Source of the DNA: Candidatus Altimarinota bacterium
GTDB lineage: Bacteria; Patescibacteriota; Gracilibacteria; UBA4473
Length of the DNA: 40,550 nucleotides
Assembly: GCA_021734525.1 (NCBI GenBank)
Contig: JAIPIW010000007.1
Span: forward strand, 1 to 40,550
Direction: 5' to 3'
A program made the translations under genes and the position numbers. Every line of letters starts with the position of its first letter. Positions within the stretch are counted from its first letter, which is position 1. Below are positions 1-40,550 of this stretch, one piece after another. Under the pieces are notes generated by a model. That model worked only from the letters and a program-made list of their open reading frames with translations, was not told the origin of the DNA and did no database searches.

Positions 1-1226
1 CTCTTTATTTACTTTCCGCAATTTTCTCTACTTTTGGATTTGTGATTCAGGATGTGACAGCAGATACCATGACAACAGAAGTGGTGGAGAGAACAGAACT
101 AAAAGCAGGAAAAGTAGTAGAGCGAACAGAAAAAGCTATCCAAGGAGATTTGGCTATGGTGCAAGTTTTGGGCAGATTAGCCTTGAGTTCGGCTATATTT
201 GTAGTGGCGGGACTAGGAGGATGGTTAGCAGCAAACTTCCCGTACGAAGCTATTTTTTGGGCGACGATGATTATACCGGTGGTATCTTGCATTGGGGTCT
301 TATTTGTTAGGTTAGAGAGGGTGGCAGAACACGAAAGAAAACCAGTGAATTTAAAGATTTTAGGTGGGGGAGTAGCCTTTGCGATTTTTTCCGTGATTAT
401 GGCAGTAATAGATCATCCTTTTGCTCAGGAAATTGTCTTTGGAGTGTCTCTAGTACTACTGTCTTTCATGCTATATTGGGTTACCAGAGATATTCCTAAA
501 CAGAGATTAAAGATACTTCTGCTGACTCTAATTGCCCTATTTCTCTACCGAGCAACGGCCTTGATGGGGGTGGGACCAAGTCTTAATTGGTGGACTATAG
601 ACGTGCTAGGATTTGATCAATCTTTCTTTGGAGTACTGGCGCAAATTGGAGCAGGGTTAGCATTACTAGTGTTATGGTTTTTCTCAGACTTTATTGCGAA
701 TCGTCCTATTCGATCAGTACTTATTTTTCTAGTTTGTTTTGGAGCCATAATGTCTTTGCCGGAGCTAGGACTTTTCTATCGAGTACATGAATTTCTGGGA
801 TTAGAAGCTAGAACAGTAGCTCTTTTTGATACTGCTCTAGGTAGTCCTTTAGCTCATATTTCCATGGTGCCACTTTTAGCTCTTATTGCTTTTTATGCTC
901 CCCCTGGTTATAGAGGAACTTGGTTTGCAATTGGTGCATCCTTAATGAATCTAGCCTTAACGGCCGGTAATTTATTAACTAAATACCTAAATCAGATTTT
1001 TGTGGTCACTAGAGAAGTACTAGATGAAACGGGGGCAGTTTTAGTACCACAAAATTATGAAGATCTAGGAATTCTAATGATTTGTAGATTAGTTTTGTCT
1101 TTTGTTGTTCCATTTTTAGCAATCCTATTTTTCTTACGAAAAACTCCCAAAACTTCGGAAATAGAAGTAATGGAGGATCTTGCTGACGAAGCTCCAATTC
1201 CTTCTAGAAAGGAAATGGAAATTTAG
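1..1226 (+). CDS. Folate/biopterin transporter (FBT)-like membrane protein, 5'-truncated by window edge
   Basis: This is a polytopic membrane protein with about ten hydrophobic segments in the visible part. The reading frame is open from the first bases of the window, so the true start lies upstream; a GTG at 42 is an internal codon, not a convincing start. The motif IQDVTADTMTTEVV near the visible N-terminus matches the QDV-x-D-(S/T) signature of the folate-biopterin transporter (BT1) branch of the major facilitator superfamily, which imports folates or pterins through the inner membrane. The C-terminal tail is acidic and cytosolic. The hypothetical gene at 1228-2079 converges on it with almost no gap. 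Substrate cannot be decided from sequence, and a generic MFS carrier remains possible. Confidence 0.65.
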   Translation, partial: LYLLSAIFSTFGFVIQDVTADTMTTEVVERTELKAGKVVERTEKAIQGDLAMVQVLGRLALSSAIFVVAGLGGWLAANFPYEAIFWATMIIPVVSCIGVLFVRLERVAEHERKPVNLKILGGGVAFAIFSVIMAVIDHPFAQEIVFGVSLVLLSFMLYWVTRDIPKQRLKILLLTLIALFLYRATALMGVGPSLNWWTIDVLGFDQSFFGVLAQIGAGLALLVLWFFSDFIANRPIRSVLIFLVCFGAIMSLPELGLFYRVHEFLGLEARTVALFDTALGSPLAHISMVPLLALIAFYAPPGYRGTWFAIGASLMNLALTAGNLLTKYLNQIFVVTREVLDETGAVLVPQNYEDLGILMICRLVLSFVVPFLAILFFLRKTPKTSEIEVMEDLADEAPIPSRKEMEI

Positions 1227-1227
1227 T

Positions 1228-2079
1228 CTAGAGCTTTTTCGTTTTTTTATTTTTTTGTTCTAAGTGAAATCTAGAAACTTGGTCCAGTCTTTTGCAAAGA
1301 CTAGACAGAGCAAAAAGAAAAGAACTTTCGAACTGGTGTACTAATTCTTTGCTTTTCTTTTCCCTAAAAAAGGAACATTTTTTAATTTCGTTAATTTTGT
1401 CTAATAATTTCCTAATGAGGTCTCGTATTTGTTGTAACTCTAAATTAGGCCATTTGTATGCATCTTCTTCTGTAGAATGTGGTTCGTAAATAGTAGCCCT
1501 AGCTGAAATTTTTCTTTCATTGCTATCTAAATCAATATTTTGCAATAGAGATTCTATCTTTTTTAAGAAGGTGAAATGTTTTCCATTGTGTAAATCTTTG
1601 TCTAAAAGCCCATCTTTAGGAGTCCACAAAGTTGCTAATTGACTACTGATAGAAAGAATAGAATCTAGCCCTTCCATTTGACGATTAATTTGATCTGTCC
1701 TTTCTGTTTCAATTTTATTTGGAGAATTAATTTCTTGAATTAGTTTTTCGTGGTGTTGTAAAAGTAGGAGGCGTTCGGTAGGAGTTATTTCGTTAGAAAT
1801 ATTCTTACCATCGTAAGCTTGTTTTAGAAGGCGTCCAATGATTCCGTTTTTAAAACGATTTAATTTAGTTTCTATTTGACCGGTAACTTCGGTAGTTATT
1901 TCTGATTCATTTCCATCTATAACGATACCTATTTGTTCTTTAACAAAGTCGATTATGTCTATAATTACATGATTTTCTGAGAGAGTTTTTTTTATTTGTT
2001 TAATAACATTTTCCAATAATTCTTCTGGGATTAACTCATCCCAAAATGTCTTCTCTCCAAGCTTATTTAAAGAGTTCAT
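1228..2079 (-). CDS. Hypothetical helical protein, 283 aa
   Basis: I do not recognise this family. The protein is rich in Lys, Glu, Leu, Ile and Gln and looks almost entirely alpha-helical, with likely coiled-coil stretches around residues 85-125 and 210-250 and a strongly basic C-terminus (KNKKTKKL). There is no signal peptide, membrane segment or catalytic motif, so a cytosolic structural or binding role is the most that can be said. It is convergent with the transporter (1 bp between stops) and divergent from pdxS, from which it is separated by about 95 bp. The start ATG is the only sensible one. Confidence 0.6.
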   Translation of the reverse strand: MNSLNKLGEKTFWDELIPEELLENVIKQIKKTLSENHVIIDIIDFVKEQIGIVIDGNESEITTEVTGQIETKLNRFKNGIIGRLLKQAYDGKNISNEITPTERLLLLQHHEKLIQEINSPNKIETERTDQINRQMEGLDSILSISSQLATLWTPKDGLLDKDLHNGKHFTFLKKIESLLQNIDLDSNERKISARATIYEPHSTEEDAYKWPNLELQQIRDLIRKLLDKINEIKKCSFFREKKSKELVHQFESSFLFALSSLCKRLDQVSRFHLEQKNKKTKKL

Positions 2080-2173
2080 AAAAAAGTTTGATAGACTTTT
2101 AATGAAGTTTTAATATTTTGTCAACTGTTTTAAAAATTAGATTTTTACTGAGAAATTCCTAAACTAGCCTCAC

Positions 2174-3037
2174 ATGGTGCAGAAAAATACATTCCTTTTG
2201 AAATCAGGACTAGCCCAAATGCTGAAGGGTGGGGTTATTATGGATGTTATGAATGTGGAACAAGCAGAAATTGCGGAAGAAGCAGGAGCAGTTGCGGTAA
2301 TGGCTTTAGAGAGAATTCCTTTTCTCATCCGGCAAGATAAGAAGGTGGCGCGGATGTCAGATCCTGCCATGGTACGGGAAATTAAACGAGCAGTTTCTAT
2401 TCCCGTAATGGCTAAGGTGCGGATTGGACATTTTGTGGAAGCCCAAATTCTAGAAGCTTTAGATATTGATTTTATAGACGAATCAGAAGTACTTACTCCC
2501 GCAGACGAGGAGAATCATATCAACAAGAATGATTTTAAGTTACCTTTTGTTTGTGGAGCGAGAAATTTAGGCGAAGCTTTACGGAGGATAGCAGAAGGAG
2601 CGGCAATGATTAGAACTAAAGGAGAAGCTGGGACTGGTAATATTGTGGAAGCGGTTCGGCACTTGAGAAAAATTAACCGGGAAATAGGGGAACTAACTAG
2701 CACCAACTTAGAAAAGAAAACAAAAGAATACGGTGTAGATGTTAAATTAGTCCGCATGGTTAAAGAAAAGAAAAAATTACCAGTGGTTAATTTTGCCGCT
2801 GGGGGAATTGCAACTCCAGCAGATGCAGCGTTAATGATGCAGTTGGGAGCGGAAGGAGTTTTTGTGGGATCAGGAATATTTGGTTCCCAAAATCCTAAAC
2901 AAATGGCCAAAGCCATTGTGGAAGCAACTACTCATTTCCAAGACTCAGAACTACTAGCAAGAGTTTCTAAGAATTTAGGAGCAGCAATGGAAGGAGTAGA
3001 AATGGAAAATTTAGAAACAGAATTCGCTAATCGTTAA
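2174..3037 (+). CDS. pdxS: Pyridoxal 5'-phosphate synthase, lyase subunit PdxS
   Basis: PdxS builds pyridoxal 5'-phosphate from ribose 5-phosphate, glyceraldehyde 3-phosphate and ammonia delivered by PdxT. At 287 aa it is full length for the TIM-barrel family. Key residues fall at the canonical positions: Asp24 (VIMD), Lys81 in MAKVRIGH, which binds ribose phosphate, and Lys149 in [11 protein letters not shown]. The glycine-rich phosphate-binding loops ([13 protein letters not shown] and [10 protein letters not shown]) are also present. One loop differs from the usual family pattern: after ALER it reads [14 protein letters not shown], where most homologues have a PADIR-type sequence. pdxT follows after 15 bp, so the two are one operon encoding one complex. 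Confidence 0.96.
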
Positions 3038-3055
3038 TTATATTATAATATAATG
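3038..3055. repeat. AT palindrome copy P1, directly after pdxS stop
   Basis: A perfect 16-bp palindrome (TTATATTATAATATAA) starts at the base after the pdxS stop codon. Its last A is the first base of the pdxT start codon. It is one of five near-identical intergenic copies in this window and also contains a TATAAT hexamer. Confidence 0.85.
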
Positions 3056-3577
3056 AAGGTGGGTATTTTGGCACTACAGGGCTCATTTGCAGAACATGGA
3101 GTTGTTCTAGATAAAATAAAACAACCATTTGTTTTAGTAAAAACTAAGCAGGACTTAGAAGGTCTCACTCATTTAATTATTCCTGGAGGAGAAAGTACTA
3201 CCTTAGAAAAACTTCTTAAAAAGTCTGGCTTGTGGGAAGAACTAGAAAAGAAAATAAAAAAGAAAGAATTGAAATTTTTTGGCACTTGTGCTGGAGCAAT
3301 TATTTTTTCTAAGTTGGGGATGGATCTCCAAGTAGAAAGGAATGGTTATGGGGCACAACAGAATTCCTTTGTAGAGAAATTGGAATCAGAAATGTTTCCA
3401 GAACTGGGAGGAGTTTTTATTCGGGCTCCGCGTTTCAAGGTGCAGAAAAATAGTAAGATCTTGGCCAGAATGGGCAATGAACCAGTTTTAATAGAACAAG
3501 ACAAATTTCTAACTAGTAGTTTCCACCCAGAACTTATTGGTGAAACTAGAGTTCATGAGTATTTTCTAAAAAAATGA
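3053..3577 (+). CDS. pdxT: Pyridoxal 5'-phosphate synthase, glutaminase subunit PdxT
   Basis: PdxT is the class I glutamine amidotransferase that hydrolyses glutamine and channels ammonia to PdxS. The catalytic triad is visible: Cys79 in GTCAGAI, and His158 with Glu160 in SFHPEL. The PGGEST oxyanion motif is at residues 44-49. At 174 aa it is somewhat short for the family, mostly from a trimmed middle and C-terminus. It starts 15 bp after pdxS with no recognisable Shine-Dalgarno, and its ATG overlaps the AT palindrome. It ends in TGA, which shows that TGA is a stop in this genome. Confidence 0.95.
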   Translation: MKVGILALQGSFAEHGVVLDKIKQPFVLVKTKQDLEGLTHLIIPGGESTTLEKLLKKSGLWEELEKKIKKKELKFFGTCAGAIIFSKLGMDLQVERNGYGAQQNSFVEKLESEMFPELGGVFIRAPRFKVQKNSKILARMGNEPVLIEQDKFLTSSFHPELIGETRVHEYFLKK

Positions 3578-3654
3578 AAAATACATTAAGATTTAGCATT
3601 CATTTTTTAGCATGTAATGTTAAAAATCGTAAGAACGATATTTAACAGTAAATA

Positions 3655-4059
3655 ATGGAGAGAAAAACATATACGGGAAAGGTATTAAAAACGAAAATGA
3701 AACGAGCACAAAAAGAATATTTTTCTTGGAACAAGAAAATTTATTCTTTAGCTTTACAAGAAGAAATAGATATTACTCGTACAGGGTGGGAGCATATAGC
3801 AAAAGGGAAAGAACGTAGTAGGGAAGAAATTTTAAATAGGATAGACAATTTACCGAAAGCTAAAAAATTAATAGAAATTATCAACGTTTTCCAGAGACAC
3901 GTAATTCAATATACAAAATCTGGTAAAGTTGATTTTTGGGAATTGAGAGGTGTTATTGGAGGAGTAAATATTTCTGTTGTGATACGTCAAATAGAAAAAA
4001 TGCCAAAACATTTCTTTAGTTTGGTTTATAAAGGAGTTTCTCCAGAAATAAAAAAATGA
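3655..4059 (+). CDS. Small basic protein, possible nuclease-like fold (unassigned)
   Basis: This 134-aa Lys-rich protein has no signal peptide or membrane segment. The pattern DITRTGWEHIAKGKERS followed by ILNRIDNLPKAKKLIE, and later strands (VNISVVIRQIE, KHFFSLVYKG), loosely resembles the small phage/toxin-type nuclease domains of the barnase-EndoU-colicin-RelE group, in which a trsGxxHI segment precedes a helix and a beta-sheet. That resemblance is my reading, not a firm assignment. It stands alone between pdxT and the nuclease lipoprotein, with about 77 bp upstream and 150 bp downstream that hold no other gene. Confidence 0.5.
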   Translation: MERKTYTGKVLKTKMKRAQKEYFSWNKKIYSLALQEEIDITRTGWEHIAKGKERSREEILNRIDNLPKAKKLIEIINVFQRHVIQYTKSGKVDFWELRGVIGGVNISVVIRQIEKMPKHFFSLVYKGVSPEIKK

Positions 4060-4210
4060 AGCTTCCTCTTGTCTCTGCGTAGCAGTTGCTCGCACCTCAG
4101 GGCTTGGAAAACAAAATCCCTTCAAGAAAAAAACTTCATAAATATTATGATTTTAGATATTTTTTTGTCAAAAGATTTCTTTTGTTGAAAATATCATTAC
4201 ATATTCTAAC

Positions 4211-4786
4211 ATGATTAAAACACATAAAATGAAAAATATTGGTTTACTGGTAATAGCGTTTTCGCTTAGTGGTTGCGTTAATCCATCCCTGCCTAATAAG
4301 GAAAGGGATTTAGTGGAATTTATTCCGGTGGAAAAGATAGTGGTGGAAGAGGAATTAGATTTCAATTTTGTTGAAAACAATTTCCCTAAAAAATGTGTTT
4401 GGGAAAAATTAATCCGTGTTATTGATGGGGACACTATTTTAGTTGAGAATGAAGAACATATTCGTTTTATTGGGATAGATACTCCGGAAACAAAAGATTT
4501 AGACAAACCGGTCCAAAGATTAGGACCAGAAGCCACGGCCAAAACTAAGGAATTACTAGCAACTCCAGAGGTTTGTCTCATTAAAGATCCTTTGGGAGAT
4601 GAGATAGATGAATATGGTCGCACTCTAGCTTATATTTTTTCTAAAGAAGGTGTAGACGTTAATGCAGAACTTCTTAAGGTGGGACTTGCTAGAGGTCTTT
4701 TCTATTTTCCTTTTTCTCGTAAAGAGGAATTTCGTTATTACGAAAATAAGGCTAGAGAAGAAAAGGTCGGAATCTGGAATAAGTAG
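4211..4786 (+). CDS. Staphylococcal nuclease-like (thermonuclease) lipoprotein
   Basis: This is a predicted secreted, lipid-anchored nuclease. The N-terminus is a lipoprotein signal with lipobox LSGC (Cys22). The SNase domain covers about residues 64-191. Residues equivalent to the family's catalytic and calcium-binding set are present: Asp72/Asp74 in IDGDTI, Arg85 in HIRFIGID, Asp90 and Glu93 in DTPET, and Arg137 in EYGRTLAY. An alternative start is Met7 (4229), which gives a more typical lipoprotein signal. The gene converges with the membrane protein at 4793 with only 6 bp between stops. In reduced CPR genomes such enzymes plausibly degrade environmental or host DNA for nucleotide scavenging (inference). 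Confidence 0.9.
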   Translation: MIKTHKMKNIGLLVIAFSLSGCVNPSLPNKERDLVEFIPVEKIVVEEELDFNFVENNFPKKCVWEKLIRVIDGDTILVENEEHIRFIGIDTPETKDLDKPVQRLGPEATAKTKELLATPEVCLIKDPLGDEIDEYGRTLAYIFSKEGVDVNAELLKVGLARGLFYFPFSRKEEFRYYENKAREEKVGIWNK

Positions 4787-4792
4787 AAAATA

Positions 4793-5731
4793 TTAATTCT
4801 TTTTTTCTACCTCAAAAGGAAGGTCAGTATCCCAGTTCTCAAAAGGGCTTAGCGGTGGTGCAGGATCTGCTGGAGGAGCAGTGTCTGTTTGGAGATTTGG
4901 AGTAGATAGTTTGTTTTTTTGGATAATTTCTTCTATTTGGTCCTCGAAATATTGTCCTTTTTTAGCTTGTTTAACCGCAAAGAAAATGACAATTACAGCT
5001 AGTACTAGTAGTAAGGCAGGAAAAATATCAACCAGACTAATATTAAACCTAGAAGCCTCTTCGTTTTCTAGTTCCCACCATTGTTCCCACATATCTGGCA
5101 ATTCTTGTGCCAAAGCTCCTTGAGCTAATTCAGCATCTTTTAGGTCCAGAGGAGCAGAAGCTTGGATTTCTCCCTCAGAAGAAATACCCTTGATCTCCAT
5201 TCTGGTTTTCATAGGACGTTCGAATTTACCAATAAAGTAGACTGGATCAAGACCAATAGAATCAAGTTTTTTAGGAAAAACTTCACTGACATTTCCACCG
5301 AATTTGGCTTCGATATCTTGTAAAAAGATAGGGCTAAGGTTGAGGTTAGTGAATTCTTCGAATTCTTCTAGGATCTGAGTCTTATCTTTAACTTTGAAGT
5401 TAAGATAATCATCAATTGGTTCTCCCAAGGTAACAATCCGATTGTACTTACTAAGAGCATATTCTTCTAACTCCTCTTTATTAATAATTTCTCCACCAGT
5501 TTCGTTAATGAAGGGGATGAGTTCGGTGTAGTTTTTAGACTCTCCAGAAGAATAATTCTCGACAAAAACGTCTTGGATAGGAAGAGGGCTGTTCTTGCTT
5601 CCAGGAAATATTCTAACCATGAAGAACCCTGGTGTTTCTGCGGTACGAGTCATTTCAAAATCAAAGCTTTGAGCGCTGACTGTACTAGCAATAAGTAACG
5701 ATAAAAATAAACCTGACAGTATTTTCTTCAT
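4793..5731 (-). CDS. Exported single-pass membrane protein, unknown function
   Basis: This 312-aa protein has a cleavable-looking signal peptide (residues 1-20, ending VSAQ), a large extracellular domain of about 210 residues, one transmembrane helix at about 233-252 (FPALLLVLAVIVIFFAV) and a proline-rich cytosolic tail. The stretch YFIGKFERPMKTRMEIKG resembles the beta-strand region that follows von Willebrand A domains in VIT/VWA surface proteins, but no MIDAS motif is visible, so this is only a hint. It lies 37 bp downstream of the M23-SLH gene on the same strand, so the two probably form an envelope operon. Confidence 0.7.
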   Translation of the reverse strand: MKKILSGLFLSLLIASTVSAQSFDFEMTRTAETPGFFMVRIFPGSKNSPLPIQDVFVENYSSGESKNYTELIPFINETGGEIINKEELEEYALSKYNRIVTLGEPIDDYLNFKVKDKTQILEEFEEFTNLNLSPIFLQDIEAKFGGNVSEVFPKKLDSIGLDPVYFIGKFERPMKTRMEIKGISSEGEIQASAPLDLKDAELAQGALAQELPDMWEQWWELENEEASRFNISLVDIFPALLLVLAVIVIFFAVKQAKKGQYFEDQIEEIIQKNKLSTPNLQTDTAPPADPAPPLSPFENWDTDLPFEVEKKN

Positions 5732-5768
5732 CAGAATATTTTTTACCTAATTTTACAAAAATGTCAAA

Positions 5769-7817
5769 TTATTTTTGCCTCAAAGTAGCTAGTTTTTCAA
5801 TCACAGTTGCGGCTTCACCACGAGTAATAGGTTCTGCTGGTCTAATGTATCCACCACTTTCGGTAGAGAGTAAGGAAGCTTTCTTGGCTAGATCAAAGTA
5901 GGGAGCATACCAAGAATCTTTTTGAACATCTGGATAAGGATTACTAAGAATATCTTCTTTTATAGTTAGTTCCGCTGTCAGAATAGATATTTTTAAGAAT
6001 TCTGCCCGAGAAATACTTCGATCTGGTCTAAAAACACTATCATCATATCCCTTCACTATTCCCCTTTTAACTGCGGTAGTAACATAATCTAAGAACCAGG
6101 CTTCTTTGGGAACATCTGGAAATTGAGTTGGTAATTTTTCTAAAGGAATATTATTTGCAATAAGGATTATTTTAAGAGCTTCAGCACGGTTAAGGGTTCC
6201 TTCTGGACGGAAAGTTCCATCTGGATAACCACTAATAACACCTTGTTCTTTTAGGTATTTAATTGCTTGAGCGTGAGAATCTCCACTAGCAACATCCTTA
6301 AACACTTGGGCTTTAAGACTAGAAGACTTAACTTCTCCAAAGTCTCCATAAGCAATAAGTTTGAAGGAAAGATTGGAATCAGTATTAACTTTTACCTTAG
6401 CTACTCCTTCGGAAAAATTTTCTCTAGTTAGTTTGCGGGGAGAAATATCTGCTAAGTGACGAAGAGTAGAAGAGATTTCTATTCCTGCTAGAGCCACTAG
6501 CTTTTCTTCATTAACACGAACCTCTACTAGTTTGTCTTCTCCGGGAATAAAAATATTATCTGTTTCAAAAACTAAATCATCTTTTTTCCAAGCAATATTC
6601 GGTGTTTTAACAGTATTAACAGTTGGATCCTCAGTAGAGAAGGTCGAAGTTGGTATTTCTTGGATGACGGACTTAATTGCTTCTACGGGGATTAGAATAG
6701 TTTTGGAATCTTCTTTTTTGACATCTTCTTCTGGTTCTACGTCAGCAATAACGTTTTCTAAACTAGAAGCTACCAACTGATTAGGATTAATGTAATTAGC
6801 GAAATGAGCTACAAAGTTACTAGGGTGAACTGTGTATTTTTCTGCCTTATCTTGTCCCAGTCCATGGCGGACGGCTTCAAAATATGAGTCTAGTCCAGCA
6901 GATCTAACTTCTGGCCAAGTAAAAGGCCAGTAAGGATAGAAAGGGGCATCTGCTCTATCTATTTGGAAGTGTAGGTGATAGGCGGTAGTCATACCACTAT
7001 TACCAGATTTACCAATCATTTCTCCTTTTTTTACTTCTTGTCCCTCTTTAACCAAGATGTCAGAAAGGTGGGCATACGAAGAAAATAAAGTAGTTTTTTT
7101 ACCTTCATTTTCTGGATCGGGAATATCTACGTGAGCAACTGTAATATGTTTTCCAAAACCAGTTCTAAGATTAGCAGTTTTGTATACAATTCCATTAGCG
7201 ATAGCTAAAACTGGGGTTCCTACAGGAACCTTAATATCTATTCCAGTATGAGAACCGCTATGTTCTGATCCATCTAAATCATAGTTTCCTAGATTAGGAA
7301 CTGGATAGGTAATATAAGTATTTCTAGCGTGTTCATTATTAGGTTGCCAAACTTGTCCTTCCTTAAAAAGGTTTGGGTCATATTCCGGTAGAGGAACTAG
7401 CTTGTGTTCTGGTAGGAGATCATAAGCCATTTGGCGTTCTTCTTCACTAAGGGTTACCCAATTAGGTACCTTTTCTATGGGCATAACAGTTCCAGTAAAG
7501 ATTGTCGGCTTAAGACCAATAAGACTAGCTCTAAACAAATGAGAATACTGATTAATAAAATCAGCACCCAAAATGGAAGTAACCATTAAGGCTAGTATTA
7601 CGAGAGAAGCGGGCTTTTCTTTGAGGAAACGCTTCCAAGAATAGAAATTAGTTCTAACTTTCCTTTTCCTAAAATCTAGTTTGTTTTGTAATACTTTTAC
7701 CTTCTTCTTGGTAAAAGGAATAACCTGGGAACAAAGTTCTTTTTTTTCTAGTAGTAGTTTTGCTCCTAGCCCAATTCCCGCAACAACAAGTAAGGTTTTG
7801 AATAGTTTGTTTTTCAT
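5769..7817 (-). CDS. Cell-surface M23 (lysostaphin-type) peptidase with three SLH domains
   Basis: This is a predicted peptidoglycan endopeptidase or wall-remodelling protein held at the cell surface. Order of parts in 682 aa: a short hydrophobic N-terminus (about 7-22), a basic region, a transmembrane helix (about 71-89), an M23 domain (about 165-300), a linker with Ig-like beta sequence, and three S-layer homology repeats (about 507-553, 566-613 and 628-680). Zinc ligands are intact: His190 and Asp194 in HTGID, and His281/His283 in HLH. Intact ligands suggest an active enzyme. SLH repeats normally bind secondary wall polymer. It is the first gene of an operon with 4793-5731. Divergent from it lies the tRNA-Arg promoter. 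Confidence 0.93.
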   Translation of the reverse strand: MKNKLFKTLLVVAGIGLGAKLLLEKKELCSQVIPFTKKKVKVLQNKLDFRKRKVRTNFYSWKRFLKEKPASLVILALMVTSILGADFINQYSHLFRASLIGLKPTIFTGTVMPIEKVPNWVTLSEEERQMAYDLLPEHKLVPLPEYDPNLFKEGQVWQPNNEHARNTYITYPVPNLGNYDLDGSEHSGSHTGIDIKVPVGTPVLAIANGIVYKTANLRTGFGKHITVAHVDIPDPENEGKKTTLFSSYAHLSDILVKEGQEVKKGEMIGKSGNSGMTTAYHLHFQIDRADAPFYPYWPFTWPEVRSAGLDSYFEAVRHGLGQDKAEKYTVHPSNFVAHFANYINPNQLVASSLENVIADVEPEEDVKKEDSKTILIPVEAIKSVIQEIPTSTFSTEDPTVNTVKTPNIAWKKDDLVFETDNIFIPGEDKLVEVRVNEEKLVALAGIEISSTLRHLADISPRKLTRENFSEGVAKVKVNTDSNLSFKLIAYGDFGEVKSSSLKAQVFKDVASGDSHAQAIKYLKEQGVISGYPDGTFRPEGTLNRAEALKIILIANNIPLEKLPTQFPDVPKEAWFLDYVTTAVKRGIVKGYDDSVFRPDRSISRAEFLKISILTAELTIKEDILSNPYPDVQKDSWYAPYFDLAKKASLLSTESGGYIRPAEPITRGEAATVIEKLATLRQK

Positions 7818-7873
7818 TTGTTTTTAAATTCAGACCATTTTACCAGAATTAAGCTCTTTTTGCAAGACATAAC

Positions 7874-7901
7874 TTGATTAAAAAGGGTGTTTGGTTACAA
7901 T
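7874..7901 (+). promoter_or_regulatory. Sigma-70-type promoter for tRNA-Arg
   Basis: TTGATT and TACAAT are separated by 16 bp. The -10 ends 49 bp before the tRNA, so the transcript would have a leader of about 40 nt that contains the AT palindrome. Confidence 0.6.
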
Positions 7902-7932
7902 CCTTTCGCTTTTTGAAATAGTAGTAAAACAG

Positions 7933-7950
7933 TATATTATAATATAATAA
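7933..7950. repeat. AT palindrome copy P2, abutting tRNA-Arg
   Basis: The 18-mer TATATTATAATATAATAA ends at the base before the tRNA-Arg 5' end. It is identical to the copies at 19063, 31477 and 35089. An internal TATAAT lies 7 bp before the tRNA and could serve as a second -10. Confidence 0.85.
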
Positions 7951-8027
7951 GCACGCGTAGCTCAGCTGGATAGAGCATCGGTCTTCGGAACCGAGGGTCA
8001 CAGGTTCGAATCCTGTCGCGTGTACCA
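7951..8027 (+). tRNA. tRNA-Arg (anticodon TCG)
   Basis: A complete cloverleaf can be drawn: acceptor GCACGCG/CGCGTGT, D-arm GCTC/GAGC, anticodon stem TCGGT/ACCGA with loop CTTCGGA, T-arm ACAGG/CCTGT with loop TTCGAAT, discriminator A and encoded CCA. The anticodon TCG reads CGA and other CGN Arg codons. Its last bases recur downstream as part of four direct repeats, so this gene appears to be the integration target of the neighbouring island. Confidence 0.96.
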
Positions 8028-8030
8028 CAC
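8017..8030 (+). repeat. Direct repeat DR-a at tRNA-Arg 3' end
   Basis: CGCGTGTACCACAC is repeated exactly at 8213-8226. The two copies bracket a 182-bp noncoding insert, which is the footprint expected when DNA integrates at a tRNA 3' end. Confidence 0.85.
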
Positions 8031-8075
8031 AAGAAAAAATCTATACCCCCCAAAGGGGGGCGTAGATTTTTTCTT
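8031..8075 (+). terminator. Strong hairpin terminator after tRNA-Arg
   Basis: The arms AAGAAAAAATCTA and TAGATTTTTTCTT enclose CCCCCC/GGGGGG with an AAA loop, giving a stem of almost 20 bp starting 3 bp after the CCA. The T-rich 3' arm serves as the U-tract. Confidence 0.8.
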
Positions 8076-8090
8076 ATTTGCTGTGCAAAT

Positions 8091-8213
8091 GGAGGGATGA
8101 GACCCCATGGGGTTCGACTGGAAGCCCGAGTCTAGGAGCAAAGCGACGCAGACGAGGTGCTGAAAGCTCTACCGAATCCCGCGTATGCGGGATGAAGGGA
8201 CGAGAATCCCTCC
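8091..8213 (+). ncRNA. Structured, GC-rich noncoding insert (possible RNA or mobile repeat)
   Basis: This 123-bp stretch is far richer in G and C than its surroundings. It is closed by an 8-bp helix (GGAGGGAT at 8091 with ATCCCTCC at 8206). Inside are hairpins ACCCCATGGGGT (8102-8113) and ATCCCGC-GTAT-GCGGGAT (8176-8193). Its 3' end reads like a degenerate T-arm (AGGGA-CGAGAA-TCCCT) running into the tRNA-Arg acceptor strand and CCA. It matches no RNA family I know and has no open reading frame of note. It could be a structured RNA, a nonautonomous mobile repeat, or a decayed tRNA-like end. Confidence 0.45.
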
Positions 8214-8255
8214 GCGTGTACCACACCCTTTTAACCGCTTATTTAAGCGGTTTTT
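8213..8255 (+). repeat. Cassette boundary repeat R1 (tRNA-Arg 3' end plus terminator)
   Basis: CGCGTGTACCACAC, identical to the tRNA-Arg 3' end, is followed by CCTTTT and a perfect hairpin AACCGCTT-ATTT-AAGCGGTT with T5 (8233-8255). The hairpin is symmetric, so it can also terminate the minus-strand acetyltransferase gene whose stop codon is a few bases away. Confidence 0.8.
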
Positions 8256-8259
8256 AGCA

Positions 8260-8769
8260 TTATAAATCAATCCAATATCTTAATGTTGGTTCGTCTTTTC
8301 CAGATATTTTGTCCTGAAAAACACCTTTGTTTTTCTCAATAATTTTTTGGGAAGCAGTATTTGATTCATCACATGTTATTAATACCTTTTTGAGTCCAAG
8401 AGATTCGGCTTTTTGTAAGGCAAGTTCTAGGATTTTCGTTCCATAACTCATTTTACGAGCAGTAGGACGGATAACATATCCTATATGTCCACCTAATTTT
8501 TTTAGGGAGTCAGTTAATTTATGACGAATATTAACCTGTCCTATTAGCTTGTTATTATCAACAAGCCAGTAGGTTGTTGATGAAACCCAATCTTCAGGAA
8601 GATTTTTCCCTTCTTCACAATCTTTTGTCTGTTTAATGTAGTGATCTAAATCACGAGTTTTTTCTAATGGATTGGGATTAAAAAATCCCATTAGTCCTTC
8701 TGTTTCCAATTCAGAAAGAACTTCTTTCCAGCTTTTTTCATATTTTCTATTTGGTTTTACTAGTTGCAT
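8260..8769 (-). CDS. GNAT-family N-acetyltransferase
   Basis: This 169-aa cytosolic enzyme has the Gcn5-related acetyltransferase fold: strand IGQVNIRHKL, then the acetyl-CoA-binding segment around IRPTARKMSYGTKIL (the family's R/Q-x-x-G-x-G/A region, here degenerate), then LITCDESNTASQKIIEKNKG, the classic strand 5-helix 4 motif in which Asn precedes the Ala/Ser. The overall pattern matches acetyltransferase_3-type members that modify amino groups of small molecules or protein N-termini; the substrate is unknown. It starts 10 bp after the phosphoesterase gene, so the two form an operon. It is cargo of the first module of the tRNA-Arg island. Confidence 0.85.
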   Translation of the reverse strand: MQLVKPNRKYEKSWKEVLSELETEGLMGFFNPNPLEKTRDLDHYIKQTKDCEEGKNLPEDWVSSTTYWLVDNNKLIGQVNIRHKLTDSLKKLGGHIGYVIRPTARKMSYGTKILELALQKAESLGLKKVLITCDESNTASQKIIEKNKGVFQDKISGKDEPTLRYWIDL

Positions 8770-8779
8770 CAGAACAAAA

Positions 8780-9568
8780 TTACAATTTCCTCCATTCTGG
8801 AGGTATATGTTTTTTAGATTTCAAAGGAATAGTTTTTATTTCCATGTTATCGGTATCTAAAACTAAAACTCCATTTGCAAAGCTACCATTAACAACGCTT
8901 GCCCCATGAAGCCAAGTTATATCGTTCGTCAGTTTAATAGTTTTGTTGAAAGAGATTTCACTAACCTCATTTTTAGTAAATACCATCATTCCTTCTTTGT
9001 GGTCATGACCAGAAATTCCTAATGTACAGCCATTTTTTTTCATGAATTCAAAGTGTTTTTTCACATCTTTTGGTGTAGCGGGTTCAAAAGTTGTAGAACC
9101 AGTAAGGTCAGGATATGCGTAATGAGAAAAAAGAATTTTGAGATCTCCATATTGCTTAATAACGTATTCAGGAAGTTTTTGGATAAATTTTTTATCTTCT
9201 TTAGTAAGTAATGCAGGTAATTCGTTGTACTCGTAAAGGTAAATTTTATCCTTGGAAAGTTTTTCTCTCGTTTGATAATCAAGGGAATACCAGTTCTTAG
9301 GGTAGGAGAATCCTGCTTTGTGCTTAGGCAATTTCCTTATTGAAAATAAATCATGATTACCAAGGAGAGTGAATTCACATCTCTTTTTAAGTAATTCAAT
9401 AACTTCATGAGCGTTTCTAGACCATAGAAAACCATAATAAGGAACGCTATAACCTGCTAAATCTCCAAGACAAACAATTTGACTACATTTCTCTTTATCT
9501 AAAACTTTGAACGCTTCTTTAAGGCGTTTTATGTCTTCATGTATGTCTGAGATAATCCCAATTTTCAT
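8780..9568 (-). CDS. Calcineurin-like metallophosphoesterase
   Basis: This 262-aa enzyme carries all five metal-binding blocks of the calcineurin-like phosphoesterase family: SDIH (Asp8, His10), CLGDLAG (Asp36), LLGNHDLF, the histidine in LFSHYAYP and the terminal GHDHKEG. It is therefore probably an active dinuclear-metal phosphatase or phosphodiesterase, of the YfcE/Ap4A-hydrolase type in general layout. The natural substrate is unknown. It is the first gene of a two-gene operon with the acetyltransferase and lies inside the tRNA-Arg island. Its promoter should lie just past 9568, close to boundary repeat R2. Confidence 0.9.
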   Translation of the reverse strand: MKIGIISDIHEDIKRLKEAFKVLDKEKCSQIVCLGDLAGYSVPYYGFLWSRNAHEVIELLKKRCEFTLLGNHDLFSIRKLPKHKAGFSYPKNWYSLDYQTREKLSKDKIYLYEYNELPALLTKEDKKFIQKLPEYVIKQYGDLKILFSHYAYPDLTGSTTFEPATPKDVKKHFEFMKKNGCTLGISGHDHKEGMMVFTKNEVSEISFNKTIKLTNDITWLHGASVVNGSFANGVLVLDTDNMEIKTIPLKSKKHIPPEWRKL

Positions 9569-9634
9569 AGTATTATTTATATAATGATTAAAAATAGGAC
9601 TTTCTAATATTAAATCCTTTTTTTAGTTTCGCCT

Positions 9635-9732
9635 AACTTGTATTTATATGAACTCACAATCTAAGAATAAAGTTCTAATTTCCTCCAGTTTTCTGTACCA
9701 CACCTTTTTAACAGTTTATTTAAGTGGTTTTT
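9635..9732 (+). repeat. Cassette boundary repeat R2
   Basis: Contains AACTTGTATTTA, CACAATC, AAAGTTCTAAT and then TGTACCACACC, in the same order as R4, followed by a decayed copy of the R1 hairpin (9710-9729, AACAGTTT-ATTT-AAGTGGTT). Homologous to R3 and R4 over the AGTTCTAAT...TGTACCAC part. Confidence 0.75.
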
Positions 9733-9777
9733 GTGTATGGAGGCGGCAAGGATGATTTAACTTCTATTTACTATTTT

Positions 9778-10071
9778 TTAGCTTTTTCTGTTGAATTTTT
9801 GTTTATTTATATCTTCAAGTAAATCAATAGTTGCATCAACTGACAGGTTCTTCGTATTAAACAAAATTAATTTATCTCCAAATTTTTTTAATAAAGGAGT
9901 CAGGAATTCATCACCCCATGAAGGAGAAAGCGAGGATACTCCTTCAAAATCAATTTCAATTGATTCATTTGGCTTAAGTGTTTCAAATATAAGTGAATAT
10001 CCACTATGGGCATCTTTTCCAGCTTGTCGAGAAGAAAGAGTCTCTCCGAATTGTTTTAATTGGGTTTTCAT
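9778..10071 (-). CDS. STAS-like (DUF4325-type) domain protein
   Basis: This 97-aa protein has the pattern IEIDFEGVSSLSPSWGDEFL (residues 39-57), characteristic of the STAS-like DUF4325 family. These are small alpha/beta proteins resembling anti-anti-sigma factors and often encoded next to GHKL-ATPase partners. In classical STAS proteins a Ser at this turn is phosphorylated by the kinase partner; here the SLSPS run offers candidate serines. It lies 13 bp downstream of the MerR-ATPase gene, and the pairing suggests the two proteins interact in a regulatory switch. The output of that switch is unknown. Confidence 0.8.
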   Translation of the reverse strand: MKTQLKQFGETLSSRQAGKDAHSGYSLIFETLKPNESIEIDFEGVSSLSPSWGDEFLTPLLKKFGDKLILFNTKNLSVDATIDLLEDINKQKFNRKS

Positions 10072-10084
10072 ATGGAAGAGGGGA

Positions 10085-10813
10085 TTAGAATGTAAATAGG
10101 GCTAAACAACCAATAATGGTTTCTTTAGTTTTTTTTATATTCTCAATAGAGAATGATTCACCAGCATTAAGAATTAATTCAGCATCGCCTGTTTGAAATG
10201 TTAAATTGAAGTGACCATTCTCTACATTGCGTCTAACATATTTTAGACCATTACCACGTTTTTCTGGTGCTCTACCTGTTATCACTTCGGTAAAAGCAAT
10301 ATATAAAGCATCTTTATGATCAGATAAATTAGGAACAACTCGTTGAAGAGTTTTTAAAATCCCCAAACCTCTATCTGCTAAAACTATTTGTCGTTGTTCA
10401 ATATTATAACCAAAATATATTCCCATAATGTCCGACCATCTACCTAAGTTATGGTCAAAAGAGTTGTTGCCAATTTCACCAACAGAACTAGATATAAGTG
10501 AATACACTTCACCTATTTTATCTTTTAAGAGTTTTTCCATAACAGTATTGCGAGATTCAAATACAGCTCTTGTTGGACAATAAAATATTTCATTTGGTTC
10601 GGATTTGCCTTCCCTTGCCCAAAGTTTTGCGTTCAAAAACAAGTCTTTTTCTAAAAGATTTTTTATTGATTTCACCGAATATCTACGTTGACCTCCTTGT
10701 GTTCTGGTTGCTGTTAATTTTCCGGAATGATCCCATCGTCTTAATGTTTCAATTGAAACATTAAGCATTTTGGCAGCATCACCAATGTTTAGATAGTTAT
10801 CGATAGGATTCAT
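10085..10813 (-). CDS. MerR-type HTH fused to GHKL (HATPase) domain
   Basis: Residues 6-55 form a MerR/excisionase-like helix-turn-helix (IGDAAKMLNVSIETLRRWD, then GGQRRYS). Residues 75-230 form a histidine-kinase-type ATPase domain with N-box EIGNNSFDHN (113-122), G1 box DRGLGI (147-152) and G2 box RGNGLKYV (186-193). No histidine-phosphotransfer domain is present, so it resembles SpoIIAB/RsbW-type ATPases more than a sensor kinase. With the STAS-like partner 13 bp downstream, a DNA-binding switch gated by nucleotide and partner binding is plausible. Two copies of AAAACCTACACAT upstream are candidate operators. Confidence 0.85.
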   Translation of the reverse strand: MNPIDNYLNIGDAAKMLNVSIETLRRWDHSGKLTATRTQGGQRRYSVKSIKNLLEKDLFLNAKLWAREGKSEPNEIFYCPTRAVFESRNTVMEKLLKDKIGEVYSLISSSVGEIGNNSFDHNLGRWSDIMGIYFGYNIEQRQIVLADRGLGILKTLQRVVPNLSDHKDALYIAFTEVITGRAPEKRGNGLKYVRRNVENGHFNLTFQTGDAELILNAGESFSIENIKKTKETIIGCLALFTF

Positions 10814-10878
10814 GTTAATGAAAATTATTTACAAAACCACGCACGCTAAATGGTAGAGGAAACCTTTGGTTTTGTCAA

Positions 10879-10945
10879 AACCTACACATTCAAATGTCGT
10901 TATTAAAGCAAAATAAGCGCTAAATAGAAATAAAACCTACACATA
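10879..10945. promoter_or_regulatory. Candidate operator: two AAAACCTACACAT direct repeats
   Basis: AAAACCTACACAT occurs near 10879 and again near 10933, about 54 bp apart (five helical turns), in the upstream region of the MerR-ATPase gene. Equal facing and near-integral spacing fit binding by a dimeric regulator, perhaps the MerR-like domain itself (inference). Confidence 0.4.
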
Positions 10946-10960
10946 TTTAAAATATTGTAC

Positions 10961-11027
10961 AATAAAAAGTTCTAATTGCTTTCGGTTTGGTGTACCACCC
11001 TTTTAACCGCTTATTTGAGCGGTTTTT
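10961..11027 (+). repeat. Cassette boundary repeat R3 with terminator
   Basis: AAAAGTTCTAATTG followed by GGTGTACCACCC and hairpin AACCGCTT-ATTT-GAGCGGTT with T5 (11005-11027). Same order as R1, R2 and R4. The hairpin can terminate the minus-strand kinase gene that ends at 11037. Confidence 0.75.
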
Positions 11028-11036
11028 AGAAAATAA

Positions 11037-11540
11037 TTAAAAATATTTTTTTACAAAGTCTTGCATTTTTTTGCGTGTTTTTAGGCGGACTACTTTTTTA
11101 GGATACTGGGCAACTAATTTTTCTATTTCATGTCGTTCTTCTTTTTTCAGAATAGTTTTAAGTATATCAAAATCTAAAGTTTCAATACATCCTTCAGCCA
11201 TTTCAGCTCTTATTTTTCCGCGATGAGAAAGCCACCTTTTGATGGCACCAAAGAAAGCCTGAAATGCAGAATAATCAAGATAAAGTACTATGTCTGCATT
11301 TTGCAATCTAATAGAACTGGCTGGATGAATGTATCCTTCAATAATCCACTTATCTTTTTGTAAATCTTTTTCTATTTGTGCTTCTATTTTTTTTTCGTCA
11401 GCTAGTTTCCAATTTTTTAGAAAGATCAGTTGATCACGGTGAATGATAGGAAGTTTTAATTTTTCAGATAAAAGTTTAGCAAGTGTCGTTTTGCCAGTTC
11501 CACTTATTCCGATAATTGCTATTCGGTTGATATTTTTCAT
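11037..11540 (-). CDS. P-loop kinase, FlaR/topology-modulation or adenylate-kinase-like
   Basis: This 167-aa single-domain nucleotide kinase-like ATPase has Walker A GISGTGKTT (residues 11-19), the acceptor-site segment IIHRDQLIFLKNW and a Walker-B-like strand ADIVLYLDYS. The HRDxLIF...W pattern is typical of the small AAA_17/AAA_18-like proteins often annotated as DNA topology modulation protein FlaR, whose biochemical substrate is not established. It lacks a clear lid domain. It is cargo of the third module of the tRNA-Arg island and probably shares a transcript with the 57-aa protein 65 bp upstream. Confidence 0.8.
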   Translation of the reverse strand: MKNINRIAIIGISGTGKTTLAKLLSEKLKLPIIHRDQLIFLKNWKLADEKKIEAQIEKDLQKDKWIIEGYIHPASSIRLQNADIVLYLDYSAFQAFFGAIKRWLSHRGKIRAEMAEGCIETLDFDILKTILKKEERHEIEKLVAQYPKKVVRLKTRKKMQDFVKKYF

Positions 11541-11605
11541 AAAAAAACAACTTTTATAACTACTATTTCATCTAACGTTTCGGTATTATGCTATGTCCAC
11601 TTTTC

Positions 11606-11779
11606 CTATTCTTTTTTTAGACCATTTTTTTGTGCATAGGATCGTGCTGCTAATGCGTTGGAGCCTCCGGTATATTTTGATTTCGTTTTTATACTGGCAG
11701 AGACAGTTACACCATCAGAATCTGTTTCTATGGTAATTGAATTACCATCGTTATCTGAATATGTTTCTATTTTACTCAT
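11606..11779 (-). CDS. 57-aa hypothetical protein
   Basis: A short frame starts MSKIETYSDNDGNS and ends GLKKE. It is polar, rich in Ser, Thr, Asp and Asn, with no signal peptide or membrane segment. The gap between R3 and R4 contains only this gene and the kinase, both on the minus strand like all cargo of the inner modules. No family is recognised. Its placement, clean start and stop, and protein-like composition favour a real gene. Confidence 0.5.
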   Translation of the reverse strand: MSKIETYSDNDGNSITIETDSDGVTVSASIKTKSKYTGGSNALAARSYAQKNGLKKE

Positions 11780-11830
11780 ATTATTTGAATGAAAAGTAAC
11801 TTAATCATAGTGAGAAAGTGGCTTTCGTAC

Positions 11831-11899
11831 AACTTGTATTTACGCTAACACACAATCAAAAAAGTTCTAATGTCTTCAAGCTTTGTGTACCACCCTTTT
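11831..11899 (+). repeat. Cassette boundary repeat R4 (outermost, no hairpin)
   Basis: Shares AACTTGTATTTA, ACACACAATC, AAAGTTCTAAT and TGTGTACCACCCTTTT with R2/R3, but similarity stops right after CCTTTT and the terminator hairpin is gone. It is the most distant copy from the tRNA. Confidence 0.7.
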
Positions 11900-11964
11900 G
11901 TTTATATTCCATAGACGATTTTTTCGTATTGCATTGTGTTTTTTAATTTTGAATAATTAGCACA

Positions 11965-12363
11965 ATGAATATTTCTTTTTGGTATCAATCTTTAGAAAAA
12001 CCATTTTTTGCACCTCCTGCAGAGGTATTTGGGATTGTCTGGAGTATTTTGTACCCGATAATTTTTATAAGTTTTGGGTATGTTTTCTATCTTATTTTAA
12101 AAGACAGAATTCCCAGTAAAGTTAGTATCCCTTTCATAGTGAATCTTGTGGCTAATTTTTCATTCAGTCCTATTCAATTTGGACTTCAAAATAACATATT
12201 AGCAATGATAGATATCCTCATTGTGTTTGGAAGTTTGATTTGGGCAATGAAGGTAATATGGAAATATTCCAGAGGTGTTGCTATTGCACAAATTCCATAT
12301 CTATTATGGGTTGGTTTTGCAATGATTTTACAGATCTCTATTACGTGGCTCAATTTTAAATAA
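11965..12363 (+). CDS. TspO/MBR family membrane protein
   Basis: This 132-aa protein has five hydrophobic helices, matching the TspO (translocator protein) fold. Diagnostic elements are WYQSLEKPFFAPPAEVFGIVW at the N-terminus (quoted in two parts: WYQSLEKP, then FFAPPAEVFGIVW), ILYPIIF in helix 1-2, and PYLLWVGFA with SITWLNF at the end. TspO proteins bind porphyrins and affect tetrapyrrole or stress responses; the role in a heme-poor CPR cell is unclear. It lies just outside R4 and, unlike the inner cargo, is on the plus strand. It overlaps the convergent gene at 12356 by 8 bp. Confidence 0.85.
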   Translation: MNISFWYQSLEKPFFAPPAEVFGIVWSILYPIIFISFGYVFYLILKDRIPSKVSIPFIVNLVANFSFSPIQFGLQNNILAMIDILIVFGSLIWAMKVIWKYSRGVAIAQIPYLLWVGFAMILQISITWLNFK

Positions 12364-12988
12364 AAGGATCATATGCCCATTGAAGTAGGGCCTGTCTTTG
12401 GCGTGGTCGGCAAGTGAGATCTTTTGGTTTACAGTTAGCTTTAATTTGTCCGGCATGCCTTCTAAAGGATCGCCAACGTTTTATTTGGCGTATGTCTAGT
12501 TTTGGTTCACGTCGTCCTAAATAATATCTGCAATACCATTGGAACCATCCTCGTACATCTGGATCACTGGGGATAATCCAGTGTTTTTGAATCCATACAG
12601 ATAGGGGTTGTCTGGATTTTATACCAAAACAGTTTCTGGAAATATCTGGTTTTTTGAAAGATAATTTATTTTTTTTGAGTGCGTTTTCATACCATTCTCT
12701 AGGAAATTCAGATGTGCAGTCATTGAGGTATTTACCTTCAAAAATTCCTAGTTCTAACATTTCCTGGGGTGATAAGTCAGGTGTAAATTCTGGATCGAAG
12801 TTTTTACCAATAGGTTCGGATAATTTATATCTATAACCTTTCTGCATGGTGTCATAAACTGAAATAATTTTTCCAATGTTGTAATCTTTTTCTGAAATTG
12901 AATTAGAAAGATCTATTTTTTTCATATTTTGGATTATAAAATGTTTTTTATAATCACCCAATAGTTCTTTATAAAAATTTGACTTCAA
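12356..12988 (-). CDS. Conserved Trp/Arg-rich protein of unknown function
   Basis: This 210-aa soluble protein has a strikingly aromatic and basic C-terminal half: WIIPSDPDVRGWFQWYCRYY, then GRREPKLDIRQIKRW, then CRPRQRQALLQWAYD. I recognise this as a widely conserved uncharacterised domain (variants of DxRGWFQWYCRYYxGRR recur in bacterial and algal proteins), but no function is known to me. Conserved Cys residues (CTSEF, RNCFG, YCRYY, ANCKP, LTCRP) and the density of Arg/Trp suggest nucleic-acid or cofactor binding (inference). It is convergent with, and overlaps, tspO by 8 bp. Confidence 0.7.
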   Translation of the reverse strand: MKSNFYKELLGDYKKHFIIQNMKKIDLSNSISEKDYNIGKIISVYDTMQKGYRYKLSEPIGKNFDPEFTPDLSPQEMLELGIFEGKYLNDCTSEFPREWYENALKKNKLSFKKPDISRNCFGIKSRQPLSVWIQKHWIIPSDPDVRGWFQWYCRYYLGRREPKLDIRQIKRWRSFRRHAGQIKANCKPKDLTCRPRQRQALLQWAYDPFI

Positions 12989-13033
12989 TTTTCCATATCA
13001 TATTATGCGTTTTCTAACTTAATTTTGTATTTT

Positions 13034-13249
13034 ATGAAACTTAGCGATTGTCAGAGCTGTCCCGGTTGTGGAAATTCTAATGCAGTATGCAGTGATCTTT
13101 GGGAGGTTATGGTGCATAAGAATATTGTAGAAAAACAGCAAAGCTCTTCTACAGGAACCGGGGAATTATCAGTATCGCAATTAAAGGAAAAAATAAACTC
13201 GGGAATAAAACGCATTACCGAAAAAACCTCTGTTACTAATAGAATCTAA
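13034..13249 (+). CDS. Small Cys-motif protein, 71 aa
   Basis: The N-terminus MKLSDCQSCPGCGNSNAVC carries CxxCxxC plus a further Cys, a compact metal-binding or redox pattern, followed by a polar Ser/Thr-rich linker and a basic helix. I chose the ATG at 13034 over the TTG at 13025 because the Cys motif then starts near the N-terminus. It is 15 bp upstream of the 519-aa gene on the same strand, so the two probably share a transcript. Family unknown. Confidence 0.55.
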   Translation: MKLSDCQSCPGCGNSNAVCSDLWEVMVHKNIVEKQQSSSTGTGELSVSQLKEKINSGIKRITEKTSVTNRI

Positions 13250-13264
13250 TCTTTTATTTCTAAA

Positions 13265-14824
13265 ATGAGTACAGAAAAAATAGAGGCCGATCTTTTGAAT
13301 AACTCAGAATTATCATCCAATGATAAAGATAATGAGGAAGAAGCTGTTTTCGATATTTCTGAAATCGATAAAATGGTTATTAATGCGATGCTTATTGTTC
13401 ATTTGCAGGACGCTTTCGATTTTCTGAAAAAAGAAAAAGGAAGAACTCCATTTATAGAAGAGGGATATAGTCTTCTCCTGAAAAATATAGAAGAAGGGGG
13501 ATTTACAAAAGCAGCTAGTAGGCAAAAGAGTTATGTAGAAGACAAACTAAGAAAAGTAGGTTTTCAAGGAGGGGATTGGCAACAATATGAACAAAATCTA
13601 TCCGGGATAAAAAGTAAAATAGAATCATTCTCTCCAGAAGAATTGGGGTTGGATGATAATATTAAAAGCCAAGCAGAATTTACTAAAGAGGTTTGGTTAT
13701 ATTTAGAAAACCTGTTTTTTATTCCTAAAAAGAACCTACCTACAGACACCTTACAAGCGATAGAAAAACAGTTGTCTGGTTGGTATAAAATTTGGAAAGA
13801 AGATCAGAAAAAGAAAGATAATGAAAAAAACAAAGAGAACTTAACAGAGGTTAAGGAGGAAATAGATGAAATTTCCTTAGATCAGATGGACGAAATTACT
13901 ACTTATCCAAAAAATCGTCAGCAGTTTATAAAACAATTCCAAACTCAAAGAAAAAGAATCTTTGGTTTGGCGATAGATAGTGTTGTTCATCAGGTAGATA
14001 AATATTGGCGAGAATCTTTAGAGAAGCTATTCAACTTGTGGCAGACAGAATCTACTTCTTTAAAAAAGGCTTTTTCTTCTTGGAAGCCAAGTGAGAATGA
14101 ACAAAAAAGCAGGGGTTTCTTAGGAAAAGCTTTTGAAGCAAAATGGGGTACTACTAGATTAGAAAAAAAGCGACATAATCTTTTAATTAAAGAATTGTTA
14201 GATACTAGGTGGCAGGAAATTTCATTACAAAGAGAACAAGAAGCAAAAAAGGTTAAGCAGGCAGAAGAACAAGCTAATAAAGAAGAAACACAATTAGAAA
14301 TACCGGAGAAACCTGTGGAAATAGAGGAAGAAGTTAAGATGGAAGAGATTTCTGCAGTAACTGCAGATAGGGTGCATTCTTCCTTAGAAGACGACAAGTA
14401 TTTAGGGAACATCAAATTCAATTGGGAGGGATTGGAAAAAGAACTTGATCCGCAAGTTTTTGCTAAAGGCCGTGAAAGAGTAGAGCATCTTTTTGATCGT
14501 AGTCACTCTCTAAAGGAACTTTTCCAAAAGGGAAAAATGTTTTTCCTTCCTTTCCTTTTGGCTTGGAGCGCGGAACTGGAAGAAAGGGATTTTGAATCTT
14601 GTGTGTCGGAATTAGAGAAACAAAGTTTTTCTCCAGCAGAACTTCTGGAATGGCTTTTCTCTAATCAGAAAAGAAAAAGTAAGGCTAAGGAAGCTAGAAA
14701 GAAAGCAGGAAAGTTATGGCAGGATTTCTCAGAAGGTGGTCGTAATTTTGATTTAAAAATGACCGAATTGATGGGTGATGGAGAAAAAGAAGAGATAGAA
14801 CTGGAAGAAATGTTAGAACAGTAA
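13265..14824 (+). CDS. Large charged coiled-coil protein, unknown function
   Basis: This 519-aa protein is dominated by Lys, Glu, Gln and Leu and is predicted largely helical. Strong coiled-coil or disordered charged segments lie around residues 180-210 and 320-360 (for example KKVKQAEEQANKEE and EEEVKMEEIS). A more compact C-terminal domain (about 385-500) contains the run GKMFFLPFLLAWSAEL and ends with an acidic tail. No signal peptide, membrane span or catalytic motif is seen. It precedes the hydrogenase operon by about 70 bp. I do not recognise the family. Confidence 0.65.
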   Translation: MSTEKIEADLLNNSELSSNDKDNEEEAVFDISEIDKMVINAMLIVHLQDAFDFLKKEKGRTPFIEEGYSLLLKNIEEGGFTKAASRQKSYVEDKLRKVGFQGGDWQQYEQNLSGIKSKIESFSPEELGLDDNIKSQAEFTKEVWLYLENLFFIPKKNLPTDTLQAIEKQLSGWYKIWKEDQKKKDNEKNKENLTEVKEEIDEISLDQMDEITTYPKNRQQFIKQFQTQRKRIFGLAIDSVVHQVDKYWRESLEKLFNLWQTESTSLKKAFSSWKPSENEQKSRGFLGKAFEAKWGTTRLEKKRHNLLIKELLDTRWQEISLQREQEAKKVKQAEEQANKEETQLEIPEKPVEIEEEVKMEEISAVTADRVHSSLEDDKYLGNIKFNWEGLEKELDPQVFAKGRERVEHLFDRSHSLKELFQKGKMFFLPFLLAWSAELEERDFESCVSELEKQSFSPAELLEWLFSNQKRKSKAKEARKKAGKLWQDFSEGGRNFDLKMTELMGDGEKEEIELEEMLEQ

Positions 14825-14892
14825 AGTCTTCAATTTTATTTTTATTTCCGTAGATAAGGAAGTAAAATCCTTTTGAAGTTTTTAAAATAAAA

Positions 14893-15891
14893 ATGAATAT
14901 CCTTCCTAAAATAAAAGAAGCAGACCTTGTTGGTCGGGGAGGAGCAGGATTTCCTACCTATTTAAAATGGGAAGGAATACAGAAAGTCAAAGCAGATAAG
15001 AAATATGTTATTTGTAATGCCTCAGAAGGGGAGTTGGGTCTTTTTAAGGATTTTTATATCCTCCAAAACCATGCGGACAGAGTTTTCAAAGGTTTACAAC
15101 TAGCTATGGATTTTATTGGCACCAAAAAAGCCTTCTTTAACTTTAATGGTGATTATTATAAGAAACTCAAACTGCAGATAGATGAACTAGTCGAAGAATA
15201 TGAAGAACGGGGATATCAGATTACTATTTTTAGAGAACATCCTTCCTACATTGGAGGAGAAGAAACAGCCCTTCTTAATGCTATTGAAGGCAAAAGAGTA
15301 GAACCACGTCTCAAACCTCCTTATCCGTCAGATAGAGGTCTCTTTGGTCAACCAACTTTGATTCATAATGTGGAGACTCTATATAATGTGGCTGACGTAG
15401 CTGAAGATAAATTTGAGAAAAAACGTTTTTACTGTCTTTCTTTCCCGCACAAAAAAGGAGAAGTACACCATTTACCAGCTAACTGGTCCATAAAGAAGAT
15501 TTTAGAAAAAACTAATAATATTCCGGACTTTCCTTATTTTGTCCAAATAGGAGGAAGTGCTAGTGGATTAGTACTTAATTCTTCTCAACTAGATAAACAG
15601 AAAATGATGGGAGCAGGATCTATAGAAATTTACAAAAAGAGTACTGATCCTCGTGAGCTATTACTGAAATGGTTTTCCTTCTATGATCAGGAAAGCTGCG
15701 GTAAATGTACTCCTTGTCGGGAAGGGACTTTCCAGCTTCGTAAAATGGTAGAAGAATCTAAGAACATTCCCTGGCAGAAAATGAAACCTATTTTAGAAGT
15801 ATTAGAAGAAACTTCTTTTTGTGCTTTAGGAAAATCTGTTCCGGTGCCAGTTTATAGTTTTTTAAAAAACGTTCTTAAAAAGAAATTATGA
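14893..15891 (+). CDS. NuoF/HydB-like NADH-oxidising flavoprotein subunit of hydrogenase
   Basis: It probably carries FMN and moves electrons between NAD(H) and the [FeFe] hydrogenase encoded next. Visible motifs are the NADH/FMN-binding GRGGAGFPT (14-22), GGEETALLNAIEG (121-133) and the 4Fe-4S ligands Cys269, Cys272, Cys275 (ESCGKCTPCREG) and Cys310. At 332 aa it is a minimal core: the N-terminal thioredoxin-like extension and the C-terminal ferredoxin domains of bifurcating HydB subunits are absent. No NuoE/HydC gene adjoins it. Its stop overlaps the hydrogenase start by 4 bp (ATGA), so the two products are translationally coupled. Confidence 0.92.
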   Translation: MNILPKIKEADLVGRGGAGFPTYLKWEGIQKVKADKKYVICNASEGELGLFKDFYILQNHADRVFKGLQLAMDFIGTKKAFFNFNGDYYKKLKLQIDELVEEYEERGYQITIFREHPSYIGGEETALLNAIEGKRVEPRLKPPYPSDRGLFGQPTLIHNVETLYNVADVAEDKFEKKRFYCLSFPHKKGEVHHLPANWSIKKILEKTNNIPDFPYFVQIGGSASGLVLNSSQLDKQKMMGAGSIEIYKKSTDPRELLLKWFSFYDQESCGKCTPCREGTFQLRKMVEESKNIPWQKMKPILEVLEETSFCALGKSVPVPVYSFLKNVLKKKL

Positions 15892-17594
15892 CTAAAGTGA
15901 CTATTGAGATTAACGGAAAGAAATATTCTGCTGAAAAAGGGGAGAGTATTTTGCAGGTAGCAATACGAAATAATATAGAAATTCCACACTTTTGTCATCA
16001 TGAGGATTTGTCCACTGACGCTAATTGTCGGACCTGTTTGGTACAAAAAGAAGGTGATGATAATGTCATGACATCTTGTACGCTCAAAGCAGAAGAAGGA
16101 TTAAAGGTTAAGACAGATACTCCTAAGGTGAAAAGATTGCGTAGGGAGAATATGGAACTACTTCTAGCTAAGTACGAAAAAAATGCTCCACTTTGTAAGG
16201 CAGGACACTTTTCCAAAACCTTGGAGTTAATGAAAAAATACGGTGTAAAGGGGGATAAGTATCAGAGGGATGAAGTTTGTCCGCTTCATAAGATGGGTAA
16301 TGCTGCTGAATTTGATCCTAGTATTTGTATTGCCTGTAACAAATGTGTGGAAATTTGTGAAAAAATTGGGATTAATTTCCTAAAGTTAGAAGGAAAAAAT
16401 TCTAGAACTCGTGTTACTTACAATAAGGACCCTAAGATAGATTGTATTTACTGTGGACAGTGTACGGCACACTGTCCAGTAGCAGCGGTACGAGAACAAG
16501 GTCACATAGATGCGGTAGAAAAAGTATTAAAAGACCCAAATAAGATTGTTATTGTTCAGACCGCTCCATCTGTTCGAGCCAGTATTGGGGAAGAATTTGG
16601 AGTAGAGATTGGAGTAGATCTAACTGAAAAATTAGCTACTGCTTATCGGATGATGGGTTTTGATCACGTTTTTGACGTTAACATGGGGGCAGATATTACT
16701 ACTATGGTAGAAGCACAGGAACTAGTAGAAAGATTGGAGAAAAATGAAGATTTACCAATGTTCACTTCTTGTTGTCCGGGTTGGGTAAAGTTTTTAGAAT
16801 TTTATCATCCAGAATTAATTCCACACCTGACCACTGCTCGTTCTCCGCAGATTCATTCTGGTGGGGCATATAAGACCTGGTGGGCAGAAAGAGAAGGGAT
16901 TGATCCTAGTAAAATTGTAGTAGTTTCTACCATGCCTTGTACTTCCAAAAAATATGAAGCTTCTTTCGATAAACTAAAAATTGATGGTCTTAAACCAGTA
17001 GATTACGTATTAACTACTAGGGAATTAGCAGTAATGCTCAAGGACAGAAAGATAGATCTTCCTAATCTCAAACCAAGTAAAATAGATAAAGAAGGTACTT
17101 ATTCTGGAGCGGCAGCTATCTATGGAGCATCTGGCGGAGTAATGGAGTCTGCTCTTAGAACCGCCTACTTCCTATTAACCGCTAAAGAATTAGATCCGAT
17201 AGAATTTAGACCTGTTAGGGGGATGGAAGGAATAAAAAAAGCCACCGTAAAGATTGGTAAGAGGAAATTGAAGTTAGGGGTAGTAGCTACTGCTAAGTAC
17301 GCTAGAGAAGTTATTTACGAATTAAAAAGTGATCCTACTGCCTATGATTATATAGAATTTATGGCCTGTCCGGGGGGGTGTATTGGAGGAGGTGGGCAAC
17401 CTATTCCTTCTACCGAACGTATAGTGGAACAAAGGATAAAAGGAATCTATAAAATAGATCACAATATGAAGATGCGTTGTGCTCATGAAAATCCCGTAGT
17501 GCAGGAATTTATGGCTTACGTTAAAAGATTGCCAGAACATAAGAAGCAGGAGATTTTATATACTTCTTTTTCTCAAAAAAAGAAGTTTGAATAA
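15888..17594 (+). CDS. [FeFe] hydrogenase, group A catalytic subunit
   Basis: It catalyses reversible proton reduction to H2. Domains in 568 aa: N-terminal 2Fe-2S ferredoxin (Cys36, 47, 50, 64); two 4Fe-4S clusters (Cys147/150/153/157 and Cys186/189/192/196); H-cluster domain with L1 TSCCPGW (293-299), L2 MPCTSKKYE (349-357) and L3 MACPGGCIGGGGQP (492-505). The proton-relay Cys296 is present, which argues for prototypical group A. The extra His-Cys3 4Fe-4S cluster expected after the 2Fe-2S domain cannot be found; the region 93-135 holds only scattered Cys. Maturases HydE, HydF and HydG are not in this window. Confidence 0.95.
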   Translation: MTKVTIEINGKKYSAEKGESILQVAIRNNIEIPHFCHHEDLSTDANCRTCLVQKEGDDNVMTSCTLKAEEGLKVKTDTPKVKRLRRENMELLLAKYEKNAPLCKAGHFSKTLELMKKYGVKGDKYQRDEVCPLHKMGNAAEFDPSICIACNKCVEICEKIGINFLKLEGKNSRTRVTYNKDPKIDCIYCGQCTAHCPVAAVREQGHIDAVEKVLKDPNKIVIVQTAPSVRASIGEEFGVEIGVDLTEKLATAYRMMGFDHVFDVNMGADITTMVEAQELVERLEKNEDLPMFTSCCPGWVKFLEFYHPELIPHLTTARSPQIHSGGAYKTWWAEREGIDPSKIVVVSTMPCTSKKYEASFDKLKIDGLKPVDYVLTTRELAVMLKDRKIDLPNLKPSKIDKEGTYSGAAAIYGASGGVMESALRTAYFLLTAKELDPIEFRPVRGMEGIKKATVKIGKRKLKLGVVATAKYAREVIYELKSDPTAYDYIEFMACPGGCIGGGGQPIPSTERIVEQRIKGIYKIDHNMKMRCAHENPVVQEFMAYVKRLPEHKKQEILYTSFSQKKKFE

Positions 17595-17601
17595 CTGAGA
17601 T

Positions 17602-18990
17602 TTAAAATCCCGCTTGTTGTTGTTTATTGAGGTCTTCAAACTTCATCTTGCTTCTATCGAAATGGAGGTATGTTCTACCAATGGCTCCATTACGGTGTTT
17701 AATGACATTAATTTCCATTTCATTAGGACTTTCGGAATCCTGGTTATAATAATCATCTCGGTAAAGCATCATCACCACATCGGCATCTTGTTCGATGGAT
17801 CCAGAGTCTCGGAGATCAGAAAGAATAGGGCGTTTATCTGGTCGTCCTTCGACACTTCTAGAAAGCTGAGAAATAGCAATAACTGGGATATGTAATTCTC
17901 GGGCTAATTCTTTAAGGGAACGAGAAATCTCTGAAATTTCTTGGACACGGTTCAAAGGATTTTGTCCGCTCATTAACTGCAAGTAATCAACCATTAACAT
18001 ATCTAGTCCGTGTTCCATTTGGAGTCGGCGGGCTTTAGCCCGGAGTTCGACAATGGAGTTTCCCATAGAATCATCAACAAAAATAGAAGCAGAAGATAAT
18101 TCATCCATTACTGGTCCCATACGATCGAAATCAGAATCTTCTAATTTTCCCTTGTGTAGTTTCCAAGAATCTACTTCCAAACGAGAACAAAGCATTCTTT
18201 CGACAACTTGTTCCTTGGACATTTCTAGAGAAATAATTCCTAGCTTTTTTCCCTGATCAATAGCGGCCTTCATCGCAATAGCTAAGGCTAGAGCTGTTTT
18301 CCCCATAGAAGGACGAGCAGCAACAATAATTAGGTCAGAAGGATTGAATCCGCCATTAAGTCTATTATCTAGGTTTGGGAAAGAAGTGGAAATCCTATTC
18401 TTGTTAGCTAGTTCTGGATTTTCATTAATCTCACAGAAGCGTTCGTAGCTAGAAGTTAAGATGTCTTTGATTGGTATAAATCGATTCTTGATGAAGGTTT
18501 GAGAAATAGAAAAAACTCTCTTTTCTGCTTCTTCTAAAAGTTCCTGAATGCTTTTGTCAGCGTTATATCCTAAGGAAGTGATATCATTTCCTGCTTTAAT
18601 TAACTTTCGCAAAGTAGAACGGTGTTTGATAATTTGGGCGTACTGGAAGATGTGGGTGGAAATGGGAACCTCGTTTTGAAGTTCGGCTAAGTATTCTGGC
18701 CCCCCAATGAGTTCTAATTTTTCTTGGGCTTGAAGTTTGGTAGCTACAGTCACAATGTCTACTGGTTCTGATTTATGAAACAGGGCCAAAATAGCTTCAA
18801 AGATGAAGCGATGGTGGTCATGGTAAAAATCACTAGCTTCAATAAAGTCAGCAATTTTTAGAATAGAGTCTTTGTCGAGCAGCAGACATCCCAGTACAGA
18901 CCTCTCCGCTTCGGGAGCGGTGGGAGGAAGTTTTTTACTAGGACTAAAGTCGGTCAAAGGGACACCTTCACGTGTCTTTAAATCTGCCAT
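17602..18990 (-). CDS. dnaB: Replicative DNA helicase DnaB
   Basis: DnaB is the hexameric helicase that unwinds the replication fork 5' to 3'. The 462-aa protein has the DnaB N-terminal domain (about 22-125, PPTAPEAERSVLGCLLLD) and the RecA-like C-terminal domain with Walker A ARPSMGKT (225-232), Walker-B-region strand MLMVDYLQLMSG and the DRSKMKF tail. No intein is present. It converges with the hydrogenase gene (7 bp between stops). The 285-bp divergent region upstream holds an AT palindrome and two DnaA-box-like sequences. Confidence 0.97.
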   Translation of the reverse strand: MADLKTREGVPLTDFSPSKKLPPTAPEAERSVLGCLLLDKDSILKIADFIEASDFYHDHHRFIFEAILALFHKSEPVDIVTVATKLQAQEKLELIGGPEYLAELQNEVPISTHIFQYAQIIKHRSTLRKLIKAGNDITSLGYNADKSIQELLEEAEKRVFSISQTFIKNRFIPIKDILTSSYERFCEINENPELANKNRISTSFPNLDNRLNGGFNPSDLIIVAARPSMGKTALALAIAMKAAIDQGKKLGIISLEMSKEQVVERMLCSRLEVDSWKLHKGKLEDSDFDRMGPVMDELSSASIFVDDSMGNSIVELRAKARRLQMEHGLDMLMVDYLQLMSGQNPLNRVQEISEISRSLKELARELHIPVIAISQLSRSVEGRPDKRPILSDLRDSGSIEQDADVVMMLYRDDYYNQDSESPNEMEINVIKHRNGAIGRTYLHFDRSKMKFEDLNKQQQAGF

Positions 18991-19061
18991 TTGAAAAAAA
19001 ATCAGGGGTCTTTTCTTTTTTCTTTGTCGCAGATTTCTAATTGGATGTCAAAGGAAAATTA

Positions 19062-19080
19062 TTATATTATAATATAATAA
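19062..19080. repeat. AT palindrome copy P3
   Basis: TTATATTATAATATAATAA lies in the gap between dnaB (minus strand) and the 131-aa gene. It is identical to P4 and shares its 18-bp core with P2 and P5. Confidence 0.85.
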
Positions 19081-19184
19081 GGGGCTTTGTGTTTGACAAA
19101 AATTGAATAATTATTAAAAAGGAAAAGTACTTCTTTGTTTCAAAAGAAATATAGAAGTCAGTTCTTTGAAAAAATCTTTATTTT

Positions 19185-19236
19185 TTGTGGATATAGTTTT
19201 GTTTGTAACAAATTATGATCAGAACAGTATCCACAA
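19185..19236. promoter_or_regulatory. Inverted pair of DnaA-box-like 9-mers
   Basis: TTGTGGATA (19185-19193) and its exact inverse TATCCACAA (19228-19236) are 34 bp apart. Each is one mismatch from the DnaA box TTATCCACA. They lie near dnaB, but no dnaA or dnaN is seen, so a DnaA-regulated promoter or another operator is as likely as an origin. Confidence 0.35.
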
Positions 19237-19275
19237 GAAGTAATAACATAATTTTAAATCTCTAGGGAGGTTCTG

Positions 19276-19671
19276 ATGTCCTATTCTGATAGTTGGGATA
19301 GTGATTTTTTTGATTCTTCGTCCAGAGTTTTTTTGACTGGAGGAGCTAGGTTAGAAAGTCTGCGTATAGAATTGCCGCATTCTTTTTCCATAGTAAGCGG
19401 AAATACCATTTTTGCTTACGGAACAAGAGAAAAGGTGATGTTCAGTCTTTCTGGAAAAAAGGTAGTTATCCGTTCTTATAGAAAATTCGAGAGCGGAAAA
19501 AAATGGCACAAAAGGTTAGAGACTGAGATTCCTTTTGAAGAAGATTCTAAATTAAGGGTTTCTCGTCACAAAGGTAGGAGTACGTATTCCGATGGGGTGG
19601 TGGAAACCTTAAGTATTGTTCTTCTGAACAAAAAAGGAGAGGTAACAGGACAGGAGGTTTTTATTAATTGA
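19276..19671 (+). CDS. Hypothetical protein, 131 aa
   Basis: No family recognised. The protein is soluble and beta-rich, starting MSYSDSWDSDFFDSS with an acidic, serine-rich N-terminus, then alternating strands (VFLTGGARLESLRIELP, VMFSLSGKKVVIRSY, ETLSIVLLNKKGE). It has a strong Shine-Dalgarno, AGGGAGG at 19264-19270, unusual in this window where most genes have none. A clear terminator follows, so it is a single-gene unit and may be well expressed. Confidence 0.65.
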   Translation: MSYSDSWDSDFFDSSSRVFLTGGARLESLRIELPHSFSIVSGNTIFAYGTREKVMFSLSGKKVVIRSYRKFESGKKWHKRLETEIPFEEDSKLRVSRHKGRSTYSDGVVETLSIVLLNKKGEVTGQEVFIN

Positions 19672-19689
19672 ATTTGTTTCAAAGAACAG

Positions 19690-19717
19690 AATAGCCGTGT
19701 TATGCACGGCTATTTTG
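19690..19717 (+). terminator. Hairpin terminator after the 131-aa gene
   Basis: AATAGCCGTG and CACGGCTATT form a 10-bp stem with a TTATG loop, then TT. Confidence 0.85.
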
Positions 19718-19840
19718 CATTTGACAAAAAACATCACTTTCCTAAAATTCTTCCGCTTTAGATTTTGTTTTTGTTTTTGACGCGACATAAATAATTAATC
19801 CAAGGCTGTAAAAAATCATAATTCAGCGTCTGATATTCAA

Positions 19841-20899
19841 ATGACAGAAATGGACGATTTGCTTGCTAAAGATAACGCAGGTGTAGTTTTGTATCGGGCA
19901 GGGGATAATGTGAAGGGAACTATTATAGATATTAACCCTTCTCGTATTTTATTGGACCTCGAAGGTGGAGTAACCGGAATCATTACCAAAAAAGAATCTA
20001 CCGGTATTGATTTAGAAGATGAATCAATGGCAATTGGGGCGGTACTAGAAGCTGCTATTATTGATCCAGAAAATGATGAGGGACTCGTAATTCTTTCTTT
20101 GAAACGAGCTTCTCAAGACATGGCTTGGGCGGAACTTAACACCATTATGGATGATGCCCGGATCATTAAGGTTAAGATTTCCGAAGCTAACAAAGGAGGT
20201 CTTATGGCTCAATACAAAGGACTTAGATCCTTCTTGCCGGTTTCTCAATTAACTCCTCTAAACTACCCTAGAGTAGATGGAGCTAATTCAGCACAAATTC
20301 TTAAGAAACTTCAGTCTCATATTGGTAAAGAATTTGCCGTATGTGTGATTAATATTGATCGAGAAAATGGGAAAGTAATTATTTCTGAAAAATCTGCCCA
20401 TTCTGGACAGAGTGAAAAAACTCTCAAAGATTTGAAAGAGGGCGATATTGTTAAAGGAGAAGTATCTGGTGTTCTTAAATATGGAATCTTTGTGACTTTT
20501 GATGGTGTAGAAGGATTAGTGCACTTGTCAGAACTAGATTGGGGACATGTTTCTGATCCAGGAAAGATTTATTCTCTGGGGGACAAGGTAGAAGTGGTTG
20601 TTATTGGTATTGATGGCGATAAACTTTCTCTTTCTATCAAAAGACTATCAGATGATCCTTGGAAAGAAAAAGCAAAGAAATATAAAGAAGGTCAGGAAGT
20701 AACTGGAACTGTTCTTCGTTGGAATGCCAATGGTGTCTTTATCGAAATTGAACCAGATGTACAAGGACTTTTTGGCAATTTAGAAGAATTTGGTGTGGAA
20801 GCTTATAGCGAATTAAAGATTAAAGAAGGGGATGAGTTAAAAGGAAAAATAGAATCAATCAATTTAGATTCACACCGCTTAGAGTTAACTAAAGTCTAG
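19841..20899 (+). CDS. S1-domain RNA-binding protein (ribosomal protein S1-like)
   Basis: This 352-aa protein is built from four S1 (OB-fold) units: about 18-90 (AGDNVKGTIIDIN), 100-180 (degenerate, LRSFLPVSQL), 195-268 (EGDIVKGEVSGVLKYGIFVTF, quoted in part, with GLVHLSELDW) and 280-352 (EGQEVTGTVLRWNANGVFIEI, quoted in part). The third is the most canonical. Short S1 proteins of this kind deliver mRNA to the small ribosomal subunit in CPR and Firmicutes. Translation of weak-Shine-Dalgarno mRNAs, which are common here, may depend on it (inference). A strong terminator follows. Confidence 0.88.
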   Translation: MTEMDDLLAKDNAGVVLYRAGDNVKGTIIDINPSRILLDLEGGVTGIITKKESTGIDLEDESMAIGAVLEAAIIDPENDEGLVILSLKRASQDMAWAELNTIMDDARIIKVKISEANKGGLMAQYKGLRSFLPVSQLTPLNYPRVDGANSAQILKKLQSHIGKEFAVCVINIDRENGKVIISEKSAHSGQSEKTLKDLKEGDIVKGEVSGVLKYGIFVTFDGVEGLVHLSELDWGHVSDPGKIYSLGDKVEVVVIGIDGDKLSLSIKRLSDDPWKEKAKKYKEGQEVTGTVLRWNANGVFIEIEPDVQGLFGNLEEFGVEAYSELKIKEGDELKGKIESINLDSHRLELTKV

Positions 20900-20921
20900 T
20901 TAATTATTAGTAGATACAAAT

Positions 20922-20955
20922 AAGATCCGTTCTCTTAAAAAGAGACGGATCTTTT
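20922..20955 (+). terminator. Hairpin terminator after S1-protein gene
   Basis: AAGATCCG-T-TCTCT and AGAGA-CGGATCTT form a 13-bp stem with one bulged T and a TAAAA loop, followed by T4. The symmetric stem may also serve the convergent Xre gene. Confidence 0.88.
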
Positions 20956-20979
20956 GTTTATTCCTGATAAATTTACTAT

Positions 20980-21213
20980 TTAGAATAGTTCCTTGATAGA
21001 AACTCCCAAAGCTTGAGAAATTTCTTCCATGGTTTCAAAAGTAACATTCTGTCGACCATGTTCTATAGCATTTACATGGGAAGAATAAGTCTTCATTTTT
21101 TCGGCAAACTGGGCTTGAGACCAATTCTTAGAACGACGAAGTTCTCCAACTCTTTCTCCAAATTTCTTTAGAGCGGCTGAAGATTTTTTAGAACCAGCTG
21201 GACGAGGGGTCAT
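20980..21213 (-). CDS. Xre-family HTH transcriptional regulator
   Basis: This 77-aa DNA-binding protein has a classic Cro/C1 helix-turn-helix: RVGELRRSKNWSQAQFAEKM then SHVNAIEHGRQN and EEISQALGVSIKELF. It has no partner domain. It is divergent from the small Cys protein at 21346; the shared intergenic region contains a partial AT palindrome (21235-21246) and two TTTATATAA-type direct repeats over the promoter of that gene, which are possible binding sites (inference). Confidence 0.85.
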   Translation of the reverse strand: MTPRPAGSKKSSAALKKFGERVGELRRSKNWSQAQFAEKMKTYSSHVNAIEHGRQNVTFETMEEISQALGVSIKELF

Positions 21214-21287
21214 ATTAAAAAGGTTAAGAACGACTTATATTATAATGTGCTGTATTTTAAAATAGCAAGTTTTTTTAATAAAAATAG

Positions 21288-21317
21288 TTGACAAAGTTTA
21301 TATAAAATTTATATAAG
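21288..21317 (+). promoter_or_regulatory. Promoter of the small Cys protein gene
   Basis: Consensus -35 TTGACA (21288-21293), with -10 candidates TATATA or ATATAA at 16-17 bp. The spacer and -10 contain the tandem TTTATATAA repeat, a possible operator. Confidence 0.6.
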
Positions 21318-21345
21318 AATTAATAATTAAAAGATTTGTGATATT

Positions 21346-21558
21346 ATGAAATGTAACAGAAGTGATTTCGGTTGTGTAGATACTGCTGGTATGTCTGAGT
21401 GTCCAGACATTGGATCTTGCGTCGATTGGCAGATTTCCAAAACAAGACTAATGCCCGTTATTATAGAAAAAAAGAAAGAAGTTGGGTTGCTTTTGCAAAA
21501 AGAAAGTGGTGGATATCCTGATGTTCTCGTAGCGAAAGGATGTCCTTTTGATGCTTGA
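21346..21558 (+). CDS. Small cysteine-containing protein, 70 aa
   Basis: Starts MKCNRSDFGCVDTAGMSEC and has six cysteines (CNRSDFGC, ECPDIGSC, GCPF), then a Lys-rich helix KTRLMPVIIEKKKEVG. The Cys spacing suggests metal binding or disulphides. It recalls in style, not in sequence, the small Cys protein at 13034. It lies behind a strong promoter, divergent from the Xre regulator, and a long hairpin follows. Family unknown. Confidence 0.5.
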   Translation: MKCNRSDFGCVDTAGMSECPDIGSCVDWQISKTRLMPVIIEKKKEVGLLLQKESGGYPDVLVAKGCPFDA

Positions 21559-21576
21559 TTTTTTTATTTAGATAGC

Positions 21577-21639
21577 GAAAAACCGGCGATGGATATTCAG
21601 AACTCAATTATAACGAGCGGAACATCCTGCCGGTTTTTC
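21577..21639 (+). terminator. Long-looped hairpin after the 70-aa gene
   Basis: GAAAAACCGGCGATG pairs with CATC-CT-GCCGGTTTTTC across a loop of about 32 nt. The T5 in the 3' arm could support termination, but the large loop also suits a structured RNA element. Confidence 0.55.
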
Positions 21640-21747
21640 ATGACCATGATTAGTGGTCAACCTCTCAATTGCCTTGCTGAGGGAAACTTTTTTATCTGCG
21701 TTGCAGACCCGCGTTACCAGTCGGGGCTCTGTTTGTACTACAGGAAT
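21640..21747 (+). other. Further stem-loops in the noncoding gap
   Basis: TGACCA-TGATTAG-TGGTCA (6-bp hairpin), a CCTCTCA...TGAGGG stem followed by a run of six T, and CAGACCCG...CGGGGCTCTG follow one another. No convincing ORF. It may be the 3' part of the upstream transcript or a separate small RNA. Confidence 0.35.
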
Positions 21748-21775
21748 TTGACTTTTAGGGAAAAATTCATATAAT
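21748..21775 (+). promoter_or_regulatory. Strong promoter with no gene directly behind it
   Basis: TTGACT (21748-21753), 16-bp spacer, perfect TATAAT (21770-21775). It points into about 500 bp of apparently noncoding DNA with a nested rod-like fold, suggesting a small RNA gene. Confidence 0.7.
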
Positions 21776-21781
21776 ACGAGC

Positions 21782-21980
21782 TGTTTTTGGTTTAAATAAG
21801 AAAGGCAAATAAATTTGTCTTTTTTATTTGGACCTCAAAACGGTTTCCGAGAAGGCGGCTTTTTCTATGAAACAAAAAAGTCGTCCAGTGAAAATCGCTC
21901 CTCTCGCGTTTTGTGGTGCATTCGAATTAGGATCACTAATTCAAACGGCATCGCAAAGCGGAGAGGAAAGAGAAAGCAAA
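21782..21980 (+). ncRNA. Candidate structured small RNA
   Basis: Downstream of a near-consensus promoter lie a long hairpin (21789-21834, GGT...ACC closing an AAATAAGAAAGGCAAAT-type stem) and a nested rod. The rod's outer helix is GCTTTTTCT (21858-21866) with AGAGAAAGC (21969-21977), its middle helix CCTCTCGCGTTTTG (21900-21913) with CAAAGCGGAGAGG (21954-21966), and its apical hairpin GAATTAG-GATCA-CTAATTC (21924-21942). Conserved motifs of RNase P, tmRNA and SRP RNA are absent. A 6S-like rod is possible. The 3' end is not defined; about 325 bp from 21980 to ruvB hold nothing else I can identify. Confidence 0.5.
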
Positions 21981-22304
21981 CTTGGTATTTATTTTGGTAT
22001 TAAATTAATGAAAGCCTACTCTCTCATTTCTCTCCACTTCTATCGGTCTGTTAAAGAACTTTTTCTCCCCCCGTTTTTTCCCCTCCTTTTTGTGAATCTT
22101 TAGCGCGTTGAGGAAGTTTTTTAATTTGATTTTTGACTCTCAAGCGAAATCTTCAGGATATCTTATGCTTTATATAAGAATTCGTCAAAGAAAATACCTT
22201 GAAAAAGAATATAAAATATTGTGAAGTATAAAAAATGTATTCAAGGGGTTTTACTAGGAAAATAAAAAGATTTGATAAATCAAGGCTTAAGATTGATAAT
22301 TAAC

Positions 22305-23342
22305 ATGATGATAGAAGAAGATTTTAGTTCCAAGCGGAAACAGGGGACAGTTACTTCTCCGGTAATTACAGATGATACGGATGCTTTTGAAAACACCCTA
22401 CGTCCACAGGACTTTGCTAATTACATTGGACAAACAGAGGTAAAGAAGAACTTAAAGGTTTTCTGTCAGGCGGCAAAGAAAAGAGGGGAACCTTTAGATC
22501 ATACTTTGTTCTATGGTCCGCCAGGGATTGGAAAGACTACCCTTTCTCTTATTCTATCTAAAGAACTAGGAACAAATTTACGAATTACTTCTGGACCGGC
22601 CTTAGAGAAACCAGGTGATCTTGCTGCTATTCTAACTAATCTCCAAGAGAATGATTTTCTCTTTATTGATGAAATTCATCGTTTGCGTTCTTCTGTGGAA
22701 GAAATTCTATATTCTGCTATGGAAGATTTCGTAATAGACATTGTAGTTGGTAAAGGGCCGTCTGCCAGAACCATGCGACTTAATGTGCCACGATTTACTC
22801 TGGTGGGAGCAACTACCAAAGCGGCAATGTTGGGGGGTCCATTAAAAGATAGATTTGGTCATGTAGAACGTTTGCGTTTCTATGAATCAACTGAAGTCCA
22901 AAAAATCATCGAAAGATCTGCCGGTATTTTAGAGATAGATATAGAAAAGGAAGCAGCAGAAAAATTAGCACATTGTTCCCGGTTTACTCCCCGTATTGCT
23001 AATCGTTTGCTACGGAGAATGAGAGATTTTGCAGAAGTGTTACATAATGGAAAAATTACCTTGAAGGTGGTAGAAGAAGGATTAGATAATCTTTGTATAG
23101 ATAACAGGGGATTAGATTATGCTGACCAGATGTATTTAAAAATCTTAGGGGAAAAATTCAAAGGGGGACCAGTTGGTCTTTCTACTATGGCAGCGGCCAT
23201 GGGTGAAGACGAGAATACAATAGAAGATATGATTGAACCCTTTTTAATTAGAGAAGGATTTTTACAAAAAACTCCACGAGGAAGAATTGTGACAGAATTG
23301 GGGTTATCTCAAGTGGGGGTCAAGAATTTGTTGGCGGTTTAA
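22305..23342 (+). CDS. ruvB: Holliday junction branch-migration helicase RuvB
   Basis: RuvB is the AAA+ motor that drives branch migration with RuvA. I chose the ATG at 22305 (345 aa) rather than the TTG at 22272, because homologues start just before the LRPQDFANYIGQ segment. Motifs: Walker A GPPGIGKTT (71-79), Walker B IDEIH (121-125), sensor GATTKAAML, RFGHVERLRFY, and the C-terminal winged helix (GLSTMAAAMGEDENTIED, then IEPFLIREGFLQKTPRGR). Full length and intact. ruvA and ruvC are not adjacent. It has no clear Shine-Dalgarno. Confidence 0.97.
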   Translation: MMIEEDFSSKRKQGTVTSPVITDDTDAFENTLRPQDFANYIGQTEVKKNLKVFCQAAKKRGEPLDHTLFYGPPGIGKTTLSLILSKELGTNLRITSGPALEKPGDLAAILTNLQENDFLFIDEIHRLRSSVEEILYSAMEDFVIDIVVGKGPSARTMRLNVPRFTLVGATTKAAMLGGPLKDRFGHVERLRFYESTEVQKIIERSAGILEIDIEKEAAEKLAHCSRFTPRIANRLLRRMRDFAEVLHNGKITLKVVEEGLDNLCIDNRGLDYADQMYLKILGEKFKGGPVGLSTMAAAMGEDENTIEDMIEPFLIREGFLQKTPRGRIVTELGLSQVGVKNLLAV

Positions 23343-23362
23343 TTTTTTATCTAAAAAACTTT

Positions 23363-23391
23363 TTTACTACTATTTTATTTTGGGTTACAAT
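23363..23391 (+). promoter_or_regulatory. Promoter of pyrG with very short leader
   Basis: TTTACT (23363-23368), 17-bp spacer, TACAAT (23386-23391). The ATG is 12 bp after the -10, so the mRNA leader would be only about 5 nt. Confidence 0.5.
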
Positions 23392-23403
23392 TCTTTAGTA
23401 AAA

Positions 23404-25017
23404 ATGAAGACCCCAAAATTTATTCTGGTTACTGGAGGAGTTTGTTCTAGTTTAGGCAAGGGAATTGTCGCCGCATCAACAGCGGCGATTTTAAAATCTG
23501 CTGGACTAAAAGTTGCTATCATGAAATTAGATCCTTATCTCAATGTAGACCCTGGAACAATGAGTCCTTTTCAGCATGGAGAAGTATTTGTTTTGGATGA
23601 TGGAGCAGAAACAGATCTAGATCTTGGACACTACGAGAGATTTACAGAAACCCATCTATCCGAATTTTGTTCTGTTAGTACAGGGAAAGTGTATTCAGAG
23701 GTTTTGGAAGAAGAAAGAGATGGTAAGTATCTTGGAGGAACAATTCAGGTAGTGCCACACATTACCGGGAAAATTATCTCTAAAGTAGAACTGGCAGCTA
23801 AAAAGATGGAGGTAGATGTCTTAGTGGTGGAACTGGGAGGAACTGTAGGAGATATTGAAGGTGAACCATTTTTGGAAGCGATTCGTCAAATGCAATCCAA
23901 ATATGGATCAGATATGGTCTGTCAGCATGTAACTTTATTACCATTTTTAGCAGCCTCTAATGAATTAAAAACTAAACCAACGCAAATTTCTGTGCGAGAA
24001 CTACGTCGGATGGGAGTTGTGCCGGATGTTATTTTCCTGAGGGCAGACTGTAAAATACCAAAAAAACTTCTGAAAAAAGTTTCGTATTTTTGTGATGTAG
24101 ACGAAGAAGCAGTGATACCAGCAGAAACTGTTAATTCTATTTATGAAGTACCGCTTCGTTTCCAGAAATCAGGACTTGGAGAAATTTTGGCTAAAAAATT
24201 AAATTTGGGAAAACTTAAATTTAAATTTTCAGAATGGGAAAAGGGAATTGATAAGATGAAGACAACTAAGGAGGAATTGTTAATAGGATTAGCTGGTAAA
24301 TATAATGAACTAGATGATGCTTATTTATCAGTAATAGAAGCTTCTAAATCCGCCGGATTCTTTTTTGATAAACGAGTAAAAATAGAATGGATAGATACCG
24401 AAAAAATAGAAGAACAGGACGGTGAGGAATGGGAAAAGTTAACAAAAGTTGCTGGAGTAATTGTTCCGGGGGGATTTGGAAATCGTGGAATAGAAGGGAA
24501 GATAGAGGTGGCTAGATACTGCCGGGAGAGTAATAAACCATATTTAGGGTTATGCTTAGGATCACAAATTATGGCTATTGAATTTGCTCGTAATGTTCTA
24601 AAAATAAAAGATGCTACTAGTGAAGAGTTTGATGAAAACAAGAAATCTAAAAATCACGTTGTGCATTTTATGCCAGAGCAACGCAAAATCATGAAGAAAG
24701 GAGCGACAATGAGATTAGGAGCTTATCCTTGTGTACTTAAGAAGGGAACAAAAGTACAGAAATTATACGGGGAAACGAAAATATCAGAAAGACACAGACA
24801 TCGTTATGAGTTTAATAATAAATATCGGGAACGTTTTGAAAAAGCAGGATTTTGTATTGCGGGGATTTCTCCAGACCGTAGTTTAATGGAAGTAGTAGAG
24901 ATAACAGATCATCCATTTATGATCGGTTCGCAGTTTCATCCAGAATTTCTTTCTCGACCATTCAAACCACACCCATTATTTAGAGGGTTTTTGTCAGCAA
25001 TAGTTAAGGGCAAATAG
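23404..25017 (+). CDS. pyrG: CTP synthase
   Basis: PyrG converts UTP, ATP and glutamine to CTP. I chose ATG 23404 (537 aa) because the family begins with K(F/Y)I(L/F)VTGGVxSxLGKG directly after Met; the upstream frame from 23380 lies in the promoter. The N-terminal amidoligase domain has VTGGVCSSLGKGI, LDPYLNVDPGTMSP and GGTVGDIE. The C-terminal glutaminase has nucleophile Cys in LGLCLGSQ and His/Glu in FHPEF, so both activities look intact. It is followed after 47 bp by the PilC-N-domain gene with its own promoter. Confidence 0.97.
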   Translation: MKTPKFILVTGGVCSSLGKGIVAASTAAILKSAGLKVAIMKLDPYLNVDPGTMSPFQHGEVFVLDDGAETDLDLGHYERFTETHLSEFCSVSTGKVYSEVLEEERDGKYLGGTIQVVPHITGKIISKVELAAKKMEVDVLVVELGGTVGDIEGEPFLEAIRQMQSKYGSDMVCQHVTLLPFLAASNELKTKPTQISVRELRRMGVVPDVIFLRADCKIPKKLLKKVSYFCDVDEEAVIPAETVNSIYEVPLRFQKSGLGEILAKKLNLGKLKFKFSEWEKGIDKMKTTKEELLIGLAGKYNELDDAYLSVIEASKSAGFFFDKRVKIEWIDTEKIEEQDGEEWEKLTKVAGVIVPGGFGNRGIEGKIEVARYCRESNKPYLGLCLGSQIMAIEFARNVLKIKDATSEEFDENKKSKNHVVHFMPEQRKIMKKGATMRLGAYPCVLKKGTKVQKLYGETKISERHRHRYEFNNKYRERFEKAGFCIAGISPDRSLMEVVEITDHPFMIGSQFHPEFLSRPFKPHPLFRGFLSAIVKGK

Positions 25018-25028
25018 CTCTTTATCGC

Positions 25029-25057
25029 TTGAAAAAGGCTTCTATTTGTGGTACAAT
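25029..25057 (+). promoter_or_regulatory. Promoter, probably giving a leaderless mRNA
   Basis: TTGAAA (25029-25034), 17-bp spacer, TACAAT (25052-25057). Only 7 bp separate the -10 from the ATG at 25065, so transcription would start at or next to the start codon. Confidence 0.7.
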
Positions 25058-25064
25058 AGGGGGA

Positions 25065-26219
25065 ATGGCAGTTAAGAAATATCATTTCGAAGGACTAGGA
25101 AAAGACGGGAAAACCTTGTCTGGTTTTCTTTTTTCTGAAACTAAAGAAGATGCTCGAGCTAAGCTTAAAAAAGATGGTATTGCCATTCTTTCTATTGAAC
25201 CTTTTGTGGCAGAACAAAAAGGTAACAAAAGTTCTACAGTTTTTGAATTCAAAGCTATTGACGATTTAGGAAAAGAAAAAAGAGGGCATATTGAAGCTGA
25301 AAACCAATATGAAGCTTATAAAAAACTAAGATTAGAATACGATTTCACTTTAATTTACTTAGTACCACAGGATTTGTCTCAGGCAGAGAAGTTAATATTA
25401 AAGAAAAAGGGAATTTCACCAGAATTAGAAAAACAATTTTTGGAAGACGAGAAAAATAAGAAAACACTCTTTTTTAGGGCAAAAGAGAAGAAGGAAAAAA
25501 GAGATAAGGTAGAAACTATGCTGGAAGATAAGCAGAAAGAAATGCAATTTTTGCAGGCTCAGGTTGACGTGGTGATTAGAGAGGTAAAAAAATTACTACA
25601 AGATAATTCTGAAGTTTTGGATCCAAACGTTAGACGTAATATTCAGGAACGAATTGATCGTCTTTCTCGTTTGCGGCAATCTAGTTCTCTAAATCACTTA
25701 GAGAGCATGATGAAACGTCTTTTTGCTCAACTAGCTCGAGATGATATTTTCCTGCCCGTACAAGATAAATTTCCTGATTTTCAGATAAGAATAGATGCCT
25801 TTAAAAAAGTCTCTGGAACATTGAAAGGTAGTTTGTCTAAAGGATTATCATCTATCCAGATTGGAACAGACTTAGAGAGGTTCCAGGCGGTTATTAAGAT
25901 GAAACCACTTCATAAAGTATTTTTTACTTTATATTGGGCCTGTGTTTTTTTGTTCTTCATGTTGCTTAATTTTTGGGGTCTTAATGTTGTCAAATTAATG
26001 AGTAATTACGATGTTTCTAGAGTGAGTTTTTATTTTTCTTCGGGAACATTTTGGTTTGTTACTTTGTTTTCTGGAATAATTACCTTACTTTTTGCTTTTG
26101 ATATTTTCGCTAAAAAACCTCTCTCTGTCATACAGAAAACAGTCTTATGTTCGGGGGCAATATTACTGGCTTTATTTTTTGTGATAGAATTTCCGGTTTT
26201 CTTTTCGTGGACAGTTTAA
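25065..26219 (+). CDS. Membrane protein with two PilC/GspF N-terminal-type domains
   Basis: Two tandem copies of the small domain that precedes GspF repeats in PilC-like pilus assembly proteins are visible: KKYHFEGLGKDGKTLSG...GIAILSIEPF (about 3-48) and FEFKAIDDLGKEKRGHIEA...FTLIYLVP (about 59-105). A long charged coiled coil (about 120-220) follows, then three or four transmembrane helices in the last 100 residues. The polytopic GspF domain itself is missing. It may scaffold a type IV pilus or secretion machine, common in CPR, but that is inference. A TTG frame start at 25029 is rejected because it lies in the -35 box. Confidence 0.7.
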   Translation: MAVKKYHFEGLGKDGKTLSGFLFSETKEDARAKLKKDGIAILSIEPFVAEQKGNKSSTVFEFKAIDDLGKEKRGHIEAENQYEAYKKLRLEYDFTLIYLVPQDLSQAEKLILKKKGISPELEKQFLEDEKNKKTLFFRAKEKKEKRDKVETMLEDKQKEMQFLQAQVDVVIREVKKLLQDNSEVLDPNVRRNIQERIDRLSRLRQSSSLNHLESMMKRLFAQLARDDIFLPVQDKFPDFQIRIDAFKKVSGTLKGSLSKGLSSIQIGTDLERFQAVIKMKPLHKVFFTLYWACVFLFFMLLNFWGLNVVKLMSNYDVSRVSFYFSSGTFWFVTLFSGIITLLFAFDIFAKKPLSVIQKTVLCSGAILLALFFVIEFPVFFSWTV

Positions 26220-26226
26220 ATTAAGG

Positions 26227-26232
26227 TAAAAT
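26227..26232 (+). promoter_or_regulatory. -10 box close to the lgt-like start
   Basis: TAAAAT ends 7 bp before the ATG at 26240. No good -35 is visible. It fits the leaderless pattern seen at several genes here. Confidence 0.35.
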
Positions 26233-26239
26233 AGTTCTG

Positions 26240-26995
26240 ATGAATTTTTCAAGATTAAGCTTTGGGTTCTTTGCTTTAGAGATTTACGGAGTAATTTTAG
26301 CTATTGCCTTTGTAATTGCTACTTGGCACTACTACAAAACTCTACAAGACAAAAGATTTCCAATGGATTTTTTTCTTCGTAATTTTTGGAAATGGTTAAT
26401 AAGTGGGGTAGTTGTGGGAAGACTTTTTAGTTTTCTTTTAAATTCTGATATTTTTATGCGTAATGGTTTAACCTCTTTTTTTGAATTTTGGGATGGACGG
26501 ATAAACTTTTTAGGACTTTTAGTTGGTTTTTTGGGAATGATGTGGTGGAACACTAAAAAATCTAAAATAGATTTTTGGCAATGGATAGATGGCGGAGTGA
26601 AATCATTTTTTATAGGAATTTTAATGGTGGATGTTGCGGCCTTTTTAACGGGATCCATTTACGGAAAAGAAACAATTATGCCCTGGGGAGTACAATATGA
26701 AACATTTGGCGTAGATATTTTAATGCCTACTCACCCAGTGGCTCTTTATGCCTTTTTAGCGCATTGTTTTGTTTTTGTTTGGATTAGAAATAATATGAAG
26801 GAATTAGAAAGAATTCCAGGCAAATTGGCTTTGCGGGCTGGGATATTATTGTTCGGAATAGACTTTCTTTTGCAATTTTTTAGAGGAGATCCAACTTTCC
26901 TTGTGGGCGGAACAATTAGAATAGAACATATTTTTGATGTAATTGTTATAGTTTTTCTTTTTTTTATAGGGCAGAGAAAGGTTGCAAAATTCTAA
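26240..26995 (+). CDS. Divergent prolipoprotein diacylglyceryl transferase (Lgt)-like protein
   Basis: This 251-aa integral membrane protein of about seven helices has an Lgt-like order of motifs: GR at 60-61, FWDGRINFLGLLVG (83-96), GSIYGKETIMPWGV (138-151), HPVALYA (165-171) and FFRGDP (213-218). Compared with the family it lacks key residues. The FHG histidine (E. coli His103) is Leu91, and the signature GRIGNF-type segment reads VDVAAF, replacing the essential Arg and Asn. It may be a catalytically altered or inactive paralogue. Two lipoproteins in this window (4211, 30505) imply an active Lgt somewhere. A 130-aa membrane gene follows after 42 bp. Confidence 0.7.
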   Translation: MNFSRLSFGFFALEIYGVILAIAFVIATWHYYKTLQDKRFPMDFFLRNFWKWLISGVVVGRLFSFLLNSDIFMRNGLTSFFEFWDGRINFLGLLVGFLGMMWWNTKKSKIDFWQWIDGGVKSFFIGILMVDVAAFLTGSIYGKETIMPWGVQYETFGVDILMPTHPVALYAFLAHCFVFVWIRNNMKELERIPGKLALRAGILLFGIDFLLQFFRGDPTFLVGGTIRIEHIFDVIVIVFLFFIGQRKVAKF

Positions 26996-27037
26996 GAAAT
27001 TATTAATTTCTATCTTGATATTTGTAATTAAATAATA

Positions 27038-27430
27038 ATGTATTTTGATTTTACTCGGTTACTGGATCTGGAATATTTTTTAGATAAAACTCCTGGTGGG
27101 GATTTTATGAGTGGATATCCACTCTTAGTATTTTTTGTCCTTACTATTTTTGCGAAAGGTGTTTTGAAGAGATTTTTTCCAGACAATAAGTATTTCCGAA
27201 AATCGATTCGGAAAAGATTTGGGAAGTTTGTGGCGTTGGGAATTATTGGATTGATCCTTGTTTCTGCCCGTTTTTCTGGGGTACCAGTTTTTTCTATGCG
27301 GTTACTTCTTTATATTGTTTTCTTATTAACTCTAATCTTGGGAGTGCTTACTTTTTTTAAGGTCAGGGCAGAATATCTGAAAAGAATAGCTTCTCTGGAA
27401 CGAGAAAAAGAAAAAAGAGGGGAGTTATAA
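27038..27430 (+). CDS. Small membrane protein, 130 aa
   Basis: Three predicted transmembrane helices (about 26-42, 66-80 and 87-105) are separated by a basic cytosolic loop (KRFFPDNKYFRKSIRKRFGK) and followed by a charged C-terminal helix (LKRIASLEREKEKRGE). It is in the same direction as, and 42 bp after, the Lgt-like gene, and may be co-transcribed. A GCGAG-TTTCA-CTCGC hairpin at 27446-27460 follows before the epimerase gene. I do not recognise the family. Confidence 0.6.
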   Translation: MYFDFTRLLDLEYFLDKTPGGDFMSGYPLLVFFVLTIFAKGVLKRFFPDNKYFRKSIRKRFGKFVALGIIGLILVSARFSGVPVFSMRLLLYIVFLLTLILGVLTFFKVRAEYLKRIASLEREKEKRGEL

Positions 27431-27478
27431 GAAACAAGAAGATTTGCGAGTTTCACTCGCTCATTTACAATTCCAAAA

Positions 27479-28456
27479 ATGAAAGAAAGAATTCTAGTGA
27501 CTGGTGGGGCGGGGTTTATTGGATCTAATTTTTGCAATCTAAATAAAGATAAGTTTGCAATTGTTGCTCTAGATAATTTGTTTTTGGGTGATCCAGATAA
27601 CTTAGATCCAGAAATAAAATTCATTAAGGGAGATGCATGTAGATTAGAAGACTTACAGAGATGTGGTGATGCCTTTGATTATGTCTTGCATTTTGCAGGA
27701 ACAAGTTCTGCACCCATGTTTATGGACGATGGATTTGTAGATGGTTACACAAATTCTGTGAAAAGTTTTTGTCAGACTTTGGAGTTTGCACGGAAAATAA
27801 AAGCCAAAAAATTTCTCTATGCTTCTACTTCTTCTCTTTATGCCAACAATCCCATGCCACTGGTAGAAACTCAACAAGTTACCCCTCCTAATCACTATTC
27901 GGTGACGAAGTGTTTGTATGAGGATTGTGCCCGTTGTTATAACCAAGTTTATCCAGAAATAGAAACTGTAGGATTTAGATTTATGTCCGTTTATGGACCT
28001 AACGAAGAAGCCAAAGGTCGTTATGCTAATATGATTTCCCAGTTTGTCTGGGATATTGCGAGAGATTTACCGCCAGTTATTTTTGGGGATGGAGATCAAT
28101 TCCGAGACTTTACGAATGTCAAAGACGTCGTGCAGGGACTCACGAGAGCAATTGAGACAGATAAGAAACTCGGTAGTGAGGTCTTTAATATTGGGACAGG
28201 AAAGACCTGTTCCTTTAATGAAATCCTACGAGAAATTAATGAAGCTATGGGTAAGAACGTAGAACCGGTCTATATTCCTAACCCCGTCAAGGAAGGATAT
28301 GTCCGTGGACAACACGCAGATATCACTAAAATATCTGAGATATTAGGATACATTCCTACTGTAGATCTAAAAACTGGCATTAGTGACCAAGTAAGAAATT
28401 TAAAGAAGGAGAAGATAAAGGAGACAAGTTCTGACTTAATACGAGATAAAATTTGA
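27479..28456 (+). CDS. NAD-dependent nucleotide-sugar epimerase/dehydratase
   Basis: This 325-aa extended short-chain dehydrogenase has the NAD-binding TGGAGFIGSNF (residues 8-18), catalytic Ser region YASTSSLY and the YSVTK active-site Tyr/Lys pair, with RFMSVYGPNE and the NIGTGKTCSFNEI segment typical of UDP-glucose 4-epimerase and related enzymes. It probably makes an activated sugar for surface polysaccharide. The exact substrate (UDP-Glc, UDP-GlcA or dTDP-sugar) is not decidable here. It stands alone, 53 bp before tRNA-Asp; the tRNA promoter begins next to its stop codon. Confidence 0.9.
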   Translation: MKERILVTGGAGFIGSNFCNLNKDKFAIVALDNLFLGDPDNLDPEIKFIKGDACRLEDLQRCGDAFDYVLHFAGTSSAPMFMDDGFVDGYTNSVKSFCQTLEFARKIKAKKFLYASTSSLYANNPMPLVETQQVTPPNHYSVTKCLYEDCARCYNQVYPEIETVGFRFMSVYGPNEEAKGRYANMISQFVWDIARDLPPVIFGDGDQFRDFTNVKDVVQGLTRAIETDKKLGSEVFNIGTGKTCSFNEILREINEAMGKNVEPVYIPNPVKEGYVRGQHADITKISEILGYIPTVDLKTGISDQVRNLKKEKIKETSSDLIRDKI

Positions 28457-28480
28457 CCGTCTGGTAATTTTACCTAAAAT
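28453..28480 (+). promoter_or_regulatory. Promoter of tRNA-Asp
   Basis: TTGACC overlaps the end of the epimerase gene; 16-bp spacer; TAAAAT. The leader to the tRNA is about 23 nt. Confidence 0.55.
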
Positions 28481-28509
28481 CTGCCCGTTCTTTTGCTTAA
28501 ATTCATTGT

Positions 28510-28586
28510 GGGATCGTAGCTCAGCTGGTTAGAGCGCCGCCCTGTCACGGCGGAGGTCGCGGGTTCGAGTCCCGTCGGTCCCGCCA
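28510..28586 (+). tRNA. tRNA-Asp (anticodon GTC)
   Basis: Acceptor GGGATCG pairs with CGGTCCC; D-arm GCTC/GAGC; anticodon stem CCGCC/GGCGG with loop CTGTCAC; T-loop TTCGAGT; discriminator G and encoded CCA. Complete cloverleaf. No duplicated tRNA fragments follow it, unlike tRNA-Arg. Confidence 0.97.
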
Positions 28587-28619
28587 CAGAATTTAAGAGG
28601 AAGAGATTTTTTATTAGTT

Positions 28620-29786
28620 TTATTTAACTTCAAGATCACTACCACCAATAGGGAAGAACCCTACTTTTTTGTTGGTGTTGGCATCAATCCATTCCGGTAA
28701 GAAAAGCACCCATCTAGTACTGTTTCCCTTTTTAGCATTAGGTGACATATCGACCTTGAGCATTATGGTTTTTAAGGAAGAACCAACAGTCAGATGAGTA
28801 GAATTTAAAGGAATGTTTACCAAGTTGGAAGTTGGTTTAATTTTTTCGGAAATATCCTTACCATCCATTTCTAACCAAATATTAGAGAAGTCGGAATAAA
28901 TACCATTACCAACCATCCTAAACTGGAAACCAGCGACTTCCGCTAACCCTTCCTTACTAACTAGTTTTAAGGTGTGGGCAATTACATCTGACTGATTACG
29001 AGTGACAGCAACTTTCTTAGCTAAAGAAGGATGTTTCTCTATATAAAGGGTTCCAGCATTAGGATCAACGGTTAAGGAGCCAATAATAGTTTCTTGATAT
29101 TCAAAAGGATCTGGTGCTGGTACATACTCTTCTGCCGGAGTTGTTGGAGTAGAAACAACTCTAGTGGCGTCTCTTTCGGCTAGGGGAATAGCTACTAATT
29201 CTCGGCCAGTTCTTTCTAAAAATCGTACAATCTGTTCAGATATTTCTGCACGAGAAGGTTCAAAATCAGAACCAGGGTTTTCAAAAAGACTATTGTAGGC
29301 CAGTAAATCTTCTTCTCTGAGAACGCGAAAATAAGGCATATACCAAGGGTCGTCCTCAAGTAAAGGACCAACTTCGAAACCAAAAGCACTAACTAACATT
29401 TTTGCGGCTTCGGCTCGGTTTATCTTATCTCCTGGCCTAAATTCTCCGTCAGGATGTCCAGCAATCCAACCGTAATGTTTAGCTGTTTCTACGTAAGGGA
29501 AAAACCAGTCGTCTGGTTCAACGTCGGGAAAACTTCCTTTACTGGGAAAAAATTTCTCCACGTCCAAAGAATTTACAAGTATTTTACTGAATTCTGCCCT
29601 GTTCATTTTTCTATTTGGGGCAAAACTTCCGTCAGGATTACCAGACAAAACACCACTATCTACCAATCTGGAAATAGGGCTCTTTGCCCAACGGGGGATA
29701 GAGGAATTATCAACGAAGCTGTCAGCCGTACTTTGGGCCAAAGCAAAGTTTATTAATCCGAAAACAATTACTAAAAATTTCATCAT
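28620..29786 (-). CDS. Secreted SLH-domain surface protein
   Basis: This 388-aa exported protein has signal peptide 1-17 (VIVFGLINFALAQ), three S-layer homology repeats (about 28-75, 83-130 and 138-190, with SGNPDGSFAPNRKMNRAEF and AGHPDGEFRPGDKINRAEA), a Pro/Thr linker and a C-terminal beta-rich domain of about 150 residues (TLYIEKHPSLAKKVAVTRNQ onward) of unknown role. The third repeat is degenerate. Unlike the M23-SLH protein at 5769, the SLH block is N-terminal and no catalytic domain is visible, so a structural surface-layer or adhesive role is likely. Divergent expression relative to tRNA-Asp is excluded: they converge. Confidence 0.88.
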   Translation of the reverse strand: MMKFLVIVFGLINFALAQSTADSFVDNSSIPRWAKSPISRLVDSGVLSGNPDGSFAPNRKMNRAEFSKILVNSLDVEKFFPSKGSFPDVEPDDWFFPYVETAKHYGWIAGHPDGEFRPGDKINRAEAAKMLVSAFGFEVGPLLEDDPWYMPYFRVLREEDLLAYNSLFENPGSDFEPSRAEISEQIVRFLERTGRELVAIPLAERDATRVVSTPTTPAEEYVPAPDPFEYQETIIGSLTVDPNAGTLYIEKHPSLAKKVAVTRNQSDVIAHTLKLVSKEGLAEVAGFQFRMVGNGIYSDFSNIWLEMDGKDISEKIKPTSNLVNIPLNSTHLTVGSSLKTIMLKVDMSPNAKKGNSTRWVLFLPEWIDANTNKKVGFFPIGGSDLEVK

Positions 29787-29825
29787 CTTAAATTTTAAGA
29801 AACATATGGAGAAAGTTCAAATTTT

Positions 29826-30389
29826 TTATGCAACTTTTGCGGTTGACTTGACTGGGATTACATTTTCTATTGCGGCCCAATTAGATTCACCATCTTCAGG
29901 AATAGTAACGGCAATGCCGTCACCTACCTTAGCTCGGAAAAAAGTAACGGAAGCATAAAGTACAGCATACGTCTTATCATCACATAGTACTTTGTATTGA
30001 CTGCCATCCATAATAAGTTTCCCAGTCACTAGTTTACGAGGAATAAGTTCAATTTGTTTATAAACAAAAGCACCATTCGGCTGAATGGTTAACTTTAATT
30101 TATCTCCTTCTATTAGTTTAGATTTGGAAGCGTAATTAGAAGGAACAGGATAAACATCTCCTTTTTTAGCAACCATATTCTCACCATCAAAGATTCCTTC
30201 AACAACTTTTACGTCTTCATTAGCAAAATCTTCCAGTTCTGGAAGATTTTTAGCTTTTTCTTTAATAACATCAGAATCGACACCGTTTTGTTCTGACAAC
30301 ATCTCTGACCATCTTTCTACAGCTTCTAGAGAAGCTTTAGCAGAAGTAATTGCCTGATTCAATTTTACGATAAGTTCGGTGTCTTTCAT
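29826..30389 (-). CDS. Conserved hypothetical protein, 187 aa
   Basis: An N-terminal helical segment (about 1-50, LNQAITSAKASLEAVERW) is followed by a beta-rich C-terminal domain (VVEGIFDGENMVAKKG, LKLTIQPNGAFVYKQIEL, VTGKLIMDGSQYKVL, GDGIAVTIPEDGESNWAAI). It has no signal or membrane segment. I have an impression that similar proteins recur in CPR genomes as uncharacterised, but cannot name a family. The helical-plus-barrel layout loosely resembles transcription-elongation-factor architectures; this is not evidence of function. It is 39 bp upstream of the SLH gene on the same strand. Confidence 0.65.
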   Translation of the reverse strand: MKDTELIVKLNQAITSAKASLEAVERWSEMLSEQNGVDSDVIKEKAKNLPELEDFANEDVKVVEGIFDGENMVAKKGDVYPVPSNYASKSKLIEGDKLKLTIQPNGAFVYKQIELIPRKLVTGKLIMDGSQYKVLCDDKTYAVLYASVTFFRAKVGDGIAVTIPEDGESNWAAIENVIPVKSTAKVA

Positions 30390-30504
30390 TTGTTTGTGTT
30401 TATATTTATCCAGACATTATAGCACAGAAAAACCCTTTTTTCAAGGCTTTTTTAGGAGCATATTCAATTTGCCTTTTTTGGGTTAGACACTATTCTTTCC
30501 GTTG

Positions 30505-31473
30505 ATGAAAAAGATGATAGTCGGTCTCGGAGGATTATTAATTCTTGCTGGTTGTGATGTACCTAACTTACGAAGCCAGGTAATACCCCAGGAAGAAATG
30601 AAGATGAAAGTAACAGAATTTGTTAATGAAAACATGATGCGTCCTGGAACAGTAGCTAGCATTAAGGAAATAGAATTAGATGGGGGACTCTACGAAATAA
30701 CATTAGAGGCAGATGGGCAGGAATTTACTACCTATATGTCTAAGGATGGAGAAATCTTCTTTCCCCAAGGAATTAACATAGAAGAATTTGCAGAACAAAA
30801 GAAAAAAACAGCAGAAGTAGAATCCTTACAGAAAGCGGCAACCTTGGCCGCACTAGATAAGAAAGAAAAACCAGAAGTAGAACTTTTTGTTATGAGTCAT
30901 TGTCCTTATGGGACTCAAACAGAAAAGGGGATCTTGCCTGTTTTAGATGTTTTAGGAGACAAGGTAGATTTTAAACTCAAGTTTGTGGATTACGTTATGC
31001 ATGGAGAAACAGAAGCGAAAGAACAATTAAATCAACATTGTATTCAACAAGAACAACCAGATAAATTACAGGAATATTTGGGTTGTTTCTTGGTAGAAGG
31101 AAAAGGAGAAGAATGTTTAGCCAGTACTGGAATAGATATGGATACCTTAGAAAATTGTGTAGCAGAGACAGACCAAGAATTTGGTATTACAGCTTCTTTA
31201 GAAGACAAAGCTAGTTGGCGGGGGGGACAATTTCCTATGTTCAATATCTCTAAAGAAGAAAATGAAGAATATGGTGTCCAAGGGTCTCCGACATTAGTTA
31301 TTAATGGAAAACAGATTAATGCCCAAAGAGATTCTAAAAGTCTTTTGGAGACACTTTGTGCTGGATTCAAGGAGTTACCTGATGAGTGTAATACAGAACT
31401 TCCTACTAATCCTCCTTCACCTGGATTTGGTTTTGATGAAGGCACTGGACCTACTCAGGCACAGTGTAGCTAG
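30505..31473 (+). CDS. DsbA-like thioredoxin-fold lipoprotein
   Basis: Predicted lipid-anchored extracytoplasmic thiol protein: lipobox ILAGC (Cys17 counted from the ATG at 30505, preferred over TTG 30502), a small alpha/beta domain (20-95), then a thioredoxin-fold domain (about 122-300). The active-site-like motif is MSHCPYGTQ, with one Cys where disulphide oxidases have CPYC, and the cis-Pro loop is GSPTLVING. Additional conserved Cys pairs (QHCIQQ, LGCFL, EECLA, ENCVAE) suggest an internal relay, as in VKOR-associated DsbA-like proteins. A weak promoter (TTGCCT, 16 bp, TATTCT) places the -10 8 bp from the ATG. Confidence 0.85.
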   Translation: MKKMIVGLGGLLILAGCDVPNLRSQVIPQEEMKMKVTEFVNENMMRPGTVASIKEIELDGGLYEITLEADGQEFTTYMSKDGEIFFPQGINIEEFAEQKKKTAEVESLQKAATLAALDKKEKPEVELFVMSHCPYGTQTEKGILPVLDVLGDKVDFKLKFVDYVMHGETEAKEQLNQHCIQQEQPDKLQEYLGCFLVEGKGEECLASTGIDMDTLENCVAETDQEFGITASLEDKASWRGGQFPMFNISKEENEEYGVQGSPTLVINGKQINAQRDSKSLLETLCAGFKELPDECNTELPTNPPSPGFGFDEGTGPTQAQCS

Positions 31474-31475
31474 TA

Positions 31476-31494
31476 TTATATTATAATATAATAA
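31476..31494. repeat. AT palindrome copy P4, after the DsbA-like gene stop
   Basis: TTATATTATAATATAATAA begins 2 bp after the TAG stop codon. Identical to P3. Confidence 0.85.
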
Positions 31495-31509
31495 ATTGTT
31501 CTATCTATA

Positions 31510-31537
31510 TTGTAAAAAATAGTTTTTGGGTTATCAT
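31510..31537 (+). promoter_or_regulatory. Promoter of hicBA, probably leaderless
   Basis: TTGTAA, 16-bp spacer, TATCAT; the -10 ends 6 bp before the hicB ATG at 31544. Confidence 0.5.
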
Positions 31538-31543
31538 TTGAGC

Positions 31544-31753
31544 ATGAGACAAATGTTAACCAGTATCATTTTCGAAAGCGAAAGATTTTGGGTGGCTAAA
31601 TGCATGGAATTGGGAGTTGTCTCTCAGGGAGAGACGAAAGCAGAGGCACAGGAAAATTTAAAAGAAGCGGTAGAGCTGTTTTTAGAAGATAACGATGAAG
31701 TCATTCCTCAAAATCCTTCTATTGAAAATTTTGAAATAGAATATGCCGTCTAA
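31544..31753 (+). CDS. hicB: HicB-like antitoxin
   Basis: This 69-aa protein has the HicB partial RNase-H-like fold: LTSIIFESERFWVAKCMELGVVSQGETKAEAQENLKEAVELFLED (quoted only as landmarks FWVAKCMELG, SQGET, EAQENLKEAVELFLED). It would bind and neutralise HicA. No C-terminal DNA-binding domain is present, so autoregulation by this protein alone is doubtful. I use the ATG at 31544; a longer frame from 31526 lies in the promoter. It overlaps hicA by 11 bp. HicBA order (antitoxin first) is the common arrangement for this subtype. Confidence 0.85.
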   Translation: MRQMLTSIIFESERFWVAKCMELGVVSQGETKAEAQENLKEAVELFLEDNDEVIPQNPSIENFEIEYAV

Positions 31754-31967
31754 ATATCGAATGGTTTCAGGAGAAGAGACTGTAAAAAATTTATGTAAAA
31801 ATTTTCAAGGAAAAGTGGTTTCCCAAAAGGGAAGTCATGTTAAAATAAAGTTGGAATCAGGAAGGGTGACGATTGTTCCTAATCATAGAGAACTAGATCG
31901 TTTCACTCTAAAAGGGGCTCTTGATTTAGCAGGAATTTCTTTAGAAGAATTTTATGAAAAACTTTAA
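31743..31967 (+). CDS. hicA: HicA-like mRNA interferase toxin
   Basis: This 74-aa protein of the double-stranded-RNA-binding-like HicA fold has the catalytic histidine in KGSHVKIK, followed by RVTIVPNHRELDRFTLKGAL and AGISLEEFYEKL. The second His in PNHRELDR is also conserved in the family. It is predicted to cleave mRNA when free of HicB. Its last 14 bases overlap the first possible start of glyS (31954), so toxin and glycyl-tRNA synthetase are read in one transcript. The key residues look intact. Confidence 0.88.
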   Translation: MPSKYRMVSGEETVKNLCKNFQGKVVSQKGSHVKIKLESGRVTIVPNHRELDRFTLKGALDLAGISLEEFYEKL

Positions 31968-33480
31968 TATGGATCAGATTGTGGCTTTAGCTAAACGACG
32001 TGGGTTTGCCTATCCGGGGTCAGAAATTTACGGTGGATTCGCTAATTCATATACTTATGGACCATACGGTTCAGAACTTAAAAAGAACATTAAAGACCTT
32101 TGGTGGAAGACTTTTGTGCAAAATAGGACAGATGTGGTTGGGATAGATGGAGATATTATTTTGCATCCTAAAACATGGGAAGCTTCTGGGCACTTAAATA
32201 ATTTTAATGATCCATTGGTGGATTGCAAAAGTTGTAAAAAGAGAATTAGGGTTGATGATTTTTTGGAAGATTGGATTAAAAAAAGAACAGGAGCAACGAT
32301 GGAGTATGAAAAGATACTCGAAAAGTTTCGCAAGGATGTTCCGAAAGAAGAAGTTTATCAAGAAGGTTTGAAAGAGGGGGCTAAAAAAACTTCTAATTTT
32401 TCTGAGTATGCAAAACAAGTTGTGAGATTTGAAGAAGGGATAGCTAAAGATGATTTAAAGTTAGTTCATCAAATATTGCAGGGGCAAAAGATTAAATGTC
32501 CCTTTTGTGGAAAGGTCGATTGGGCAGAACCTAGACAATTCAATCTTATGTTTTCGACTCAAATGTCTAAAACCCTTGAAGGAGAGGGGACTGTTGCATA
32601 TCTTCGTCCAGAAACCGCACAGGCAATTTTTCTCGAATTCAAAAATATAGTAGATACGATGAGGGTGAAACTTCCTTTTGGGATAGCACAAATAGGAAAA
32701 GCATTCCGGAATGAAATTACGCCCGGAAACTTTATTTTCCGTCGTTTAGAATTTGAACAGATGGAAATCGAGTACTTCATTTTTGAAAATACTTGGGAAA
32801 AAACTTTTGAAGCTTGGCTAAAAGATATGAAAGACTGGTGTCAGTTAATTGGTTTAACGAAAGTTCATGAACTAGAGCATGCTCAAGAGAAATTATCTCA
32901 TTATTCTAAAAGAACAGTAGATTTAGAATATGATTTCCCTTTTGGGAGAAAGGAACTTTATGGGTTAGCTTATCGGACTGATTTTGATCTCGCCCAACAT
33001 GAAGCTTTCTCTAAGAAAGAACTAAAGATTCATGATGAAGAATCTGGTAAGAAAATCTTACCGCATGTGATAGAACCAACTTGGGGAGTAGATCGAACAG
33101 TACTTGCCTTACTTTGTGAAGCTTACCACGAAGAGAAATTAGAAGATGGAGAACGAGTAGTTCTCAAATTTAAACCAATAGTTGCTCCAGTAAAGGTAGC
33201 AGTTATGCCGTTAATGAAAAAAGATGGGATGAAAGAAAAGGCAGAAGAAGTTTTTGAACTAGTTAAAGAATTCGGAAATTGTGAACTAGATGACGGAGGA
33301 TCTATTGGTAAGAGATATAGGAGACAAGATGAAATAGGAACACCAGTATGTGTTACGATAGATTACGATACCATGGAAAAAGGAACAGTAACTATTAGGG
33401 ATAGAGATAGTATGAAACAAGAAAGGGTAAAAATAGGGGAATTAGTAGATAAATTAAGAAAGAGGTATTTTACGATTTGA
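31954..33480 (+). CDS. glyS: Glycyl-tRNA synthetase (alpha2, class II)
   Basis: This 508-aa enzyme is of the eukaryote/archaeal-like alpha2 type rather than the alpha2beta2 GlyQS. Motifs: RRGFAYPGSEIYGG, the class II motif 2 FRNEITPGNFIFRRLEFEQM with MEIEYF, motif 3 region IEPTWGVDRTVLAL, and a C-terminal anticodon-binding domain (VAPVKVAVMPLMKKDG). Two CxxC pairs (CKSCKK, CPFCGK) probably bind zinc. ATG 31954 overlaps hicA; ATG 31969, one base after the hicA stop, is an equally good start and better fits homologues starting Met-Asp-x-Ile-Val. Confidence 0.96.
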   Translation: MKNFNMDQIVALAKRRGFAYPGSEIYGGFANSYTYGPYGSELKKNIKDLWWKTFVQNRTDVVGIDGDIILHPKTWEASGHLNNFNDPLVDCKSCKKRIRVDDFLEDWIKKRTGATMEYEKILEKFRKDVPKEEVYQEGLKEGAKKTSNFSEYAKQVVRFEEGIAKDDLKLVHQILQGQKIKCPFCGKVDWAEPRQFNLMFSTQMSKTLEGEGTVAYLRPETAQAIFLEFKNIVDTMRVKLPFGIAQIGKAFRNEITPGNFIFRRLEFEQMEIEYFIFENTWEKTFEAWLKDMKDWCQLIGLTKVHELEHAQEKLSHYSKRTVDLEYDFPFGRKELYGLAYRTDFDLAQHEAFSKKELKIHDEESGKKILPHVIEPTWGVDRTVLALLCEAYHEEKLEDGERVVLKFKPIVAPVKVAVMPLMKKDGMKEKAEEVFELVKEFGNCELDDGGSIGKRYRRQDEIGTPVCVTIDYDTMEKGTVTIRDRDSMKQERVKIGELVDKLRKRYFTI

Positions 33481-33503
33481 CATTTATTTTTATAAGTTAT
33501 ACT
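33477..33503 (+). promoter_or_regulatory. Promoter after glyS
   Basis: TTGACA overlaps the glyS stop codon; TATACT follows after 15 bp. It would serve the small gene at 33532. Confidence 0.45.
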
Positions 33504-33531
33504 AACAAATTGTAATTATTAATTTTTTATT

Positions 33532-33735
33532 ATGGTGGAAATTATACTTGACGAGCAGTTTATTAACGGAATGGATGGGTGCTTTGTACGAAAGGGAATT
33601 AATGATGTAGTAGTTGAACCACTTGGAGGCGATAGTGTTAAAGTTACTTCGGATACTACAACTCTAGAAGAGCTGAAAATAGCAGCACAGACCTTGGGTT
33701 TGAAAGTGAAAGAAATAGTAGAGACGGTGGAATAA
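33532..33735 (+). CDS. Hypothetical protein, 67 aa
   Basis: A small acidic beta-alpha protein: MVEIILDEQFINGMDGCF, then VVVEPLGGDSVKVTSDT and a terminal helix EELKIAAQTLGLKVKEI. No signal or membrane segment. It is monocistronic by position, behind a TTGACA promoter and followed by a 54-bp gap. No family recognised. Confidence 0.55.
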   Translation: MVEIILDEQFINGMDGCFVRKGINDVVVEPLGGDSVKVTSDTTTLEELKIAAQTLGLKVKEIVETVE

Positions 33736-33789
33736 AATGTGTTCTTTACTTAATAAGTAGGAGAGTGTTTAATAAAGTCAATTATTCAC

Positions 33790-34065
33790 ATGTATAATAG
33801 AAAAATATTGGGACGATACGCTGACACTATAGAAGATTCTGAGTTAAAAGAAGCATTTGTTAGAGAAACAAAAAATATTGTCGTAGAGGGAGATACTGGT
33901 TTTTGTACAGATACTGCTTTAGAAATGTGTTTGAGTGGAAATTCGAAATTAGAAGCACTATTGGTAGATATTAGAACAAGAGTTGAGGAAGGAGTTGCTG
34001 GAGGTCTTGTTACAGAAGAAGATAATTTAGAATTACAAAGATTTATTAGTTCTCTAAGAAGTTAA
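33790..34065 (+). CDS. Hypothetical protein, 91 aa
   Basis: A small acidic, helical protein with two Cys (TGFCTDTALEMCL) and segments YADTIEDSELKEAF and EEDNLELQRFISSL. No recognisable domain. It lies between the 67-aa gene and trpS in the same direction. The trpS promoter begins right after its stop codon, so it is probably not co-transcribed with trpS. Confidence 0.55.
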   Translation: MYNRKILGRYADTIEDSELKEAFVRETKNIVVEGDTGFCTDTALEMCLSGNSKLEALLVDIRTRVEEGVAGGLVTEEDNLELQRFISSLRS

Positions 34066-34066
34066 T

Positions 34067-34095
34067 TTGCTTTCTAAGGGTCCTGTTTTTAGAAT
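34067..34095 (+). promoter_or_regulatory. Promoter of trpS, probably leaderless
   Basis: TTGCTT, 17-bp spacer, TAGAAT (34090-34095); 9 bp from the -10 to the ATG at 34105. Confidence 0.45.
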
Positions 34096-34104
34096 AGGGC
34101 AAGA

Positions 34105-35088
34105 ATGACACGTATTTTAACTGGCATGCAATCAAGTGGAACCCCTCATCTGGGGAACTATTTTGGGATGATGAAACAAACTATAGAACTTCAGAATGAA
34201 GGGAAAAATGAATGTTTCTACTTTATTGCCGACCTTCATTCCTTTACTACCCAAAGAGATCCAGAAGAGTTTAAGAAGAACCAGGAAACTTGTGTGTTAG
34301 ATTGGTTATCATTGGGAGTAGATCCCAAGAAATCTGTTTTTTACAGACAATCAGATATTAGGGCTCATACAGAACTTACTTGGCTTCTTCTTTGTCAGAC
34401 TCCGATGGGCTTACTGGAAAGAGCTCATTCATATAAGGACAAGAAAGCTAAGGGGCTGGAAGCCAATAGCGGTCTTTTTACTTATCCAGTTCTTATGGCT
34501 GCCGACATTCTCCTCTATAGTGCCAACAAAGTACCAGTAGGAAAAGACCAGAAACAACACGTAGAAATGGCGAGGGATATCGCGCAGAAATTCAACAATC
34601 ACTATGGAGAAACTTTTGTACTACCAGAACCACAGGTACTCAAAGATGTGGAAACAATTCCAGGATTAGATGGACAGAAGATGTCTAAGAGTTATGGCAA
34701 TACCATTGAGATATTTGCTGATGAAGCAGTTCTCAAGAAGAAAATAATGTCGATTAAGACAGATTCTGTTCCTTTGGGTAAATCTCTAGATCCGAAGAAG
34801 TGTTTAGTTTTTAGATTTCACGAGCTTTTCCAAAACCCTAATCTCAAAGAATTAGAAGCGAAGTACAAGAAAGGAACTATTGGTTACGGAGACTCTAAAA
34901 AACAACTTTTTGATCTAATTTGGGAGCACTTTAAGCCTGCCAGAGAAACAAAAGCTAAACTTGCTCAAGACTCAAAGTTGGTAGAAAAAATACTCAAAGA
35001 AGGGGCAGAGAAAGCTAACAAAATTGCGGAACAAAAATTAGCAGAAGTAAGAGAGAAAATGGGACTTACTTCTAAGCACTTAGTCTAA
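34105..35088 (+). CDS. trpS: Tryptophanyl-tRNA synthetase
   Basis: This 327-aa class I synthetase is full length for the bacterial TrpRS-I family. HIGH-type motif TPHLGN at residues 13-18, MGLLERAHSYKDK in the Trp-binding helix region, YPVLMAADILLY, VPVGKDQKQHVEM, and the KMSKS loop GLDGQKMSKSYGN are all present. It charges tRNA-Trp with tryptophan. The next gene is the sortase; the stop codon abuts AT palindrome P5. No leader-peptide or T-box element is seen upstream. Confidence 0.97.
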   Translation: MTRILTGMQSSGTPHLGNYFGMMKQTIELQNEGKNECFYFIADLHSFTTQRDPEEFKKNQETCVLDWLSLGVDPKKSVFYRQSDIRAHTELTWLLLCQTPMGLLERAHSYKDKKAKGLEANSGLFTYPVLMAADILLYSANKVPVGKDQKQHVEMARDIAQKFNNHYGETFVLPEPQVLKDVETIPGLDGQKMSKSYGNTIEIFADEAVLKKKIMSIKTDSVPLGKSLDPKKCLVFRFHELFQNPNLKELEAKYKKGTIGYGDSKKQLFDLIWEHFKPARETKAKLAQDSKLVEKILKEGAEKANKIAEQKLAEVREKMGLTSKHLV

Positions 35089-35106
35089 TATATTATAATA
35101 TAATAA
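35089..35106. repeat. AT palindrome copy P5, abutting trpS stop
   Basis: TATATTATAATATAATAA starts at the base after the trpS TAA. Confidence 0.85.
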
Positions 35107-35133
35107 ATTAGGTATAAGAGAAGGTGTAGTGGC

Positions 35134-35162
35134 TTGATCAAAGGCCTTTTTTGTGCTACAAT
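35134..35162 (+). promoter_or_regulatory. Promoter of the sortase gene
   Basis: TTGATC (35134-35139), 17-bp spacer, TACAAT (35157-35162), 22 bp before the ATG. Confidence 0.65.
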
Positions 35163-35184
35163 TTCCTGATTTTTTTCAATAAAC

Positions 35185-35973
35185 ATGAGTAATTCGGAAT
35201 TTAACTTTGGACTTCGTCCCCGTCGACCCTTCTGGAAAGACGCCCTAATGTTCTTGATGACAGTAGTTATGGTTTGGGGGGGAACACATATCTTTATGAA
35301 CTACAACGCCTTTGCGCAAGTAGCTTCTTTCAAATTCGATGAACTAAAAGCTTCTGTAATTCAGTCTTACGAGGACTATTCTAAACCAGAAAAAACTGGA
35401 ACTTTGAAACTTGAGAAAATAGAGGGGAAAAGACGACCTATTTTTAGAGACAAAACTCTTAAGCCAAAGAACCAAGCGAAAGAGACTTTTGAAACAATGT
35501 CTATTAATCCTTCAGATGATCGGATAGAGATTGCGAGGATTAATAAGAACGTTCCTCTAGTAGATGTTCCTAATCACCGGAATTGGTATCAGTTAGAAAG
35601 AAATATCCAAGGAGGATTACAAGAAGGGGTAGTAGTTCATCCTATTTCTAGGGAACCAGGACAAGAAGGCAACTTCTTTGTTACCGGACACTCTTCTTAT
35701 TACGCTTGGGATAAAGGAAGATTTAAAGATGTCTTTGCTCTACTACATGAAGTAAGAGTAGGGGACGTAGTATATGTGTATCGTAATGCGAAGAAATACA
35801 CCTATAAGATTGCGGAAAGAAGTGTAGTTGCTCCAACAGAAACTGGGATTCTTAATCAGCCAAACGATAAAAAGATCATCACTCTAATGACTTGTACTCC
35901 AATTGGAACTAACGAGAAGAGACTAGTTCTAGTAGGGAATCTAATAGAAGATCCTAAGGAAAATACTATTTAA
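35185..35973 (+). CDS. Sortase family transpeptidase
   Basis: A membrane-anchored enzyme that would attach surface proteins to the wall or join pilin subunits. One N-terminal transmembrane helix (about 18-36) and a C-terminal sortase beta-barrel (about 110-255) are visible. The catalytic triad is intact: His169 in FVTGHSSYY, Cys237 in LMTCTPIG and Arg246 in EKRLVLVG. No LPxTG-type substrate is encoded in this window. Its 3' end, from base 35783, is duplicated about 3.35 kb downstream at 39134-39313 on the far side of the cDPG operon. Sortase class cannot be fixed from sequence alone. Confidence 0.92.
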   Translation: MSNSEFNFGLRPRRPFWKDALMFLMTVVMVWGGTHIFMNYNAFAQVASFKFDELKASVIQSYEDYSKPEKTGTLKLEKIEGKRRPIFRDKTLKPKNQAKETFETMSINPSDDRIEIARINKNVPLVDVPNHRNWYQLERNIQGGLQEGVVVHPISREPGQEGNFFVTGHSSYYAWDKGRFKDVFALLHEVRVGDVVYVYRNAKKYTYKIAERSVVAPTETGILNQPNDKKIITLMTCTPIGTNEKRLVLVGNLIEDPKENTI

Positions 35974-36200
35974 GAATCAGAATTTGTTAAGTGAAAACTT
36001 AGAAGGAAAAGTAGTCCAATAACAAAGAAGGGGAGAGATATAATATACCGCCGAATTTACCCGACCGTAAGTTCGGGGAGAAGGCTTCATTATTTTATTC
36101 TTTTCCTTTGCGAAGACGAAGTATGGGATAGGTGGGCATAAAAAACGGCGGTCAGCACGTTGAGAATACATCGCTATCGACCATTTCTCAATCAGTTTCT

Positions 36201-36464
36201 TTATTTTACCTTTCGGGTAGGCACTTTGCGCGCTTTCGGATTTCTTTGAGACTCAAGAAACTTTTTGAGCACTTCAGGATTATTTTTTTTTACCCGAGCT
36301 TTGACTGTGGATTTTTTATTTTTCTGAGCTACTTCTTCTGGAGAGAGTTGAATGTATTGTTTCGCTTGCTCTGTGAAATTTTTTGTCGACCGTTTGACGG
36401 CAAAAGCAGAAGATATCATTAGAACAGAGAATAAAAATGCGACACCGAGAATCTTTGTATTCAT
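36201..36464 (-). CDS. Small secreted basic protein, 87 aa
   Basis: A signal peptide (MNTKILGVAFLFSVLMISSAFA) precedes a strongly basic mature chain (KRSTKNFTEQAKQYIQ, KKSTVKARVKKNNPE, and a KARKVPTRKVK tail). I chose the ATG at 36464; a longer frame from 36485 adds a few hydrophobic residues before the signal. The mature part has no family I recognise; it could bind nucleic acid or acidic wall polymers. It lies at the left edge of the GC-richer segment and is the only gene between the sortase and the cDPG operon. About 230 bp before it (35974-36200) hold only short hairpins. Confidence 0.6.
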   Translation of the reverse strand: MNTKILGVAFLFSVLMISSAFAVKRSTKNFTEQAKQYIQLSPEEVAQKNKKSTVKARVKKNNPEVLKKFLESQRNPKARKVPTRKVK

Positions 36465-36637
36465 TTGTATAAAAAGGATAAGCAAGGAGAATGTAGACCT
36501 TCTACATACCTTAGCAAGGGGGGATATCCCAAATTCTCTCGCGTAAAAAAAGTAATATTTTAAATATATATTTCGTTTTTTTTAAAAATATCATCCCCAT
36601 AATGATCGATAAAAATAAATGCAAAAATTTTTCTTTC

Positions 36638-38008
36638 TTACTTTCTATTTCTCTTTTTTTTCACCATTCCTAAAATTTCTTTCTTCAAATCTTTCACATT
36701 CCCACCCTTATTGACGGTCATGATGATATTGTCGAGAAATACTGTATTTAAACCCAATTTTATATCTTCTTTGGCGACAATGGCGATTGCTGCGGCTTTA
36801 AGTTCGGTTGCGACGACGTCTATGTTTTTTAGTTTTTTGAGCTCTTTGATAAGTAACGGACGGACGGATAAATTGTTTGTCATGCCTTTTACTTTGCAGT
36901 GATATTTTTTTTCAAGATAGGTTTTTAGAAATGGCAACGCCTTGTTCGGAGCAGTGAGAGCGAGAAATACTTTTTTTCCTTTCAGAGAAAAAGAAATTGG
37001 TTTTGGTCGTAGGACGGTTGTGGCAATCCGTATACGAGGTTTTATTTCCCGAATTCGGTGAATAATCCGTTTGATTTTTGCATTGTCTACCAAAAAATCT
37101 TCGCACATATTGAGGATGACTAGATCTGTGTATAGAACACGTAAGGGGGTAAGATAGCCTTCAAGAATCTCCAAGGGTTGTGTCGCGTCCATGACGAGAA
37201 TTGTCTTGTCGGTTTTGATTTCCGGTACTGTCGCTCCGCTTCCTTCAATGACGACGGTTTTTACTTTATTGTCCTTTTCCGCCATGTGGACACCGGTATC
37301 CAGTACAGTTATCATGGCTTTTCCGCTCATTCCTCCGCCACACCTTCGACAACCAAAGGTTTTTACCTGTGCCGTGAGTGCATCTTCAAAACAATCAGAT
37401 GAGGCGTGCATGCCCTGTGCATCAATATTTAAAAGATACTCCAAATTCACTTGTATTTTGTCGCCCTCCACTACAATTGGTTTGGTTGATCCCCCCCGGC
37501 TCAGGGTGATAATAGCGGGTGCAAGATGTGCCTCTCGTAGTGTTCGTCCGATAAAACCTCCGATGGCGGTTTTTCCGATACGCTTCCCTGTTCCCCAAAT
37601 GGCGAGCGAAGGTTTGGTGAGTATTTTTTTGAAGATTAACGGATCAAATTGGAAATCTGATCCTTTGTACGTCGCTCCATGATAAAGCACATGGCTTGCC
37701 ACTTCGAAACGGGTCATGTAGTCCATAATCGGCTCATCAGATAAATCCAAAACGAGCGAAATGGGATGTTTCTTTAGAATACTATCGATTGCCCTACAAT
37801 CTGGTTTATTCTCATTATTAGCAAAAAATACTGGGTAAGGAAGCTCTTTTTTGACATCTTTTGGTGTTCCAATTTTTTCCGTTCCGCCGATAAAAATCAG
37901 ATATTGAATGTCATACTGTTTGGAGATTTGCATCAAAGACTCCTTAAGGTTCGGTAGGTAGTGTTCCCCGTCGACAAGACAAGCGATTGCTTTCTTTTTT
38001 AGTATCAT
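36638..38008 (-). CDS. cpgS: Cyclic 2,3-diphosphoglycerate synthetase
   Basis: It closes 2,3-diphosphoglycerate to cyclic 2,3-diphosphoglycerate (cDPG) using ATP, the last step of the pathway known from thermophilic methanogens, where cDPG protects proteins and stores phosphate. At 456 aa it has the family's length. Landmarks: N-terminal CLVDGEHYLPNLKESL and FIGGTEKIGTPKDVKKELPYP (quoted as FIGGTEKIG), P-loop GTGKRIGKTA (139-148), TLSRGGSTKP, CRRCGGGMSGKAM and VIEGSGATVPEI. No signal or membrane segment. It overlaps the kinase gene by 4 bp (ATGA). Codon use is GC-richer than the flanking genes, which indicates acquisition by transfer. Confidence 0.9.
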   Translation of the reverse strand: MILKKKAIACLVDGEHYLPNLKESLMQISKQYDIQYLIFIGGTEKIGTPKDVKKELPYPVFFANNENKPDCRAIDSILKKHPISLVLDLSDEPIMDYMTRFEVASHVLYHGATYKGSDFQFDPLIFKKILTKPSLAIWGTGKRIGKTAIGGFIGRTLREAHLAPAIITLSRGGSTKPIVVEGDKIQVNLEYLLNIDAQGMHASSDCFEDALTAQVKTFGCRRCGGGMSGKAMITVLDTGVHMAEKDNKVKTVVIEGSGATVPEIKTDKTILVMDATQPLEILEGYLTPLRVLYTDLVILNMCEDFLVDNAKIKRIIHRIREIKPRIRIATTVLRPKPISFSLKGKKVFLALTAPNKALPFLKTYLEKKYHCKVKGMTNNLSVRPLLIKELKKLKNIDVVATELKAAAIAIVAKEDIKLGLNTVFLDNIIMTVNKGGNVKDLKKEILGMVKKKRNRK

Positions 38009-38901
38009 TTTTTCTTTTTTTTACTGTAGAACAGTTCATAGATAACATTTAAAATCTCTTTTTCTGCGTGGTGGATGCTGTAATTTTCAATTACTGGAAT
38101 TTTGTTTTTTTTCGCTTGGGAAAAAAGATAATCTCGAATTGTTCGGATTTCTCGAAAATGATCGATGTATTTCTTTTTTGCCCGATTTGCATTCTGGAGT
38201 TGGCGCGTGAGAAAATGTTGTCGGTGTTTTTCTTCTTGATCCACATCCAAAAGTACGGGAATGATTGTTGCTTTGTGTTCGTACTTTGAAAGAAAGTTAA
38301 TAATCCCTGGCACTAGATGCACTCCTTCGATGACAATATTCATTTTTTCTTTGATCGCTCTTTTGATGACTGCTTCAACACCGTAAATAACCTTTCGAGA
38401 TTGAGACAAAAATCCGTAAATTAGAGCGTCTTCATGTGAATGGATGTGCTCCATCAGCTCGCCGGTTTCATAGGTTGAGACGTTAAGAAGGGGCTCGATT
38501 CTTTTTGGTAGAAATCCTCGAATCACTTCTCGTACGGAATCTGTACCAAGAATTTGGTTTATTTCCAAAAGCCAACCCAATCGTACTGCCATAGTAGATG
38601 TTCCAATACCGGTACTTCCGCCGAGAAGTATAATAAGGGGCTTATTTTTTCGCATAATACCTCTCCAATTTCGGTACCGATCAAGGAGTTCGGGGTATTT
38701 TTCCTTAATGATTTTTATTACTTTTCTCTCCAATTTTTTTTCTGTTTTCGCTTGTCCTTTTATATCCTCCCAGATTCCATGTGTGATTTGATATGCCTTG
38801 TAGCGTGGTATTCCTGCTCGCACCAGCGACCGCACCAAGAGATCACTGCTGTAGTATGGATGAATGATGTTTTCTATTCCTGCAGAAAGGTGTTTTTTCA
38901 T
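38005..38901 (-). CDS. pgk2: 2-phosphoglycerate kinase (archaeal type)
   Basis: It phosphorylates 2-phosphoglycerate to 2,3-diphosphoglycerate, the substrate of the synthetase encoded next. Start ATG 38901 gives 298 aa; a TTG frame from 38952 lies in the promoter. The N-terminal 75 residues form an ATP-cone-like domain (YYSSDLLVRSLVRAGI, then AYQITHGIWEDIKGQ). The kinase domain has P-loop GGSTGIGTSTMAVRLGW (94-110), where Thr replaces the usual Lys as in archaeal 2PGK, then ILGTDSVREVIRGFL and IVIEGVHLVPG. It is the first gene of a two-gene operon and has a clear promoter. Confidence 0.88.
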   Translation of the reverse strand: MKKHLSAGIENIIHPYYSSDLLVRSLVRAGIPRYKAYQITHGIWEDIKGQAKTEKKLERKVIKIIKEKYPELLDRYRNWRGIMRKNKPLIILLGGSTGIGTSTMAVRLGWLLEINQILGTDSVREVIRGFLPKRIEPLLNVSTYETGELMEHIHSHEDALIYGFLSQSRKVIYGVEAVIKRAIKEKMNIVIEGVHLVPGIINFLSKYEHKATIIPVLLDVDQEEKHRQHFLTRQLQNANRAKKKYIDHFREIRTIRDYLFSQAKKNKIPVIENYSIHHAEKEILNVIYELFYSKKKKK

Positions 38902-38920
38902 TGGATGTATAAATCTGGTA

Positions 38921-38949
38921 ATTATACCATAAACATGGGAAAAATCCAA
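38921..38949 (-). promoter_or_regulatory. Promoter of the cDPG operon
   Basis: Read on the minus strand: TTGGAT, 17-bp spacer, TATAAT preceded by TGG (near extended -10). The -10 ends 19 bp before the ATG at 38901. It is a bacterial-type promoter, so the genes are adapted to expression here. Confidence 0.75.
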
Positions 38950-39133
38950 CATAAACCATAAAGAAAACTGTTCCGTTCTGATGATAAGAATGTGGGATAT
39001 TTTTTTCGAAGTGGATATAAGGAAAGGATAGAGTGCACAATAAAGACGTCTTTGTTTTTCCCTATGAAAACATTTTTTCTTTGTGATATATTATCGTGCC
39101 AGATTACTCTTGGTTTTAGCCACGAGGCGAATG

Positions 39134-39313
39134 GTAATGCGAAGAAGTACACCTATAAGATTGCGGAAAGAAGTGTAGTTGCTCCAACAGAAACTGGGAT
39201 TCTTATATCAGCCAAACGATAAAAAGATCATCATTCTAATGACTTGTACTCCAATTGGAACTAACGAGAAGAGACTAGTTTTGGTAGGAAATTTAGTGGA
39301 AGACTCTATCTAA
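39134..39313 (+). pseudogene. Sortase 3'-end fragment, frameshifted
   Basis: About 170 bp repeat the end of the sortase gene (35783 onward). The first part is nearly identical; then one extra T (GGATTCTTATATCAGCC against GGATTCTTAATCAGCC) shifts the frame. The remainder still encodes LMTCTPIGTNEKRLVLVGN, including the catalytic Cys and Arg, with mostly synonymous changes, and ends at its own stop 39311-39313. The missing 5' two-thirds of the gene would lie where the foreign segment now is. It is probably the stump of a second, paralogous sortase. Confidence 0.85.
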
Positions 39314-39590
39314 TCTATTATTAGGATCAATATCGATTAAAGAAAAGCATTGTATTAACAATCTATTTTTTAGGAGAAACCCCAAATAAAATTACTATAA
39401 AAGAGAACTGGTCCATAAATTAAAGCAAAGGACAGTGGGTTCTCAATAGAAGTAAGGTTTTCAATCAATTGCTTGCTTTGCTTAATAAAATTTAAAATTA
39501 TAATAAAAATATTAAGTAGTAAAGTTAGATATAAAGAGTGTTTTGTATAGGCAATATTCTTGCTTTTGATATAGATAAGAGGAGGGTCAA
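39314..39590. other. AT-rich gap without a gene
   Basis: About 280 bp between the sortase stump and the repeat-protein gene. I see no ORF, tRNA or strong hairpin; a promoter for the gene at 39595 should lie in the second half. A Shine-Dalgarno AGGAGG (39580-39585) is clear. Confidence 0.5.
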
Positions 39591-39594
39591 TACT

Positions 39595-40221
39595 ATGAAA
39601 TATTTTTATACTTTCTTTTCGTCGCTCTTGTGTTCTTTTCTTCTTACTCCTCTCGGAGTTTCTGCTCTTAACTCAACAGATAAATCTAAACTATATAAAC
39701 TGGAACACAGTACCTTCAATCCGACTCTCCGAGGAGAAATTTCTGAACAATGGGATTATAGCCGAATTGAACATAGTACTTTTAACCCTGATTTTAGAGG
39801 AACAACTTCTCAAGAATTAGATGATACTAGACTAGAAGAAAGTACTTTCAATCCTGACTTTCAAGGAAAAACCTCTAAAGAATTAAACAAATACAAACTC
39901 AAACACAGTACTTTTAATCCTGATTTTCGAGGAGAAACAGTTGAAGAATTTAATGAACATAGTACCTTTGATCCTGATTTTCAAGGGAAAACATCAAAAG
40001 AATTAGATGATAAATACAGATTAGAGCACAGTACCTTCAATCCAGCTTATTATGAAAAAAAATATCTTTCTGAAGTTTATCCAAAAGCAGTAGTTAATAA
40101 TCGTGATAAAGTTCTTACCATCAAAGAAAATTTCTTTTCAGGAAGGATTCGGGCAGTACGTCCCCATCTTCCCTCAATAAGAGCAAATTTTAACGTTAAT
40201 CGATCTATTCCTCGACAATAA
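39595..40221 (+). CDS. Secreted protein with six HSTFNPDF repeats
   Basis: This 208-aa exported protein has a signal peptide (1-24, FLLTPLGVSA) and then six tandem units with consensus (H/E)STFNPDFxGxTSxELDxxRLE, beginning at residues 38, 60, 82, 104, 122 and 145 (spacing 22, 22, 22, 18, 23). The tail after about 152 is non-repetitive and basic. The start at 39595 has a strong AGGAGG nine bases upstream, better than the frame start at 39538. The repeats look like a polar surface or matrix-binding motif; function and family are unknown. No sortase signal is visible. A shared hairpin terminator follows. Confidence 0.8.
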   Translation: MKYFYTFFSSLLCSFLLTPLGVSALNSTDKSKLYKLEHSTFNPTLRGEISEQWDYSRIEHSTFNPDFRGTTSQELDDTRLEESTFNPDFQGKTSKELNKYKLKHSTFNPDFRGETVEEFNEHSTFDPDFQGKTSKELDDKYRLEHSTFNPAYYEKKYLSEVYPKAVVNNRDKVLTIKENFFSGRIRAVRPHLPSIRANFNVNRSIPRQ

Positions 40222-40296
40222 ATACTCTAAAGTAAATGGATAACACTACTACTATTTCAGGCTTAAATTCCTCTTCTATTTTGCAGATGTAATAAA

Positions 40297-40329
40297 AAGT
40301 GTTACCTCATTCGGTAGCACTTATTTTTT
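40297..40329. terminator. Bidirectional hairpin terminator
   Basis: AAGTG-T-TACC and GGTA-G-CACTT form the stem, with T6 on the plus strand and T-rich sequence on the minus strand. It serves both the repeat-protein gene and the converging tRNA-Gln. Confidence 0.8.
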
Positions 40330-40333
40330 ATAT

Positions 40334-40408
40334 TGGCTGGGGTGGAGGGATTCGAACCCCCGTATGACGGGACCAGAACCCGTTGCCTTACCGCTTGGCG
40401 ACACCCCA
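40334..40408 (-). tRNA. tRNA-Gln (anticodon CTG)
   Basis: Minus strand: acceptor TGGGGTG/CACCCCA, D-arm GCC..GGC, anticodon stem ACGGG/CCCGT with loop TTCTGGT, T-loop TTCGAAT, discriminator G and encoded CCA. U1-A72 fits bacterial tRNA-Gln. A CTGGC-TCC-GCCAG hairpin lies just upstream of its 5' end. The last 140 bp of the window hold nothing else I can identify. Confidence 0.95.
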
Positions 40409-40550
40409 CTCTGGCGGAGCCAGTAGAACTCCTACCCTTTAACTTGCTTATTTTAATTTTATCAAATATTCATAATGTTACAAATGTTACACCGTAGAAA
40501 TATTATTTTCTTAAGCATTTCAAAGGTTTATAATCCAGCTTGTAAACCAC

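Follow-up and report, generated by a model that had tools for sequence, protein, structure and literature searches.

The two genes described here most probably form a bacterial operon for the synthesis of cyclic 2,3-diphosphoglycerate (cDPG) that has spread laterally; in it, 2-phosphoglycerate kinase (2PGK) would act first and cDPG synthetase (cDPGS) second. They lie in a stretch of 40,550 nucleotides (the window), contig C7 of the metagenome-assembled genome (MAG) G000 (934.6 kb, 89.9% complete). An earlier note, made from the sequence alone, had proposed that both steps to cDPG are encoded at this locus. Our searches agree with it: cDPGS matches the solved structures PDB 8ork/8oru with E 1.9e-114, 2PGK matches the model PRK04220 with E 1.3e-73, and neither gene was placed in an unrelated P-loop family. 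As judged by these comparisons, the enzyme assignment of the pair is strong. The unit comprises the following features.

36638..38008, minus strand: cDPGS, 456 aa, second gene of the unit
38005..38901, minus strand: 2PGK, 298 aa, first gene of the unit
38005..38008, minus strand: ATGA overlap of the 2PGK stop (TGA) and the cDPGS start (ATG), read from the sequence
38921..38926, minus strand: -10 box, a perfect TATAAT lying about 20 nt before the 2PGK start

Both minus-strand frames are present and overlap as had been described. The ATGA overlap makes translational coupling of 2PGK and cDPGS likely. The start of 2PGK is at 38901, where the starts of its relatives align, and not at 38952. The bacterial promoter is less convincing than had been claimed: the -10 box is perfect, but the candidate -35 element (TTGGAT, with a 17-nt spacer to the -10) matches the consensus at 3 of 6 positions, and promoter-like sites in the region occur at about chance level (13 vs 9.4 ± 2.9 in shuffles, by consensus scan). 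Just downstream of cDPGS, the window encodes a putative secreted protein of 94 aa (36201-36485, minus strand); a relative with 49% identity is found in G673 (L042:2263-2463), about 8 kb from the pair of that genome.

Distribution and descent of the pair

Among 380 genomes spread over the phylum, cDPGS was present in this one only. Of 353 class genomes, five had the full-length two-gene unit, and in a sixth (G604) cDPGS is cut by a contig end. In the class survey, full-length 2PGK was found in exactly the five cDPGS genomes and never without cDPGS; it lies directly upstream of cDPGS in all five genomes where the site is visible. Other genomes gave 2PGK-like matches (about 200 aa, 25-93 bits) that are without the N-terminal domain and were left out of this count. 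A cDPGS match in G596 (25%, E 6e-4) was rejected as spurious. Carriage by phages or plasmids was also rejected, since searches of phages, plasmids, and viral contigs gave no cDPGS. In three relatives (G502, G490, and G501; L020, L024, and L028), the frames of 2PGK-like kinases contain 6-12 in-frame TGA codons, a pattern that fits reading of TGA as glycine; in the window genome, TGA is a stop.

The earlier note would have given up its reading for a pair that is vertically inherited and common across the lineage; the pair is rare and is not congruent with host genes. Two carriers of one genus, G680 ('Ca. Peregrinibacteria bacterium fen_1329', from the same class as the host) and G681, are 89% identical in GlyRS, 64% in cDPGS, and 51% in 2PGK. 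Between G680 and the window, cDPGS is 70% identical though GlyRS is only 53% identical. The neighbourhood of the pair differs in every genome. Because cDPGS and 2PGK of G680 and G681 diverge beyond GlyRS and stand in unrelated neighbourhoods, the unit seems, from these sequence comparisons, to move laterally among rare members of the class. Misbinning in G680 and G681 is unlikely, because the genes beside their pairs fit that genus: PilB beside the G681 pair is 79% identical to G680 PilB, and VirB4 beside the G680 pair is 95% identical to G681 VirB4.

Descent of the pair from an ancestor of the class, with vertical inheritance and loss in most lineages, would agree with several features of the trees. 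All six cDPGS sequences from the candidate phyla radiation (CPR) group as a single clade (100/100) when set against two outgroups, a clade of G680 and G681 cDPGS is not rejected by the AU test (p 0.18), and the 2PGK tree of five sequences has a branch with G680 and G681 on one side. Given the AU result, the case for lateral movement rests on branch lengths and not on topology. These lengths argue against vertical descent, as within the genus the divergence of cDPGS and of 2PGK is several-fold that of GlyRS, PilB or VirB4, and cDPGS is less diverged than GlyRS across families; synteny is absent, and losses would be needed in about 98% of the sampled genomes. We therefore regard an ancestral origin as unlikely, and lateral spread of the operon remains the preferred reading. 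The donor was not traced by the one-protein contig scan, which reached only close relatives, or by the genome searches, which were made within the phylum.

In the window, the two-gene unit is flanked on one side by an intact sortase gene and on the other by a frameshifted copy of the sortase 3' end.

35780..35952, plus strand: left direct-repeat copy, at the 3' end within the intact sortase gene (35185-35973), 94% identical to 39131-39304
39131..39304, plus strand: right direct-repeat copy, a frameshifted sortase 3'-end fragment (173-nt copy, 94% identical)
39087..39135, plus strand: relic of a multicopy transposon-like repeat end, 49 nt, abutting the right repeat copy

The direct repeats and the transposon relic fit integration at the sortase gene. 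The transposon-like end has the hairpin CTCGTGGCTTTAGCCACGAG and terminates five other G000 contigs (C3, C27, C37, C38, and C41), with about 138 nt identical in the five contig ends; it is probably the cause of the assembly breaks and, by its look, is probably IS200/IS605-like. Such direct repeats were not seen in the other pair-bearing genomes. In a search for an empty site, the contig of the same-genus genome G674 was seen to end about 424 bp past the sortase and gave no match; a search for the G673 insertion site through a neighbouring antiporter returned distant homologues only. Beside the sortase fragment, the window encodes a secreted-looking repeat protein (39538-40221), in which a 22-aa HSTFNPDFRG unit recurs imperfectly about six times; the protein had no Pfam match and no relative in the loci compared.

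Identity of the two enzymes

Over its full length, cDPGS is 44% identical to the Methanothermus fervidus enzyme, and residues 6-448 align with 5-451 of 8ork, including the unique N-terminal domain of about 127 aa. A second structure, PDB 9sxb, was matched with E 8.6e-101. The two proteins share a two-domain full-length alignment, the Walker A motif GTGKRIGKT, and 11 of the 12 published contact residues for 2,3-DPG, ADP, and Mg. The published residues matched are E44, K45, K142, R143, K146, T147, D205, E303, T352, E402, and K404; in the comparison with the solved enzyme the conserved residues are E45, K46, K145, R146, K149, T150, D208, E305, T353, E404, and K406. The twelfth, published as P335, misfits the chain numbering; a proline close by, P337, is conserved. 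The window protein differs from the M. fervidus enzyme in sequence (44% identity), in its bacterial host of mesophilic type, and in the overlap of its gene with 2PGK.

The best NCBIfam model for 2PGK is PRK04220 (248 bits), in a near full-length match of residues 17-297 to positions 17-298 of 306 that includes the all-helical N-terminal domain. Like the methanogen 2PGK described by this model, the window protein joins this domain to a P-loop kinase, and it has the GTS-type P-loop that the earlier note had pointed out (GSTGIGTST, residues 95-103). The predicted fold, a moderate model (pLDDT 74), consists of a helical N-terminal domain and an NMP-kinase-like P-loop domain, and matches NMP-kinase-like folds only. 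Of the ATP-cone-like domain that had also been claimed, the architecture alone holds; a Pfam ATP-cone match was not obtained. Unlike the methanogen enzyme, 2PGK does not reach the curated equivalog cut-off of PRK04220 (343 bits), and neither do its four CPR relatives (244-250 bits); only one of the control genomes passed it. For this reason, we call the protein a '2PGK-type kinase', which by its scores is a divergent branch and stands formally outside the equivalog. The kinase family is known in bacteria from the 2PGK-like genes of Thermus and Deinococcus (PRK12337, COG2074; PMC1274311), whose model scores the window protein lower (204 vs 248 bits). PRK12338 gave 158 bits, and PRK12339 (mevalonate-3-phosphate 5-kinase) gave 79 bits against a curated cut-off of 250.

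The score below the cut-off, together with related kinases that act on mevalonate-3-phosphate, could mean that the proteins have shifted to another substrate, such as another phosphorylated hydroxy acid, while keeping their folds and ATP sites. However, the substrate-contact residues E44, K45, K142, and R143 of cDPGS are all kept, and in each of the five kinases (2PGK and its four relatives) PRK04220 outscores PRK12339 by about 160-190 bits, so that we consider such a shift improbable.

Host, proposed pathway and possible role of cDPG

The host is a fermenter of Gracilibacteria/Peregrinibacteria type. Its family includes G673, 'Ca. Gracilibacteria bacterium Tobar12.5m-G38', which bears out the CPR-like host first proposed. 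To judge from NuoF-like and FeFe-hydrogenase genes that overlap by ATGA (window 14893-17594), it is fermentative and anaerobic. The IVYWREL fraction of its proteome is 0.398, which by a published regression we take to correspond to growth at about 38 °C, and the 16S G+C content is 49.7%; from this composition the host is apparently a mesophile. With a median pI of 6.4, the proteome shows no salt-in signature. G673 and G680 come apparently from a lake and a fen, not from hot springs.

The genome encodes iPGM (G000:C10:35196-36662, a 507-aa frame detected by profile) and, by motif, enolase, PGK, GAPDH, and pyruvate kinase (PK). In the proposed pathway, 2PGK would convert ATP and 2-phosphoglycerate (2PG), an intermediate of glycolysis that iPGM makes and enolase uses, to 2,3-bisphosphoglycerate (2,3-BPG); cDPGS would then close the pyrophosphate ring with a second ATP to give cDPG, ADP, and Pi. 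These reactions are established for M. fervidus (PMC10690619, PMC12136491). We infer that both enzymes are active in this host.

Since 2,3-BPG is both the pathway intermediate and the classical cofactor of dPGM, 2PGK might make it to prime a 2,3-BPG-dependent phosphoglycerate mutase, with cDPGS secondary. However, the host has iPGM, its histidine-phosphatase domains are only inserts within IleRS and ValRS, and therefore 2,3-BPG is not needed as a mutase cofactor; a free-standing mutase of this kind was not found in the 89.9% complete genome. Catalytic amounts of cofactor would also leave the strict linkage to cDPGS unexplained, and this highly improbable reading is already largely refuted. The inserted domains (PF00300) were detected with E 9e-32 in IleRS (1223 aa; G000:C41:22630-26301; L113:2630-6301, minus strand) and with E 8e-26 in ValRS (965 aa; G000:C30:360-3257; L077:360-3257, minus strand); the pairing of IleRS with a histidine phosphatase was not found in the literature searched. 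That the pair is archaeal DNA, brought in by a chimeric or wrongly binned contig, is scarcely credible. The pair does lie in a MAG, near a contig end and beside repeats, but its contig also holds a block of GlyRS, TrpRS, and sortase with synteny in family members and is therefore not archaeal; five other bins hold cDPGS 58-76% identical to that of the window, two of them beside genes verified as host-type.

With the cDPG operon as the preferred reading, the compound would accumulate as a reversible reserve of phosphate, energy, and carbon that also balances K+, and not as a thermoprotectant. Storage combined with a K+ counter-ion function is in our judgement the likeliest role, with about an even chance, because the host is a mesophilic fermenter with an FeFe hydrogenase in the window; a role as an anionic osmolyte alone would come next and is rather doubtful. 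Thermoprotection is unlikely in view of the IVYWREL and 16S G+C values. No known cDPG-degrading gene was identified near the pair. Published cDPG accumulators hold 0.07-1 M, levels that a 0.9-Mb fermenter may not afford. Methanobrevibacter smithii is a mesophile. M. smithii has cDPG too, and in archaea the compound is a thermoprotectant and also a fast-turnover store of carbon, phosphate, and energy (PMC1224877); storage and reversibility have been described (PMC1224877, PMC10690619).

It has been stated that cDPG is confined to hyperthermophilic methanogens and that cDPGS occurs nowhere else (PMC10690619); cDPG was also reported in thermophilic ammonia-oxidising archaea (PMC5797428, PMC7819960). 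The putative pair in CPR bacteria contradicts the statement on cDPGS. The enzymes are already known, and automatic annotations of pair-bearing MAGs may already carry their names; what appears to be new is the laterally spread operon in CPR bacteria, of which no report was found in the literature searched. The wider proposal, that a mobile two-gene cDPG cassette is passed around among mesophilic CPR bacteria and provides a phosphate and energy reserve, and that cDPG is neither specific to archaea nor primarily a thermoprotectant, we hold with as much doubt as belief. If the pathway is intact in these reduced, apparently mesophilic bacteria, cDPG would extend to another domain; this would speak against a general role in heat protection, and would make mesophilic enzymes available for an industrially interesting compound.
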